DNA of 64,000 nucleotides, taken from positions 1,741,225-1,805,224 of the forward strand of contig NZ_CP020991.1 in assembly GCF_002874775.1 (NCBI RefSeq), written 5' to 3'. Source of the stretch: Monoglobus pectinilyticus. Lineage in GTDB: Bacteria > Bacillota > Clostridia > Monoglobales > Monoglobaceae. The notes beneath the pieces were generated by a model. That model did no database searches, had not been told where the DNA came from, and saw only the letters and a program-made list of their open reading frames with translations. Positions 1-64,000 of the stretch are shown here, piece by piece. Every line of letters starts with the position of its first letter. Positions within the stretch are counted from its first letter, which is position 1. Made by a program: the position numbers and the translations under genes.

Positions 1-2245
1 CTGTGTCTTCTATAATAAATATTCCTCCGCTGTCTTTCAGCTGCCGTATTTCATTTTCATACAGCGATACGCTGTACGCATAACTCTTTCGGAGCAATTT
101 GGTCTTTTGGCTGATTTCTGAGCGTCCGTTTAAGTTGTTAATTATTTCAGCTCCGTCTTCATATGGAACAAGCACAGAATATGTTTCGCTGCCGATAACT
201 GAAAAATTATCCCCGGCTGCCGCAAAGGCTTGTTTTAAAAAAGGCAGAGGTCTTGCAGTGTGAGATTCGATTGAAAATTCGTTTTTCGAAAGCAGACAAA
301 CAAGTGAATCTTCTTTAGGCAGTTTTACCACATAGTCAAACTCGCTTAAATTGCTTGTTGGGACTTTTAGATATTCGTTGTAATACGCTTCTATTGCTTC
401 ACGTGAGAGCAAATCAATATTTTTTCTGCGGGACATCACGGCTTCAGTGCATTCTTTTGCTTTTGCTATCTCAGGGAGACTTGAGAGATTTTCACCCTCG
501 GCCCGTATAAGATATACTTCACGCAGTCCGTTGAACTCTCCTTCTCTGTTGCACCGTCCTGCCGTCTGAATCAAACTGTCAATACCGGCTAAAGCTCTTA
601 CAGCGCACGAAAATGATAAATCAACGCCGGCCTCTATCAGCTGGGTGCTTATTACCACAAGTTTTTCAGCTGAATCAATATTGGCCTTATTATTCAGCTT
701 TTGCGTCCGTTCTTTAATTTCTTTGATTAGTTTATCTCTATGTGCACGGCAGAGTTTGGTGGTTAGCAAAATTTTCCGGCAGTCAGAATTTATGGAATCA
801 TATACGGCGCGGGCGGTCTTGGTAGTGTTAAACACCAGCAGGACAGACGGGTTTCTTATTAAACGTTCGTTGACGAACTCTGCTATTTTTTCATAGTTCA
901 TACTTTTATCGCTTAGATTTATAGCTTTAACCCTTTTGAGAGCTCCGTCAGTTTCTGAACTGTAAGGAACAATATCAGGAGGAACACTGAGTTTTATTGG
1001 ATGTTCGCTTTCGTTTGACTGCGGCATGGTGGCTGTGCATAAAATTATGGTGGAGCCGCATACTTTGTGCAGAAAGTTTATTGCTTCGTTAAATAGGCTT
1101 AAAGTTTTAATTGGTACCGCCTGAACCTCGTCTATAATGATAACAGAGTTGCAAAGGGCATTCATACGGCGCTGGCAGCCTGGTTTTCGTTTATATATGG
1201 AGTTAAGAAGCTGAACCACTGTTGTAAGTATTACCGGCGCGTTCCACCTCTGTGTATATAATGAATATTTTTCGTCATCATCGTTGATGAAAGCTGAATG
1301 GTGTTCCAAAACCATATCATCACCGCAAATCTCTCTGATTGCGTCAGCGGTTTGGTCAAGAATTGTGGTGTATGGTATAACATAATAAATATGGCCGCAA
1401 TTATGCTTTTGGGCATGATGAAGTGCAAATCTCAATGATGACAGTGTTTTTCCGCCGCCGGTCGGAACATTGAGCCTGTATATTCCTTTGTTATCGGAAA
1501 AATCACAGCATTTTTGAGACACTTCGCATCTAATTTTGTTTAGTGTTGTGTTTGGGGAAAATGACGCGGCTTTGGCTTCCATTTTATTTACGGCTTCTGA
1601 CCAATCAATCGGCTCAGCTAAAAGAGGGTCTATATCAGCCTCAAAGCAGTATGCGTCATAGCGGTCGCTGTCTACCAAAGCAGAAAATAAAAGCTTTTGC
1701 AGCATTCCGCAGGAAAAAGCGTTGAACGGTTTCATCTTTGCTATAAAATCTCTTACTTCTGCAACAGCCTTTTTATAAAGTTCTTTAATTTTATTTTCGC
1801 TGATTACAGTTTCAAAAAATATTTCGGCTGCCTTTTGATAAAAATTGTCAGTTGTATTCATTTTGTTTAAGAAGCCGTTTTCCGCATCTACGGTAATGCA
1901 GTCAAAAAGCCCGGTATGGTGCGAATATACCGCGTCTATAATAAGCTGAGCTGTATACTGCTCGATAACGTCTGCCGCCGACGTATAAAAGTTTCGGTAA
2001 ATATATAGAGCTCCGGTTTGTGCGTGATGAACAGTTCCGCGCGCCGAACTGTCGTTTTTGCGTATGTATTCCTGAAACTCGGGAGACGCCTTTCCCATAT
2101 CATGAATCAATCCTGTCAAGTATCCCAAAATCCCAAGACCTGCTTTTTTCATTGTTTTTGAACAAAGAACCGCAGCATTTTCAGAATGATTTAAAATTGT
2201 TTGTGTTTTGTCTTTATCGCTAATATATCGGGCTATAATATCCAC
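1..2245 (-). CDS. cas3: CRISPR-associated helicase/nuclease Cas3 (type I), C-terminus beyond window
   Basis: Seen: reading frame of 748 codons from a GTG at 2245 (GGAGA Shine-Dalgarno 6 bases upstream) to the window edge. An N-terminal HD nuclease domain shows His20, LIHDMGK with His48-Asp49, VHH around 73-74 and SHH around 108-110. The helicase part shows Walker A PTGGGKT near residue 260, a DEVQ (DExH-like) box near 372, a CTATMP motif III and QTAGRCNREG (motif VI) near 563. Known: in type I CRISPR systems Cas3 is recruited by Cascade to R-loops, where it unwinds and degrades the non-target DNA strand. Inference: Cas3 proteins of this layout are about 750-850 residues, so only a short C-terminal part is missing. 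It reads leftward, so the other cas genes and the array probably lie left of position 1. The subtype cannot be set from Cas3 alone. Confidence 0.93.
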   Translation of the reverse strand, partial: MDIIARYISDKDKTQTILNHSENAAVLCSKTMKKAGLGILGYLTGLIHDMGKASPEFQEYIRKNDSSARGTVHHAQTGALYIYRNFYTSAADVIEQYTAQLIIDAVYSHHTGLFDCITVDAENGFLNKMNTTDNFYQKAAEIFFETVISENKIKELYKKAVAEVRDFIAKMKPFNAFSCGMLQKLLFSALVDSDRYDAYCFEADIDPLLAEPIDWSEAVNKMEAKAASFSPNTTLNKIRCEVSQKCCDFSDNKGIYRLNVPTGGGKTLSSLRFALHHAQKHNCGHIYYVIPYTTILDQTADAIREICGDDMVLEHHSAFINDDDEKYSLYTQRWNAPVILTTVVQLLNSIYKRKPGCQRRMNALCNSVIIIDEVQAVPIKTLSLFNEAINFLHKVCGSTIILCTATMPQSNESEHPIKLSVPPDIVPYSSETDGALKRVKAINLSDKSMNYEKIAEFVNERLIRNPSVLLVFNTTKTARAVYDSINSDCRKILLTTKLCRAHRDKLIKEIKERTQKLNNKANIDSAEKLVVISTQLIEAGVDLSFSCAVRALAGIDSLIQTAGRCNREGEFNGLREVYLIRAEGENLSSLPEIAKAKECTEAVMSRRKNIDLLSREAIEAYYNEYLKVPTSNLSEFDYVVKLPKEDSLVCLLSKNEFSIESHTARPLPFLKQAFAAAGDNFSVIGSETYSVLVPYEDGAEIINNLNGRSEISQKTKLLRKSYAYSVSLYENEIRQLKDSGGIFIIEDT

Positions 2246-2294
2246 TTTTATCTCCGTATGTTAAAACATTAAAAAATTTATTGTAATTTGTTAT

Positions 2295-2324
2295 ATTATA
2301 AAATAAAAAGAAAAAATTTTGCAA
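2295..2324 (-). promoter_or_regulatory. Putative promoter of cas3
   Basis: On the minus strand TATAAT (2295-2300) lies 18 bases downstream of TTGCAA (2319-2324), giving a leader of about 45 bases before the GTG start. The surrounding AT-rich DNA makes chance matches likely. Confidence 0.4.
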
Positions 2325-2365
2325 GACATTTGTGATATTTGTTAAAAATAATTATTTGTAGACTT

Positions 2366-2411
2366 AAAAACGTATACGCCATAGGGCACAAGACAGCGCT
2401 TTATGGCGTAT
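2366..2411 (-). terminator. Terminator of the two-component operon
   Basis: ATACGCCATA (2374-2383) pairs with TATGGCGTAT (2402-2411). On the minus strand the stem is followed by ACGTTTTT. It lies 30 bases after the histidine kinase stop and separates that operon from cas3. Confidence 0.7.
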
Positions 2412-2442
2412 TGTTGTATGTTTGAAAATTTATAAAATACGT

Positions 2443-3774
2443 TTATTTAAAAGGCAAAGTTATCTCGATTTTAAGACCGTCTTTATTTTTTGCATTAAAT
2501 GTTCCGCTGTGAGCGGTTATGATTTTATAGGCCATAGGCAGCCCAAGTCCGTGGGCAGTCTTTGGAATTTTATTTAAATTGGTTAAGATTTTTTCATCAG
2601 CACCGGCGCCGTTGTCTTTTATATTAATACATATGTCAGTATCATTTTGCCAAGCCGATATAAAAATTTTGCATCCGTCTTTGTTGTGAACTATACTGTT
2701 GTTTATGAGATTGAACAAGGCGCGTTCAAGAAGCGGCTCATCCCCCATAATTACTGCATTCTCACAGTTTAAATTTAATTCTATTGAATATTTATCGGAT
2801 AACCCGCTGTTTAATATATCCGTAACTATGTTTCTTATTAAAGTGCATATCTTTATCTCTTTTTTTCGGTTAGGCTGCATGTCATACTCTAAAGAAGAAA
2901 CTAAGTTTAAATCTTCAATAAGTTTTTTTATTTTTAAGGTTTGTTCTGTTATTATTTTGGCTTTTTCTTTATTTTCGCCGTCTGTTTCCGAAAACAGTTC
3001 TTCGGAATATCCGAGTATTATCGAAAGAGGCGTCCGTATATCGTGTGAGACGCCTGAGATCCAATTAGAACGGGCGGTATCACGCTGTTTGATTATTTGA
3101 TTTTTTCGTTCTATTGAATCAGATGTAGTATTGATGTTCTTAGCGACTTCTTTAAAAATACCGTTTTCAGACATGTGTACAGGTTTTTCTTGTTTTAAGT
3201 TTTGTATACCTTGTATCAGCATTTTTATTTTTTTATATAGGCCGTTGCCAAAAACGCAGGCTAATAATATAGCAAGGCAAAGATTAAATATCAGTACCGC
3301 CAGTATTCTTTGCGGCAGGGTATCAAACCAATGCATCGAAAACTCAATATTATATTTTCCAACGCTGTTTTTGGGATATCCCAATATAAGGAGACCATAG
3401 TCACAGACTTTCTCATACACCGGATAGTCGTTTAAGAACCAGCGTGATATAACGGCAATATCGTTTATATTATAGCTCGTCGGAATATCGTCCGGCACGT
3501 TTTGCCCCCATACTACGTTTCCGTTTTCATCTATAAGTATACACCACGAACCCTGCGGAACGGCAGTTTCATCGGCAAGAATGTATCCGTCTTCGGTGTA
3601 GGTAAATGCTTCTGATATGCGGCTGAGAGTTTTTGTCTGAGATTCGGGATATATTTTTGCTGTGTCAGCCGCCGTCATAGAGAAGCTGAAAAAGTTTATC
3701 ATCAGCAATAAAATTGATATGCCGGACGCAAGCAGGATAAAAAACGTAAATATTTTTATGGCGGTTTTATTCAT
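2443..3774 (-). CDS. Sensor histidine kinase, probably for the adjacent antimicrobial-peptide ABC exporter
   Basis: 443 residues. A membrane segment at about 7-30 and a second at about 157-178 bracket a roughly 125-residue extracytoplasmic domain. The dimerisation/phosphoacceptor helix carries SHDIRTPLS with His244. The ATPase domain shows an N box (LINNSIVHNKDG), G1 DNGAGAD and G2 HGLGLPMAY. Known: HisKA/HATPase_c kinases of this build phosphorylate an OmpR-family partner. The start overlaps the stop of the upstream response regulator by 8 bases, so the two are translationally coupled. Next door, divergently, is a three-gene ABC exporter, the usual arrangement of bacitracin/lantibiotic-sensing modules; the ligand is inferred, not shown. 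Confidence 0.9.
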   Translation of the reverse strand: MNKTAIKIFTFFILLASGISILLLMINFFSFSMTAADTAKIYPESQTKTLSRISEAFTYTEDGYILADETAVPQGSWCILIDENGNVVWGQNVPDDIPTSYNINDIAVISRWFLNDYPVYEKVCDYGLLILGYPKNSVGKYNIEFSMHWFDTLPQRILAVLIFNLCLAILLACVFGNGLYKKIKMLIQGIQNLKQEKPVHMSENGIFKEVAKNINTTSDSIERKNQIIKQRDTARSNWISGVSHDIRTPLSIILGYSEELFSETDGENKEKAKIITEQTLKIKKLIEDLNLVSSLEYDMQPNRKKEIKICTLIRNIVTDILNSGLSDKYSIELNLNCENAVIMGDEPLLERALFNLINNSIVHNKDGCKIFISAWQNDTDICINIKDNGAGADEKILTNLNKIPKTAHGLGLPMAYKIITAHSGTFNAKNKDGLKIEITLPFK

Positions 3775-4474
3775 TATCTGAAACCTCCAGTTTGTATCCG
3801 AGCCCTTTTACGGTAATAATATGTTTGGGCTTTGAGGGGTCTGTTTCAATCTTTTCTCTAAGACGTCTTATATGCACCATTAATGTGTTTTCGTATCCGT
3901 AGTAACCGTCTCCCCATGCGGCAAGGCATAAAGCGTCATAAGTCACGATGCGGTTTTTGTTTTCATAAAGTTTTTTTAAGATTATAAATTCCTTTGCAGT
4001 TAGCGGAATTTCTTCTTCCCTAAATTTAACTGAAGCGGTTTCAAGATTTATAACTCTGTCCGAGAGTTTAATGTCTGTATTCTTAATAACCGGTTTATAA
4101 GTTCGTTTTAAAACGGCAGTAACTCTTAGAACAAATTCACTTGTAAGGAATGGTTTTACTATATAGTCATCGGCTCCCAGCCCGAGACCGGTGAGCCTGT
4201 CGTCCGCTTCGCCGCGCGCTGTTAAAAAAATAACGGGTGACTGGGAAAACTTCCGTATATCCTCATACAGGGCAAAACCATTGCCGTCCGGAAGGTTTAC
4301 ATCAAGCACGAAAAGGGATATGTTTTGTTCTTTGGCAATTTGCAAAGCATTGCTGCAGTTTTCGGATTTAAAGATGTGATAAAAGCCGCTTTCAAATAGT
4401 TTGTTTTCAAGAAGCTTTAACAATTCTTTTTCATCGTCAACAATAAGTATTTTTTTGTTTTTTATTTCATCCAT
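3767..4474 (-). CDS. OmpR/PhoB-family response regulator
   Basis: 235 residues from the ATG at 4474, which has AGGTGA 5 bases upstream; a GTG at 4483 would overlap that site. The receiver domain shows the acidic pair Asp13-Asp14, phosphoacceptor Asp58 (LDVNLPDG), Thr in FLTARG and Lys in IVKPF. The C-terminal winged helix contains LTAKEFIILKKL, NTLMVHIRRLREKI and VKGLGYKL, typical of OmpR-type DNA-binding domains. It is the first gene of the kinase operon. Its likely target is the direct repeat at 4545-4562 in the intergenic region it shares with the ABC exporter genes. Confidence 0.92.
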   Translation of the reverse strand: MDEIKNKKILIVDDEKELLKLLENKLFESGFYHIFKSENCSNALQIAKEQNISLFVLDVNLPDGNGFALYEDIRKFSQSPVIFLTARGEADDRLTGLGLGADDYIVKPFLTSEFVLRVTAVLKRTYKPVIKNTDIKLSDRVINLETASVKFREEEIPLTAKEFIILKKLYENKNRIVTYDALCLAAWGDGYYGYENTLMVHIRRLREKIETDPSKPKHIITVKGLGYKLEVSDNE

Positions 4475-4544
4475 TTTTATCACCTGACTGTATTATACCA
4501 TAATCGGCTGATAGATAAAGCGAATAATTTTAATTTTTTCTGAT

Positions 4545-4607
4545 TTAAGGTCAGCTTAAGGTTAAGTTAAGTCTGATGAAAGAATGAGGTGTTAAAATTG
4601 TTATAAA
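4545..4607 (+). promoter_or_regulatory. Response-regulator box and activated promoter of the ABC exporter operon
   Basis: TTAAGGT at 4545-4551 is repeated at 4556-4562, 11 bases start to start, followed by the related TTAAGTTAAG. Direct repeats about one helical turn apart are the usual target of OmpR-family dimers. A TATAAA (4602-4607) lies downstream without a recognisable -35, as expected for an activator-dependent promoter. Confidence 0.6.
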
Positions 4608-4631
4608 TTAAATGAGAAAGGAAGTTTTATC

Positions 4632-5366
4632 ATGTCAAATCAAATAGTAAGAACGTTCGGATTATCTAAAAGATATGGTGATTCACTGTCTGTCAGTAAT
4701 TTGGATATGACAGTAAGCGAAGGGAAAATATATGGTTTTTTGGGACCAAACGGAGCGGGAAAAAGCACCACGCTTAAGATGCTGCTGGGTCTTGTCCGCC
4801 CTTCCGGCGGAGAAATTGATGTATTCGGCAAACGGTTTAACTCAAAAAATAGAATGAAAATTCTTAAAAATATTGGCTCGCTGATAGAAACGCCCTCGTA
4901 TTACGGACATTTAACCGGAAAAGAAAATTTGGAAATAATTCAGACTATACTCAAAGTTCCAAAATCTAATATTGACAAGGTGCTTAAAATAGTGCGCCTT
5001 GAGTCCCAGGCTGAGAAAAAGGTCAGGGCGTATTCACTGGGAATGAAGCAGAGACTTGGGATTGCTTCAGCGATGCTGGCGTTTCCTAAATTACTGATAC
5101 TGGACGAGCCGACAAATGGGCTTGACCCGTCGGGAATACAGGAAATCAGGGATTTGATACGGTCTTTGCCGAAAAAGTATGGAATGACTGTGATAGTTTC
5201 AAGCCACTTGCTTTCGGAGATAGACCAAATGGCAGACGATATTGGAATAATAGCTAAAGGGCGTATGATGTTTCAAGGCAGTCTTGAAGCGCTTCATACT
5301 ATGGGAGAAGGAAAAAGCCTTGAGGAAATTTTCTTAGAGTTAACAAAAGGGGAGGAGAGCCTGTGA
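4632..5366 (+). CDS. ABC transporter ATPase, bacitracin/lantibiotic export or immunity type (BcrA/LanF-like)
   Basis: 244 residues. Walker A GPNGAGKST (38-46), Q-loop region around IGSLIETPSYY, signature SLGMKQR (the variant typical of the BcrA/LanF/drug-exporter group rather than LSGGQ), Walker B LLILDEPTNGLDPSG and switch His in SSHLLSE. Known: such ATPases power two small ABC-2 permeases that remove peptide antibiotics from the membrane. The stop overlaps the next gene by 4 bases and the third gene follows closely, so one operon. Regulation is probably by the divergent two-component system through the TTAAGGT boxes. It could instead serve another peptide or lipid substrate. Confidence 0.9.
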   Translation: MSNQIVRTFGLSKRYGDSLSVSNLDMTVSEGKIYGFLGPNGAGKSTTLKMLLGLVRPSGGEIDVFGKRFNSKNRMKILKNIGSLIETPSYYGHLTGKENLEIIQTILKVPKSNIDKVLKIVRLESQAEKKVRAYSLGMKQRLGIASAMLAFPKLLILDEPTNGLDPSGIQEIRDLIRSLPKKYGMTVIVSSHLLSEIDQMADDIGIIAKGRMMFQGSLEALHTMGEGKSLEEIFLELTKGEESL

Positions 5367-6109
5367 AGAGATATTTATTTTGTGAGTATAAGAAAACAAG
5401 AAGAAAATATATTTTTGTTATGGCAGTTGCCATAACCGCCGTGGCGTTATGCTGGGGATTATATGGAAAGTATAATGAGAGCGCATTAAAAAGCGGCTGG
5501 ATGATGATGCTCTATCAGCTTCCGCTTTTGAATACAATTTTTATGCCGCTGCTGTCAATTGTAGTCGCCTCAAGATTTGCCGGTATAGAAACCTCAATGA
5601 TGAAACAATTATGTTCGGTTATGCCGAAGCAAAGACTGTACGACGCTAAACTTATATATAGCTTATCTATTATACTTTTATCTTTGTTAATACAGTTTGT
5701 CTCAGTTTATATAGCAGGCAGATGTTTTGGATTCAGCGGCAGGTTTCCTATAGAATTGTATGCCTTATATTTTATGTTTACAATAGTTCCGGCCGTGGAA
5801 ATATATGTTTTTCAATTCAGTGTTTCTATGCTTTTTAAAAATCAGGCAGTTCCGTTTTTTATTGGAGCGATTGGAGAATTTATTGGATTATTTGCACTGT
5901 TTCTTCCACAATACCCATGGATAAGAAACTCGGTTATTTGGGGTCATTACGGAGCTCTTCAGTTTGTGGGAGGGGATTGGGACAAAGTGACAAGGATAAG
6001 CACGTTTTACTTAATGGATATCAATTGGGTTATGTTTGCAGTATCGATATTATTATGCGTAGCCTTTTATTTTATAGGACGGACTTTATTTGTCCGCAAG
6101 GAGGTATAA
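5363..6109 (+). CDS. ABC-2 type permease subunit, LanE/MutE-like
   Basis: 248 residues from GTG at 5363, overlapping the ATPase stop (GTGA). About six hydrophobic segments and no soluble domain, which fits the short permeases of lantibiotic-immunity exporters. The order ATPase, permease, permease matches the LanFEG / bacitracin-exporter arrangement. Family assignment rests on hydropathy, size and context; sequence is poorly conserved in this group. Confidence 0.8.
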   Translation: MKRYLFCEYKKTRRKYIFVMAVAITAVALCWGLYGKYNESALKSGWMMMLYQLPLLNTIFMPLLSIVVASRFAGIETSMMKQLCSVMPKQRLYDAKLIYSLSIILLSLLIQFVSVYIAGRCFGFSGRFPIELYALYFMFTIVPAVEIYVFQFSVSMLFKNQAVPFFIGAIGEFIGLFALFLPQYPWIRNSVIWGHYGALQFVGGDWDKVTRISTFYLMDINWVMFAVSILLCVAFYFIGRTLFVRKEV

Positions 6110-6111
6110 AA

Positions 6112-6840
6112 ATGATTTTAAGTATTATAAATGCTGACAGAAAAAAGTTAAAAAGAGCGCCGCTGTGGCTTGCTTTTATATTTATGCCGATAATCCCAGC
6201 CTTGCTGGGCACTTTGAATTATTCAGCCAATTTGGAAATATTGGAAAACGGCTGGTATAGTCTCTGGACGCAGAACACTCTGTTTACATGTTATTTTTTT
6301 CTGCCGATAATGCTGGGTATTTACTGCTCATATTTAATCAGTATTGAAAGAGCGAATCATAACTGGAATAAGGTGCTTTCAATGCCCGTCCCGGTTTGGC
6401 AGATATTTTTGTCAAAGCTGATAATTTCTTCGTTTATGTTGATTATCAGCGAGATCTGGATAGGTGTTTTATTCATTGTTTCAGGAAATTTGGCGGGTAT
6501 TGACTCTGCGCTTCCTTCGGAATTGCTTGTTTGGCTGGGGTGCGGAACTTTGGGCGGAATAGTTTTGGTGTCTGCCCAGCTTTTGGTTTCTTTAATAATT
6601 AAGAACTTTGCAGCCCCTGTCGGTATAGCTTTAATAGGCGGACTTTCGGGTTTAGCCGCGCTGGCAAAAGGTTTCGGCCATATATACCCATATTCGCTTA
6701 TGGCGTTTGGAATGAATTCTAATGCGCCTCAGCGTCTAATGGAAGGGGGATATTTAAATTTTACTTTGACATGTATTATCTATATTGTTATTTTCACAAC
6801 AATCGGAAGCGTCTATCTTTCAGTAAAGGAACAAAAATAA
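6112..6840 (+). CDS. Second ABC-2 type permease subunit, LanG-like
   Basis: 242 residues from the ATG at 6112, preceded by AAGGAGG 7 bases upstream; the longer open frame back to 5917 only overlaps the previous gene and is not needed. About six membrane segments. Only two bases separate it from the previous stop. With the two preceding genes it would form a complete exporter of one ATPase dimer plus two different permeases. A strong terminator follows. Confidence 0.82.
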   Translation: MILSIINADRKKLKRAPLWLAFIFMPIIPALLGTLNYSANLEILENGWYSLWTQNTLFTCYFFLPIMLGIYCSYLISIERANHNWNKVLSMPVPVWQIFLSKLIISSFMLIISEIWIGVLFIVSGNLAGIDSALPSELLVWLGCGTLGGIVLVSAQLLVSLIIKNFAAPVGIALIGGLSGLAALAKGFGHIYPYSLMAFGMNSNAPQRLMEGGYLNFTLTCIIYIVIFTTIGSVYLSVKEQK

Positions 6841-6854
6841 ATAACATAGTTAAT

Positions 6855-6892
6855 AAGACTGTGGCTGATGATTTGCAGCCACAGTCTTTATT
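6855..6892 (+). terminator. Rho-independent terminator of the ABC exporter operon
   Basis: AAGACTGTGGCTG (6855-6867) is perfectly complementary to CAGCCACAGTCTT (6876-6888), followed by TTATTAATT. It starts 15 bases after the stop codon. Confidence 0.85.
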
Positions 6893-7245
6893 AATTGAAA
6901 GCAAGCTTCAGCTTACATACGTTTATATGGGTGAAGATTTAAAGTGTTTTGCCATATGTCAGTGCTTGTTTATGCCATATCGCCTGTAAGCCGCAGGATT
7001 TCACATGTTAAACGACACTTTTAATATATCAGCACAGATTTTATTATATTCTAAAAGTTTCTTGTTTTTACCTTTCTGTATATTTACTGCTTTTGGGTTA
7101 CAATTATATTTTATTAAATAAAATTATATTGCCGATTAAAATAATTTATAGAGGTATTTATATAAATTGTTTGTTGGATTTTGTTTACACATTAGGGTAT
7201 TAAAGCATAAATACATTGATTTATATTTTCACCTATTTTACCGGT
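6893..7245. other. Non-coding stretch
   Basis: AT-rich DNA between the exporter terminator and the small regulator. No convincing reading frame, RNA gene or repeat was seen. Confidence 0.5.
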
Positions 7246-7440
7246 TTATTTGCTGTTTAAAAAACTTTCTATATCCTCCGGTGTTATCTTGCCGTGTTCT
7301 TTTTCAAAATCGTCAATAAGCGAGCGCATTAAATACAATATTTGACCGCTGCCGCTTCTGCCGTTATACCTGGCGACATAATAAAACTTGTTAAGAAAAT
7401 CTGAATCTACTCTAATGCTAATATGTTTTTTCTTATTCAT
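7246..7440 (-). CDS. Small ribbon-helix-helix-like DNA-binding protein
   Basis: 64 residues with GGAGGG 9 bases upstream of ATG. The N-terminus HISIRVDSDFLNKFYYVA has the alternating hydrophobic strand followed by a helix expected of Arc/MetJ/CopG-type proteins, then a second helix (SGQILYLMRSLIDDFEKEHG) and an acidic tail. Known: RHH proteins bind palindromic or tandem operators as dimers of dimers and often repress their own promoter, including as antitoxins. The divergent intergenic region has two copies of a CACTAA-N3-TTAGTG palindrome, which supports autoregulation. No toxin gene is recognisable beside it. Fold assignment is by pattern only. Confidence 0.65.
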   Translation of the reverse strand: MNKKKHISIRVDSDFLNKFYYVARYNGRSGSGQILYLMRSLIDDFEKEHGKITPEDIESFLNSK

Positions 7441-7467
7441 AAGTATTCCCTCCTATAATTAATACTG

Positions 7468-7547
7468 CACTAAGTTTTAGTGATTTATGAATTGATTTTA
7501 CACTACAAATGTGATATAATTTCACAAATGCACTAAGTATTAGTGCA
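7468..7547. promoter_or_regulatory. Two palindromic operators around a divergent promoter
   Basis: CACTAAGTTTTAGTG (7468-7482) and TGCACTAAGTATTAGTGCA (7529-7547) share CACTAA-N3-TTAGTG; their centres are 63 bases apart, about six helical turns. Between them a plus-strand promoter TTGATT (7492-7497), 17 bases, TATAAT (7515-7520) would start transcription just before the second palindrome. The first palindrome sits about 30 bases before the regulator start codon. This geometry fits an autorepressor controlling both directions. Confidence 0.65.
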
Positions 7548-7570
7548 CAATATTTAAAGGAGAAATTTAC

Positions 7571-7726
7571 GTGAAAAATATAAAATATAAAATTCATAGA
7601 ATTTATCGTCTTGCTTCTAAAGTAAACTTATATTTAAACTTATCTGTAAAACCTGACGATAAACGTATAAAAGCAGGACTTAATGAGATTAAAACAGTTA
7701 TAGAAAAAATATTATCAGAGAGCTAA
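7571..7726 (+). CDS. Basic 51-residue protein of unknown function
   Basis: GTG start at 7571 with AAAGGAG 9 bases upstream and a consensus-like promoter at 7492-7520. The product has a lysine-rich N-terminus (MKNIKYKIHRIYRLASK), then two short helices ending IEKILSES. It resembles nothing I recognise. It lies divergent from the RHH-like regulator and shares its operators, so it is probably regulated by it; a toxin, regulator or small accessory role are all open. Confidence 0.5.
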   Translation: MKNIKYKIHRIYRLASKVNLYLNLSVKPDDKRIKAGLNEIKTVIEKILSES

Positions 7727-8385
7727 GAAGAAATATAAAAGTGTCTTTTTAGGTATATTTTTAATATTTAATAAATAGAAAAAAGTTTATTTTTAAGTAT
7801 AAACGCGATAGAGGAAGTATTATTAATAATATATGAAAATAAAAATATATTTAATTGAATTTTTTGTGATAAAATTAGGTATAACTTTATATAACATATA
7901 TTAAAAAGTTTAAACATTTTTATATAAATATTTTATTATATTTCTGCATTATTAAATCAGGTTTTATCCGCTGTAAAAGCAGAGGAGTCCCGGTAAAATT
8001 TTAAATTTTATTTTATGATAATGTTATGCTGTCTGATTATATGAACGCTGTGCATTCAATAGCAGTTCTAGTAAAAGATACTTAATTATTGAAAGCTATT
8101 GTAAGTTAATTTAATTATAACACGCGCACTTTAAAAAGGTTAAGTCACAGATTATAAATTAGAAAAACGAATTTTTTGTATTCAAATCAACTTTTCTGTC
8201 CGCCATATTAACGTCTTTAAGCTGCTAACATTTTAATAAGCAGCGGTGTATTTTAACCATCCTAAAAACACAATATATAGTAATAAATAAATTGGGGCAA
8301 ATTTTTTAGAACTCTACCTACAATGTGGAGAGGTTATAATAAAATTAACAGAAATATAAAGATCATATATAAAAAATATGTGTTT

Positions 8386-8638
8386 GCAAGCATCGGAGGG
8401 CTGTGACCACACTTTTCTTAAAAAGTGTGTGTTATACATATGATTTTATTTTGCCATAATCTACAATGTCATTATTATGAATACTCAATGAAGATGAAAT
8501 CTGCCGCGTAGGCGCGCAGTTGCGGTAAAGTTTATTATTAAATAGGATATAATAAACTGTTTTAAATATGTTCACGCTCCGCGTGAGATGACCGCTCACC
8601 TAACGAGGTGTGCGTAAGCACACCCTACCGATGTTCGC
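8386..8638 (-). repeat. Modular four-way-junction repeat, full copy (reverse orientation)
   Basis: Runs from GCAAGCATCGG (8386) to CCGATGTTCGC (8638). It carries a 63-bp-type hairpin module (CACACTTTTC / TTAAAAAGTGTG) just inside the GCAAGC end, a TTCACGCTCCGCGTGA hairpin, and GGTGTGC/GCACACC next to CTCACCTAACGAGG. The upstream flank (from about 8299) is repeated before the next copy, so unit plus flank is a tandem duplication. Confidence 0.85.
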
Positions 8639-8747
8639 TATAGCCGCCATTTTGAAACAAATTTTCTCTTGAACTCCACCTACAATGTGGAGATGTTACT
8701 ATAAAACCAACAGAAATATAAAAATTATATATAAAAAATATGTGTTT

Positions 8748-8956
8748 GCAAGCATCGGTAGGGCTGTGACCACACTTTTCTTAAAAAGTGTGTGTTATAC
8801 ATATGATTTTATTTTGCCATAATCTACAATGTCATTATTATGAATACTCAATGAAGATGAAATCTGCCTCGTAAGGCGCGCAGTCGCGGTAAAGTTTATT
8901 ATTAAATATGATATAATAAACTGTTTTAAATACGTTCACGCTCCGCGTGATATGAC
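8748..8956 (-). repeat. Modular repeat, truncated second copy
   Basis: Near-identical to 8386-8590, including flank and hairpins. It stops after the CACGCTCCGCGTGA hairpin and lacks the distal GTGTGC arm and CCGATGTTCGC end. The two copies are about 362 bases apart, start to start. Confidence 0.8.
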
Positions 8957-9075
8957 GGAGATGTGTACGCAATATATCACAATTAATAACGTATATAAAT
9001 TATTTAGAAATACCATCTGCTTATATGCTATATAAATAAAATTATTTTATAATGGATAAAATTTATAAAAAGTTC

Positions 9076-9127
9076 TTGACATTAGAATTTTATGTGCTAT
9101 AATCTATATCATACTTACTTGGTATGA
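9076..9127 (+). promoter_or_regulatory. Promoter with palindromic operator for the sulfhydrylase gene
   Basis: TTGACA (9076-9081), 16 bases, TATAAT (9098-9103). Over the expected start of transcription lies TCATAC-N7-GTATGA (9109-9127), a palindrome with 6-base arms. In Firmicutes cysteine and methionine genes are often repressed by small dimeric regulators (for example the Rrf2 protein CymR); which protein binds here is unknown. Confidence 0.6.
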
Positions 9128-9153
9128 AAACTAGGAATGGAGGAAAAGTGCAG

Positions 9154-10443
9154 ATGGATAGAAGAAAAGAATGGAAGTTTGAAACGAAACAGCTTCACGT
9201 CGGACAGGAGGAAGCGGATTTGGCTACAGGTGCCCGCGCTGTTCCTATATATATGAGCTCGTCTTATGTGTTTAAGGATTCTCAGCAGGCAGCTGACAGG
9301 TTTGCTTTGCGTGAGGGCGGAAATATATATGGAAGACTGACAAATCCCACACAGAGCGCTTTTGAAGAGCGTATAGCGGCTCTTGAGGGGGGCGTTGCCG
9401 CTTTGGCGGTTGCCAGCGGAGCAGCTGCCATAACGTATACTTTCCAAAATTTAGCCAAAAGCGGAGAACATATTGTGTCCTCCAAAACCATATACGGCGG
9501 AACTTACAATCTTCTTGCCAGCACTCTTCCGGATTATGGTATTACGGCAACATTTGTTGACCCGTCAGATACGCAGAATTTTGAAGACGCGGTTCAGGAA
9601 AACACCAAAGCTATATTTATTGAAACTTTAGGAAACCCAAATTCAAATGTTTCGGATATAGAGGAAATTGCAAAAATAGCTCATAACCATAATATCCCAT
9701 TAGTTGTCGACTCGACGTTCACCTCGCCTTATTTGATAAGGCCGATTGCGTACGGCGCGGATATAGTTGTTCATAGCGCTACAAAGTTTATCGGAGGGCA
9801 TGGCACAGCTCTGGGCGGAGTAATAATCGACGGCGGAAATTTTGATTGGGAAGGCTCAGGAAAGTTCCCTGATTTGGTAAATCCCAATCCGAGCTATCAC
9901 GGGGTCAGCTTTACTAAAGACGTGGGAGCGGCTGCTTTTGTTACAAAAATCAGGGCGGTTCTGCTTAGGGATACAGGAGCCACTCTGTCACCGTTCCATG
10001 CGTTTTTGTTTTTGCAGGGGCTTGAGACTCTTTCGTTAAGGGTTGAAAGGCATGTTGAAAACACGCTTAAAATAGTTGAATTTTTAAATAATCATGAAAA
10101 AGTTGAGGCTGTTCACCATCCGTCCTTGCCGGGAGAACCAACGCATGAGCTTTATGAAAAGTATTATAAGAACGGTGCGGGTTCTATATTTACCTTTGAG
10201 ATTAAAGGCGGTACGGAAGAGGCACAGCGGTTTATAGACAATCTTGAAATTTTTTCTCTGCTGGCAAATGTGGCGGACGCAAAAAGTCTGGTAATTCATC
10301 CGGCAACCACCACGCATTCACAGCTGAGCGCCGAAGAGCTGGAGGAACAAGGGATAAAACCAAATACAATTAGGCTCTCTATCGGACTTGAAAATGCAGA
10401 TGACTTGATTGCGGCGCTGGGAGACGCTTTTGAAACAATATAA
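9154..10443 (+). CDS. O-acetylhomoserine sulfhydrylase (aminocarboxypropyltransferase), PLP enzyme
   Basis: 429 residues from ATG 9154 (GGAGG 10 bases upstream). Starts at 9124 or GTG 9148 are possible, but the first has no ribosome site and family members begin close to the KFETxQLHxGQ motif, present here as KFETKQLHVGQ. The PLP lysine lies in VHSATKFIGGHG, with the phosphate-binding SGAAA and the VDSTFTSPYLIRP segment. Known: the enzyme makes homocysteine from O-acetylhomoserine and sulfide; close relatives can act on O-acetylserine. Length matches the family (about 425-430). The neighbouring cysteine synthase suggests a local sulfur-assimilation pair. Likely controlled by the palindrome at 9109-9127. 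Confidence 0.9.
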   Translation: MDRRKEWKFETKQLHVGQEEADLATGARAVPIYMSSSYVFKDSQQAADRFALREGGNIYGRLTNPTQSAFEERIAALEGGVAALAVASGAAAITYTFQNLAKSGEHIVSSKTIYGGTYNLLASTLPDYGITATFVDPSDTQNFEDAVQENTKAIFIETLGNPNSNVSDIEEIAKIAHNHNIPLVVDSTFTSPYLIRPIAYGADIVVHSATKFIGGHGTALGGVIIDGGNFDWEGSGKFPDLVNPNPSYHGVSFTKDVGAAAFVTKIRAVLLRDTGATLSPFHAFLFLQGLETLSLRVERHVENTLKIVEFLNNHEKVEAVHHPSLPGEPTHELYEKYYKNGAGSIFTFEIKGGTEEAQRFIDNLEIFSLLANVADAKSLVIHPATTTHSQLSAEELEEQGIKPNTIRLSIGLENADDLIAALGDAFETI

Positions 10444-10615
10444 CAAATACCTCCGTTTTGCAGGAGTATTAATTAAGTTTTGAGGCACCTATTACGTTAT
10501 AGCATTAAAGCATGATTGAGCTGCTTTGTGAAATAAAACTTTGAATGGTATGGTATTATTTTCATATTTTTGATATAATAGTTACAATATAAATTGTCTG
10601 AAAGAGGGAAAAACA

Positions 10616-11551
10616 ATGAGTAAAGTTGTAAAGAGTATTACTGAACTTATAGGAAACACGCCGATGCTGGAACTGACAGGTATTGAAGAAAGTCATAGTC
10701 TAGAAGCGTCTGTTATCGCTAAGCTTGAATATTTTAATCCTTGCGGAAGCGTAAAGGACAGAGTTGCTAAAAATATGATTGAGAATGCGGAAAAAAATGG
10801 TGACTTAAAGCCCGGGTCGGTTATTATTGAGCCGACCAGCGGAAATACCGGAATCGGTTTGGCTTCTGTTGGAGTTTCAAAAGGATACAGAGTTATTATA
10901 ACAATGCCCGAGACCATGAGCGCTGAAAGAAGAAACTTGATGAAAGCATACGGCGCAGAGCTCGTGTTAACTGAGGGCTCAAAGGGGATGAACGGAGCTA
11001 TTGCAAAGGCTGAGGAATTGGCAAAAGAAATACCCGGAGCGTTTATACCGGGGCAGTTTTCAAATCCGTCAAATCCACAGGCGCACTTTGAAACAACAGG
11101 ACCGGAAATATGGGAGCAAACCGGCGGCAATGTTGATATTTTAGTTTCAGGTGTTGGAACCGGCGGAACTATAAGTGGAGTGGGAAAGTTTTTAAAATCT
11201 AAGAATCCGAATATAAAAATTATTGCGGTGGAGCCTGAATCATCTCCGGTTTTGTCAGGCGGAAAGCCGGGTCCTCATGGAATCCAGGGCATAGGAGCAG
11301 GATTTATTCCTGAAACTTTGAATACAGAGATTTATGATGAGATAGTCACCGTTGCTGACAGTGACGCCTATCAGACCGGGAGGGAACTGGCAAAGACAGA
11401 AGGCCTGCTTGTGGGAATCTCGTCAGGCGCGGCTGTTTGGGCGGCTGTTCAGGCTGCAAAACGCGAGGAAAACAAGGGCAAGACTATTGTTGCCGTACTT
11501 CCTGACACAGGCGAGAGGTATTTATCGACTCCTATGTTCACACAGGCATAG
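10616..11551 (+). CDS. cysK: Cysteine synthase A (O-acetylserine sulfhydrylase)
   Basis: 311 residues; GAGGG 8 bases before ATG. The PLP lysine is in [14 protein letters not shown], the substrate-binding loop is TSGNTG, the phosphate loop is [10 protein letters not shown] and ISSGAA is near the C-terminus, all diagnostic of CysK-type beta-family PLP enzymes. Reaction: O-acetylserine plus sulfide gives cysteine and acetate. It has its own TATAAT (about 10571-10576), so it is probably transcribed separately from the upstream sulfhydrylase, and a terminator follows. Confidence 0.93.
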
Positions 11552-11576
11552 AAATTATTGAGACTTCAGAAACGCT

Positions 11577-11639
11577 AAAAAACGCGTGATGTTCTAATGA
11601 CCTAAGTTTTGGTTTGTTTAGAACATTGCGTGTTTTTAT
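11577..11639 (+). terminator. Terminator after cysK
   Basis: The AAAAACGCGTGATGTTCTAA arm (11578-11597) pairs imperfectly with TTAGAACATTGCGTGTTTTT (11618-11637), giving a long stem that ends in a T run. Confidence 0.7.
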
Positions 11640-12095
11640 TATAAAACGATTTTTGTGTTAATAACTTTTATTTATTCTGTTCGAACATTGGGTATCATGG
11701 AAAGGACATAATAAAGCGGACAGAAACTTTTAAGGTCATTAATAATAAAAAGAAGTATAAAACACATTCGATTTTTTGTTTTGTTTTCTGTTGACTTTCC
11801 GCCTACAATGTAATGATTAGAATAAAGAGGACGTAAATGTAAGAGTGAATTTTTATAACACAAATCCGGAAGATGAGGTCACAGCCATACCTTCCAATAC
11901 TTGCAAAATACATTAATTATAAAATTTATTTAGAATGGATAGTTAACATATTAAAAAGTATGGTCATAGCCATACCGTTGTTTGCTATACTACATTCTTT
12001 ATATAATTTTTATTATATAACCTTAACATTTTTGTGCAATATATAGCAGCCTTTCCAGTTTATTGATATAAGCCGCTTTGTATCATACACACTTT
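11640..12095. other. Non-coding stretch with a degenerate repeat
   Basis: No gene recognised. A decayed repeat-family end lies at about 11850-11905: TTATAACACAAATCC, a GGTCACAGCC hairpin side and CCAATACTTGCAAAA align with the right end of the copy at 29759-29890. A small palindrome, GTATGGTCATAGCCATAC, lies near 11957. Confidence 0.45.
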
Positions 12096-12539
12096 TTAAG
12101 CCGTTGGCAGTTTTAATTTCATAGGTGTATATCTTACACCGTTTGTTATTTGTTCTGAGTCGGTGTTCTCGAATCCGAGGCGGTGGTATATTGGAACTGC
12201 AAACGGCGAAGAGTTTACGGAAATATTACCGGTTAAGCTGTCTTTTTTTATGAACTCAAAAAGAGCTTTTCCTATACCTTTATTATGGTATCTGCCGTCG
12301 ACAAAAAATAACGCAATATGACATCCTTTATTGCGCGTTGCGATAATACCAACCAACTCAGCATTTAGAAATGCTCCATACCAATGCAGTCTGTTTAAAT
12401 AATTTGGGTCATGAATGCTATTGTAAAATTCGTCAACTCCGTGTTTACTGTATTCAGGCGCTTCGTATTCTAAAAATACTTTCCAGACCAATTTTAGGGC
12501 TTGTTCTATTTCGTTTTTATAAAGTTCTCGTAAATGCAA
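12096..12539 (-). CDS. GNAT-family N-acetyltransferase
   Basis: 147 residues from a TTG start (AAGGAG 8 bases upstream); no better start exists. The acetyl-CoA-binding motif is VDGRYHNKGIGKALFEF (R/QxxGxG/A form), followed by VNSSPFAVPIYHRLGF, a typical GNAT beta-bulge and C-terminal segment. Known: GNATs transfer acetyl groups to amines of small molecules or proteins; substrate cannot be inferred. The gene 82 bases upstream is another GNAT on the same strand, possibly co-transcribed. Confidence 0.85.
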   Translation of the reverse strand: MHLRELYKNEIEQALKLVWKVFLEYEAPEYSKHGVDEFYNSIHDPNYLNRLHWYGAFLNAELVGIIATRNKGCHIALFFVDGRYHNKGIGKALFEFIKKDSLTGNISVNSSPFAVPIYHRLGFENTDSEQITNGVRYTPMKLKLPTA

Positions 12540-12620
12540 ATAACCACTCCTTAATGGATGTACAGCTAATATTTATTTGCTTGTATTGGTAAGTAATTTT
12601 TAAAACGGCTTAAACCGGTT

Positions 12621-13136
12621 TTATAGTTTTCGGCTGTAGACCTCTAATATATAAGGTTCTTTATTTTTTAAATCTATTTTTTCTTCAGAATATTGATAAG
12701 AAAAACCGCAGGATAATGCCAAAGCTTTGGATATCTTGTTATTACCCCGTGTTGAATAAAAAAACTCTTTTCCTCTCAAAGTATTGGCACAGTATTCAAG
12801 CAATAATTGTAAGGTTTGTTTGCCCAAGCCTTTGCCGGTATATTCGGGTACCAACGCAATGCCGGCGTCCTGAAAAATATGTGGGGATATTTCCTCAACC
12901 CCGGCAAAGCCAATAGCCTGACCATGTTCTTTTTCGTATATGAGGTATGTATCATGCGTCTTTTGATAAGTGATGGTTTTCTTTATTCTCTCTTTTGCTG
13001 ATTCTTCTGTTTTGGTTATTTGCCATTGCATATATTTGGCTGTTTCCGGTCTTGACCAAACATTTTTGTGCATTGATTCCCAATCCTCAAATTTTGCTTT
13101 TCTTAATACAATATCATCTGTTTCCATTGGATTCAT
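12621..13136 (-). CDS. GNAT-family N-acetyltransferase (RimJ/RimL-like)
   Basis: 171 residues from the ATG at 13136, which has GAGAGG 7 bases upstream; the ATG at 13151 has no such site. The pattern LRKAKFEDWESM, then GIALVPEYTGKGLGKQTLQLLLEY and a C-terminal KALALSCGF segment fit the RimJ/RimL-type branch (Acetyltransf_3). The acceptor is unknown. Upstream lies the exporter gene pair, separated by about 130 bases. Confidence 0.85.
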   Translation of the reverse strand: MNPMETDDIVLRKAKFEDWESMHKNVWSRPETAKYMQWQITKTEESAKERIKKTITYQKTHDTYLIYEKEHGQAIGFAGVEEISPHIFQDAGIALVPEYTGKGLGKQTLQLLLEYCANTLRGKEFFYSTRGNNKISKALALSCGFSYQYSEEKIDLKNKEPYILEVYSRKL

Positions 13137-13265
13137 ATAGATTCCTCTCATTTTTTATTCAATAATAATTCATCTGAAGTATAGATTCATATAATAGATA
13201 TGTTTGTAAGCTGCAGAGAACCGCAGGTTATATCTTTAGGAGTTATAAAATTAAATATTTATATA

Positions 13266-15089
13266 TCAGCCGTCAACTGATTTTAGGGCGTTCATCTGAT
13301 AATATCTGCCTTTTTTAGCCATTAGCTCGCTGTGGTTTCCGCTCTCAATTATCTGTCCTTTGTCTATTACTATAATATTATCAGCGTCTCTTATTGTTGA
13401 AAGCCTGTGGGCAATTATTATGCTGGTGCGGTTTTTCATCAGACGAATCAGCGCCCTCTGAATGTCTTTTTCAGTCTTTGTGTCTACCGAGCTTGTCGCC
13501 TCGTCCAGTATCAGTATCGGGCTGTCGCACAGCAATGCTCTAGATATTGCAATCAGCTGTCGCTGTCCCTCGCTTAACGTGTCCTGGCTTCCGGATACCA
13601 AAGTCAGATAGCCGTGGGGAAGCCGTCTGATAAATCCGTCGGCGTGCGAAAGTTTGGCGGCTTTTATAACTTCGCTTTCAGTGGCTTCGGGTTTGGAATA
13701 TCTTATATTGTCTAATATCGTTCCGGTGAACAGGCTGGTATCCTGCAGAACTACAGAAAAACAGTTTTCAAGACTTTTCCGTTTTATGTCTTTAACATCT
13801 ACTCCGTCGATTAATATTTTGCCTGAATCCACATCGTAAAACCTGGTTATCAGATTAACGATTGTTGTCTTTCCTGAACCGGTTTCACCTACCAAGGCAA
13901 CATTCTGTCCGGGGTTTACCTTGAAAGAAATATTTTTTAGTATTTGTTTTTCATCGCTGTATGAAAAGCTGACGTCTTTAAATTCCACCCTGCCTTTCAC
14001 ATTATCTAAGTCTAAAGCATCTTCCGAATCCGCTGCTTCCTCGTTTTCATCCAGTATCTCAAAGACGCGCTCCGCACCGGCAAGCGCAGACTGAATATTG
14101 TTGAACAGCCCGGCAACAGAATTGAGAGGGTTGGCGAATTGTTTTGAATACGTCATAAAGCTGACTGCAGTTCCTATCAGCAGACCGTATTTTGTGCAGA
14201 GTATTCCTCCGACTATAGCGGTTATTGAAAAAGTAAGGTTGTTTATTATGTTCATCAGCGGCATCATATATCCCGCCCATATTTGAGCGCTGGTTCCGCT
14301 TTTCTTTAACTCTTGGTTGACTTTTGAAAAATCGGTTTGTGTGCTTTCCTCTTTGGAAAAGGCTTTTATCATTTTAAGTCCGTATATGCTTTCCTCAATA
14401 ATACCGTTTATCTCGCCTAAACTTCGCTGTTGGTCATAAAAATGTTTTCTGCTTCTTTTAGCGATTACTCTTGTGAGTATGTAGACCAATGGCACGCAGG
14501 TCAAAACAGCCAGGGTCAGCGGTATGCTCAGAGAAAGCATAATGATAAGCGAGCCTGAGATTGTGAGTATTGCAGAAGCAAGCTGAGTTGCCGACTGTGC
14601 GATTGTTGTGCTTATGGTGTCGGCGTCATTGGTGATGCGGCTCATGGTGTCGCCGCGCGGCGTTGTGTCGAAAAAAGACAGCGGAAGTTTTTGCAGTTTA
14701 GAAAATATTTCGCTTCTTAAAGTCCTGACCAATTTTTGAGACACACTTAAAATTGCCGTATCACTAATTGTTGTTATCAGCCAGTTTGACAGATAGAGAG
14801 CGGCTATAACCGAAACTAAAATTATAAGGGAATGATTATTAACCGTCCTGAGCTCGGTGTTAAATGTGTTGAAAGTTTTACCCACAAAGTATGGAATCAA
14901 AACTGAGATTCCGGAAGCCAGCAATGTAAGAAATACAGCGGAGATAACTATGCCTTTAAAGCGCATATACACTTTTATAAGGCGCACCAGAGTGCCTTTT
15001 TGGTCTTTTGCTCTCTCGGTGTTGCTGAACCTGGCGGCTCCGCCTACTTTTGGTCCTCCCATTCTGGGCAGCTCAATATTTTTTGCCAT
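13266..15089 (-). CDS. Heterodimeric ABC exporter subunit with complete catalytic site
   Basis: 607 residues from ATG 15089 (AAGGGG ribosome site); the open frame extends to 15227 but only across the upstream gene. An N-terminal six-helix ABC exporter domain is followed by an ATPase with Walker A GETGSGKTT, signature LSEGQRQL, Walker B ILILDEATSSVD (catalytic Glu present) and switch AHRLS. The start lies 4 bases after the stop of the upstream ABC gene. Known: BmrCD/LmrCD/TM287-288-type heterodimers export drugs, lipids or peptides; the two genes here match that pattern. Substrate unknown. Confidence 0.9.
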   Translation of the reverse strand: MAKNIELPRMGGPKVGGAARFSNTERAKDQKGTLVRLIKVYMRFKGIVISAVFLTLLASGISVLIPYFVGKTFNTFNTELRTVNNHSLIILVSVIAALYLSNWLITTISDTAILSVSQKLVRTLRSEIFSKLQKLPLSFFDTTPRGDTMSRITNDADTISTTIAQSATQLASAILTISGSLIIMLSLSIPLTLAVLTCVPLVYILTRVIAKRSRKHFYDQQRSLGEINGIIEESIYGLKMIKAFSKEESTQTDFSKVNQELKKSGTSAQIWAGYMMPLMNIINNLTFSITAIVGGILCTKYGLLIGTAVSFMTYSKQFANPLNSVAGLFNNIQSALAGAERVFEILDENEEAADSEDALDLDNVKGRVEFKDVSFSYSDEKQILKNISFKVNPGQNVALVGETGSGKTTIVNLITRFYDVDSGKILIDGVDVKDIKRKSLENCFSVVLQDTSLFTGTILDNIRYSKPEATESEVIKAAKLSHADGFIRRLPHGYLTLVSGSQDTLSEGQRQLIAISRALLCDSPILILDEATSSVDTKTEKDIQRALIRLMKNRTSIIIAHRLSTIRDADNIIVIDKGQIIESGNHSELMAKKGRYYQMNALKSVDG

Positions 15090-15093
15090 ATTA

Positions 15094-16824
15094 TCACACC
15101 CCTTCCGTGATACTGCCAATCTGAGAATCAAATATTTCTCTGTAAATGCTGCATTCCTCAAGCAGTTCGTCATGAGTTCCGAATCCAACGCGTTCTCCGT
15201 CCGATAAGACCAATATATTATCAGCAAACATGGCTGTCGAACAGCGCTGGGTTATCAGGATAACGGTGGATTTATTATCTTCTGACAGGAGGTTGTCTCT
15301 AACCTTTGTTTCGGTGAGTGTATCAAGGGCGCTGGTAGCGTCGTCAAGAACCAAAATCGGTGAGTTTTTGATAAGTCCTCGGGCTATGGATATTCTCTGC
15401 TTTTGGCCGCCTGAAATATTAACGCCGCCGCTTCCTAAGTATGTGTCGATACCGTTTTCCATTTCATATATGAAATCGGCGCCTGACGTTCTTATTGCAG
15501 CTTCAACTTGAGCTTTTTCGGCTTTTGGGTTGCCCCATGTTATATTGTCCAGAACCGTGCCGGAAAACAGCATAGCTTTTTGAGGCACAAGGGCGACACT
15601 TTTTCTCACAGTTTCAATATCAAGTTTTTTTATATCTTTGCCGTCAAACATGATACTGCTGTTCTTGTCAGGGTCATATAATCTGAGCAGGAGCCAGGCC
15701 AGCGTAGACTTCCCTGAGCCGGTCGGGCCTATAACAGCTAGGCTCTTCCCGGCAGGAACATAAAATGATAAATTTTTTATAGCCGGAACCCCGCTGCCTC
15801 CCGGATATGAAAAAGTCACATTGTTAAACTCAACCATTCCTGAAATAACGGCGTCTGAGTTATTCTCTGAGTTCTTGAAATCATCCTCACAGTTTAGTAT
15901 CTCGGTTATTCTTGAAACTGAAGCTTTGGTTTTTACAAAAGTATTAAATATATTTGTTATCATCAGCAGAGAACTTAAAATCTGCGCCATATACACTATA
16001 AAGGCTGAAATCTGACCGGGCTGGGTCAGACCGAGAGTGAAAAGCCTGCTTCCGGCAAGCAGTGCGGCCGCGGAGCCTAAACCAACAACGAGGGTCAGTA
16101 TAGGTGAAATAAAGGTTATTACTATTTGAGCGTGCACGCCTTTTTTCATAAGGTTTGTATTATCGTCTTCAAACCTTGAGGCTTCGTCGGAATATGTTCC
16201 AAACGCTTTTATAAGCCTAACTCCCATTAAGTATTCTTCAATTACCGTATTAAGTCTGTCCATTGCCGCTTGGAGTTTTCCGAACCGGGGATATGACAGC
16301 CTCATCCCTAAGTATAACAGCAGACCGACTATTATAACAACCAAATAGATTATTATGCTGAGCCGCAGGTTGAGTATTGAAGCGAGGATTATACTGCCGA
16401 TACAGGTTAGAGGAGCCTTAAAAAATATTCTCATGGTGCCGTTTACGAATTGGGTAAGTTGGGTAACGTCGTTTGTCATTCTGATGATTAGAGAGCCGCT
16501 GTCGATTTTATCGGCGCTTCCCTGCCTGAAATTAAGAATTTTTGAAAATAAATCGTATCTTAAATCGGCTCCGAAGCTCTGAGAAACTTTGCTGGCTATT
16601 ATATTTCTTGAGACGGCGAACACTGCACCCAGAGCAGCAGCAAAAATCATGCGTCCGCCCCATAGATATACGTTCTGTATCATACCAAGCTCTATACCGT
16701 CGTTTATTATATGAGACATGAGCGTCGGTCCCAAAAGGTCGCAGAGAGCTTCTAGAGCTACGCATGATACAGCAATAAAAAACCAGTATTTATATTTGGT
16801 AAAATAGCGCATGTATATTTTCAA
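15094..16824 (-). CDS. Heterodimeric ABC exporter subunit with degenerate catalytic site
   Basis: 576 residues from a TTG at 16824 (GGAGG 10 bases upstream). A six-helix membrane domain and an ATPase with Walker A GPTGSGKST, signature NISGGQKQR and Walker B ILVLDDATSALD. The residue after Walker B is Asp instead of the catalytic Glu, and the switch region reads ITQRCS instead of a histidine form (downstream partner: AHRLS). Known: in heterodimeric exporters one composite site is catalytically weak for exactly these changes. This and the downstream gene therefore form one asymmetric transporter. Confidence 0.9.
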   Translation of the reverse strand: MKIYMRYFTKYKYWFFIAVSCVALEALCDLLGPTLMSHIINDGIELGMIQNVYLWGGRMIFAAALGAVFAVSRNIIASKVSQSFGADLRYDLFSKILNFRQGSADKIDSGSLIIRMTNDVTQLTQFVNGTMRIFFKAPLTCIGSIILASILNLRLSIIIYLVVIIVGLLLYLGMRLSYPRFGKLQAAMDRLNTVIEEYLMGVRLIKAFGTYSDEASRFEDDNTNLMKKGVHAQIVITFISPILTLVVGLGSAAALLAGSRLFTLGLTQPGQISAFIVYMAQILSSLLMITNIFNTFVKTKASVSRITEILNCEDDFKNSENNSDAVISGMVEFNNVTFSYPGGSGVPAIKNLSFYVPAGKSLAVIGPTGSGKSTLAWLLLRLYDPDKNSSIMFDGKDIKKLDIETVRKSVALVPQKAMLFSGTVLDNITWGNPKAEKAQVEAAIRTSGADFIYEMENGIDTYLGSGGVNISGGQKQRISIARGLIKNSPILVLDDATSALDTLTETKVRDNLLSEDNKSTVILITQRCSTAMFADNILVLSDGERVGFGTHDELLEECSIYREIFDSQIGSITEGV

Positions 16825-16917
16825 GTGCTGTCGACCTCCATTGATTTTATTGGTGTAGAAATAATATTAAAAGCAGAAAAAATTTATTAGCCAAAAGGGT
16901 TAATGACAAACTTTTTT

Positions 16918-16985
16918 AAGTATGTTCACGCTGCATGTTAGATAGCAGCTCACCTAACAAGGCGCACATGCACGCCCTGCTGTAC
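16918..16985 (-). repeat. Degenerate modular repeat fragment
   Basis: ATGTTCACGCTGCATG, AGCTCACCTAACAAGG and GCGCACATGCACGCCCTG match the left half of the family in reverse orientation with broken hairpins. No complete ends. Confidence 0.6.
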
Positions 16986-17021
16986 TAAAAACACTCCTTA
17001 TTTTTATGCCTTTAAAAAGTT

Positions 17022-17624
17022 TTAGATATTATCTTTTGGGTATTGCGGATAACGTTTTTTATCTTCCTCGGTTATTTGACGTATTGGTCTGCAGGGAACA
17101 CCAACTGCTATAACATTGGGCGGAATGTCTTTTTTTACAACACTTCCGGCGCCTATTACAGAATTATCTCCTATTTCTGCACCGCCCAAAATGACAGTGC
17201 CGGCCCCAATCCAAACATTGTTTCCTATCTTTATCGGTTTTGCCACTTCTAAACCTGCGTTTCTTTGTTCAGCGTCAATCGCATGTTCGGCCGTTGTGAT
17301 GCACACGTTTGGAGCAATAAATACATGGTCGCCTATTTCAACCTTGGCGCCGTCTGTGATTACAAGATTATGATTTGAGTAGAAAAAATCTCCAATATAC
17401 AGGTTATATCCAAAATCGCACCAGAACGGAGCGGTAACTTTTGCGTTTTCGCCCAGGTTTCCAATAATTTGTTTTAGCAGACGATTTTTGTTTTCCTCAT
17501 CTGAAGGTTTAATCTGATTATATTCATAACATAAATCAGTGCACTTTTCGATTTCATTTACGATTTCAGAATCATAATTTGCGTTGTATAAGTATCCTGC
17601 TTTTGCTTTTTCTTTCTCAGTCAT
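17022..17624 (-). CDS. Hexapeptide-repeat O-acetyltransferase (maltose/galactoside acetyltransferase family)
   Basis: 200 residues with AGGAGAG 9 bases before ATG. N-terminal helical Mac domain (about 5-60), then left-handed beta-helix hexapeptide repeats (VEIGDHVFIAPNVCI ... IKIGNNVWIGAGTVILGGAEIGDNSVIGAGSVV). The catalytic His is in TTAEHAID. The C-terminus GVPCRPIRQI is typical of LacA/Maa. Known reaction: acetyl-CoA-dependent acetylation of sugar hydroxyls. The physiological sugar is unknown. Confidence 0.92.
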   Translation of the reverse strand: MTEKEKAKAGYLYNANYDSEIVNEIEKCTDLCYEYNQIKPSDEENKNRLLKQIIGNLGENAKVTAPFWCDFGYNLYIGDFFYSNHNLVITDGAKVEIGDHVFIAPNVCITTAEHAIDAEQRNAGLEVAKPIKIGNNVWIGAGTVILGGAEIGDNSVIGAGSVVKKDIPPNVIAVGVPCRPIRQITEEDKKRYPQYPKDNI

Positions 17625-17775
17625 TTTTATCTCTCCTAAAAATATGTTTTTATAATAATCTATATTTTATAAAATATATCATAAAATATATCATAAAATT
17701 TAAAAGTCTTTTTTTGATATAGCGCCTAATGAGATGTGTAAACGTATAATATTACAACCAAGTTTGATTACTCTG

Positions 17776-17981
17776 CAAGGTCTATGACCCCACCAGTATG
17801 GTGGGTGTAATACAAATTACTTAGTTGTGATGTATTGTGTTTGCACACCACGTTAGGTAACTGTCATATCACGCGAAGCGTAGAGGTGCTTAGAATAGTT
17901 TGTTATGAATCTTATTATAATGAACTTTTCCGTGACTGCGCGCCTTACGCGGCGTACTTCGTACGCCCTCCCGAAGCTTGC
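17776..17981 (+). repeat. Modular four-way-junction repeat copy
   Basis: It starts in a 63-bp-type module (CCACCAGTATGGTGG), continues through CACGTTAGGTAACTG and TCACGCGAAGCGT, and ends GCGCGCCTTACGCGG, CCCGAAGCTTGC. Arm 2 is GGCGTAC-TTC-GTACGCC (17951-17967), a different sequence from other copies but fully paired. Confidence 0.8.
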
Positions 17982-18021
17982 TGTACCATATTTTTTGTAT
18001 CCTATCCATGTAGCCGCAATT

Positions 18022-18106
18022 GTTATTGAAGGTTATTTAAAACAAATTAATTTGTATCACACGCACCATACAGGTGCGGTCACAGTTACACTCTTCCGAA
18101 GCTTGC
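18022..18106 (+). repeat. Solo hairpin module with right repeat end
   Basis: AATTTGTATCACACG is followed by CGCACC-ATACA-GGTGCG (18062-18078), GTCACAG and a CTTCCGAAGCTTGC end. It directly follows the copy at 17776-17981, showing that modules are added as units. Confidence 0.7.
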
Positions 18107-18492
18107 TGTACCACATTTTTTATAAATATTTGTTATATAAACTTGATTTGTTTGTCTGTTTTTTGGAGACTTTCCGGTAATTATAAAACTTAAAATATAT
18201 TTATAACAAAATATTGAACATTTCACAGCTCTTAAAAACTTTTAATTTTATTCTGCATTTAAGAGTATATCATAACCGGTTGAGTAAATCTATTGTATAT
18301 TTTATATGAAAGAAATGTAATATTTTAATCAGCCGGTTAATAAATTAATCAAGCTGTGGGTAAATAACAACATAGTTATGGAAATATGAAGAAACATTAT
18401 TAATGAAATAAATTATACCTGTATCCGCAATTTGCACAAGTAATTTACTCTCAATGTTAAAAATTTATTTACAAATTTTTTGTGAAAAGCTA

Positions 18493-18557
18493 TTGACAAA
18501 GATTGGGTGTGGTGCTATTATTATACCAGGTTAGCACTCGACTTGTGTGAGTGCTAA
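18493..18557 (+). promoter_or_regulatory. Heat-shock promoter with perfect CIRCE operator
   Basis: TTGACA (18493-18498), 17 bases, TATTAT (18516-18521), then TTAGCACTC-N9-GAGTGCTAA (18531-18557), an exact match to the CIRCE consensus bound by HrcA. It sits at the expected transcription start and so controls the hrcA-grpE-dnaK-dnaJ operon. Confidence 0.97.
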
Positions 18558-18592
18558 CAAGTAAATTGTTTTATACAAAGGAGGGCAGGCTT

Positions 18593-19687
18593 ATGGCATC
18601 GCTGGATGACAGAAAAAAGCTAATTCTTCAGGCTATTGTTGAAGACTATATCAAAAACGCTGAGCCTGTTGGTTCCAGAAGCATTGCTAAAAAGACCAGT
18701 CTTAACCTCAGCGCGGCGACAATTCGTAACGAGATGTGTGATTTGGAGGATATGGGAATGCTGATTCAGCCGCATACCTCCGCCGGACGTATACCATCAA
18801 ATGCCGGATTTAGGTTTTATGTTGACAACTTAATGCATAGATATCAAATGACGGCTTTGGAGATAAAAAGGCTTAGAGCCGCTATGATGAATAACTTTAG
18901 GGAGCTTGACAATATTATTAAAGGCGTGTCGTCAGCATTTTCTTCCATTACGAGTTTGCCGACGTTTGCTATGCTTCCTATGAATAAATACGGCAATATC
19001 AAAAATGTTAAGCTGGCCGACGTTGACGGCAGAACGATAATGGTTATTGTTTCAGACTCTTCAGGTCTTATTAAAAATAAGCTGCTGAGATTGAGGAATA
19101 CTGTTACGCCTGAGGAAGTTGCAGAGCTGAACAGAGTTATAAATGAAAATATATCAGGTCTTGATTTAGACGGCTTTATAAGTCTTGACAATGTTATGGG
19201 CATAAAGGACGCTGTTGGAGAAAACGTTGAAATCCTTTCATCCGTGCTGGAGCTTATATATGAGGCTCAGAGAGAAATTGAGAGCAAACAGGTGGTTGTT
19301 GAGGGGACGTCTAATATCCTGCGGTATCCTGAATATAATGATGTGGAAAAAATTAAAAATATATTGGAATTTTTTGATGACGAAAACGTGCTTGGCGAAA
19401 TTGTGGACGCGGTTCAGTTTGAAGGAGACGGCGGCGTGGATATATTTATCGGCGACGAACTTCCGCTTCCCCAGCTGAAAGAAAACAGCGTTGTTGTTTC
19501 CCAGTACCAGGTCGGAGAAGATTTGGTAGGCATAGTTGGAGTTATCGGTCCTCAGAGAATGGATTATGCTAAAGTTGTTTCAGGCATAAAGTTCTTCTCT
19601 GAAAATTTGGGTCAGATGCTTAGCAGCAGATTCAGACCGGACGATGATGAAAATTTCGATTATAACGGCGGAAAAGAGGATGGTTAA
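18593..19687 (+). CDS. hrcA: Heat-inducible transcription repressor HrcA
   Basis: 364 residues from ATG 18593 (AAGGAGGGC upstream); a longer frame from 18551 would start inside the CIRCE element. The N-terminal winged helix carries the signature KKTSLNLSAATIRNEMCDLEDMG (about 33-55) and PHTSAGRIPS, followed by the GAF-like and insertion domains. Known: HrcA binds CIRCE and is kept active by GroEL, so misfolded protein titrates GroEL and induces the operon. Here it represses its own operon. Confidence 0.97.
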   Translation: MASLDDRKKLILQAIVEDYIKNAEPVGSRSIAKKTSLNLSAATIRNEMCDLEDMGMLIQPHTSAGRIPSNAGFRFYVDNLMHRYQMTALEIKRLRAAMMNNFRELDNIIKGVSSAFSSITSLPTFAMLPMNKYGNIKNVKLADVDGRTIMVIVSDSSGLIKNKLLRLRNTVTPEEVAELNRVINENISGLDLDGFISLDNVMGIKDAVGENVEILSSVLELIYEAQREIESKQVVVEGTSNILRYPEYNDVEKIKNILEFFDDENVLGEIVDAVQFEGDGGVDIFIGDELPLPQLKENSVVVSQYQVGEDLVGIVGVIGPQRMDYAKVVSGIKFFSENLGQMLSSRFRPDDDENFDYNGGKEDG

Positions 19688-19689
19688 AA

Positions 19690-20280
19690 GTGAAATCTAA
19701 AGAAGAAAATCAGCAGGAAACTATGGATAATAAAGAAAGCAAAATAGAGGAATGCATGGAAGACCAAAAACAGCAGGACGAATCGACTGAAACTCCGGTT
19801 CAGGAGACAGAGAATCCTGAAAATAATGAAGAAGAGACTTTAGCTCAAAAGCTGGAAGAAGCAAAAGACAGATTTTTAAGAAAAGTTGCTGAGTTTGATA
19901 ATTTCAAGAAGCGCACCGCTAAAGAGAAAACTGAGAATTTCTCTTTAGGAATCTGTGAAGCTGTTGAAAAGCTTCTCCCCGTGCTGGATAACCTTGACAG
20001 AGCGATTGTGGCTGCCGAGAGCAATGATGACAAAGAAGCTCTGCTTGAGGGAATAAAAATGGTTAGAAAACAGTTCTGTGAAGCGCTCTCAGGTATTGGA
20101 GTGAGTGAAATTGAAGCTGTTGGGAAAGAGTTTGACCCGGATAAGCATAACGCGGTTATGATGGAGGACAGCGACTTGCCTTCCAATACTGTTATTGAGG
20201 AATTTGCTAAGGGTTACGCTTATAACAGGGATGACAATGTTAAAGTGATACGTCATTCTATGGTTAAGGTTTCAAATTAG
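19690..20280 (+). CDS. grpE: Nucleotide exchange factor GrpE
   Basis: 196 residues from a GTG two bases after the hrcA stop, with a GAGGATGG ribosome site inside hrcA. An acidic, low-complexity N-terminus (about 1-50) is followed by the long dimerisation helix (FLRKVAEFDNFKKRTAKE), a four-helix bundle and the C-terminal beta-wing (VIRHSMVKV). It releases ADP from DnaK. Confidence 0.96.
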   Translation: MKSKEENQQETMDNKESKIEECMEDQKQQDESTETPVQETENPENNEEETLAQKLEEAKDRFLRKVAEFDNFKKRTAKEKTENFSLGICEAVEKLLPVLDNLDRAIVAAESNDDKEALLEGIKMVRKQFCEALSGIGVSEIEAVGKEFDPDKHNAVMMEDSDLPSNTVIEEFAKGYAYNRDDNVKVIRHSMVKVSN

Positions 20281-20308
20281 TTATTAATCTAGTTAACAAT
20301 TTTACTAA

Positions 20309-22189
<1,881 letters not shown>

Positions 22190-22221
22190 TATAAACAATT
22201 GTGTCAGGAAGGAATAAAAGT

Positions 22222-23367
22222 ATGGCAGATAAGAGAGATTATTATGAAGTCCTTGGCGTAAATAAAGGCGCGTCGGCTGACGAGATAAAAAAGGCATATA
22301 GAAAATTGGCAAAAAAGTATCATCCGGACCTTAATCCGGATGATAAGGCCGGAGCCGAAGCTAAATTTAAAGAGGCCAGCGAGGCATATGAAGTTTTGAG
22401 CGACCCTGATAAGAAATCGAGATACGACCAGTTCGGCCATGCAGGCGTTGACCCTAATGCCGCTGCAGGATACGGCGGAGGCGGCTTTGGAGGATTCGGA
22501 GGCTTTGAGGATTTTGACCTGGGTGATATTTTCGGAAGCTTCTTCGGCGGAGGGGCGTCTCGCCGTAACCCTAACGCTCCGCAAAGAGGCGGAGATATCC
22601 ATATGCACATTGATTTGACTTTTGAAGAGGCTTGCTTTGGAACTAAAAAGGAAATAACTATCAGCCATATGGAACAATGTACATCCTGTCACGGAAGCGG
22701 AGCCGCTGAGGGCAGTCATCCTGAGAGATGTTCCGCCTGCGGAGGAACAGGTCAGGTTAAGTCGGTTCAGAGAACACCGTTTGGAAGTATGCAGACGGTT
22801 AGAACTTGTGAGGCCTGCGGCGGAAAAGGAACTATAATCACCGACCCGTGCAGAACATGCCGCGGCGAGGGAATAGTCAGAAGAAGCAAGAAGATAAACG
22901 TTAATATTCCGGGAGGAATTGATAACGGGCAGAGCCTGAGCGTCCGCGGCGAGGGCGACGCAGGCAAAAACGGCGGACCGGCCGGAGATGTGCTTTTGAC
23001 AGTCAGGGTTAAGCCGCACAAGATTTTTGTCCGCCAAGGCAGTGACATAATGTGCGATTATCCGATTTCATTTGTACAGGCAACGCTGGGCGGAGAGGTG
23101 AAAGTGCCTACCGTTGACGGAAGCGTTGTATACAATATCCCTGAGGGAACTCAGCCCGGAACTGTGTTCAGACTAAAGGGAAAAGGCGCTGTTAAGCTGA
23201 ACTCAAATAACCGCGGCGACCAGTATGTTAAGGTACAGGTTGAGATACCGAAAGGGATAAACGAAAAGCAAAAGGAAATATTAAGACAGTTTGACGACAG
23301 CGTTGACCCGTCCAAATATAAGAAGCGAAAATCCTTTATGGATAAGCTAAAAGATTTGTTTGAATAA
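22222..23367 (+). CDS. dnaJ: Co-chaperone DnaJ (Hsp40, type I)
   Basis: 381 residues from ATG 22222 (AAGGA ribosome site). J domain with [11 protein letters not shown] (HPD), a Gly/Phe-rich linker (about 80-125), four zinc-binding CxxCxGxG repeats ([32 protein letters not shown]) and the C-terminal substrate-binding domains. It stimulates DnaK ATP hydrolysis and delivers substrates. A terminator follows immediately, so prmA is not simply co-transcribed. Confidence 0.98.
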
Positions 23368-23373
23368 AATATC

Positions 23374-23407
23374 ACAGACTGCACCGTATATAGTGCAGTC
23401 TGTTTTC
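23374..23407 (+). terminator. Terminator after dnaJ
   Basis: ACAGACTGCAC (23374-23384) and GTGCAGTCTGT (23393-23403) form a perfect 11-bp stem followed by TTT. Confidence 0.88.
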
Positions 23408-23440
23408 ATACAAAATAAAAAAGATTTAAAGGTTTCTAGT

Positions 23441-23605
23441 GAACATCGGCAGGGTGTGCTTACGCACACCTCGTTAGGTGAACTACCATCTCACGCGAAG
23501 CGTGAACATACTTAAAACAGTATGTCATAAATATTTTATAATAGTAGACTTTACCGCGGCTGCGCGCCTTACGAGGCAAATTTCATTTGCCCTGCCGACG
23601 CTTGC
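23441..23605 (+). repeat. Modular four-way-junction repeat, compact full copy
   Basis: The clearest copy. GAACATCGGCAGGG pairs with CCCTGCCGACGCTTGC; arm 1 is GGTGTGC-TTAC-GCACACC; CCTCGTTAGGTG pairs with CGCCTTACGAGG; the TCACGC-GAA-GCGTGA hairpin is internal; arm 2 is GGCAAAT-TTC-ATTTGCC (23575-23591). No 63-bp module is inserted. Confidence 0.9.
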
Positions 23606-23719
23606 CATACACATTTTTATTATATATGAATTTTACATTTTTGTTCGCTTTATTGTAGCCTTTGGGCATTATAGGTGGAAATCAATAAAAATTAGACAAA
23701 AAATAAAAGGTGTTTTGGC

Positions 23720-23882
23720 GAATATCGGCAGGGTGCACAAGTGCACCTCGTTAGGTGAACTACCATCTCACGCGAAGCGTGAACATACTTAAAACAGTAT
23801 GTCATAAATATTTTATAATAGTAGACTTTACCGCGGCTGCGCGCCTTACGAGGCAAATTTCATTTGCCCTGCCGACGCTTGC
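23720..23882 (+). repeat. Modular repeat, second tandem copy
   Basis: About 277 bases downstream of the first copy and nearly identical to it including the intervening flank. Arm 1 is replaced by GGTGCAC-AA-GTGCACC, while arm 2 stays GGCAAAT-TTC-ATTTGCC. Pairing is kept in the changed arm. Confidence 0.9.
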
Positions 23883-23997
23883 CATACACATTTTTATTAT
23901 ATATGAATTTTACATTTTTGTTCGCTTTATTGTAGCCTTTGGGCATTATAGGTGGAAATCAATAAAAATTAGACAAAAAATAAAAGGTGTTTTGGTG

Positions 23998-24080
23998 AAC
24001 ATCGGCAGGGTGTGCTTATGCACACCTCGTTAGGTGAGCACCCATCTCACGCGAAGCGTGAATATGCTTAGAACAGTATA
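23998..24080 (+). repeat. Modular repeat, left-half third copy
   Basis: GTGAACATCGGCAGGG, arm 1 GGTGTGC-TTAT-GCACACC, CCTCGTTAGGTGAGC and TCACGCGAAGCGTGA, then the copy stops. Truncated after the central hairpin. Confidence 0.8.
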
Positions 24081-24258
24081 ATATAAACATTAATCTAAAA
24101 ATTAATATATTAAAATAATAATTTTTATAAAAGATAAGTGACGCGGTTATTTAAAATACTAAAGCTATACTAATAGTAAATGTATTATTTTTTGAGGTCA
24201 ATATTGTAATAAATGAATTATTGTAGTATAATGTAAAAAAAGTTTTGAGGAGAAATTT

Positions 24259-25218
24259 ATGGATTGGATAAAAGTCAGCATTATTACAACAAATAAAGGA
24301 ATAGACCCGGTTAGCTCAGTTTTAAATGATTTGGGATATGACGGGCTGGAAATTGCGGATAAAGACGATTTCAAAGAATTTTTGGAGAATAACCGCAAAT
24401 ATTGGGATTATGTGGATGAGGAACTGGAGAGACTTAAAGAAGCGGATACAAAGATAACTGTATATCTGGACGGCGGCAATGATGGTTTGTCAGAGCTGGA
24501 GAAAATAGAAAAATCTATTAAGTTATTAAAGGAAGCCGATATAAATAATAGCTTCGGTTCTTTAAAAATTATTACTGAAAATGTAAGAGATGAGGATTGG
24601 TCTGAAAATTGGAAGCAATATTTTAAACCTCTCGAAATTGGTGATAAAATATTGATACAGCCGGAGTGGCAGCCTTTGGAGTCTGAGACGGACAGGATTG
24701 TTTTTAAGGTTAATCCGGGAATGACGTTTGGGACAGGTTCTCATGACAGTACAAGATTTTGTATAGAAGAGATAGAGAAGAATATACACGAGGGCGACAC
24801 TGTTTTGGACCTGGGCTGCGGAAGCGGAATTCTTTCGGTTATTGCATTGCTCCTGGGAGCGTCAGACGCTTGTGCGGTTGATATAGATGAAAATTCTGAA
24901 ACAGTAGCATATTCAAATCTTGAAATGAATGGACTTGATAAGAACAATTATCATGTTTATATCGGAGATATTATTGAGGACAGCGGTCTACGGGACAGGT
25001 TTGCAGAATACGATATTGTTGTTGCCAATATTGTAGCGGATGTGATTATCGCACTCAGTCCATATGTTCGTAGATTTATGAAGAAAGACGGAATTTTTAT
25101 ATGTTCAGGAATTATCAATGAAAGGGCGGAGGAGGTAAAATCAGCTCTTGAAAAAGCCGGTTTGAAGATAGTTGAAGCAAAGCAGTCGGATGAATGGACC
25201 GCATATACCTGTAAGTGA
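24259..25218 (+). CDS. prmA: Ribosomal protein L11 methyltransferase
   Basis: 319 residues, GAGGAG 8 bases before ATG. An N-terminal substrate-recognition domain is followed by a class I SAM-binding fold with VLDLGCGSGILSVIALLLGA (motif I), the acidic ACAVDID residue and VVANIVADVII (motif IV). The FKVNPGMTFGTGSHDSTR segment is diagnostic of PrmA. Known: it trimethylates L11 in the large ribosomal subunit. In many Firmicutes prmA directly follows dnaJ; here the order is kept but about 890 bases of repeats and a terminator intervene. Confidence 0.95.
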   Translation: MDWIKVSIITTNKGIDPVSSVLNDLGYDGLEIADKDDFKEFLENNRKYWDYVDEELERLKEADTKITVYLDGGNDGLSELEKIEKSIKLLKEADINNSFGSLKIITENVRDEDWSENWKQYFKPLEIGDKILIQPEWQPLESETDRIVFKVNPGMTFGTGSHDSTRFCIEEIEKNIHEGDTVLDLGCGSGILSVIALLLGASDACAVDIDENSETVAYSNLEMNGLDKNNYHVYIGDIIEDSGLRDRFAEYDIVVANIVADVIIALSPYVRRFMKKDGIFICSGIINERAEEVKSALEKAGLKIVEAKQSDEWTAYTCK

Positions 25219-25310
25219 TTGTTTTGAATTTTATTTTTACCCAAAATGAAATTAATTTATATTATTGATGTAAATTTAAGATTGTGCCGAACGAAATTGC
25301 TGATTATGAT

Positions 25311-25463
25311 GTGTTTCACACAAGTGAGCCGCGTTAGGCGAGCGCTCGTTTCACGCGGGGCGTGAATATACTTAGAACAATTTGTAATAATTCTTTTTAA
25401 TTATAAACTTTTCCGGGACTGCGCGCCTTACGAGGCAAACAAAGTTTGCCCTCCGATGCTTGC
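25311..25463 (+). repeat. Modular repeat copy with eroded left end
   Basis: GCGTTAGGCGAGC, TTTCACGCGGGGCGTGAA and GCGCGCCTTACGAGG are followed by arm 2 GGCAAAC-AAA-GTTTGCC (25434-25450) and CCGATGCTTGC. The left end GAACATCGG is not recognisable. Confidence 0.75.
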
Positions 25464-25778
25464 TGTATCACATTTTTTCATATGAACTTAACTTTTTTGT
25501 CCAGTTTTTCGTAGCCTATCCACAGACATTAAAGGTTTTAGGATAAAGAGTTATATAGTTCATTTTCATTTTCTTAAAAAATTTTGTTACATCTCCTGAA
25601 ATTTGAAAAACTCTAAAAATTTATTAAGTAAAAGTTATAAATTAACGAAATCTTTAACTTTTCATAATAATTTATTTTTAAGCTTTTATAAAAATTTTTT
25701 CTATTTTTATATATAGTTTAAACAGTATCATTGAGAATCTAAAGAAATATAAATAACAAAATAAAATGTGGTAATAGT

Positions 25779-25905
25779 GAGCATCGGTAGGCCGCATTTA
25801 TGCGGCGCGTAAGGCGAGCAGCGCGGACAGAATATAAAACTAAAAGTTATATTAATATATTATCCAACGCCTACTCACATAACAATGTGGTCTGCGGTCA
25901 TATAG
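25779..25905 (+). repeat. Degenerate modular repeat
   Basis: GAGCATCGGTAGG, GCCGCATTTATGCGGC (a paired arm-1-like hairpin) and GCGTAAGGCGAGC are followed by unrelated sequence and a TATTCAAATTATT joint motif near 25908. Ends and central hairpin are lost. Confidence 0.55.
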
Positions 25906-25944
25906 CATATTCAAATTATTTCGCATATACAGATTATTAACATT

Positions 25945-25978
25945 CGCCGAGAGTACATCGTACTCTCGGCGTTTATAT
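25945..25978. terminator. Strong hairpin downstream of the GDPD gene
   Basis: CGCCGAGAGTAC-ATC-GTACTCTCGGCG (25945-25971), a perfect 12-bp stem starting 8 bases beyond the stop codon of the minus-strand gene. The T-rich side (TTTATATTTATT) is on the plus side, so it may act in both directions. Confidence 0.75.
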
Positions 25979-27799
25979 TTATTGGTTAATATATTGAGTC
26001 CTCATTTCTTCTTTAAAAAATAGATTTACAAAATCCACTGTACTGTCACTGAGTTTTTCTTCATTGATAACTTCTCTGGCAGTAAGCGGGTCGTCGGTGA
26101 GTATATTGTCTATGTCATATTTGCAGATATTAATAATATTCGATGGCTCATTGACTGTCCAAACAAACACTTTTTTATTATTCTGGTGAATCTGATCTAC
26201 TATATCATAATCTATAAATGTTTCCTCAATACTGAACCCATCAATAAAAGTCATTTCAGAAATATTTCCTGCGGCCACAGTCATGTCGTACAGGGTTTTT
26301 ATATTAGGGTCAATCTCTTTGACCTTTTTCAGCGCTTCTATATCAAGAGAAGCAAGCATGCAGTCGTTTTCAAATCCGTTTGCCTTTACAATGTCAATGA
26401 CATTCTTTTCGAAATCGGTTTCATGACCTGTTGGCTTTATCTCTATATTAAGTTTTATTTTACCTTTGCATAGTTTTAATACTTCATCAAGAGTCGGTAG
26501 TCTCAGGTATGAGTATTCGTCTGAAAACCACGAACCAACATCATATGTTTCAAGTTCAGCATATGTCATTTCCCAAATATTTTTATCTACGCCTGCTATT
26601 CTTTTTATATTAGCGTCATGGGAAATCACAACAATATTATCTGCAGTTTGGTGAACGTCAAGCTCTATCCAGTCGGCCCCTTGTTCGATCGCCGCCGCAT
26701 ATGCCGGAATACTGTTTTCAGGATAATCCACAGAACTGCCGCGGTGGGCCGATATTTCAGGCTCGTTATTAATATCAAAAGCAAAGTCGTCAGGAGCGCC
26801 TGCGGCTGTCAGAATAGTAAAGCCTATAAAAATAACAGATACTATTCCTAAACATACATAGTTGAGAAGTATGTGCTTTTTTCCTTTTGGAGGAATATAT
26901 TTGGGAATCGGTTCCTGTTTTTTGTTTTTCAGCTTATAGTATATGACGCTGAGAGAAGCATAGGAAATAGTCAAACTTAAAGTTTGCACTGCAATACTTA
27001 TCATATCTGCGGCACGGACGGCTTTCAGCGAATATAGATATTGCATATCGGGTTCGCAGAAGAATTTTATAATAAGTATTGAGCTAACTGAAAATACGGT
27101 TTTTATAATAAAGCCTATAAAAAATATAAGAACAACCGGTGCAACTCTGCCCAATAATACAATAAAAAAGTTCTTTTTGGTCAGCTCCAGACTTTTTTTG
27201 CTTGCTGATACAAAATTTTTCGATTCAAAGCAGAAGCATGTATAGTTCAGAGAGAAGCGAATAGATAATATGAACAATATAGTATATAAGCAAAACATTA
27301 ATATAGATAAAATGTTGCTTTCATATATGTAATCCTGAATAAATTCAGGGATTGCGTCCACGCCGGTGAAACCTGAAATAGCAGTGGTGAAAAGCAGGGT
27401 ATATAAAAATATCAATATAACTCCGCTTTTGAACGGCTTAAAAGTACATTTTCCGCCGAGTTTAAACATTTGCACAATTGAAATATCCTTCTGATTATAA
27501 GAAGCATGAACATACCAGGTTACAGACATAATTTTAAATATTACTATCAGGCAGCTCACTAATAAAACTGCAAGCCATATAAAAATTGTGGCGGGTCTTG
27601 AAAGATAGTAAATAATATTATCGTTTGAAAGATACGTGAGTCCGGAAAGTGACATCGTTTTATCAATAGAAAAGCTGAGTATCGGATAGATAAGAAAAAC
27701 TGTTATAACCGAATAAATAATTTCAAATGCCAATAGAGTGCTCAAATTTCTTGACAGCAGCTTTAGACAAAGCCTGCAATAGTTAAATAATTTTTTCAT
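25979..27799 (-). CDS. Membrane-anchored glycerophosphodiester phosphodiesterase
   Basis: 606 residues. The N-terminal half (about 1-335) holds roughly eight membrane segments, as in the GPDPase membrane domain family. The C-terminal half is a GDPD catalytic domain: ISAHRGSSVDYPENS (catalytic HRG and metal-binding Glu), GADWIELDVHQTAD (second metal site) and VVISHDANI (catalytic His). Known: GDPDs cleave glycerophosphodiesters to glycerol-3-phosphate and an alcohol; membrane forms are thought to act on lipid- or teichoic-acid-derived substrates. Single gene with a GGAGA ribosome site. Confidence 0.92.
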   Translation of the reverse strand: MKKLFNYCRLCLKLLSRNLSTLLAFEIIYSVITVFLIYPILSFSIDKTMSLSGLTYLSNDNIIYYLSRPATIFIWLAVLLVSCLIVIFKIMSVTWYVHASYNQKDISIVQMFKLGGKCTFKPFKSGVILIFLYTLLFTTAISGFTGVDAIPEFIQDYIYESNILSILMFCLYTILFILSIRFSLNYTCFCFESKNFVSASKKSLELTKKNFFIVLLGRVAPVVLIFFIGFIIKTVFSVSSILIIKFFCEPDMQYLYSLKAVRAADMISIAVQTLSLTISYASLSVIYYKLKNKKQEPIPKYIPPKGKKHILLNYVCLGIVSVIFIGFTILTAAGAPDDFAFDINNEPEISAHRGSSVDYPENSIPAYAAAIEQGADWIELDVHQTADNIVVISHDANIKRIAGVDKNIWEMTYAELETYDVGSWFSDEYSYLRLPTLDEVLKLCKGKIKLNIEIKPTGHETDFEKNVIDIVKANGFENDCMLASLDIEALKKVKEIDPNIKTLYDMTVAAGNISEMTFIDGFSIEETFIDYDIVDQIHQNNKKVFVWTVNEPSNIINICKYDIDNILTDDPLTAREVINEEKLSDSTVDFVNLFFKEEMRTQYINQ

Positions 27800-28073
27800 T
27801 TTGTATCTCCATAAAGTTTTGGCTGTTTATTTGAAAATATTATATCGTATTTTATTTTAAAAATCAACTTTTACGTATAAATTAATATATTTTGTGATGC
27901 AAATAGGTTATGTTGATTTTACTGCATATTTACCGTAGACAAATAAATAAAATTACAAAATAGCCTTTTATAAACAGAACATATATTTTAATGTATATTT
28001 TATTGGAAGATAAAGCAGAATAATCCATTATAAGCTAATAAAATTTTGTTGTGTATAATGGAGTGTGTTTTTG

Positions 28074-28805
28074 ATGACTATGGATTTGCTAAGAGTTGCG
28101 GCAGCCTCGGTAGGTTCTATTATTGCATTGTTTGTTTTGACAAAGCTGCTGGGTTATAAACAAATGTCTCAGCTTTCTATGTTTGACTACATCAATGGCA
28201 TCAGTATAGGTTCTATCGCCGCCGAAATGGCAACAACGGTTGACGGTAGTTTTATGAAGCCGCTTCTTGCTATGACTATATACGCGGTTTTAGTATATTT
28301 TATTGATTTGCTGGCTGTTAAATCTCTGAAGTTTAGAAGATTCTTTGGCGGCAGGTCTTTGGTTTTATTTGAAAACGGAAAACTATATAAAGAAAATTTG
28401 AGAAAAGCAAAGATAGACGTAAGCGAATTTTTGACCGAGTGCAGGCTCTTGGGTTACTTTGATATAAATGATATATCTATGGCGATGATGGAGAACAACG
28501 GAAAAATATCTGTCCTTCCGACCACCGGCGCGCGGCCCGTTAATGTGGAGGATATGGATAAGAACATGCAGGGAGTTAATCCTAAAAAACCGTCAAGGGC
28601 AAGTATAAATGTTATTTTAGACGGGATTATTCTTTATGATAATCTAAAATACACAGGTAATAATGACATATGGCTGAAAAATGAGCTTGGAAAGCAGGGT
28701 ATATCAGACGTAAAAAAGGTGTTTTTAGCAACGGTTGATGAAAACAACAAACTGTCAGTATTTAAGGAACTGAGCGAATCGCCCGATAATGATTTGTTTC
28801 AATAG
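28074..28805 (+). CDS. YetF/DUF421-family membrane protein
   Basis: 243 residues from ATG 28074 (GGAG 10 bases upstream); GTG 28065 would sit too close to that site. Three N-terminal membrane segments include LTKLLGYKQMSQLSMFDYINGISIGSIAAEMA, the hallmark of the DUF421 family. A cytosolic domain follows, with RRFFGGRSLVLFENGKL and the second repeat ILDGIILYDNLKYTG. Known: Bacillus YetF-type proteins influence spore membrane and envelope properties; the mechanism is unclear. Stands alone, with a terminator behind it. Confidence 0.88.
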   Translation: MTMDLLRVAAASVGSIIALFVLTKLLGYKQMSQLSMFDYINGISIGSIAAEMATTVDGSFMKPLLAMTIYAVLVYFIDLLAVKSLKFRRFFGGRSLVLFENGKLYKENLRKAKIDVSEFLTECRLLGYFDINDISMAMMENNGKISVLPTTGARPVNVEDMDKNMQGVNPKKPSRASINVILDGIILYDNLKYTGNNDIWLKNELGKQGISDVKKVFLATVDENNKLSVFKELSESPDNDLFQ

Positions 28806-28836
28806 GGCTTATAAACTATTTTATTACAGCATATAT

Positions 28837-28869
28837 AAAATGGCTCCTACTTTTGTTGGAGTCATTTTT
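28837..28869 (+). terminator. Terminator after the YetF-like gene
   Basis: AAAATGGCTCC pairs with GGAGTCATTTTT through an 11-bp stem with one G-T pair, ending in the T run. Confidence 0.75.
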
Positions 28870-28964
28870 GATTTAGAAGATAAGGCCGGTTTCATAAAAC
28901 ATATAAGCAGCAGAGTAATACAAATGGAAAGTTAACAGAAACTTGCCCCAAAATGGTGTTTTTA

Positions 28965-29216
28965 GCGAACATCGGAAGGGGGTGACCCCACCTTCTAGGT
29001 GGGTGTGATACAAAGTGAGTTGTTTTATTATAGCCTAAAATGTCAATGAATCACTTAGTTGTGATGTATTGTGCGTAAGCACACCGCGTTAGGTGAGCAT
29101 ACATCTCACGCAAAGCGTGAACGTATTTAAAACAATTTGTTATATCTTATTTAGAAATAAACTTAACCGCGGCCGCGCGCCTTACGTGGCAGATTTCATC
29201 TGCCCTCCGAAGCTTG
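28965..29216 (+). repeat. Modular repeat copy with one 63-bp module
   Basis: GCGAACATCGGAAGGG to CCGAAGCTTGC. A 63-bp-type module (CCACC-TTCTA-GGTGG) is inserted just inside the left end. Arm 1 TGTGC-GTAA-GCACA, central TCACGC-AAA-GCGTGA, arm 2 GGCAGAT-TTC-ATCTGCC (29188-29204). Confidence 0.88.
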
Positions 29217-29325
29217 CAAACCCTTATTTTTAATATATGATCTTTATATTTTTGTTAGTTTTATTATAACCTCTACATATTGTAAGTGGAAGTCAAGAGA
29301 AACTTGCCCCAAAATGGTGTTTTTA

Positions 29326-29661
29326 GCGAACATCGGAAGGGTGTGACCCCACCTTCTAGGTGAGTGTGATACAAAGTGAGTTGTTTTATTATAGCCTAAA
29401 ATGTCAATGAATCACTTAGTTGTGATGTATTGTGCGTAAGCACACCGCGTTAGGTGAGCATACATCTCACGCAAAGCGTGAAGATATTCTAAATAGTTTG
29501 CTGTAATCCTTTTTAATTGTAATTTACCGCGGCCGCGCGCCTTACGTGGCAGATTTTATCTGCATTGAGTATTCAAATTATTGACATTGAAGGCTAACAA
29601 AAACAAGTTACTTTGTATAACATCCACCTTTTCAGGTGGAGTCACACCTACCGATGCTTGC
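29326..29661 (+). repeat. Modular repeat copy with two 63-bp modules
   Basis: The left part is nearly identical to the copy at 28965. The right arm is opened: after GGCAGATTTTATCTGC comes a joint TTGAGTATTCAAATTATTG and a second 63-bp-type module with hairpin CCACC-TTTTC-AGGTGG before CCGATGCTTGC. This shows module insertion in either arm. Confidence 0.85.
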
Positions 29662-29758
29662 AAACACATATTTTTTATATATGATATTTTTGTTTATAAT
29701 ATAATCTCTTAACAATGTAGGAGGAGTTCAAGAGAAAACTTGCCTCAAATGGTGTTTT

Positions 29759-29890
29759 TGGTGAACATCGGCAGGGTGTGACCCCACCCTACAGGCGTGG
29801 TCACAGATATTGTAGGTTTATTAAAGCCGGTTAATATGTATAACACCCACTTTTCTTAAAAAGTGTGGACACAGCCCTACCTAAGCTTGC
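29759..29890 (+). repeat. Minimal repeat copy made of ends plus hairpin modules
   Basis: GTGAACATCGGCAGGG and CCTAAGCTTGC bracket only two 63-bp-type modules (CACCCTACAGGCGTGG-type and CCCACTTTTC / TTAAAAAGTGTGG hairpins). The CGTTAGGTG core and the TCACGC hairpin are absent. Confidence 0.75.
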
Positions 29891-30045
29891 AAAATCATAT
29901 TTCTATTATATTTGATCTTTAAACTTCTGATAATTTTATTAAAATAAAAAGTCGTCTTATTTTATTTATTGTGATATTGCTTGTGAATATATAAAAGTTT
30001 GACCCAATATGTATAATGTTCTGATTTTATGATTTGCTAAACCGA

Positions 30046-30074
30046 TTGACTTTTGGTCAGTTATACAGTATAAT
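30046..30074 (+). promoter_or_regulatory. Promoter of the L,D-transpeptidase gene
   Basis: TTGACT (30046-30051), 17 bases, TATAAT (30069-30074), giving a 5' leader of about 165 bases. Confidence 0.6.
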
Positions 30075-30247
30075 ATTAGTAAGTTTATAAGAATTAAAAT
30101 TGATTTGTTCTTTTTTGATTTGTATTTATTTTGTGTTTTGTAATCTATCACTTCTTATGCGTCAATAATATTCGTCACAAATAAATATTTGTCAAAGCAA
30201 TCAAGACGTTTTCTTTCAGCAAGATTTTATTTTATGGAGGTAAGTAA

Positions 30248-31738
30248 ATGAAAATTAAAAAAACAATTGCTGCCGCTTTAACTGTTGTTATGCTGTCAAC
30301 AGCTGCCTCAGGGGTATTTGCTTCAGGGGCAAATGAAAATATTTCCGGGGGAATTAACGGCGGCGCAGAGGAAACCCAGAGTTATTTAGGGGATAATGAA
30401 AGCGAGTTATTGGTTAGCCCGTCCCCGGGTATTTTTGACGATAATGAGGAAGGCGCAGAAGACGTTCAGCCTACCCTTTATCCCAGCGGAATACAAACGG
30501 CGGAGCCTGATATTAATATTGAATCTTCCAGTCCGGAGCCATATCCTGAGACAACTGACGTTCCGTCTGAGGAGCCGGCAAACGATGTGATGATTTCATC
30601 GTACCAAGTTAATTTCAGCTGCCAGCTTGACGGATGGCCGCGAAAGGATTATGCTGTATTTAATATATGTTCGGAAGATGGAAAAATCCTTGATTCCCAC
30701 ACAAAGTATATTACTGATACGGAGAGTTTTTCAATAGATTTTAATATACCGGATTCTAAAGTGGGAACTGTCTTTTATTTGGAGGTAACAGGCGTTGATT
30801 CAATAGATTATTATTCGGATAATTATCCGGTGCCGCTGACTGAAAAGATTCCGCTGTATACATATTGGTCGGAGCCGGATGAAAACGGAGACAGGGTTCC
30901 GGTGAGCTCAGCGCATATGACCGCACACGTCAGAACACAGTGTCCTATTAATATATACGCTGACGGAGAATATGTCTCTCTGTCTTCGCCTGCTATATTT
31001 GACGGCTCGTATATAATAGCACCGCTGTCAGAGATTGCCGGGGCAATAGGCATATCCGACTGTACTTACTTCCCTGAATATAATAGCGTAAAGGTTAAGA
31101 CCGGCGATAACGAAATGCTTGTCAATATTGGATATTCGTATCTGACAGCGTTTGGCAGCGATATAAATTTAGACCTTCCGGTTTCCAATATTAACAGCCT
31201 GACATATATAGAATTAAGACCGTTTATAGAGGCCTTCGGAAGCACTCTTGAATATTACGACAATGGTTCTTATATTGATATAAAACTTACTAAATCCCCC
31301 ATGGCTGTAAGTTCTATAGCTGACCAGGAGGCAAGAATAAACGAGAGCGGAGTTGGAAGCTCGACCGATTATCTTATCTGGGTAAACAAAGAAAAGTTTA
31401 GATGCACCGTATTCTCAGGTTCTAAAGGCAATTGGAAATGGGTAAAAGATTTTACTGTCGGAATAGGAGCTGAGGGAAGAGAAACAATAACGGGCGTGTT
31501 TGAATATATTGACTATACGAATATGTGGCCTTATGATTCGTATTATGTTGGCCCGGTTATGGTATTCTACGGCAATTATGCACTGCATTCAACGTTTTTG
31601 AAATATGACGGAACTCCATATGATAACACTGTTGGGGCGAAGATTTCTCATGGCTGTGTGCGCTGCCAGGCAAAATATATAAACTGGATGGTAGATAATA
31701 TACCTATGAAGACCCGTGTATATGTAACTGAATCTTAA
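30248..31738 (+). CDS. Secreted L,D-transpeptidase (YkuD family)
   Basis: 496 residues, GGAGG ribosome site. Signal peptide at 1-26 (basic start, hydrophobic core, AAS-GVFASG region), a Glu/Pro/Ser-rich linker to about 115, an all-beta region, then a copper-amine-oxidase-N-like segment (about 235-345). The catalytic YkuD domain ends in SHGCVRC with catalytic Cys470 and His468. Known: these enzymes cross-link peptidoglycan stem peptides 3-3 or attach proteins to the wall; the beta domains likely position it at the wall. Monocistronic with its own promoter and terminator. Confidence 0.9.
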   Translation: MKIKKTIAAALTVVMLSTAASGVFASGANENISGGINGGAEETQSYLGDNESELLVSPSPGIFDDNEEGAEDVQPTLYPSGIQTAEPDINIESSSPEPYPETTDVPSEEPANDVMISSYQVNFSCQLDGWPRKDYAVFNICSEDGKILDSHTKYITDTESFSIDFNIPDSKVGTVFYLEVTGVDSIDYYSDNYPVPLTEKIPLYTYWSEPDENGDRVPVSSAHMTAHVRTQCPINIYADGEYVSLSSPAIFDGSYIIAPLSEIAGAIGISDCTYFPEYNSVKVKTGDNEMLVNIGYSYLTAFGSDINLDLPVSNINSLTYIELRPFIEAFGSTLEYYDNGSYIDIKLTKSPMAVSSIADQEARINESGVGSSTDYLIWVNKEKFRCTVFSGSKGNWKWVKDFTVGIGAEGRETITGVFEYIDYTNMWPYDSYYVGPVMVFYGNYALHSTFLKYDGTPYDNTVGAKISHGCVRCQAKYINWMVDNIPMKTRVYVTES

Positions 31739-31751
31739 AATATTATAATGG

Positions 31752-31779
31752 GCCGGCTGCAATTTTGCAGCCGGCTTTT
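31752..31779 (+). terminator. Terminator after the L,D-transpeptidase gene
   Basis: GCCGGCTGCA-ATTT-TGCAGCCGGC followed by TTTT, a perfect 10-bp GC-rich stem. Confidence 0.93.
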
Positions 31780-31955
31780 AATATCCCTGTAATTCTAAAT
31801 ATAATTCAAATAAATGATATATTGTGGTTTGGTGGTTCTGAATTAAGAATATACTACCTAAATTTAGCAAATCAATGTTACATTAAGTTGTGTATTTGTT
31901 ACTTATTTTTGTTATATCGTTGATTATACGTATAAAAGTAAAATTATTCCTATTT

Positions 31956-31999
31956 TTTCACTTATTATTGTTGACAAGTGAAATGCTTTTTGATACACT
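31956..31999 (+). promoter_or_regulatory. Promoter with inverted-repeat operator of the first HTH gene
   Basis: TTGACA (31971-31976), 17 bases, TACACT (31994-31999). TTTCACTT (31956-31963) is inverted at AAGTGAAA (31976-31983), covering the -35 box, and CACTTATT recurs at 31996. This suits repression by one of the two HTH proteins downstream. Confidence 0.55.
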
Positions 32000-32032
32000 T
32001 ATTTAGGAAATATTTTTCAGTGGGAGATAATT

Positions 32033-32428
32033 ATGGAAGATTTATACGAAAATGTCGAAGATTGCAGAATATTAATTAACAACAGTCAGCTTGATGAAGA
32101 AGTTATTAAACTATGCGATAAGATAAATACGAAGATTGATGAAAAGTATGGCAGCGTGGCGCGGTTCTCCAGAACGGTTAACGTACCCTATTCAACTTTA
32201 AACTGTATTCTTAAAAACGGTTTGTCAAACAGTAAGTTTTCTATGGTTTTAGATATATGCAGGCGGCTTAGAGTTGATATATTTGATATAGAAAAATATG
32301 GAATTAAAGCTGCGGATATACCCATAATATCAAAAATTTCGTCGCTTGATGAGCGCGGAATCGGCGTTATTTCGGGCATTATAGAGGAGGAATATAAACG
32401 ATGTATAAAAATTATAACCAATAGTTGA
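32033..32428 (+). CDS. Small HTH regulator (XRE-like), first of a paralogous pair
   Basis: 131 residues, GGGAGA ribosome site. The HTH lies at about 44-85: SVARFSRTVNVPYSTLNCILKNG followed by FSMVLDICRRLRVDIFDIEKYG, typical of Cro/CI-type domains in small clostridial regulators. The C-terminal tail (LDERGIGVISGIIEEEYKRC) is matched in the next gene, so the two are duplicates. Likely acts as an autoregulator; targets unknown. Nothing shows a phage or plasmid context. Confidence 0.75.
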   Translation: MEDLYENVEDCRILINNSQLDEEVIKLCDKINTKIDEKYGSVARFSRTVNVPYSTLNCILKNGLSNSKFSMVLDICRRLRVDIFDIEKYGIKAADIPIISKISSLDERGIGVISGIIEEEYKRCIKIITNS

Positions 32429-32453
32429 CAAATAAATGTAATTATGTTAGAAT
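32425..32453 (+). promoter_or_regulatory. Promoter of the second HTH gene
   Basis: TTGACA (32425-32430), 17 bases, TAGAAT (32448-32453), overlapping the stop of the first gene. The second gene can be expressed independently. Confidence 0.6.
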
Positions 32454-32473
32454 GAAATAAAGGAGGTGTTTTA

Positions 32474-32812
32474 ATGGATGAACTAACTCTGCTGATTAAG
32501 CAAGAAATCAAAAAACAATTTCGCAGTGTACGCCAATTTGCGTTCAGTGTAGGAATCGCACAGACAACTGTTGTCAGCGCTCTGAAGAACGGTGTTTCCG
32601 GCACAGGATTTAGTACAGTGATGAAAATTTGTAAAGCTTTAGACATTCAAGTATTTGATTACTCTATCCCGCTCGTGATCAATGATAACGTAGTCACATT
32701 ACTTAAAAAGTATAATGCTCTTGACAAATTAGCTGAACATACAGTTCAGACTGTACTCAACGTAGAGTATGAAAGATGTAAAGCAGACGCAATGAAGAGC
32801 TCAAAGCGTTAG
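32474..32812 (+). CDS. Small HTH regulator (XRE-like), second of the pair
   Basis: 112 residues, AAGGAGG 7 bases before ATG. SVRQFAFSVGIAQTTVVSALKNG and FSTVMKICKALDIQVFDY align with the HTH of the preceding protein, and the tail LDKLAEHTVQTVLNVEYERC aligns with its C-terminus. Shorter at the N-terminus by about 25 residues. The recognition helices differ (IAQTTVVSAL against VPYSTLNCIL), so DNA targets have probably diverged. Confidence 0.78.
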   Translation: MDELTLLIKQEIKKQFRSVRQFAFSVGIAQTTVVSALKNGVSGTGFSTVMKICKALDIQVFDYSIPLVINDNVVTLLKKYNALDKLAEHTVQTVLNVEYERCKADAMKSSKR

Positions 32813-32979
32813 TTTTACAAAGTTTGTTTAGTTGTGGAATTTTCGTCTGTAAAAGCACAGGCAAATCATAATATGTCTTTCAGATTGTGGCATATTAAAT
32901 ACAATGATATTTACAATCTTGACTCATATATCATAGCCTTGCAGTTGTTTTTACTGCAGGGTCTATGGTATATTTTATT

Positions 32980-33723
32980 TTAGTTTATTAAGTTAATATC
33001 AGGAATCGTATCCGGATAACTGACTGTAGTTCTGGATTCAATTTTTTCAGGGCAGTTTTGGGTCTTAAAGCTGACATTAATATTTTTAATTTTTAAATTA
33101 TCTTTATCAAGCGTCAGTGTTCGGTTAATTGTTATTTCATCTTCGTTGATATTAAATGTTCTTTTATAATATGAAGCATATTGGTCTGATTTATTTAGGC
33201 GCTCAGTAAATATAACCGTATATTCACTGTCATCCTGTGAGACCGAGGAAATCTCCAGGTCTTTTATACCGTTTAATTCAAGTATATCGTTGTAATCAGA
33301 TAAATAGTTTTGATACTCATCATAAGTTATATCAGTTTGGTTTTCCTGAATCCCTAAGTGGATTCCGCTTTCATCAGCAGGATCCAAAACCGTATAGTAA
33401 TATTCCGGGGATAATATGAACCAGGTTCCGCTGTTTGGGTCCGCACCGTATATCCATATATCGCCGTCTTTGTTTTCAGCGCAGATAATTGACTGGGCAG
33501 ATTTAGTCTCTCCATTCTCAATATAATACTGCGCAGTAGAAATTTGAGTTATCTCCCCGGGCGGTGTAAGATTTTGTATTGTATTCACGTTTAAAATATC
33601 TTCTGCAGTTAGATTATCACTTGTAGTTATGTCGTTTTTTTGATTTGCTGATGTACATCCTGAGAAAATAATAATAATTAAAGAAATAATTATTATTATT
33701 TTAGTTGTAGAAATTTTATTCAT
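32980..33723 (-). CDS. Lipoprotein of unknown function
   Basis: 247 residues. Signal peptide with an Ile-rich core and lipobox FSGC (Cys at about 23), so the mature protein is membrane-anchored outside the cell. The remainder is a mixed alpha/beta domain rich in Asp, Thr and Tyr without cysteine pairs or catalytic motifs that I recognise. Monocistronic; a hairpin with CATAG / CTATG arms follows at about 32930-32970. Function unknown. Confidence 0.75.
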   Translation of the reverse strand: MNKISTTKIIIIISLIIIIFSGCTSANQKNDITTSDNLTAEDILNVNTIQNLTPPGEITQISTAQYYIENGETKSAQSIICAENKDGDIWIYGADPNSGTWFILSPEYYYTVLDPADESGIHLGIQENQTDITYDEYQNYLSDYNDILELNGIKDLEISSVSQDDSEYTVIFTERLNKSDQYASYYKRTFNINEDEITINRTLTLDKDNLKIKNINVSFKTQNCPEKIESRTTVSYPDTIPDINLIN

Positions 33724-34129
33724 AATTGTTACCCGAATATTTATTAGATTACAAATATAGTTAAAACTGAGTTGTTTGCCGACATAAATGCGTCCGGTAT
33801 TTTCTTAAACTATGTATACCAACTGTATTATGAGGAACATCATTTATTGAATATAATCCTGCGACGGCGTTGACGGCAAGTATATTATAAATGATAAACT
33901 TATGTGACATGAGTTTATTATATTGATAATTTATTTATGAGAAATAATTATTTGAAATTTATAAAGGCAGCTTTTTAGTATGATTGTAATCTTACAGTTT
34001 GCTGAATTATAAATAAAACATTATTATAGTTTATTTTGATATAGAATATGTGCTCCATATTAGTTTGCTTTCCAAATAGATTTGAAATGTAAAACATATA
34101 GAGCACATATTTTTTTGTACGTATTAAAT
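33724..34129. other. Non-coding stretch with an orphan plus-strand terminator-like hairpin
   Basis: No gene. ATATGTGCTC (34046-34055) and GAGCACATAT (34101-34110) pair around a 45-base loop and are followed on the plus strand by TTTTTTT. No plus-strand gene lies upstream; on the minus strand it follows the malic enzyme stop and may serve as its terminator. Confidence 0.5.
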
Positions 34130-35281
34130 TTATTTTGCCGCTTTGGCAACAGCTTCTGCAACTGCAGGGCTTACGCGCGGGTCGAAGGCTTTAGGGATTA
34201 TATAGTCTTCGCTTAGTTCCTCGTCAGAAATAAGTCCGGCGATAGCCTTGCAGGCGGCAATCTTCATCTCCTCGGTTATGCTGCTTGCCATAGCGTCTAA
34301 GGCTCCTCTGAAAATCCCAGGGAAAGCGATAACATTGTTTATCTGATTAGGAAAATCAGAACGGCCTGTGCCAACAACGCGCGCGCCGGCCTCTTTGGCA
34401 AGGTCAGGCATTATCTCCGGCGTAGGGTTTGCCATAGCGAACACAATTGCGTCGTCCGCCATAGACTCAACCATTTCTTTTGTTACAATGTTCGGCGCGG
34501 ACACTCCGATAAATACGTCTGCGTCCTGCATAACATCAGCCAAGCTGCCTGTCTTTCCGTCACGGTTTGTTATTTTAGACATTTTTTCCTGCTCTGAATT
34601 CAGTCCGTTCATGTTCTCGCATATAGCGCCGATTTTATCAACCAAAATAATATTTTCAGAACCCATATTCATCAGCATTCTGCAGATTGCTATTCCGGCG
34701 CTTCCGGCTCCGTTAATGACAATCTGAGCATCTTCAATTTTTTTGTTAACAACTCTGAGCGCATTAATGATTCCGGCTGACACTACTATTGCTGTGCCGT
34801 GCTGGTCGTCATGAAAAACCGGAATATCAAGCTCCTCCTGAAGCCGTCTTTCAATTTCAAAACAGCGCGGCGCTGAAATATCCTCTAAATTTATTCCGCC
34901 GAAGGTAGGAGCAATATTTTTTACTGTTTCAACTATTTCATCAACGTCATTGGTATCAAGGCAAATCGGAAAAGCGTCAACGCCGGCAAAGTTTTTAAAC
35001 AGCACGCACTTGCCTTCCATAACCGGCATACCCGCCTCAGGGCCTATGTTTCCCAGTCCGAGAACGGCGCTTCCGTCGGTTACAACAGCGACAAGATTGC
35101 CTTTTCTTGTGTAGTCGTATACCTTTCTTATATCCTTTGCGATTTCACGGCACGGTTCCGCAACTCCCGGCGTATATGCGGTGGAAAGCTCGTCTTTGTT
35201 ATTAGTTTCGGCGCGGGCGGTAACTTCTATTTTCCCTTTCAAACGTTTGTGCAATTCGATTGCGGCTTTGTTGTAATCCAT
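34130..35281 (-). CDS. NAD(P)-dependent malic enzyme
   Basis: 383 residues from ATG 35281 (AAGGAG upstream); longer starts overlap the upstream gene. Short bacterial form: TAYTPGVAEPCREIA N-terminal motif, TDGSAVLGLGNIGPEAGMPVMEGKC, catalytic DDQHGTAIV and Rossmann INGAGSAGIAI; C-terminal IIPKAFDPRVSPAVAEAVA. Reaction: malate to pyruvate plus CO2 with reduction of NAD(P). Starts 4 bases after the coaX stop, so co-transcribed with coaX, a pairing I see no metabolic reason for. Confidence 0.93.
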   Translation of the reverse strand: MDYNKAAIELHKRLKGKIEVTARAETNNKDELSTAYTPGVAEPCREIAKDIRKVYDYTRKGNLVAVVTDGSAVLGLGNIGPEAGMPVMEGKCVLFKNFAGVDAFPICLDTNDVDEIVETVKNIAPTFGGINLEDISAPRCFEIERRLQEELDIPVFHDDQHGTAIVVSAGIINALRVVNKKIEDAQIVINGAGSAGIAICRMLMNMGSENIILVDKIGAICENMNGLNSEQEKMSKITNRDGKTGSLADVMQDADVFIGVSAPNIVTKEMVESMADDAIVFAMANPTPEIMPDLAKEAGARVVGTGRSDFPNQINNVIAFPGIFRGALDAMASSITEEMKIAACKAIAGLISDEELSEDYIIPKAFDPRVSPAVAEAVAKAAK

Positions 35282-35285
35282 TTTA

Positions 35286-36056
35286 TCATCTCTCCTTGTT
35301 CTTATCATATAATATTTTAAGACCGTCCAAGGTGAGCAGACTGTCAACCTTGTCAATCTCGTCTGACTCTTTAGATATCATTGTGGCGAGTCCGCCTGTT
35401 GCAACAACAGTGGCGTCCTCTCCGATTTCTTTTTTTATACGGCGTATAATCCCGTCAGCTTGTCCTGCCTGTCCGTACACAGCGCCGCTCTGTATAGCGT
35501 CGATTGTGTTTCTTCCGATAACCGAAGACGGTTTTATAATCTCTACCTTAGGAAGCTTAGCGGTTTTTTCAAAAAGCGCGTCCATTGAGATTTTTATTCC
35601 GGCGGCTATAACGCCGCCTACATAGTTTCCGTTCCTGTCCACCGCGCAGAATGTGGTGGCGGTTCCAAAGTCAACTATAACAAGCGGCGGTTTATACTTG
35701 TGTATTGCAGCAACGGCGTTGACTATTCTGTCTGCGCCCAGCTCGCGGGGATTGTCCATTCTGATATTCATTCCGGTTTTTATCCCGGGTCCGACAACCA
35801 TAGGCGAGCAGTCCAGATAACGTTTAACACCGTTTGTAAGCGAGTGCATAACGGTGGGGACAACAGACGCTATCATAACGTCGTCTATTTCATCCGGTTT
35901 TACCCCTTCATTCAACAGAAATTGTGTTATAAGCATACCGTATTCATCGCTGGCTTTGTTTTTATCTGTGGCCATGCGCCAGTGACGGCGCAGATTATCG
36001 TTTTCATAGAGTGCGGCAACAATGTTTGTGTTGCCAACGTCAATTGTAAGCAGCAT
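35286..36056 (-). CDS. coaX: Type III pantothenate kinase
   Basis: 256 residues, AGGAAG ribosome site. LLTIDVGNTN (ASKHA phosphate-1 motif), PRELGADRIVNAVAA, VDFGTATTF (phosphate-2) and VVATGGLA (adenosine motif) are diagnostic of CoaX. It phosphorylates pantothenate in the first committed step of coenzyme A synthesis; this type is feedback-insensitive and prefers monovalent cations in studied examples. Middle gene of a leftward yfcE-like, coaX, malic enzyme group. Confidence 0.95.
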   Translation of the reverse strand: MLLTIDVGNTNIVAALYENDNLRRHWRMATDKNKASDEYGMLITQFLLNEGVKPDEIDDVMIASVVPTVMHSLTNGVKRYLDCSPMVVGPGIKTGMNIRMDNPRELGADRIVNAVAAIHKYKPPLVIVDFGTATTFCAVDRNGNYVGGVIAAGIKISMDALFEKTAKLPKVEIIKPSSVIGRNTIDAIQSGAVYGQAGQADGIIRRIKKEIGEDATVVATGGLATMISKESDEIDKVDSLLTLDGLKILYDKNKER

Positions 36057-36127
36057 ATTATCTTCCTATCTGATTCAATTTTTTAATACTTTTTATCTTT
36101 TATTAAGAATAAATTATAATAAAATAT

Positions 36128-36586
36128 TTATAGTTTCTTGATTTCAGCGTTTACACCGCTGTCGGTTATATTGAGAACCGCATAAGAGTATCTGGCACAG
36201 CCCGGATTAAGCATAAGAATCCCATCCGTTTCTCTGATAAGAGCGCTGTGGGTATGTCCGAAAATACATATGTCGGCTTTAACGTCGTGAGCTTTCTGTC
36301 TTAATGTATACATTCCGCTTTTTACATTATAGCGGTGACCGTGGGTCAGAAAAATACGTTTGCCGGAAAACTCAAACAGTCTGTCATAAGGAACGTCGTT
36401 AACATACCAATCGTTGTTGCCGAGAACATACTCAAATGGAATATCAGGGTATGCGGCGGCAATGTCGTCCGCGTCACGCTGAATATCTCCGGCAAAAATT
36501 ATTAATGAAATATCTTTTTCACTTTCAACAGCATTCATTATGCTTTGAAAACTGCCGTGAGAATCGCTTAACACTAAAGCTTTCAT
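36128..36586 (-). CDS. YfcE/MJ0936-type metallophosphoesterase
   Basis: 152 residues, GGAGG ribosome site. Metallophosphoesterase motifs in order: LSDSHGS (Asp-x-His), FAGDIQRDAD (GD), LGNNDWY (GNxD), LTHGHRY (GH) and FGHTHSA (GHTH). Known: these small di-metal enzymes hydrolyse phosphodiesters in vitro; the physiological substrate is uncertain. Upstream of coaX with 71 bases between. Confidence 0.9.
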   Translation of the reverse strand: MKALVLSDSHGSFQSIMNAVESEKDISLIIFAGDIQRDADDIAAAYPDIPFEYVLGNNDWYVNDVPYDRLFEFSGKRIFLTHGHRYNVKSGMYTLRQKAHDVKADICIFGHTHSALIRETDGILMLNPGCARYSYAVLNITDSGVNAEIKKL

Positions 36587-36696
36587 TAATAAGCCTCCGT
36601 TTCAGTAATAATAAAATATTATAGCACATAAATATTTTTTTGTCACTATTTTTATAAAAATACATACAATGTAATGTGAAAGGAGTTGTATCTAAT

Positions 36697-36972
36697 ATGG
36701 ACATAAATGATTTAACAAAGGGTGTTAATCAGAATAATCTCAATAATACTCTTAAGCAGTTCGGAAACGTAATGTCGAAAGACCAGATGAACCAGGTGGT
36801 AAACACTATAAAAAACACAAATCAGGAGCAGCTGAAACAACAGCTCAGCAAGATAGACCCGAAAGAGATTAATAAGGTTCTCTCAAGCAATCCGGGGCTT
36901 CAAAGGGCAATAGGCTCCAATCCTGACGTGATGAAGAAGTTGAACGCTATATTTTCAAAGAACGGGAAGTAG
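36697..36972 (+). CDS. Small protein of unknown function, first of a three-gene group
   Basis: 91 residues from ATG 36697 (AAAGGAG 11 bases upstream). Gln/Asn/Lys-rich, predicted all helical, with NTLKQFGNVMSKDQMNQVVNTI and IDPKEINKVLSSNPGLQRAIGSNPDVMKKL. No signal peptide, membrane segment or catalytic motif. I recall similar small proteins beside the next two genes in other Clostridia, but no function. Divergent from the phosphoesterase. Confidence 0.75.
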   Translation: MDINDLTKGVNQNNLNNTLKQFGNVMSKDQMNQVVNTIKNTNQEQLKQQLSKIDPKEINKVLSSNPGLQRAIGSNPDVMKKLNAIFSKNGK

Positions 36973-37014
36973 TTTTAAGTATATTCAAAACTTACTCTGA
37001 AAGGTGGCGATTAT

Positions 37015-37395
37015 ATGAATGAAGAGCAGAATATGGATTTTGACTTTGGTTCGGCTATAGAAAAAATTCAAGAGATGATGGGAACGGACGACGGACAGTC
37101 AAAGCTTAATAATATAATCAACGCCTTTGTGGGTTCTGATGAAGATAATGCGAACAGTCAGGAACAAGACAGCCCGTTTCCTGATATGGATCAGATGGAT
37201 ATGATGATAAAACTCGGAAATGTTATGTCTGCGATGAAGACCACAGGCAACAGCAAAAATGCGGCTCTGCTTTACGCTTTAAAGCCGTACCTGCGTGAAT
37301 CAAGACAGGAAAAGACGGACAGCGCGGTAAAGATAATGGGTATGGTAAAGGCCTTTGCTCTGCTCAAAGACAGCGACCTTAATCTGAACTTTTAG
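37015..37395 (+). CDS. Acidic helical protein of unknown function, second of the group
   Basis: 126 residues, AAAGGTGG ribosome site. The N-terminal half is acidic (DSPFPDMDQMDM); the C-terminal half contains LLYALKPYLRESRQEKTDSAVKIMGMVKAF, an amphipathic helical segment that looks like the conserved core. Its stop is 11 bases before the third gene. A structural or scaffold role is possible; unproven. Confidence 0.8.
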   Translation: MNEEQNMDFDFGSAIEKIQEMMGTDDGQSKLNNIINAFVGSDEDNANSQEQDSPFPDMDQMDMMIKLGNVMSAMKTTGNSKNAALLYALKPYLRESRQEKTDSAVKIMGMVKAFALLKDSDLNLNF

Positions 37396-37406
37396 GAGGC
37401 GGAGCT

Positions 37407-38120
37407 ATGTACAAACGTTATCAATCCCCGCCAGGAAGCAAACCGGCGGGTAATCCGAGACCTCAGAACCATCCCCGGAACAGTCATCAGGATATGGGCG
37501 GAGACCGTTTTCAGAACAGCTATAATGATATGGGTGATAACCATTTTCAGAGCAGTTATCAGGACATGGGAGGGAACCATTTTCAGGGCGGTCATCAGGA
37601 CATGGGAAGAAACCATTCCCAAAGCGGTCATCAGGATACAGGAAGAAATTATTCTCAGAGCAGCAGCCGGAATATGGGAAGCGGTCATTCCAATGCAGGG
37701 TCCGGGAATCGACAAAATCAGAGGGCAAATCAGAATTATGACACACCTCGGCATAATTCGAACGATAACTTTGAGTATGACGGACATAGGGATGATATGA
37801 ACTGGAATCGGGCGGCGGACTATAACCATAGGAATGAGCCTCGGGGAGCGCCAAACCCGCCGGCCGGCGGACTGGGAGGACTTTTGAGCGGTCTTTTCGG
37901 CGGAGGAAAGTCAGGCGGAAGAAGAGAAGAGCCGAACATAGTAAAATCAATTTTAAGTTTTATTCCCCCGGGAATATATAATACCGAAACAAAAAAAATT
38001 CTTGGCATATTAACAGCGGAGGATCTTCTGCTTGCCGCTCTCATACTAATGATTGCAGACAGTGACGAAAACGATGACCTGGCGCTGCTTATAGCTTTGG
38101 TATACATATTTATGGCATAA
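37407..38120 (+). CDS. Repeat-rich protein with hydrophobic C-terminus, third of the group
   Basis: 237 residues, AGGAGG ribosome site. Residues about 20-100 are low complexity with an 11-residue repeat of the type HQDMGGNHFQ, rich in His, Gln, Asn and Gly, followed by a Gly-rich stretch (AGGLGGLLSGLFGGGKSGG). The last 60 residues form a conserved-looking domain with LTAEDLLLAALILMIADS and a final hydrophobic helix. The layout suggests a flexible region tethered to a small helical domain, perhaps a spore or envelope structural protein; that is conjecture. Confidence 0.78.
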   Translation: MYKRYQSPPGSKPAGNPRPQNHPRNSHQDMGGDRFQNSYNDMGDNHFQSSYQDMGGNHFQGGHQDMGRNHSQSGHQDTGRNYSQSSSRNMGSGHSNAGSGNRQNQRANQNYDTPRHNSNDNFEYDGHRDDMNWNRAADYNHRNEPRGAPNPPAGGLGGLLSGLFGGGKSGGRREEPNIVKSILSFIPPGIYNTETKKILGILTAEDLLLAALILMIADSDENDDLALLIALVYIFMA

Positions 38121-38305
38121 AAAATAGTGACTATTATCAAAATAGGATAATAAAAAGTAATTAAATTGTTATATAACGCCGTTGACAATAAATTCGTTTA
38201 ATAATATAATTAAAATAGTTAAATAGGCGTGTTGTGTTTTTAGGAATTTATTAAATAATATAAGTGAAAATATAGTTTCAGTATTATTTTGGAGGTTTTA
38301 TACTA

Positions 38306-39502
38306 ATGAAAAAGGTTTTGGGGTGTGTTTTGCTGGCGGCAATCCTGGTGATTTGTCTCGGTATGAGAGGAGTTGTGCCGGTTGATGTCGACCAAAAGGC
38401 TGACGATACTAAGGTGACAATGTATGCGGAAGACGGCAGGAGCGAACAGTTTGACCCGTCTGAGGCTGAAGCTCAGAAGAGCGTTGGCTGGTATGATAAT
38501 TTTAATGACGTAATAACCACCATGTGGAAAGATGACGGAAGCAGTATAGTAGTGTTTAAAGCTGATGTGTCTAAGTACGAAAAAGATGGATATACTACAA
38601 ATCATGATTCTATCTTTTCAAAGGTTTTTAATCCGGCTACAGAGGAAGAAAAGGACGTTTTGAAAAGTGAAGTGCAGACATACATTGATAACGGCTGGAA
38701 GCGCGGCAACGGAAAAGTTGACCCTGATAAGCCAATGGTATGTCTGACATTTGATGACGGACCGAATCCGGCTACCACTACAAAACTTCTGAAAGCTCTT
38801 GAAGAAAATAACGCGAGAGCAACGTTCTTCATGCTGGGCAACCTGGTTAAAAACGTCAAGGGCGGAAGCGATACAATAAATAAAATGAAGGATATCGGCT
38901 GTGAGCTGGGAAGTCATACCTATGACCATACACAGCTTACTAAACTTGGAACTGACGCTTTAAAGAAGCAGGTTCAGGATACAAACGACAATATTAACGA
39001 CATTGCAGGTCAAGGCGCAACTGTTCTTCGTCCGCCGTACGGCTCATATAATGATAATGTCAAATCAGTTTGTCAGAGTTTAGACCAGCCTATAATATTG
39101 TGGTCTATTGATACTTTGGACTGGAAGACCAAAAACGCCGACACTTCATTTAGAAATGTTATGGATCAGGTGAAAGACGGAGATATAATTTTGTTCCATG
39201 ATATTTATGAGCCTTCTGTTGAAGCTGCTATCAGACTTATACCGGCACTGCAGGACGCAGGATACCAGCTGGTAACAGTATCTGAGATGGGCGAAGCGAA
39301 GATTGGCGGACTAAAACCCGGAGAGGTTTACACCGATTTTTGGGACAGCACTGTTAAGAAGCTGACAAACAGCAGCTCAAGCAGTGAGAAGAGTTCCGGT
39401 AGCTCGGACAGCGAAAAGAGTTCCGGAAGTTCAAATAATGATAAGAAGTCAAACAGTTCAAACAGTGACAAGGGAACAAGTTCTTCAAAAAGTTCTGATT
39501 AA
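38306..39502 (+). CDS. Secreted polysaccharide deacetylase (NodB domain)
   Basis: 398 residues, GGAGG ribosome site. Signal peptide or anchor at 1-20, a roughly 115-residue N-terminal region, then the NodB domain: LTFDDGP (Asp150-Asp151), HTYDH (His204, His208), RPPYGSYN, LWSIDTLDW and ILFHDIY. The tail (about 354-398) is almost entirely Ser, Lys, Asp and Asn. Known: carbohydrate esterase family 4 enzymes remove acetyl groups from peptidoglycan N-acetylglucosamine or muramic acid, often giving lysozyme resistance. The exact substrate is not determined. Confidence 0.92.
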   Translation: MKKVLGCVLLAAILVICLGMRGVVPVDVDQKADDTKVTMYAEDGRSEQFDPSEAEAQKSVGWYDNFNDVITTMWKDDGSSIVVFKADVSKYEKDGYTTNHDSIFSKVFNPATEEEKDVLKSEVQTYIDNGWKRGNGKVDPDKPMVCLTFDDGPNPATTTKLLKALEENNARATFFMLGNLVKNVKGGSDTINKMKDIGCELGSHTYDHTQLTKLGTDALKKQVQDTNDNINDIAGQGATVLRPPYGSYNDNVKSVCQSLDQPIILWSIDTLDWKTKNADTSFRNVMDQVKDGDIILFHDIYEPSVEAAIRLIPALQDAGYQLVTVSEMGEAKIGGLKPGEVYTDFWDSTVKKLTNSSSSSEKSSGSSDSEKSSGSSNNDKKSNSSNSDKGTSSSKSSD

Positions 39503-39559
39503 TATATCTTAAACGTAAAAGTTTATTTCAGACTATAATATGCAATGAATGAGTTTTTA

Positions 39560-39589
39560 AATACCGCACAATTAAGTGCGGTATTTTTT
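39560..39589 (+). terminator. Terminator after the deacetylase gene
   Basis: ATACCGCAC-AATTAA-GTGCGGTAT followed by TTTTTT. Confidence 0.92.
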
Positions 39590-41139
39590 GTTAAGCACTT
39601 ACAGGGGAAGTAAGTATATTTTGAATTGAACTTTTGATATTTTTATTATAGAGTGAAAAAATTTTTAGCGTATTTATTTTAGTATTGGAAGATAATTTGA
39701 AATGTTTTTGCCACGAGTTGATATAAATGTATGAGATTTCTATTATGAAGAGGTAAACTGTGTATAATTTTTTTAGTAACATATTTAGAACAATTCTGCA
39801 GTATTAATTGACAGACAATAAAAATATAAATAATAAATGCACATAAATAAGGACTTGTCTATATCCGGTATATTATGTGCGGTATTTTTAACATTGAATG
39901 TTCTTGATTAGATTAAGTTTTTTATTTATATCTCATTGATAATTATCGAATATTTTTATGCTAAAAAATAAAAATTAATTATTATAAAACATATGATATG
40001 TTATGTCATTTAATATGATAATATAGTCGTAACAGAAACCGGCTTATTTCCTATTTGAAGATAAATATGAGATTGGTCTATGCTGCTGTTGCATAGATAA
40101 TGTTATGAAGAAACACCAGACAGATTATAGAATAAATATAAAGTTTAATAAAAATAGTTAATATAGTAGGTAATATAGTAATCAAGATGGTAACTAAGGC
40201 AGTAGACCATTATATAAACAAAACCAAACAATACTAAACCAAACTATACAAAACAAAACTATTTATAAATTATATAATTATTTTACTTTATATTTTCTTT
40301 TAAAATATGAAGTGCACAGAACAAATACATAAAATAGTAGAATAAAAAACTTAATGATGAGGATATAGAATAGGTAATTAATCTTGCAGAAAGTTATAAA
40401 TATAATAATAAAAGATATTAACAAATTCGTGACTGCGCACCTCGCAAGGCGCATAAATGCGTTTGCGTATTCAAATTATTATTTGCGTATTCATATTATT
40501 GTAGGTAAATGAAAACAAGTTATTTTGAATCACACCCACCATGCTGGTGGGGTCACAGACCTTGTAGGTAAATGAAAACAAGTTATTTTGAATCACACCC
40601 ACCATACTGGTGGGGTCACAGACATTGAAGGTTTATCAAAACAAGTATTTAAGGCTCATACGCACCTTTTAGGTGCGGTCACATACATTATGGATTTGGT
40701 AAAACATTTTGTTTTGTATCACACCTACCGATGTTTGCCAAAAGAATAGTTTTTATAAGATGAAATTAATAGGAACTCGAAAAGCCTGTATTCACGGTTA
40801 AAAAATTGTTTGTCAAATAATAAGGCTCGATATGCTGTGAAAAACGAATAAAATTCTGAACAAAAAGCTGAATCACATTAAAGTGTAATGAGTAAAATAA
40901 AACATCAGCTTTAACTTAAAAGTATTCATAGGTTTTTATTACATAGAATTGCATAAACAAATAATTATGTATATTTATGGATTATATACTATAATAAAAC
41001 AAATTTGTGTTGACTTTCTGATGTAAGATATTTATAATTTAATTATGAAACAGCGCACAATGTTTTTCGTGAAACATTATTGTTCTGTGCGAAAAATAGG
41101 ATATGGCGTCGTATGAAAAAATTAATTGGGGGTATTCTT
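39590..41139. other. Gene-free region, 1.5 kb
   Basis: Strongly AT-rich; no convincing reading frame or RNA gene. It contains a repeat copy at 40431-40739 and a run of A/C-rich words (AAACCAAAC type) around 40220-40260. Confidence 0.55.
40431..40739 (+). repeat. Right-half repeat copy with a run of hairpin modules
   Basis: Starts at GTGACTGCGCACC, passes a joint GCGTATTCAAATTATT (duplicated) and then three successive 63-bp-type modules with hairpins CCACC-ATGCT-GGTGG, CCACC-ATACT-GGTGG and CGCACC-TTTTA-GGTGCG, ending CCTACCGATGTTTGCC. Opposite in orientation to the long array at 44.2 kb. Confidence 0.82.
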
Positions 41140-42069
41140 ATGAGAAATGTAAACGATCAAGATAATAGGCCGTCCGGCGGCGGCAACGGTTTTAACACCG
41201 GCCCTGTAAATCAAAATCCGCCAAACTATCACGGCGGACAGGAAAGGGTTGGCGGCAATGCCAATATTGGTGGAAGCGTTCCGGGAGCGGGAGACGGAAG
41301 GTATACACCTCCGAATCAGTTTAACGGATACAATCAATATGGGGGATATAATAACAATGGATACGGCGGTCCTCCGAAGAAAAGCAATACGGGTCTTATT
41401 GTGGCAATTTCTATTTTATCAGGTGTAATTTTGATAAGTATTGCGGTTATGTGTCTTATATTTACAGGGGTTTTATCACCCGGCAGACAGGCGGCAAATC
41501 AGGCGGCTTCCGTTGTCGCTACTGAAGCTCCAACAATAAGTCCGGCTACAGCGGCTCCGGCTGCTCAGGCGCCCGCAGCGCCTCCGGTTCAGAATGTACC
41601 GTCATATAACGTAAGTTCAAACACCACAGTGGTGTCATATATGTATGTGGCAAACGTAAAATACTCTATATATTTGAGAAGCTTGCCTGAGGAGAACGAC
41701 AGCAATATCATAACTGAAATACCATTGGGAACTCAGGTTGGATTTATTGAAAATGCGGATTCAGTTTTTGCCAAGATTAATTATAACGGGCGGATTGGAT
41801 ATTCCAAGCGTGAATATCTGTCGAGCGTCAGTCCCAACGCCGGGTACAGCGGAGGAAGAGCATGGTCTGATACCATGACGGTAACCAATGTGAAATATGC
41901 TATATACTTAAGAAGCACGCCGTCTGAGGCGTCAGACGCTAATATAATTATGGAGATACCTGTGGGTTCTAAGGTTACGTACCTGGACACTCCAAACAAT
42001 ACGTTCTATAAAATATCTTATGGAGGCACGGTTGGATATTCAAAACAGATATATCTTACCTTTGATTGA
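41140..42069 (+). CDS. Membrane protein with two extracellular SH3-like domains
   Basis: 309 residues from ATG 41140 (GGGGG ribosome site). A cytoplasmic Gly/Asn/Pro-rich N-terminus (about 1-80), one membrane segment (LIVAISILSGVILISIAVMC), an Ala/Pro/Thr-rich linker, then two bacterial SH3 repeats (VKYSIYLRSLPEEND ... GRIGYSKREYL and VKYAIYLRSTPSEAS ... GTVGYSKQIYL). Known: such SH3b domains bind peptidoglycan or wall polymers. It precedes a wall amidase with no gap, suggesting the pair acts together at the cell wall. Confidence 0.85.
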   Translation: MRNVNDQDNRPSGGGNGFNTGPVNQNPPNYHGGQERVGGNANIGGSVPGAGDGRYTPPNQFNGYNQYGGYNNNGYGGPPKKSNTGLIVAISILSGVILISIAVMCLIFTGVLSPGRQAANQAASVVATEAPTISPATAAPAAQAPAAPPVQNVPSYNVSSNTTVVSYMYVANVKYSIYLRSLPEENDSNIITEIPLGTQVGFIENADSVFAKINYNGRIGYSKREYLSSVSPNAGYSGGRAWSDTMTVTNVKYAIYLRSTPSEASDANIIMEIPVGSKVTYLDTPNNTFYKISYGGTVGYSKQIYLTFD

Positions 42070-42071
42070 TT

Positions 42072-43013
42072 ATGAGAAAATATTTGATAGGCTTAGTTAT
42101 AGCGCTCGGTATTATTCTCGCAGGATTGATAATAGTTTTTGGTCTTGTTCTGAACGGAACGATTACCAGACAGACTTTTGAAGCCGAAAAAAATGAAATA
42201 AGTATTCCAACTGCAGAGGCGAGCGCATTGCCAACTCAAACGCCTAAAAAGCAGATTGTTGTTCTTGACCCGGGTCATGGGAAGGATTCCGGTAATATGA
42301 GCGAAGAAGACAAATCTGCTGACGGCTGGGTTTTAAGCACAGAAAAAGGCGGCTGGGGAGAATGGCGCCATTGGAAGTCAGGAACTGTTTGGGATGATTG
42401 CCGCGGAAGCGGATGCAGCGGCCGGCACCCTGACGGAGGAAGCTGCTGGTATCCAATTGAAAATGGAGACAGGGATATTGAGCCGGAAATAAATTTAAAC
42501 AATACCCTAAACGCCAAAAAATATCTTGAGGAAATGGGTTATGAGGTAAGGCTCACAAGAAATTCGAACGATGAAAACCCGTCAATGACAAAACGGCTTA
42601 CGTATTGTTATTCGGGCGGCGACACTTCTACTGAGCCGGACGCGGACGTCTTTGTGTGTATCCATTCCAATGCCGGCGGAGGTCAGGGCAGCGCGTATAT
42701 GGCTTTGTCGGGAGTGTATGACCAAAGCGGTGTTCTTGCGCCGGCGGAATATATATCAGAGAGCAATATTTTGGGTCAGCTTATAAATAATCAAATCGTT
42801 TCAGACACACAGCTGTCCGCTTTTGTAGACGGGAGATATGAAGGTTTCCCAACCGCGGTTTTGTTCTGCAAAAGTCCCGTACCGATAGCCTATTTGGAAA
42901 TTGGATTTTTTGATAATGCATCCGACTTAGAAGTGCTGACAAACGATTCAGAAACTATAGGCAGGGCGATTGCTGTCGGTGTTGATAATTACTTTAAAAC
43001 CAAAAGCAATTGA
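42072..43013 (+). CDS. N-acetylmuramoyl-L-alanine amidase (Amidase_3) with a cysteine-containing insertion
   Basis: 313 residues from ATG 42072, two bases after the previous stop; no clear ribosome site, so translational coupling is likely. One N-terminal membrane anchor, a short linker, then the zinc amidase fold: VVLDPGHG (His69), EPEINLN (zinc Glu), CIHSNA (zinc His) and LEIGFFDN (catalytic Glu). Odd: about 55 residues rich in Trp, Gly and Cys (DDCRGSGCSG, GGSCW) lie between the first His and the Glu, where family members usually have a short loop. It cleaves the glycan-peptide bond of peptidoglycan. Confidence 0.88.
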   Translation: MRKYLIGLVIALGIILAGLIIVFGLVLNGTITRQTFEAEKNEISIPTAEASALPTQTPKKQIVVLDPGHGKDSGNMSEEDKSADGWVLSTEKGGWGEWRHWKSGTVWDDCRGSGCSGRHPDGGSCWYPIENGDRDIEPEINLNNTLNAKKYLEEMGYEVRLTRNSNDENPSMTKRLTYCYSGGDTSTEPDADVFVCIHSNAGGGQGSAYMALSGVYDQSGVLAPAEYISESNILGQLINNQIVSDTQLSAFVDGRYEGFPTAVLFCKSPVPIAYLEIGFFDNASDLEVLTNDSETIGRAIAVGVDNYFKTKSN

Positions 43014-43421
43014 GTATGATATTTCAAATTGGACATAAACAGCGGCGGTATAAGTTTTAATTGTCAGGTTTAAATAAGTATGTCAAGGCCGTAAAAGCCG
43101 ATAAGTATGAAATCTATTGATTGTATTAGTGTGGACAAAATAAGAAAACTTCCGCCAATTTTCTGCTTGATTTTATAAGATTATGCGATGGAAACTTAAT
43201 TGATAAGCAAAAATGTCGATTCCATAAGGGTTTATAGCCTTTGGCAAAAGAACTTATAAAACCTTATAAGGTGGATTTTCAATATAATTAAATATAAGAT
43301 AGATAAATGCAAAAAATTTTTTAATTGTGAGCCAACTTAAAATAAATATTAAAATTATTGTTTGTTGTGCGCTGTCTTATTCGCGGTTATATTTTTATTA
43401 ATAAAAATGGAAAGATGATAT
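43014..43421. other. Non-coding stretch
   Basis: AT-rich, no repeat copy, gene or clear terminator recognised. Confidence 0.5.
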
Positions 43422-43988
43422 ATGGGAATAGGAATTATTGTGTGCGGCTTGAATGGAAGCGGAAAGAGTACATTAGGAAAAGCGCTTGCGGAGAAACTTG
43501 AAATTCATTTTATTGATATTGAAAATCTATTTTTTCAACAGACAGCTTCCAATTATAGCAGTGGTTTATCACGTTCTGATAAAGAGGTAGAAAAGATCCT
43601 TTTGAATGAAGTCGTAACATATAAAAACTTTGTGTTTGCAGCTGTAAAAGGAGCGTATGGAAAAGATGTTTTGTCGTTTTATAATTATGCAGTTTTGATT
43701 GATGTTCCGAAAGAGGTTCGTTTGGAAAGAATAAAACAGCGCTCTTTGCAGAAATTCGGTAGTAGAATTTTACCGGGAGGAGATATGTACGAGCAGGAAA
43801 AAACATTTTACGATAAAGTAAGTTCCCGAACAGGGAGATATGTTGAGGAATGGATGCAATCATTAGAGTGTCCTGTGATAAGAGTGGATGGCACGAGATC
43901 TATTAATGAAAATATAACTTATATTACAGAACAGATACAGAGTTTACTGAATAAGACTGACAAGCAGCTTTCTGATTTATTAAAATAG
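43422..43988 (+). CDS. Small P-loop kinase-like protein (AAA/shikimate-kinase fold)
   Basis: 188 residues. N-terminal GIIVCGLNGSGKSTLGKALAEKL (P-loop GLNGSGKST), a DIENLFF segment in the position of the acceptor-binding aspartate of shikimate/gluconate-type kinases, VLIDVPKEVRLERIKQRS (lid-arginine region) and a basic C-terminal helix. Resembles the many small AAA-like NTPases annotated as adenylate or shikimate kinase relatives; the substrate is not determinable. Lone gene next to the long repeat array. Confidence 0.78.
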   Translation: MGIGIIVCGLNGSGKSTLGKALAEKLEIHFIDIENLFFQQTASNYSSGLSRSDKEVEKILLNEVVTYKNFVFAAVKGAYGKDVLSFYNYAVLIDVPKEVRLERIKQRSLQKFGSRILPGGDMYEQEKTFYDKVSSRTGRYVEEWMQSLECPVIRVDGTRSINENITYITEQIQSLLNKTDKQLSDLLK

Positions 43989-44140
43989 GGTATTGGAAGG
44001 TAAACAGAAAAACAGACAGAAAAAATAAATGTGTTTATAGTGAACATTTTTGGTTTTTATTAGCTTTCCAACTATAATGCGGAAAGTCCGCAATAAAGCA
44101 GACGGAAATATCAAAGTTCATATATAAAAAATGTGGTATG

Positions 44141-44877
44141 GCAAGCATCGGAGGGCTGTGACTACACTTAAAAAAGTGTGTGTAATACAAATCACTTTGC
44201 ATTGATAAACCTACAATGTCTGTGACCCCACCAGTATGGTGGTTGTGATACAAAATAACTTGTTTTGATTTACCTACAATGTCTGTGACCCCTCAGCATG
44301 GTGTGTGTGATACAAAATAACTTGTATTGATAAACCTACAATGTCTGTGGCCCCTCAGCATGGTGTGTGTGATACAAAATAACTTGTATTGATAAACCTA
44401 CAATGTCTGTGACCCCACTAGCATGGTGGGTGTGATACAAAATAACTTGTATTGATAAACCTACAATGTCTGTGACCCCACTAGCATGGTGGGTGTGATA
44501 CAAAATAACTTGTATTGATAAACCTACAATGTCTGTGACCCCACTAGCATGGTGGGTGTGATACAAAATAACTTGTATTGATAAACCTACAATGTCTGTG
44601 ACCCCACTAGCATGGTGGGTGTGATACAAAATAACTTGTATTGATAAACCTACAATGTCTGTGACCCCACTAGCATGGTGGGTGTGATACAAAATAACTT
44701 GTATTGATAAACCTACAATGTCTGTGACCCCACCAGCATGGTGGGTGTGATTCATTATAACTTGTTTTGATTTACCTACAAGGTCAATAATATGAATACT
44801 CAAATAATAATATGAATACGCAACACAAACGCAGTTTGCCGCGCAAGGGGCGCAGTCCCGGTAAAGCTTTTTGATTT
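44141..44877 (-). repeat. Modular repeat copy expanded by tandem hairpin modules
   Basis: Begins GCAAGCATCGGAGGG with a CACTT / AAGTGTG hairpin, continues into nine 63-bp modules, then a joint (AATATGAATACTCAAATAAT, duplicated) and CGCAGTTTGCCGCGC, AGTCCCGGTAAAGC. It is the reverse-orientation right half of the family with the 63-bp module expanded in place. Confidence 0.85.
44211..44775. repeat. Tandem array of nine 63-bp hairpin units
   Basis: Units begin CTACAATGTCTGTG at 44211, 44274, 44336, 44398, 44461, 44524, 44587, 44650 and 44713, with a partial at 44776. Period is 63 bases (62 in two cases). The five units from 44398 to 44712 appear identical. Each holds a CCAC-TAGCAT-GGTGG-type hairpin and TGTGATACAAAATAACTTG. 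Not CRISPR: there are no unique spacers. Confidence 0.95.
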
Positions 44878-45042
44878 AGTTTTATATATCAATAAACTTG
44901 TTTTACGTATTTTATGTATAAGAAAATAATATGACGGATTTTATACTAATAGTGTATTTTGCATGTTAGATGTTGATAAGGATTAAATAAAATTAATTAT
45001 TATATTATAGATACTTATCATATAATTTTATAAATAACATAT

Positions 45043-45076
45043 TTAAAGCGGAAGCCGCATGGCTTCCGCTTTAATT
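45043..45076. terminator. Strong hairpin, probably bidirectional terminator
   Basis: TTAAAGCGGAAGCC-GCAT-GGCTTCCGCTTTAA is a perfect 14-bp stem. It lies 230 bases beyond the end of the minus-strand EamA gene; no plus-strand gene directly precedes it. Confidence 0.65.
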
Positions 45077-45303
45077 TATACAAATAATTATAATCTTCAA
45101 AAATGAGGATAAATAGTTTAATTCTTAAAAATAAAATTTATTGCAGAATACTTGTGTAAATACTGACTTATTTATATCTTGACAAGTAATACTGCATTAT
45201 TATTTTCAATCTGTGTGATTAACAAAATCTGCTTAGTGCTAAAACGACAGTATTTATTCATGTTGCTATCCCAGCGTTTAAAATTTATATGAGCTGTTGA
45301 AGT

Positions 45304-46233
45304 CTATGATAAATTTTTAATCTTTGAATTTGAATTAACAATATAAATTCCTATACAGGTCAGCAGAAGCGAAACAACTCCGATTATGCTGAATGCTTGA
45401 TTTTGTTCGCCCAAAAGCCATGCTGAGAGTATAACGCCGAAAATTGGGTTCATGAAACCAAAAACCGCCACTTTTCCGACAGGATTGTATTTCAGCAGTA
45501 TTCCCCACAAAGTGTATGCTATCGAGGAAACAAGAGCCAAATAAATCAAAAGCATAACAGCTTGGGTTGAAACATGAGTAATCCGTCCACCACACAAAAA
45601 TCCGATAATGGTAAGGACTATTCCCCCTGTGAAGAACTGATACCCGCTTAGGGTCACAGGATTCTCACGCTGTGAATACCGCTTTATCAAGCAGGATGAA
45701 AGCCCATAGGATAAGCAGGACATAAAAATAGCCCCCTCGCCGGCAAAACTGAAGTTTCCGTTTATTGCCGCGCCGCTTATATTGATAAGTATTACCCCGA
45801 GGAATCCGATAACAGACCCGAATATTTTTCGCGTTGTGAGCTTTTCGAATTTAAATAGAAGGCATGAGAAAAGCAGTGAAACAAAAACGTTTGAGGCGTT
45901 TATAATAGAAGCGTTTACGCCGCTTGTGTTAGCCAGCCCGATATAGTAGAATATGTATTGGAGCACGGTCTGAACCATGGCGAGCTTGAAAACATCGGGA
46001 ATTGACGACTTTTGCGGTATTAAAATTTTGCGGCTCAATATACTGCCGAATAAAATTGTTAAAATTCCGGCGATAATAAATCTGATTCCGGCAAACAGCA
46101 GCTGGGACGCAGTTCCGCTTATTTCAAAAAGCGAATAGCCGATTTTTATACATGGAGCGGCGCTTCCCCATAAGAGACAGCTGAGCATAGCTCCGAAACA
46201 AATAGTGTAGGTTGATGTAAGTTTGTTTTTCAT
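45304..46233 (-). CDS. EamA/DMT-superfamily transporter
   Basis: 309 residues with ten hydrophobic segments in two EamA repeats. Signature features are GSAAPCIKIGYSLFE in helix 1, the NTSGVNASIINASNVFVSLLFSCLLF segment and YNPVGKVAVFGFMNPIFGVILSAWLLGE in the second repeat. Known: this superfamily exports or exchanges amino acids, sugars or related metabolites; substrate unknown. Monocistronic. Confidence 0.9.
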   Translation of the reverse strand: MKNKLTSTYTICFGAMLSCLLWGSAAPCIKIGYSLFEISGTASQLLFAGIRFIIAGILTILFGSILSRKILIPQKSSIPDVFKLAMVQTVLQYIFYYIGLANTSGVNASIINASNVFVSLLFSCLLFKFEKLTTRKIFGSVIGFLGVILINISGAAINGNFSFAGEGAIFMSCLSYGLSSCLIKRYSQRENPVTLSGYQFFTGGIVLTIIGFLCGGRITHVSTQAVMLLIYLALVSSIAYTLWGILLKYNPVGKVAVFGFMNPIFGVILSAWLLGEQNQAFSIIGVVSLLLTCIGIYIVNSNSKIKNLS

Positions 46234-46383
46234 GTTTGATTTCTCTTTCTAATAAAATTTTATATTGTTATATTATAGCACCTGTTCCAACATAAAACAA
46301 TTAAGTTAATATACAATTACTTATTTAGTACGACCATAATTTTTGTAAAATGTATTGAAATAAAAAATTTGAGTATTGGATTA

Positions 46384-46874
46384 ATTCAAATAGATTACGA
46401 ATCGGATTAAGGAAGGCAGAGAAAATAGAAAATTTTGAAGATTCTGCTGTTAAAGTAACGGAGGAAACAAACAATTTGATTAGTCTGTTATTGCAGAAGA
46501 TGATATCGGTCCATTTATCAGACTGTACTGTTTGATATAAAAAATATTTCAGAATTTTTATAACCCAGGCAGAGTGTATGCTGTAAACGGTACTATTGTT
46601 TGCATAAACGGCGGAATGGTATTGCCGTCTGAATATAATGAAAAGGAAAAGTTATATATCCGGAAATGCAGCAGGTACTGATATATCTAGAATTATTGCA
46701 GCTGTGTTCAGCAGTGAGAATATATAAAAAGATTTGAAAGCGAACAAAATAAGAGCCGAAAAAATGAAGCGGAGCGGAAGATTAGCTGTGAATCCAGACA
46801 GAAAGAGTTTAAATAGTCTTTGTAAGAAATGCGGCTATAAACAGCCTATTTATGAAACTAAAATTGTTAAGTGA
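46384..46874 (+). pseudogene. Possible decayed gene remnant
   Basis: Protein-like stretches occur in shifting plus-strand frames: LRKAEKIENFEDSAVKVTEE, then AEDDIGPFIRLYCL, then FYNPGRVYAVNGTIVCINGG and finally a frame ending LCKKCGYKQPIYETKIVK at 46874. Frames change and stop codons intervene, with no ribosome site. I do not recognise the family. It may be a frameshifted remnant or chance. Confidence 0.35.
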
Positions 46875-46883
46875 AAAAATCTA

Positions 46884-46912
46884 TTGACATAATCGTGAGT
46901 TTATGATAAAAT
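46884..46912 (+). promoter_or_regulatory. Promoter of thiW
   Basis: TTGACA (46884-46889), 17 bases, TAAAAT (46907-46912). Predicted start near 46919. Confidence 0.65.
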
Positions 46913-46918
46913 TTTTTT

Positions 46919-46965
46919 ATCTGATACAGATATAGGGGAGCACCACCTGAGGTGCTTCCCTTTTT
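46919..46965 (+). promoter_or_regulatory. Leader hairpin and terminator upstream of thiW (possible attenuator)
   Basis: A small TATCTG-ATA-CAGATA hairpin is followed by GGGGAGCACC-ACCTGA-GGTGCTTCCC and TTTTT (46935-46965). The terminator lies between the promoter and the thiW ribosome site, so transcription must read through it. A full thiamine-pyrophosphate riboswitch does not fit into the 16 bases before it, though thiW genes are often under such control. Confidence 0.6.
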
Positions 46966-46995
46966 GTGTCTAAAATTAAAATCAGGAGGTTTTGT

Positions 46996-47496
46996 ATGAA
47001 AAAGACAATAGCGTGGAAGATGGCGGTAGCAGGAGTATTGATAGCAGTATGCGTGGTTTGTTCGCCTCTCAGCATACCGGTTGGAGCTTCAAGATGTTTC
47101 CCGGTTCAGCATTTGGTGAATATTTTGGCGGCGGTTTTATTGGGACCGTTTTACGGAGTGGGAATGGCGTTTGTCACATCTCTGATAAGGGTCTTAATGG
47201 GGACGGGCACTTTGCTGGCGTTTCCCGGAAGCATGTGCGGAGCGCTGCTTTGCGGACTGGTATATAAATATTCCAAAAACATACCTTTAACGTGTATAGG
47301 AGAGCTGTTCGGCACATCAGTTCTGGGAGGAATCTGCGCATATCCAATTGCGGCTCTGCTTATGGGAAAAGAAGCGGTGCTGTGGACGTACATACTCCCG
47401 TTCTTTGTCAGCTCAGCAGGAGGAACTGTGATAGCCGCCGTAATTCTTTTTGCGCTGAAAAAGACAAAGGTGTTAAATAAGATGGGACAAATTTAA
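46996..47496 (+). CDS. thiW: ThiW, thiamine-precursor ECF transporter substrate-binding subunit
   Basis: 166 residues from ATG 46996 (AGGAGG 7 bases upstream). Five to six membrane segments with CFPVQHLVNILAAVLLGPFYG and RVLMGTGTLLAFPGSMCGALLCG, the pattern of ThiW S components. Known: ThiW captures the thiazole moiety of thiamine and works with a shared ECF energising module encoded elsewhere. No other thiamine gene is adjacent. Confidence 0.9.
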   Translation: MKKTIAWKMAVAGVLIAVCVVCSPLSIPVGASRCFPVQHLVNILAAVLLGPFYGVGMAFVTSLIRVLMGTGTLLAFPGSMCGALLCGLVYKYSKNIPLTCIGELFGTSVLGGICAYPIAALLMGKEAVLWTYILPFFVSSAGGTVIAAVILFALKKTKVLNKMGQI

Positions 47497-47530
47497 AAAA
47501 CATTTGAATTATATAAAACGTTTCTTATCA

Positions 47531-47568
47531 AAAAATGGAACCTGTGTAGATTTTTCGGTTCCATTTTT
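47531..47568 (+). terminator. Terminator after thiW
   Basis: AAAAATGGAACC (47531-47542) pairs with GGTTCCATTTTT (47558-47568 region) around a 14-base loop and ends in T residues. Confidence 0.85.
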
Positions 47569-47671
47569 GTTTTATTATTTTCATTATGACAAAGCGAAAA
47601 TGTAAAAAGATCTTTAAAAATAAAGACCATTACTGATTATGCTGCCCTGTTGCAAGTTAATATAAAATATA

Positions 47672-49252
47672 TTAACTATTGTCAGTTTCATAAAATTTTA
47701 TGGTAAATACAGCGCCGTTTTTATTTTTGGCTGATAAAGTTCCATTCATTGATTTTATTGCGGTTTCGGCAATAGCAAGTCCTATACCGCTTTGTCCTCC
47801 TAAACCTTTATAAAAACGCTGAAAAATGTATGGCATATCTTTTTCTGCAATTCCGGGGCCATCGTCAGAAATTTTTATTGTCCGGATACGCGCACTGCAG
47901 CTGATATTTATTGATTTGTCTGCATATCTTATGGCGTTTGTCAGAATACTCATTACAGCTTTTCCAAACATCTCAGGATTCCCGGTAATTATAAATTTTT
48001 TATTATCTGTGTGAAAATTTAGCTTTATTTCACCGCATACCGGTTTTAGCTGGCGCAGTAAGTTTTCGATTACTTCAGTACATTCAAAGTCTGTTTTGTT
48101 TTCAAATCGATCTTTGCTGTCAAGATGAGATAAACATAGAATATTGTCTACCATATCTGAAAGTCTGTCGCTTTCTTCTAATATAATATCAGCGGCTTCA
48201 ATAACTTTTTGGCTTTTAAAAAGTTTAGCTGATATCCCTTCGGCATAACCTTGAATTGACATAAGCGGAGTTTTTAGTTCATGCGATACGTTTTGAAAAA
48301 ATGTTTTTTGCTCCGCGTCGTACTCTGAGAGCTTTTTTGCCATATGATTCATATTAGTCTCAAGACCTGAAAGTTCAGTTTCTTTTAAGTTCAGCATTTT
48401 AGGTTTAAATATTCCGTTTCCAATATCATTAGAAAAACTGCAAAGTTTATCTATCGAAAGTACCAATCCATTTGTAAGTCTTATTACTACTGCAGCCATT
48501 ACAGTGCCGGTTAAAAAGAGCAGACCGAGCAGGACAAAATTAATGATACGAATTAAATCCTTAAGCTGCTGATTGTTTTTATAAAATATGATATTAATAT
48601 CCTGTGAATATGGTTTTTTAAGTGTGAAATAATCTGTTCCGTCTAATTTGGTATGTTCAGGTTCGGACGAATTTTTATCCAAAAAATATAATCTAAGTTT
48701 ATCTAACTCATTTTTGTCGTAAAAGAAAGCTGTTTGTTTTTCTTTATAATTATACATCTCGGGAGGCGGATAAATAAGGTCTCCATTTTTTGAATCAGTT
48801 AGGAAAAAGCTGATTGTTTTATTATTTTCATCTAATAAACTATAGTATAAGTTTAATGCGATTGAGGCGGCGTCAATTTCGGCCTTAGGCATATTAGTGC
48901 CGTCAGTGAAGCCGGATGGCTGTGTATTAGTGTTTTCAGGTATTTTAGTTGGTTTTTCGGTATCAAAATTTTCTTTGCTTTCAGAATATAAAAAATTTTG
49001 ATTGTCAGCATAATTTTCAGAATATGTCCCGTCTATGTCTTCAGAATAAATAGCTGAGTAGGATTCAAAATTAGGAGAAAAGTTTTGAGAAATTCTATCC
49101 GCTGTAGCAGAAGCTTTATTTAAAGAATCTATAGATTCTCTTTTTATATGATATGATGTAATTATATTGAAAGAAAGAAACATTAAAATAAAACTGAGAA
49201 CAACAGTTATAAGAAAAATTGAAAATATTTTTGTGCGTATACTAATTTTCAT
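47672..49252 (-). CDS. Sensor histidine kinase with large extracytoplasmic domain
   Basis: 526 residues. Membrane segments at about 9-30 and 238-259 enclose a roughly 205-residue sensor domain with a Glu/Asn/Thr-rich loop (about 60-130). HAMP-like linker, phosphoacceptor NVSHELKTPLMSIQGY with His324, N box ILTNAIRYADKS, G1 DDGPGIAEKD, F box FQRFYKG and G2 SGIGLAIAE. Overlaps the preceding response regulator by 4 bases. Ligand unknown; the divergent secreted protein gene is a plausible target or ligand source. Confidence 0.92.
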   Translation of the reverse strand: MKISIRTKIFSIFLITVVLSFILMFLSFNIITSYHIKRESIDSLNKASATADRISQNFSPNFESYSAIYSEDIDGTYSENYADNQNFLYSESKENFDTEKPTKIPENTNTQPSGFTDGTNMPKAEIDAASIALNLYYSLLDENNKTISFFLTDSKNGDLIYPPPEMYNYKEKQTAFFYDKNELDKLRLYFLDKNSSEPEHTKLDGTDYFTLKKPYSQDINIIFYKNNQQLKDLIRIINFVLLGLLFLTGTVMAAVVIRLTNGLVLSIDKLCSFSNDIGNGIFKPKMLNLKETELSGLETNMNHMAKKLSEYDAEQKTFFQNVSHELKTPLMSIQGYAEGISAKLFKSQKVIEAADIILEESDRLSDMVDNILCLSHLDSKDRFENKTDFECTEVIENLLRQLKPVCGEIKLNFHTDNKKFIITGNPEMFGKAVMSILTNAIRYADKSINISCSARIRTIKISDDGPGIAEKDMPYIFQRFYKGLGGQSGIGLAIAETAIKSMNGTLSAKNKNGAVFTIKFYETDNS

Positions 49253-49938
49253 AGTTGATTCACCTTCAGTTTGAATCCGAAACCGCGAACTGTTTCAATA
49301 AAAACATTACTGCCGTAATCGGATAACTTTTTTCTCAGTCTTTTTACAGTGTCGTCAGTCACGCGCGTCTCTACCATGCTGTCGTATCCCCAAACTTGAT
49401 TCAGTATTTCATCTCTCGAAACTGCCCGGTGTTGATTTTGAAACAGAAAGTCTAAAAATTCAAACTCAATTAATGTCAGCGGTATTTCATTTTCTGATAT
49501 CAAAACCGATCTTTGTTTTGAAAGTAAAGATAGGTTGCCTAAAGTGATTTTATCATCTTTTAGCGCTTGCTGTTCCATATCTATCCGCCGAAAAATAGCT
49601 TTAACCCGCATAACAAGTTTTAACGGACGGAAAGGCTTGGTAAAGTAATCATCACTTCCGAGTGCCAGGCCGGATACATAATCGGAATCACTGTCACGAG
49701 CTGTCAGCATAATAATAGGAACATTAGAAAGCTGTCGGATTTTACTGCAAATTGCAAAGCCGTCGTTACCTGGCATCATTATATCCAATATTACTAAATC
49801 GGCAGGTGCTTTAAGGAATTTTTCGAATAATAAATCGCCTGTCTCAAAAACTTCTACCGCGTAACCTTCATTTTCCAGAAAAGACTTTAGCAGTCCGCGA
49901 ATATTTTTTTCATCATCCGCCGCATATATTAATTTCAT
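49249..49938 (-). CDS. OmpR/PhoB-family response regulator
   Basis: 229 residues from ATG 49938 (AGGCGGTGA upstream), preferred over GTG 49947, which overlaps that site. Receiver domain: Asp8-Asp9, phosphoacceptor Asp52 (LDIMMPGNDG), LTARDS and FTKPF. C-terminal winged helix with LTLIEFEFLDFLFQ and TDDTVKRLRKKLSD ... ETVRGFGFKL. Co-transcribed with the kinase. The TTTTCG direct repeats at 50024-50040 are a likely binding site. Confidence 0.92.
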   Translation of the reverse strand: MKLIYAADDEKNIRGLLKSFLENEGYAVEVFETGDLLFEKFLKAPADLVILDIMMPGNDGFAICSKIRQLSNVPIIMLTARDSDSDYVSGLALGSDDYFTKPFRPLKLVMRVKAIFRRIDMEQQALKDDKITLGNLSLLSKQRSVLISENEIPLTLIEFEFLDFLFQNQHRAVSRDEILNQVWGYDSMVETRVTDDTVKRLRKKLSDYGSNVFIETVRGFGFKLKVNQL

Positions 49939-50023
49939 TTGATTCACCGCCTATATTCGTATTATATCATAAAATACTAAATTTTAAAGTAAGCAAAATC
50001 AATTGCCGCAAAACTGCCACAAT

Positions 50024-50059
50024 TTTTCGGTGACTTTTCGTGATAAATTAAATTATACT
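50024..50059 (+). promoter_or_regulatory. Response-regulator direct repeat and promoter of the secreted protein gene
   Basis: TTTTCGGTGAC (50024) and TTTTCGTGATA (50035) repeat 11 bases apart and overlap the -35 position of a TATACT box (50054-50059). Geometry matches OmpR-type activation. Confidence 0.55.
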
Positions 50060-50069
50060 TACTTTGTCA

Positions 50070-50106
50070 TCAGGCAGAAGCCTGAGATAAAAATACGGCA
50101 AAGCCG
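50070..50106 (+). other. Two small hairpins in the leader of the secreted protein gene
   Basis: CAGGC-AGAA-GCCTG and CGGC-AAA-GCCG lie in the untranslated leader, the second ending just before the GGAGG site. They might affect mRNA stability or translation. Confidence 0.45.
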
Positions 50107-50126
50107 AAAAAATGGAGGAATTACTT

Positions 50127-50495
50127 ATGAAGAAACAAGTACTATCAGTAGTTTTAGGATTGGCAGTGACAGCCGCAGCGGGATCAGCTTTTGCCGCCGG
50201 AGCGGATAACCGTATGGAAACACTAAATCATGGTGAGTTACTCGGTCAAATAGTTCAAGACAGAGTTTTATCAATTTCTGAAGGAAAGGATAATGTTTTG
50301 AATGGTGAAAAAGCAGATATCTATGCAATTTTGGGAGAGAATGATAAGTTAACTGGAAGTGTTGCTGAGGATAAAGTACTATATGAAGGAGAAGGAACAC
50401 AAACAGAAAATGAAAGTCAATCAGACAGCTATGCAGTATTAGAAGAAAATGACAAGCTAACCGGAAGTATTGTTGAAGATAAAGTAAAAAAATAG
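50127..50495 (+). CDS. Small secreted protein with internal 20-residue repeats
   Basis: 122 residues from ATG 50127 (GGAGG 8 bases upstream). Signal peptide at 1-24 with cleavage expected after SAFA. The mature part is acidic and contains two near-identical segments, YAILGENDKLTGSVAEDKVL and YAVLEENDKLTGSIVEDKVK, joined by a Glu/Ser/Gln-rich linker, preceded by a looser GQIVQDRVLS. No cysteines, no known domain. It stands divergent from the two-component system and carries an OmpR-type direct repeat at its promoter, so it is probably induced by that system. Confidence 0.78.
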   Translation: MKKQVLSVVLGLAVTAAAGSAFAAGADNRMETLNHGELLGQIVQDRVLSISEGKDNVLNGEKADIYAILGENDKLTGSVAEDKVLYEGEGTQTENESQSDSYAVLEENDKLTGSIVEDKVKK

Positions 50496-50542
50496 AAAGA
50501 GATGAGATTTTAGTTCCAAAATTAAAACAATAGCATATTAAT

Positions 50543-50569
50543 AAGAGGGGGTAATTATCCCCTCTTTTA
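50543..50569 (+). terminator. Terminator after the secreted protein gene
   Basis: AAGAGGGG-GTAATTAT-CCCCTCTT followed by TT. Confidence 0.88.
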
Positions 50570-50962
50570 TTTATCGCTTTTTAAGTAGAAAGTACTTTCA
50601 GTATTACTTAAAACAGTTTTGTACTTTTCTTAAAAAAAGTGATACTGAATTAAAAGAGCAATAGTGTAATAGAGTGAGTAATAAATTTGATTTATCAATC
50701 ATAGCATAAATAATGCTTGAAGGCATTCTGATCTTTTGTTTTTATTATTTATACATAGTTTGAATTATGAAAAATACCTAACGGAATGAGAATGGAAAAC
50801 TGTAAAGATATAGTATTAAATATAACGTAAGTTATTTTAAGTATTTTAGAAATATATTAATAAATAATATAATGCGGGAAGCAGAAGTAGGACAATAAAC
50901 AACGTAAAAACGGGGAAAATCAGCAAATTTAAAAAATAAATAAAAAAAAGAAGAAAAAAGTC
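50570..50962. other. Non-coding stretch before the rRNA promoters
   Basis: AT-rich; nothing recognised beyond the rRNA operon upstream region. Confidence 0.5.
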
Positions 50963-50991
50963 TTGACAAAATAATTTGTCTCTGCTATACT
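50963..50991 (+). promoter_or_regulatory. rRNA operon promoter P1
   Basis: TTGACA (50963-50968), 17 bases, TATACT (50986-50991), preceded by an A-rich upstream stretch of UP-element type. Confidence 0.85.
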
Positions 50992-51102
50992 AAACAAGTT
51001 GTTCGAAAAGACCTATATGTTTTGAAGAACAAACATACATAACTTGATGAAGAAGCAATTTTTAAGTTTTAAAAATTTTTTCAAAAAAAGTTAAAAAAAG
51101 TC

Positions 51103-51131
51103 TTGACAAGATAATTTAAATGTGTTATTAT
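51103..51131 (+). promoter_or_regulatory. rRNA operon promoter P2
   Basis: TTGACA (51103-51108), 17 bases, TATTAT (51126-51131). The preceding AAAAAAAGTC and the start of the spacer repeat P1, 140 bases apart, so the promoters look duplicated. Confidence 0.85.
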
Positions 51132-51510
51132 AGTCAAGCTGTTTCGAGAGAAACAGAAAGCAGATGTTTGAAAAATAAATAGTGAAAAAGCGGTAATAAA
51201 GATACATTTAGATGTACTTATTACGACAATTGCACAAGGTAAGAAACTCGCAAGAGTGGAGACTTTGTCAATTCCAAAAAAGTTTTAGCGAACTTTACAA
51301 GTTGCAGCTGCGGAACAAAGTTCTGCGGGGGTTAAGAATAAATCAAAAGCTTGCTTTTGATTTAAGAGGAGCTGCTGCGGAGCGAAGAGCATAAATTTGT
51401 TTACAAATTTATGGGGAAAGCGAAGCGGGCTGCGACGAACGTTAGTATTCGATAAGAGCTAACAAACAATCGAGTATATTGGTAGACGAGAGTCTGGATA
51501 TATAACAATA

Positions 51511-56568
<5,058 letters not shown>

Positions 56569-56661
56569 AGACATAGGAAGTAAGGCGAGAGTTTTATGAA
56601 CTATGTTGTGAGTAAGAAAGCTTCTTACTTTCTCTTTTCAATTGAAAAACATAATATATTA

Positions 56662-56698
56662 GTTTGTATAACATACACTTTTAAAAAAGTGTAGTCAT
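56662..56698 (+). repeat. Solo hairpin module in the 23S-5S spacer
   Basis: TTTGTATAACATACACTTTT-AA-AAAAGTGT with GTAGTCA (hairpin 56675-56692) follows the same plan as the 63-bp module (TTGTATCACAC, hairpin, GGTCACA). It suggests insertion of one module into the rRNA transcript. Confidence 0.5.
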
Positions 56699-56699
56699 A

Positions 56700-56815
56700 T
56701 TTGGTGGCAATAGCGAGAAGGTCACACCTGTACCCATACCGAACACAGAAGTTAAGCTTCTCAGCGCTGAAAATACTTGGCGGGTGACTGCCCGGGAACA
56801 TAAGACGCTGCCAAA
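56700..56815 (+). rRNA. 5S ribosomal RNA
   Basis: TTTGGTGGCAATAGCG pairs with the 3' end CGCTGCCAAA; the CCCATACCGAACACAGAAGTTAAG core is the classic 5S signature. About 116 bases. Confidence 0.95.
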
Positions 56816-56822
56816 ACAATTT

Positions 56823-56858
56823 TGCAAAAGAGCAGATTTTTGTCTGCCCTTTTGCAGA
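56823..56858 (+). other. Hairpin between 5S rRNA and tRNA-Asn
   Basis: GCAAAAG-a-GCAGA and TCTGC-c-CTTTTGC form a 12-bp stem around TTTTTG. Probably a processing signal or a leaky terminator, since the tRNAs follow in the same operon. Confidence 0.6.
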
Positions 56859-56868
56859 TTTTAAATAT

Positions 56869-56944
56869 TCCTCTATAGCTCAGCTGGTAGAGCATGCGGC
56901 TGTTAACCGCAGGGTCGTTGGTTCGAGTCCAACTGGAGGAGCCA
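56869..56944 (+). tRNA. tRNA-Asn (GTT)
   Basis: 76 bases including encoded CCA. Cloverleaf: acceptor TCCTCTA/TGGAGGA, D-loop AGCTCAGCTGGTAGAGC, anticodon GTT at 56902-56904 in GCGGCTGTTAACCGC, and T-arm GTTGGTTCGAGTCCAAC. Confidence 0.97.
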
Positions 56945-56947
56945 TTT

Positions 56948-57022
56948 GGTCCCGTGGTCAAGAGGTTAAGACACCGCCCTTTCACGGCGGTAACAGGGGT
57001 TCAATTCCCCTCGGGATCACCA
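56948..57022 (+). tRNA. tRNA-Glu (TTC)
   Basis: 75 bases including encoded CCA. Acceptor GGTCCCG/CGGGATC, D-arm GTCAAGAGGTTAAGAC, anticodon TTC at 56981-56983, and T-arm AGGGGTTCAATTCCCCT. Three bases separate it from tRNA-Asn. Confidence 0.97.
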
Positions 57023-57027
57023 TTTAG

Positions 57028-57061
57028 ACATCTGAACTTTATAAGTTCAGATGTTTTTTTA
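57028..57061 (+). terminator. Terminator of the rRNA-tRNA operon
   Basis: ACATCTGAACTT, short loop, AAGTTCAGATGT and TTTTTTT. Confidence 0.93.
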
Positions 57062-57079
57062 TTACCATTTTTATTTAGT

Positions 57080-57330
57080 CTCCAATAATCGGTTACATTT
57101 ACGCAGTTCTAATAATTCCTGCTCCTCGGCGGAATGGTTATCTTTTTTACAGAAGGAGCAGGTTACTGCTGCTGCCTAAGCCATTTATTCAGTGGTGAGG
57201 TGGGGATATTATCTTAACGTAAGATATATCGTTTTCGCTTTACGTTATGTTATAGCTGAACCAACTTTTATTTGAATTCATCTATATAGGAACGGTTTTT
57301 TCCTTTTCTTAGCCCAATATAAGTAATCAG
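57080..57330 (+). ncRNA. Candidate structured non-coding element
   Basis: A stretch with much higher GC than its flanks. CCTGCTCCT pairs with AGGAGCAGG around 57117-57165, followed by CTGCTGCTGCCTAAGCC and the hairpin TATCTTA-ACG-TAAGATA. No reading frame. It could be a small RNA (a 6S-like RNA was considered) but I could not fit it to a known family. Confidence 0.35.
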
Positions 57331-58060
57331 GCAAAAAATAAAGTCTTAAATTAGGTTGAGCTTAGCCTGTACTATTTTCGGCTGGAATTAGTTAATTATA
57401 TAATTCAAAAAATTACTTAATTTTAGTCGGATTGTTTTATTGAGGAAATATATTATATAAAAATTATTTATAAATATTATTAGTGATATTATGAAAAGTA
57501 AAAATACAATAATATTTTATTAGATTGTTTTATCACAGAACATTAAAATATTATTGACAGAACTTAAGACAGGAGTTGTTTAATTGTGTCTTTTGAAGGA
57601 TTTGTTTAGTTAAGCTGTAAGCTGAAAAATAAGTTATTTTAAAGAAAAAATATTATGGAAACCAACAATAGATATTATTAGAAACAGCACTATTGCTTTA
57701 CATATCAATTTTATATAGGTGTCTTTGAATAAAGTGTGTAATTAAAAATTTAATTTATATTAAAGCTTGTATTTGTTGTTTAGCATTTTAGGCTAAAATA
57801 AGTAGTCTAATATATCAATTAATCAAAGTTTTAATTCTATAGAATTAATAATGTTATAATCAAACTTAATTTAAAGTTTATATATAGTATTTTTTATATT
57901 ACAAATTTAATAGTTAAATAAAGTATATAACAAAATATAAATTAATTATTTTGTTTATTACTAATAATAGTATATCAGTTTAATATGACAAATTATAAAA
58001 AAATAATATATAGTGGTTTAAAATAAAAATAGAAGATTATATTATTTCTATTGATAATGC
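57331..58060. other. Non-coding AT-rich stretch
   Basis: About 730 bases of extremely AT-rich DNA without recognisable genes or repeat copies. Confidence 0.5.
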
Positions 58061-58089
58061 TTGACAAAATTGTTGTAAAATAGTATTAT
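58061..58089 (+). promoter_or_regulatory. Promoter of the XRE-ImmA pair
   Basis: TTGACA (58061-58066), 17 bases, TATTAT (58084-58089). Confidence 0.65.
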
Positions 58090-58159
58090 TTGTATGAAGA
58101 TATTATTCGTTTTATGTATGATATGAGAATTATATTTGCATTAAGCAGGAGGTATTAAT

Positions 58160-58564
58160 ATGAAATTTGGCGAAAAGGTGAGGAACCTGCGTAAAAAAAA
58201 TAAAATGAGTCAGGGTGAATTGGCGGTTGCTATTGGCGTATCTCTGCGTACTGTTCAGAACTATGAGAAATCGGGTATGCATCCCAAACAGCGTGATTTG
58301 TATTATAGGTTAGCCGAGGTTTTGAATGTGGATGTGAATTACCTGTTGACAGAGGACGAGGAGATTATTTTTGACGCTTATAAAAAAGGCGGCACAGGTT
58401 CTATGAGAGATGTTGAGGGGCTAATAGAAGGCGTATGCGGATTGTTTGCCGGCGGAAGTTTGCCGAGGGAGGATATGGACGCTGCTATGAAGGCTATTTC
58501 GGACGCATATTTTTCCGTTAAAGATGAAAATAAAAAATATACACCTAAAAAATACATAAAATAA
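58160..58564 (+). CDS. XRE-family transcriptional regulator paired with ImmA
   Basis: 134 residues, AGGAGG ribosome site. N-terminal Cro/CI HTH (about 4-62: KVRNLRKKNKMSQGELAVAIGVSLRTVQNYEKSG), an acidic middle and a C-terminal segment GGSLPREDMDAAMKAISDAYF ending KKYTPKKYIK. The next gene, 36 bases on, is an ImmA-type protease. Known: in ICEBs1 and in phages ImmA cleaves an XRE repressor after a damage or signalling cue. No phage or ICE genes are visible here, so this looks like a chromosomal stress switch. Confidence 0.85.
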   Translation: MKFGEKVRNLRKKNKMSQGELAVAIGVSLRTVQNYEKSGMHPKQRDLYYRLAEVLNVDVNYLLTEDEEIIFDAYKKGGTGSMRDVEGLIEGVCGLFAGGSLPREDMDAAMKAISDAYFSVKDENKKYTPKKYIK

Positions 58565-58600
58565 TTTTTATAAATATAGTAGGACAGGAGGTTGAATAGC

Positions 58601-59110
58601 TTGACAGCTGAGGATATCTATTTGAAAACTAAAAAGCTGATTCGGTCTTCCGGTAGTTCTGACCCATTTGAGATTGCCAAGTATTTAGGAATTATGGTAA
58701 GAACAAGTTCAGATTTTTCAAAATTGTGCGGTATTTATACAATAATTTTACGTAAGCGTGTTATAATTTTAAATAATAATTTGTCAAGAGAAAAGAAGAG
58801 GATTGTTTTGGCTCATGAATTAGGGCATGATATGCTTCATAGAGACCTGGCGGAAAACAGAACGCTTCAGGAGTTTATGCTGTATGATATGACGGCAAGA
58901 CCTGAATATGAGGCTAATATGTTTGCTGCTGATTTACTAATTTCGGATGATGAGATTTTGGAACTTGTTAATATATACAATTATGATGTTAATCAAACTG
59001 CCAACGCTCTTGATACGGACAGTAATTTGGTTGGAATTAAAATTGAAAGTATGAATCACAGAGGATATAAATTTAAGAGTGATATACAATTTAAAAACAA
59101 CTTTTTGTAA
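58601..59110 (+). CDS. ImmA/IrrE-family metallopeptidase
   Basis: 169 residues from TTG 58601, 9 bases after AGGAGG; the in-frame TTG at 58592 abuts that site. Zinc-protease motif LAHELGHDMLH with HExxH, and EYEANMFAADLLIS supplying the third ligand region. Known: IrrE/ImmA proteases cleave XRE-type repressors and derepress stress or transfer genes. The partner is most likely the adjacent XRE protein. Confidence 0.92.
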   Translation: MTAEDIYLKTKKLIRSSGSSDPFEIAKYLGIMVRTSSDFSKLCGIYTIILRKRVIILNNNLSREKKRIVLAHELGHDMLHRDLAENRTLQEFMLYDMTARPEYEANMFAADLLISDDEILELVNIYNYDVNQTANALDTDSNLVGIKIESMNHRGYKFKSDIQFKNNFL

Positions 59111-59659
59111 CTGCTTTATTTATATTTTTATTTATCTATAATATCCTGTTTAACTTCGAATATAATAATTGTACTGATATTTGTACGTAATTTTTATTGT
59201 CGTTTTTTATAAATCTTTTCTTAGAATTAGACAATATTATTTTTTCATATACTGATTAAAATCGGTTAGTTATGTAAAAGTGCAGTTCATAGTTGATTAA
59301 TTTAAGGTAAAAAGCAATGTTTAATCTTATAGGATAGTTTTTGGTTATTTGAGAACAAAGATTCTGATACGATAAAAGTGTCTATACTTTGGGGTTCACT
59401 TCAAGTATGGACATCTTTTATTTATTTAGAGTAAAGTATAATATCGATGATTTTTATATTTTGAATATGTAAGAATTAACAGCCAAAGAATTGAAATTAA
59501 CACTTTTTGACTAAAAGTTTACTTGTTTTGACTATCATTTAATCAGAGTATTTGATAAAATATGTTATGTAATAATAAGAAAGGTTTATTAATGTTGATA
59601 TAAACAGTATATCTTGTCTGGATTGATAAGAGTTATGACTGTTTTACTTATATATTTGG

Positions 59660-59750
59660 ACAGGTGTTGATTAAATTATACCCTTCTGAATGAAGCTGTT
59701 TTTGCCGGAGCCGCTCTAACTTTGGCATACAGCTTCAATTCAGCACCTGT
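59660..59750 (+). ncRNA. Candidate structured RNA, 91 bases
   Basis: Nested complementarity: ACAGGTG (59660-59666) with CACCTGT (59744-59750), CTGAATGAAGCTGT (59686-59699) with ACAGCTTCAATTCAG (59729-59743), and TGCC with GGCA inside. A one-sided 19-base bulge holds TTGATTAAATTATACCC. No reading frame, and GC-rich against its surroundings. No known RNA family recognised. Confidence 0.5.
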
Positions 59751-59893
59751 AAATTAATTTAAAACATAATAATTATTTATTCTGTTTTGCAGACAGATAT
59801 ATTATTTTTATCTATGATTTGATTACCTGACAAATTATTAAGACCTTTATAACTGATAAATAATTAAAATTATTTATAGATTTCTTCCCAATT

Positions 59894-59931
59894 AAAACCC
59901 GTCAAGACAATGTTGTCCTGACGGGTTTTTT
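59894..59931 (+). terminator. Orphan strong terminator
   Basis: AAAACCCGTCA-A-GACAA-TG-TTGTC-C-TGACGGGTTTTTT. The nearest plus-strand gene ends 780 bases upstream, so it may end an RNA that includes the structured element at 59660-59750. Confidence 0.8.
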
Positions 59932-60013
59932 ATGTTTAAAATTATCAAATGTTTGAGTTAATTTGATTGCAGTAGTTATTTTATAATTAAGAAATATGTT
60001 AAATATTATGAAA

Positions 60014-60062
60014 TATAATTGCAATATCGTTATTGACAAGTGCATTATAATTGCATATAATG
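60014..60062 (+). promoter_or_regulatory. Promoter with repeated operator-like boxes for the Y-family polymerase
   Basis: A consensus promoter TTGACA (60033-60038), 17 bases, TATAAT (60056-60061). CATTATA-ATTGC-ATATAATG is palindromic across the spacer and -10, and TATAATTGCA occurs at about 60015 and again at 60046. A consensus promoter covered by such boxes implies tight repression. Confidence 0.55.
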
Positions 60063-60118
60063 TATATGTGAAAATTAGTTGCGTATTTGGTTTTTTACAG
60101 ATGGGAGGATATGCGGTA

Positions 60119-61390
60119 ATGAAAAGTGCAGGTATGAAAATAGACAGAACTAATGAGAAAATCATATTGCATAGTGATATGAATAATTTTTATGCTTCGG
60201 TTGAGTGTATGCTAAATCCGAATCTGCGAGATAAATATGTAGCTGTGTGCGGCAGGCAGAGCGACAGGCATGGCATAGTTTTGGCAAAAAATGAAAAGGC
60301 AAAATCTATGGGCGTCAGCACGGGGGAACAAATTTGGAAAGCCAAACAAAAGTGTCCAAATTTAGTGGTTGTTGAACCGCATTTTGAACTTTACATGAAA
60401 TATTCTAAATTAGCGCATGAAATATATTATAAGTATACGGACCTTATTGAACCGTTTGGTCTTGATGAGTGCTGGCTTGATGTAACCGGCAGCACGCTGT
60501 TGTTTGGAAACGGTCATGAAATAGCTTGTAAAATTAAAGAAGAGATAAAGGAGACTTTGGGTCTGACAGTATCTATAGGAGTCTCATTCAGTAAGATTTT
60601 TGCAAAACTTGGCTCTGATATGAAAAAGCCTGACGCCGTCACTTGCATAACGAGAGAGGGGTATAAGGATAAAGTATGGCCTCTGCCTGCATCAGAAATG
60701 TTGGGAGTGGGTAGGGCAACTGCGGATAAATTACTTCATCACGGAGTAAGTACTATAGGTGATATAGCCAACGCAAATCCTGACCATTTAAGAAATTGGC
60801 TGGGGATAAACGGTGTTAAACTATGGAATTTTGCCAATGGCAGAGGGGGGACTCAAATAGCTCCGTATGAGTATATACCGCCGGTAAAGTCGGTTGGAAA
60901 CGGTATAACCTGCGTTGAGGATTTGAATGATGAAACAGAGGTATGGAAAGTAATATTTGAATTGAGCAGAAAGGTATCAAGACGTCTGAGAAAACAAGGG
61001 CTGATGCCGGAAGGGATTGCGGTCGCCATTAAAGACAAAGACCTGCATTATCAGGAATTTCAAATGAAGATGCCAAAACCGTCATATAGTGCGTTTGGAC
61101 TTGCTGAAAAGGCTTTTGAGCTTTTTAAACAGCATTATGAATGGAAACAAAGCGTTAGGGCTGTAACAGTTCGGGCTATAAACCTTGTGTCTGAAAAAGT
61201 TGATGTTCAATTAAATATGTTTGAAGATATAAATAAGGAATTAAAGCGGGAAAGCTTAGAGCGTTCTATTGAATATATCAAAGATATGTATGGAGAGAAC
61301 TCCGTTACTTACGGAAGTTTACTGGGAGATATAAAATTGCCGGCGGCACACAAAATCAATACGGTGATGCCGAATATTATGTATCAGTAA
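60119..61390 (+). CDS. Y-family DNA polymerase (DinB/UmuC type)
   Basis: 423 residues from ATG 60119 (GGGAGG 10 bases upstream); the longer frame from 59996 runs through the promoter. Palm motifs: ILHSDMNNFYASVE (metal Asp20, Tyr steric gate) and FGLDECWLDVTGS (catalytic Asp-Glu). SIGVSFSKIFAKLGSDMKKPDA is typical of the family, followed by HhH and little-finger domains. QLNMF near residue 380 matches a sliding-clamp binding motif. Known: translesion synthesis past damaged bases. The XRE-ImmA pair lies about 1 kb upstream and may be its regulator. Confidence 0.92.
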   Translation: MKSAGMKIDRTNEKIILHSDMNNFYASVECMLNPNLRDKYVAVCGRQSDRHGIVLAKNEKAKSMGVSTGEQIWKAKQKCPNLVVVEPHFELYMKYSKLAHEIYYKYTDLIEPFGLDECWLDVTGSTLLFGNGHEIACKIKEEIKETLGLTVSIGVSFSKIFAKLGSDMKKPDAVTCITREGYKDKVWPLPASEMLGVGRATADKLLHHGVSTIGDIANANPDHLRNWLGINGVKLWNFANGRGGTQIAPYEYIPPVKSVGNGITCVEDLNDETEVWKVIFELSRKVSRRLRKQGLMPEGIAVAIKDKDLHYQEFQMKMPKPSYSAFGLAEKAFELFKQHYEWKQSVRAVTVRAINLVSEKVDVQLNMFEDINKELKRESLERSIEYIKDMYGENSVTYGSLLGDIKLPAAHKINTVMPNIMYQ

Positions 61391-61448
61391 ATTGATAAGA
61401 TTTAAAGATTATTAAAAATACGGATTTCCAATGGAAAATCCGTATTTT

Positions 61449-62240
61449 TTATTCTTTGTAAAGTTCGCTGATATTATTTTTATATTCGCGTGGCGTCACA
61501 CCATAAATTTGTTTAAAAGCCCTATTAAAGGTTCGCTGGCTGGTGAAACCGGCACAGCCGCAAATGTTTGTAATGCTGTCGTCGGTTGTCCTCATGAGAC
61601 TTGCTGCATATTCTGTTCTGAGCAGCGCAAGATAGTTTCTAAAACTAATTTTTATACGGTCTGAAAAGATATGTGAGATGTAATATTTACTGACGGAAAA
61701 CTCATCTGCCAATGTCTCGATGGAAATATCTTGTTTAAAATTTATAGTCATATATTGTATTATTTTTTGGGTAAGACTCTCAACGGGTATATGCTTGCCG
61801 TGTTCCAAACTTATTTTTTTCATAATACCTGACATTATAATCAACGACCAACCCAACTTTTCGGGGAAAGAGGTGCAGTCGGCAATCTGCTGAAACGCCA
61901 GTTTTGTTGTTTCATCAACATCAGTAATAATCGGATTTTTAGGGCGTACGGAACTCATATCCGGGAACATTCCGTTAAACAGCTTGGGACTGCATATAAC
62001 CAACACCTCATCAGCAGGTCTGACTTCATTCCGATAATAGTAATGCACAATATCGGGAAATACAACAGCGGCCTGTCCGGATTTGATTTCATATTCTATA
62101 CCGTCAATATCTATATGTTGACCTTCTTTAAAAACGTATGCAATTTCAATGTACTCATGCAGATGAGCATGAAAACGGATTTCACGGTAATTGTGAATTA
62201 CTGTTAAGTCAGAAGGCTGTATTTCATAAAACGGTACCAT
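61449..62240 (-). CDS. AraC-family regulator with cupin sensor domain
   Basis: 263 residues, GGAGG 8 bases before ATG. An N-terminal cupin-like domain (FHAHLHEYIEIAYVFKEGQH ... AAVVFPDIVHYY) is followed by two HTH motifs: IETLADEFSVSKYYISHIFSD and ITNICGCAGFTSQRTFNRAFKQIYGVTPREYK. Known: such regulators sense sugars and activate adjacent catabolic genes. Divergent from the GH3 glycosidase across about 550 bases, so that gene is the likely target. Confidence 0.92.
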   Translation of the reverse strand: MVPFYEIQPSDLTVIHNYREIRFHAHLHEYIEIAYVFKEGQHIDIDGIEYEIKSGQAAVVFPDIVHYYYRNEVRPADEVLVICSPKLFNGMFPDMSSVRPKNPIITDVDETTKLAFQQIADCTSFPEKLGWSLIIMSGIMKKISLEHGKHIPVESLTQKIIQYMTINFKQDISIETLADEFSVSKYYISHIFSDRIKISFRNYLALLRTEYAASLMRTTDDSITNICGCAGFTSQRTFNRAFKQIYGVTPREYKNNISELYKE

Positions 62241-62666
62241 ATCAGTTCCTCCATATCCAAATAGTAAGCAGCATTTTTTGACTACTTTTTTATCTTTACT
62301 GGCTTTTATTATATCTTATATTATGTTAGAATACAAGTAAAATACAGAATTTGTTTATAGAAAATCTTTCATGTCCTTTAGCAGGATAAAAAAGTAAAAT
62401 AGAATCAATCCAAATATTTATCTATATTTAACGGAGAGTTTTAAATGATTTTTACAGTTAAAATCTTGGTCGATAAATTGTCTCATGCAAAAAGATATAT
62501 TAATAAATTTGAGTTGATAAAAATTTAAACAAGCTTATCAAATAACTAATAATTTAAGCAGCTGAAGTTTCATGAAATTTACATTAAATATTGAGTGATA
62601 CAGTAGTTTAATATTTGTAGAGTTTAATTAATAATTTTAACAGAATGTATTATTGTTAAATTATTC
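62241..62666. other. Divergent intergenic region
   Basis: AT-rich. A possible 27-codon frame with GGAGAG ribosome site (62445-62528, MIFTVKILVDKLSHAKRYIN...) is visible but may be chance; otherwise no gene or repeat. Confidence 0.4.
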
Positions 62667-62694
62667 TTGACAAAAGTTATAAATAGGTTATAGT
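62667..62694 (+). promoter_or_regulatory. Promoter of the GH3 gene
   Basis: TTGACA (62667-62672), 16 bases, TATAGT (62689-62694). Confidence 0.5.
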
Positions 62695-62787
62695 TTTGTT
62701 ATGTGACATTTTATGGTTACTTTTACGGAATTGCGGTTACTATTGGCTGATAAAGATATATTTGAGTAAAATCGGAGGAAGAGATAT

Positions 62788-64000
62788 ATGTTAAGAATGG
62801 AAAAAAAGTTAAATGACAGTGCAGAAACTAATTCTAGTTTGACTGAAAATGAAATTGATATTTCAGGGAGTAAAAATATACTTCCGTATCAGGATTCACG
62901 TCTGTCTTTTGAGGAGCGTGCGGCGGATTTAGTAGCTAGGATGACTCTGGAAGAAAAAGCTGCGCAAGTATCAAATATGTCAGAGCCTATACCGCGTCTT
63001 GGAGTCAGCGAATATAACTATTGGCGCGAGGGGCTGCACGGAGTTGCGAGACAGGGAAAGGCCACTAGTTTTCCAACAAGTTTGGCGATGTCTAATACTT
63101 GGAACCGCAAGTTAATTTATAAAGCTGCAGATATAACGGCAACGGAGGCAAGAGGCAAAAATCCAAAGACAAATTTGTCTTATTGGAGCCCAACCATTAA
63201 TATGGCAAGAGACCCGCGTTGGGGAAGAAATGAAGAGACGTATGGCGAAGACCCATATTTGACGGCGCAGTATGGTATAGAATTTGTTAATGGAATGCAG
63301 GGAGACGATACAAGATATCTTAAAACGATAGCCACTATAAAACATTTTATTGCAAATAACTGTGAAAAGGAGCGCCGAATGGGCTCGTCGGTTATGGATG
63401 AAAAAACACTTAGGGAATATTACGGCAGAGCCTTTCAGGATATTGTTGAAAAAGCCGCTCCGGCTTCAGTCATGAGTTCATATAATGCAACTACAGTATA
63501 CAGGAACGGAGAAAAGATTTTTGATTATATTCCGTCTACTGCAAATCCGTACATATTACTTGATTTATTAAGGAAAAATTGGGGGTTTAACGGTTATGTC
63601 ACAGGGGACTGCGGAGCCTTTGGAGACTTGAACAATACGGCGGCGTATAAAAAAGCCCTGTTTACTGATGAAGATATAAATAACGTTCCTCAGTATGCAA
63701 CAATAACTAAGGGATTTTTGAACGGCGCGGATACGGACTGCGGCAATGCCGGCGTTCAAAAAAATGTTTTGGACGCTGTAAAAAATGGATATATTACTGA
63801 GGACGATTTGGATATAAATATTTACAGATTGTTCCTTCAGAGAATGCGGACAGGGGAGTTTGATTCCGGAGTAAAATATTTCGAAATCAAACCGGACGTT
63901 TTAGAAACTTCTGAACATGTGGCTGCTGCGGAAGAAGCGGCGGAGCAGTCCTGGGTGCTTTTGAAGAATGATAATAATATTTTGCCTTTGAGTAATGGAA
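62788..64000 (+). CDS. Glycoside hydrolase family 3 enzyme (beta-glucosidase/xylosidase type), C-terminus beyond window
   Basis: 404 codons visible, from ATG 62788 (GGAGG 9 bases upstream). No signal peptide, so cytoplasmic. After about 30 variable residues: LPYQDSRLSFEERAADLVARM, LGVSEYNYWREGLHGVA, WSPTINMARDPRWGRNEETYGEDPYL, KHFIANN and YVTGDCGAFGD, where Asp in TGDCGA is the expected nucleophile. The second domain begins at AAEEAAEQSWVLLKNDNNILPL. Known: these enzymes release glucose, xylose or arabinose from oligosaccharide ends. The WREGLHGVA form resembles the xylosidase/glucosidase branch. Likely controlled by the divergent AraC protein. Confidence 0.93.
   Translation, partial: MLRMEKKLNDSAETNSSLTENEIDISGSKNILPYQDSRLSFEERAADLVARMTLEEKAAQVSNMSEPIPRLGVSEYNYWREGLHGVARQGKATSFPTSLAMSNTWNRKLIYKAADITATEARGKNPKTNLSYWSPTINMARDPRWGRNEETYGEDPYLTAQYGIEFVNGMQGDDTRYLKTIATIKHFIANNCEKERRMGSSVMDEKTLREYYGRAFQDIVEKAAPASVMSSYNATTVYRNGEKIFDYIPSTANPYILLDLLRKNWGFNGYVTGDCGAFGDLNNTAAYKKALFTDEDINNVPQYATITKGFLNGADTDCGNAGVQKNVLDAVKNGYITEDDLDINIYRLFLQRMRTGEFDSGVKYFEIKPDVLETSEHVAAAEEAAEQSWVLLKNDNNILPLSNG

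Follow-up and report, generated by a model that had tools for sequence, protein, structure and literature searches.

Interspersed palindromic foldback repeats of the REPIN or BOX type are a known kind of sequence. The BIMEs of enterobacteria are mosaic arrays of palindromic units between genes, from which the repeats described here differ in having modules inserted within the palindrome and a core unit of about 165 bp. REPINs are inverted palindromic doublets for which hairpin and clover folds have been proposed, and as set out in PMC3116915 they resemble the present repeats in having two inverted short palindromic ends around a spacer, in being extragenic, in forming tandem clusters that include their flanks, and in carrying compensatory changes. 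The GTAG and CGTC superfamilies of REP sequences are likewise short palindromic interspersed repeats, often dimers, and CGTC families have also been reported without a dedicated transposase (PMC3733652, the main text of which does not contain the words Clostridi- and Firmicutes). The BOX element of Streptococcus is, like the family below, a modular composite in which the number of tandem middle modules (boxB) varies between strains, and boxB is predicted to interact little with the rest of the element (PMC3049150). Template switching, as described for RNA genes in PMC8794818, causes compensatory changes, several of them at once, as well as loop inversions.

We analysed a window of 64,000 nt (the whole stretch from 1,741,225 to 1,805,224 of NZ_CP020991.1) from the genome of Monoglobus pectinilyticus, which is 2.76 Mb in one contig, and found what looks like an undescribed repeat family in this human gut pectin degrader; the titles and abstract openings searched, mostly from the open literature and without the species' genome paper, describe no repeats in Monoglobus. 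Its units are bounded by inverted ends (motif A) with a hairpin in each, as in REPIN doublets; A ends and conserved boxes are inverted and give a foldback fold, as in the terminal inverted repeats of MITEs; and arrays of a 63-nt module (D) differ in length between strains, as does the variable tandem middle module of BOX. The initial annotation knew of no described family with this plan, too strong a statement given the inverted palindromic doublets and proposed clover fold of REPINs (PMC3116915). We liken the family to REPINs by plan; relative to the REPINs of that paper, no match to Y1_Tnp, the sign of a RAYT, occurs in either element-bearing genome, the units are longer, modules are nested, and whole hairpins differ between strains. 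The fixed tag of the GTAG superfamily (PMC3733652) is here GNAG, the second base being T in 25 of 53 left ends and otherwise C, A or G. BOX as described in PMC3049150 is also likened by plan, but in Monoglobus the inverted ends enclose the modules, and the arms keep a hairpin form as they vary. In contrast to the RNA genes of PMC8794818, we are dealing with repeated DNA, in which a whole different hairpin stands at one place in another strain. What is new is the sequence family, its nested modules, the lack of any match to a Y1 transposase, and one clean case in which a covarying hairpin differs as a whole between strains.

The unit at 23439-23605 and the other repeat loci of the window are listed in Table 1. 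The initial annotation had delimited this unit as 23441..23605, correct at the right end and slightly too short at the left, and the strings and coordinates that it quoted for the copies at 23441, 29188, 17951 and 25434 are all present. In minimum-free-energy folds of 23431-23615 the outer stem, both side hairpins and the inner stem all appear, with DNA of either strand and with RNA, and the four-way junction first proposed can indeed be drawn; z is -5.1, -5.9 and -5.0 for the DNA plus strand, the DNA minus strand and RNA, in that order, and 0 of 200 shuffles was as stable in each of the three. The third hairpin, the nested modules of 63-90 nt and the tandem arrays add to what had been noticed there. 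Copies in the window lie in both orientations, and its nine loci are all intergenic by coordinate mapping onto the gene list of a second strain, which is incomplete.

Table 1. Parts of the core unit at 23439-23605 and further repeat loci (window coordinates)
Feature	Position	Strand	Remark
Complete core unit, 167 nt	23439..23605	+	First of three units between dnaJ and prmA
Left end motif A (GTGAACATCGGCAGG), 5' side of outer stem	23439..23453	+	
Arm 1 hairpin GGTGTGC-TTAC-GCACACC	23453..23470	+	
Conserved box TCGTTAGGTGAAC, 5' side of inner stem	23471..23483	+	
Third hairpin TCACGC-GAA-GCGTGA	23491..23505	+	
Conserved box GCGCGCCTTACGA, 3' side of inner stem	23562..23574	+	
Arm 2 hairpin GGCAAAT-TTC-ATTTGCC	23575..23591	+	
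Right end motif A (CCTGCCGACGCTTGC), 3' side of outer stem	23591..23605	+	
Second complete core unit of the array	23718..23882	+	
Third unit, left half only	23995..24090	+	Common to second strain
Two composite units with D module	8302..8980	-	Second strain lacks about 90 nt (D module)
Degenerate copy	16848..16990	-	
Composite copy	17750..18124	+	Second strain has another whole hairpin as arm 2 near 17951
Core copy, right end only	25299..25463	+	
Related-subfamily copy (GTGAGCATCGG ... GCGTAAGGCGAGC)	25777..25947	-	Weak match, E 0.00045
Three units with D modules	28929..29911	+	Single hybrid unit in second strain
Right half-element, at least three 63-nt D modules	40430..40740	+	
Right half-element and tandem 63-nt D array	44107..44865	-	Array length differs between strains

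Across the genome, BLASTN places the family at no fewer than 53 positions (40 of 113 candidates were scored), and two covariance models, R1 and R2, give at least 48 and at least 59 matches. The end motif GYRARCATCGGNAGG occurs 247 times with at most one mismatch (131 forward, 116 reverse), against 1 + 0 matches for the reversed-pattern control. With two mismatches allowed, 65 units with inverted ends could be parsed in 288,307 bases, one of which (41 nt) resembles an unrelated hairpin; their lengths are step-like, near 46, 67, 105, 130, 165, 250, 335 and more, and simple core units number 24, of which 20 are distinct. Each end runs from the 15-nt motif A through a hairpin arm to a conserved box (CGTTAGGTGARC on the left and GCGCGCCTWACG on the right, of the general form CGTTAGGYG...), and the third hairpin follows the left box. 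Loops of this third hairpin are GNA in 43 of 55 copies of type a and 22 of 23 of type b, on differing stems; GNA loops make very stable DNA hairpins. D modules measure 63 to about 90 nt, start with TGTGACC, often contain a CCACC/GGTGG hairpin, and may sit between A and the arm on either side, or in tandem, and one 543-nt unit has a left end at both its sides. Another multi-copy segment (TTTCTTTTTCTYGCAAGAAAAAGAAACGCTTCACC...; L088, L089, L090, L120, L139) also carries D modules, inserted at differing points. Filled and empty sites of D modules in unrelated repeats, read by eye, revealed no obvious target duplication, and a joined-flank search yielded no clean empty site for a full unit, the matches listed being other repeat copies.

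Below 646 kb and above 2.574 Mb the chromosome holds no repeat among the matches listed by BLASTN, motif and models, and a 2-mismatch scan of fetched stretches of this arc returned a single apparent false end at 205526; dnaA lies at 1.345 Mb, so this arc lies towards the presumed terminus. The exact left-box pattern has 0 matches in collections of genome contigs and viral contigs (the own genome is perhaps not among them) and none in phage records; its 11 matches in plasmid records are all from M. pectinilyticus. The records of the second strain are filed as plasmids but carry dnaK, prmA and rpoB. Three records filed as complete plasmids (NZ_OY725739.1, NZ_OY725743.1 and NZ_OY725728.1) contain core chromosomal genes (dnaK, rpoB, ruvAB, dnaG, rpoD) and are probably chromosome contigs.

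Covariation is widely taken as proof of a selected RNA fold, and in this family the arms covary strongly while the long-range helices do not. We aligned the 20 distinct core units, picked by ends and length and not by arm pairing (alignment A1). Both sides change in 6 of 7 pairs of arm 1 and 4 of 7 pairs of arm 2, with 99.3% of cells paired in each, which bears out the covarying arms of the initial annotation for both side hairpins; the helices that make the junction fare differently, with both-side change in 1 of 14 outer pairs (85.3% of cells paired) and 1 of 12 inner pairs (86.3%). The third hairpin is paired in 100% of cells, with both-side change in 0 of 6 pairs. Particular positions of the long stems are mostly unpaired, namely outer columns 5 and 7 (19 and 12 of 20 copies) and inner columns 33 and 37 (13 and 15 of 20), and a different fixed sequence is kept on either side. 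Pairing in the long stems follows from the inverted-repeat nature of the ends.

Permutation agrees with this division. For pairs 2-7 in arm 1, and for pairs 4, 5 and 7 in arm 2, 0 of 2000 shuffles did as well as the data; pairs 6 and 3 of arm 2 gave P 0.0025 and 0.05 (47 units), figures inflated by the requirement of at least four or five paired bases in the arms, of which A1 is free. Three variable long-range pairs were treated in the same way with 32 to 47 units: outer position 7 shows no association (19 paired vs 21.5 expected, P 0.87; 10 of 53 units with an off-pattern right end left out of the outer-stem permutation), outer position 12 a weak one (19 vs 15.3, P 0.09; further units without a full right end left out, n=32), and the inner pair adjoining the arms none (12 vs 16.4, P 0.97). 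The covariation test proposed at the outset favours the arms and not these three long-range pairs.

A second strain, M. pectinilyticus TSDC17.2-1.2, allows the same places to be compared; its records match window 7000-31000 with 97% coverage and 98.5% identity. In the window, mismatches amount to 0.96% outside repeats (428 of 44,665 aligned bases) and to 3.6% within them (109 of 3006), and 1232 of 4238 repeat bases are unaligned, vs 49 bases outside repeats. Length differences between large alignment blocks all fall at repeat loci. Near 8.8 kb they concern one D module of about 90 nt, near 44 kb the number of D copies, and near 17.8, 23.4 and 29 kb the arrays are rearranged. At 14 further loci that have the end motif here, all 14 also have it in the second strain, and the number of end motifs differs at 12.

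Of 45 arms compared, 15 differ between the strains (7 of 26 for arm 1, 8 of 19 for arm 2), and in five of these the differences involve five to eight sites each and the alternatives are other complete or nearly complete hairpins. The clean case is at window 17951, where GGCGTACTTCGTACGCC stands against GGCAGATTTCATCTGCC in a single alignment, 11 central bases differing as a block between flanks identical at 120 of 120 bases. In the other four cases an alignment break is 84 to 134 bases away or, in a tandem array, the edge of one of several alignments is 32 bases away, and different units may be under comparison. With strain divergence of about 1%, stepwise compensation is not a plausible source of six paired changes within 17 bases. 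No other arm 2 is as common in the family as GGCAGATTTCATCTGCC, which makes conversion from another copy the simplest explanation; the converted tract, judged by eye, could be 11 to about 45 nt. Alternatively, the arms might be exchangeable cassettes, an extruded hairpin being cut or copied at its base and another copy's hairpin put in. We think this unlikely; 17951 is its sole clean case, and ordinary short-tract conversion fits as well. If it were true, a hairpin would be kept without its sequence, and perfect covariation would arise at the DNA level without stepwise selection.

In arm 1 the reverse-complemented loop is also found in the family for 37 of 46 copies, whereas 0 of 26 copies have a counterpart with the reversed loop; the complement control gives 21 of 47 because loops of only A or T count in both. 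Neighbouring copies with the same stem have loops TTT and AAA, or TT and AA. In arm 2 inversion is hardly seen (3 of 44 copies), and between the strains the arm 2 at 902260, on the edge of an alignment block, seems to be in inverted form save for one base. We infer that template switching acts in the Monoglobus repeats. The initial annotation had argued that compensatory change means a selected fold; with a whole hairpin differing between strains amid identical flanks, arm 1 loops in both orientations, and template switching as published in PMC8794818, selection does not follow from compensatory change. The family lends itself to testing to what extent repeat recombination and template switching imitate selection.

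Among 60 genomes, BLASTN matched the own genome alone and missed one other Monoglobus genome (G008, 74% complete), which was picked up by model R1 with 26 rows at 16 places; R1 had no match in the other 58 relatives. The genus of G008 is taken from named sequences related to the prmA of the window. Model R2 was built from copies of the two species; among 51 genomes in the order it matches 2 and has no match in the other 49, with filters that can lose weak matches. In G008 we parsed 18 units, 15 of them 147-154 nt long, with the parts in the same order and other arms: either GTGAGCC...GGCGAAC and its swapped version, which contain tandem G.A mismatches, or CTTGCTAACGCAAG. In one copy (GTTCGCCC...GGGGCGAAC) it looks as though one half had served as the template of its partner. 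A joint alignment of 15 + 13 copies from the two species has both-side changes in 12 of 14 arm pairs, 4 of 14 outer pairs and 3 of 15 inner pairs, with 84.0 and 79.1% of cells paired in the arms, 83.8% in the outer stem and 75.9% in the inner stem; the arms are no better paired there than the outer stem, and perfect arm pairing is thus not the rule in G008. The third hairpin is absent from the G008 copies. Outside its A ends (L143, L146, L148, L152, L154, L162, L164) lie further hairpins of about 20-25 nt, and at several of these loci minisatellite tails (like CTAATCCCTACGTTG), seen by eye, give a larger foldback.

Past insertion is likely, since the dnaJ-prmA gap is about 35 bp in the nearest relative seen vs 891 bp with three units in the window. 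End motifs are common to both strains at 14 of 14 further loci, and no instance of recent insertion of a whole element appeared at these 14 loci. Several other Monoglobus or Clostridia genomes (isolates named Lapin; L182-L185, L187, L189) have another, G+C-rich palindromic sequence upstream of prmA. The IS200/IS605- or RAYT-like transposase that the initial annotation had suggested seeking elsewhere in the genome did not emerge: Y1_Tnp (PF01797) has 0 matches in the own genome and in G008 at its 74% completeness, with matches in 5 of 14 genomes as a control; two other Monoglobus genomes do match. TnpB (PF07282) has none in 12 genomes, both element-bearing ones included. We accordingly set aside mobilisation of that type. 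The genome has 10 matches to tyrosine recombinases. The order of the conserved boxes, read by eye, is GTTAGG first and CCTAAC/CCTTAC second, the reverse of the attC core order RYYYAAC ... GTTRRRY, and an integron attC was rejected. So was an autonomous element between the inverted arrays at 40.4 and 44.8 kb, where the genes match SH3, amidase and kinase-like families; we read the two arrays as separate half-elements. A small XRE-type HTH gene is found at seven loci (L212, L214-L219), each with an end motif within about 1.6 kb, and at one (L215, 1535 kb) two HTH genes lie between inverted ends. As an autonomous partner these genes were rejected: they have no match in G008, and proteins of the XRE type are not known to act as recombinases.

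Taken together, we favour, with moderate confidence, a reading of these sequences as non-autonomous REPIN-like modular foldback repeats remodelled by recombination and, probably, by template switching. The four-way junction can be drawn, but it is more plausibly the layout of a DNA repeat than an RNA or junction fold under selection. In this arrangement, two ends (terminal inverted repeats of motif A, hairpin arm and box) face each other around a short A+T-rich middle, and since there is a hairpin within each of them, a four-way junction arises on paper whenever the two are paired. The units would have been spread by an enzyme that mobilises them through their hairpins or as single strands; ectopic conversion or unequal exchange between copies may underlie the changes in array size, the gain or loss of D modules and the whole-hairpin differences (one of them clean) seen between strains; and template switching would help to keep the hairpins paired. 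That hairpins are kept in two species could instead reflect selection on the arms. Possible, if rather doubtful, is that the clover or four-way fold itself works, as an extruded or single-stranded DNA substrate of a putative transposase or recombinase that needs both hairpins. Such a fold is proposed in PMC3116915 as the likely transposition substrate of REPINs, the position of the arms within the ends is the same in the two species and their variation is on both sides, the junction forms in DNA folds of both strands, and loops of the third hairpin are largely GNA; yet the long stems lack covariation, the second species lacks the third hairpin, no candidate enzyme was found, and orientation is co-directional with replication in 36 of 53 units but only 16 of 27 bins (counted on a 2-mismatch end list that includes the apparent false end at 205526).

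It is very improbable that the structure is conserved as a folded, putatively transcribed RNA, regulatory or stabilising. The fold z of RNA and the covarying arms would suit it, and if one strand worked as RNA, G.U should exceed A.C on that strand. However, single-change mismatches in distinct hairpins number 10 G.T and 10 A.C in arm 1, and 1 and 3 in arm 2 (the minimum pairing required of the arms applies here too); this balance leaves nothing that points to RNA, and three fixed positions account for most of the 95 G.T against 77 A.C cells of the outer stem. Many copies are matched by model R1 on the opposite strand too, copies in the window lie both ways, and Rfam 15 at gathering score gives five matches in the window, all rRNA or tRNA, on which grounds we rejected an RNA family. 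Selection of the fold as folded RNA, one of three readings first offered, therefore finds no support; its DNA readings remain open. Sites retained because a host protein binds their cruciforms or hairpins, in chromosome organisation, termination or at mRNA 3' ends, are quite improbable: the nine intergenic loci out of nine, the many copies and the hairpins kept in two species are what such sites would predict, but strains of a single species differ strongly in copy number and structure, and only 2 of 51 genomes of the order have matches. Repeat variation at the strain level could serve for typing, and the tandem array of 63-nt hairpin modules at 44107-44860 is a possible typing marker.
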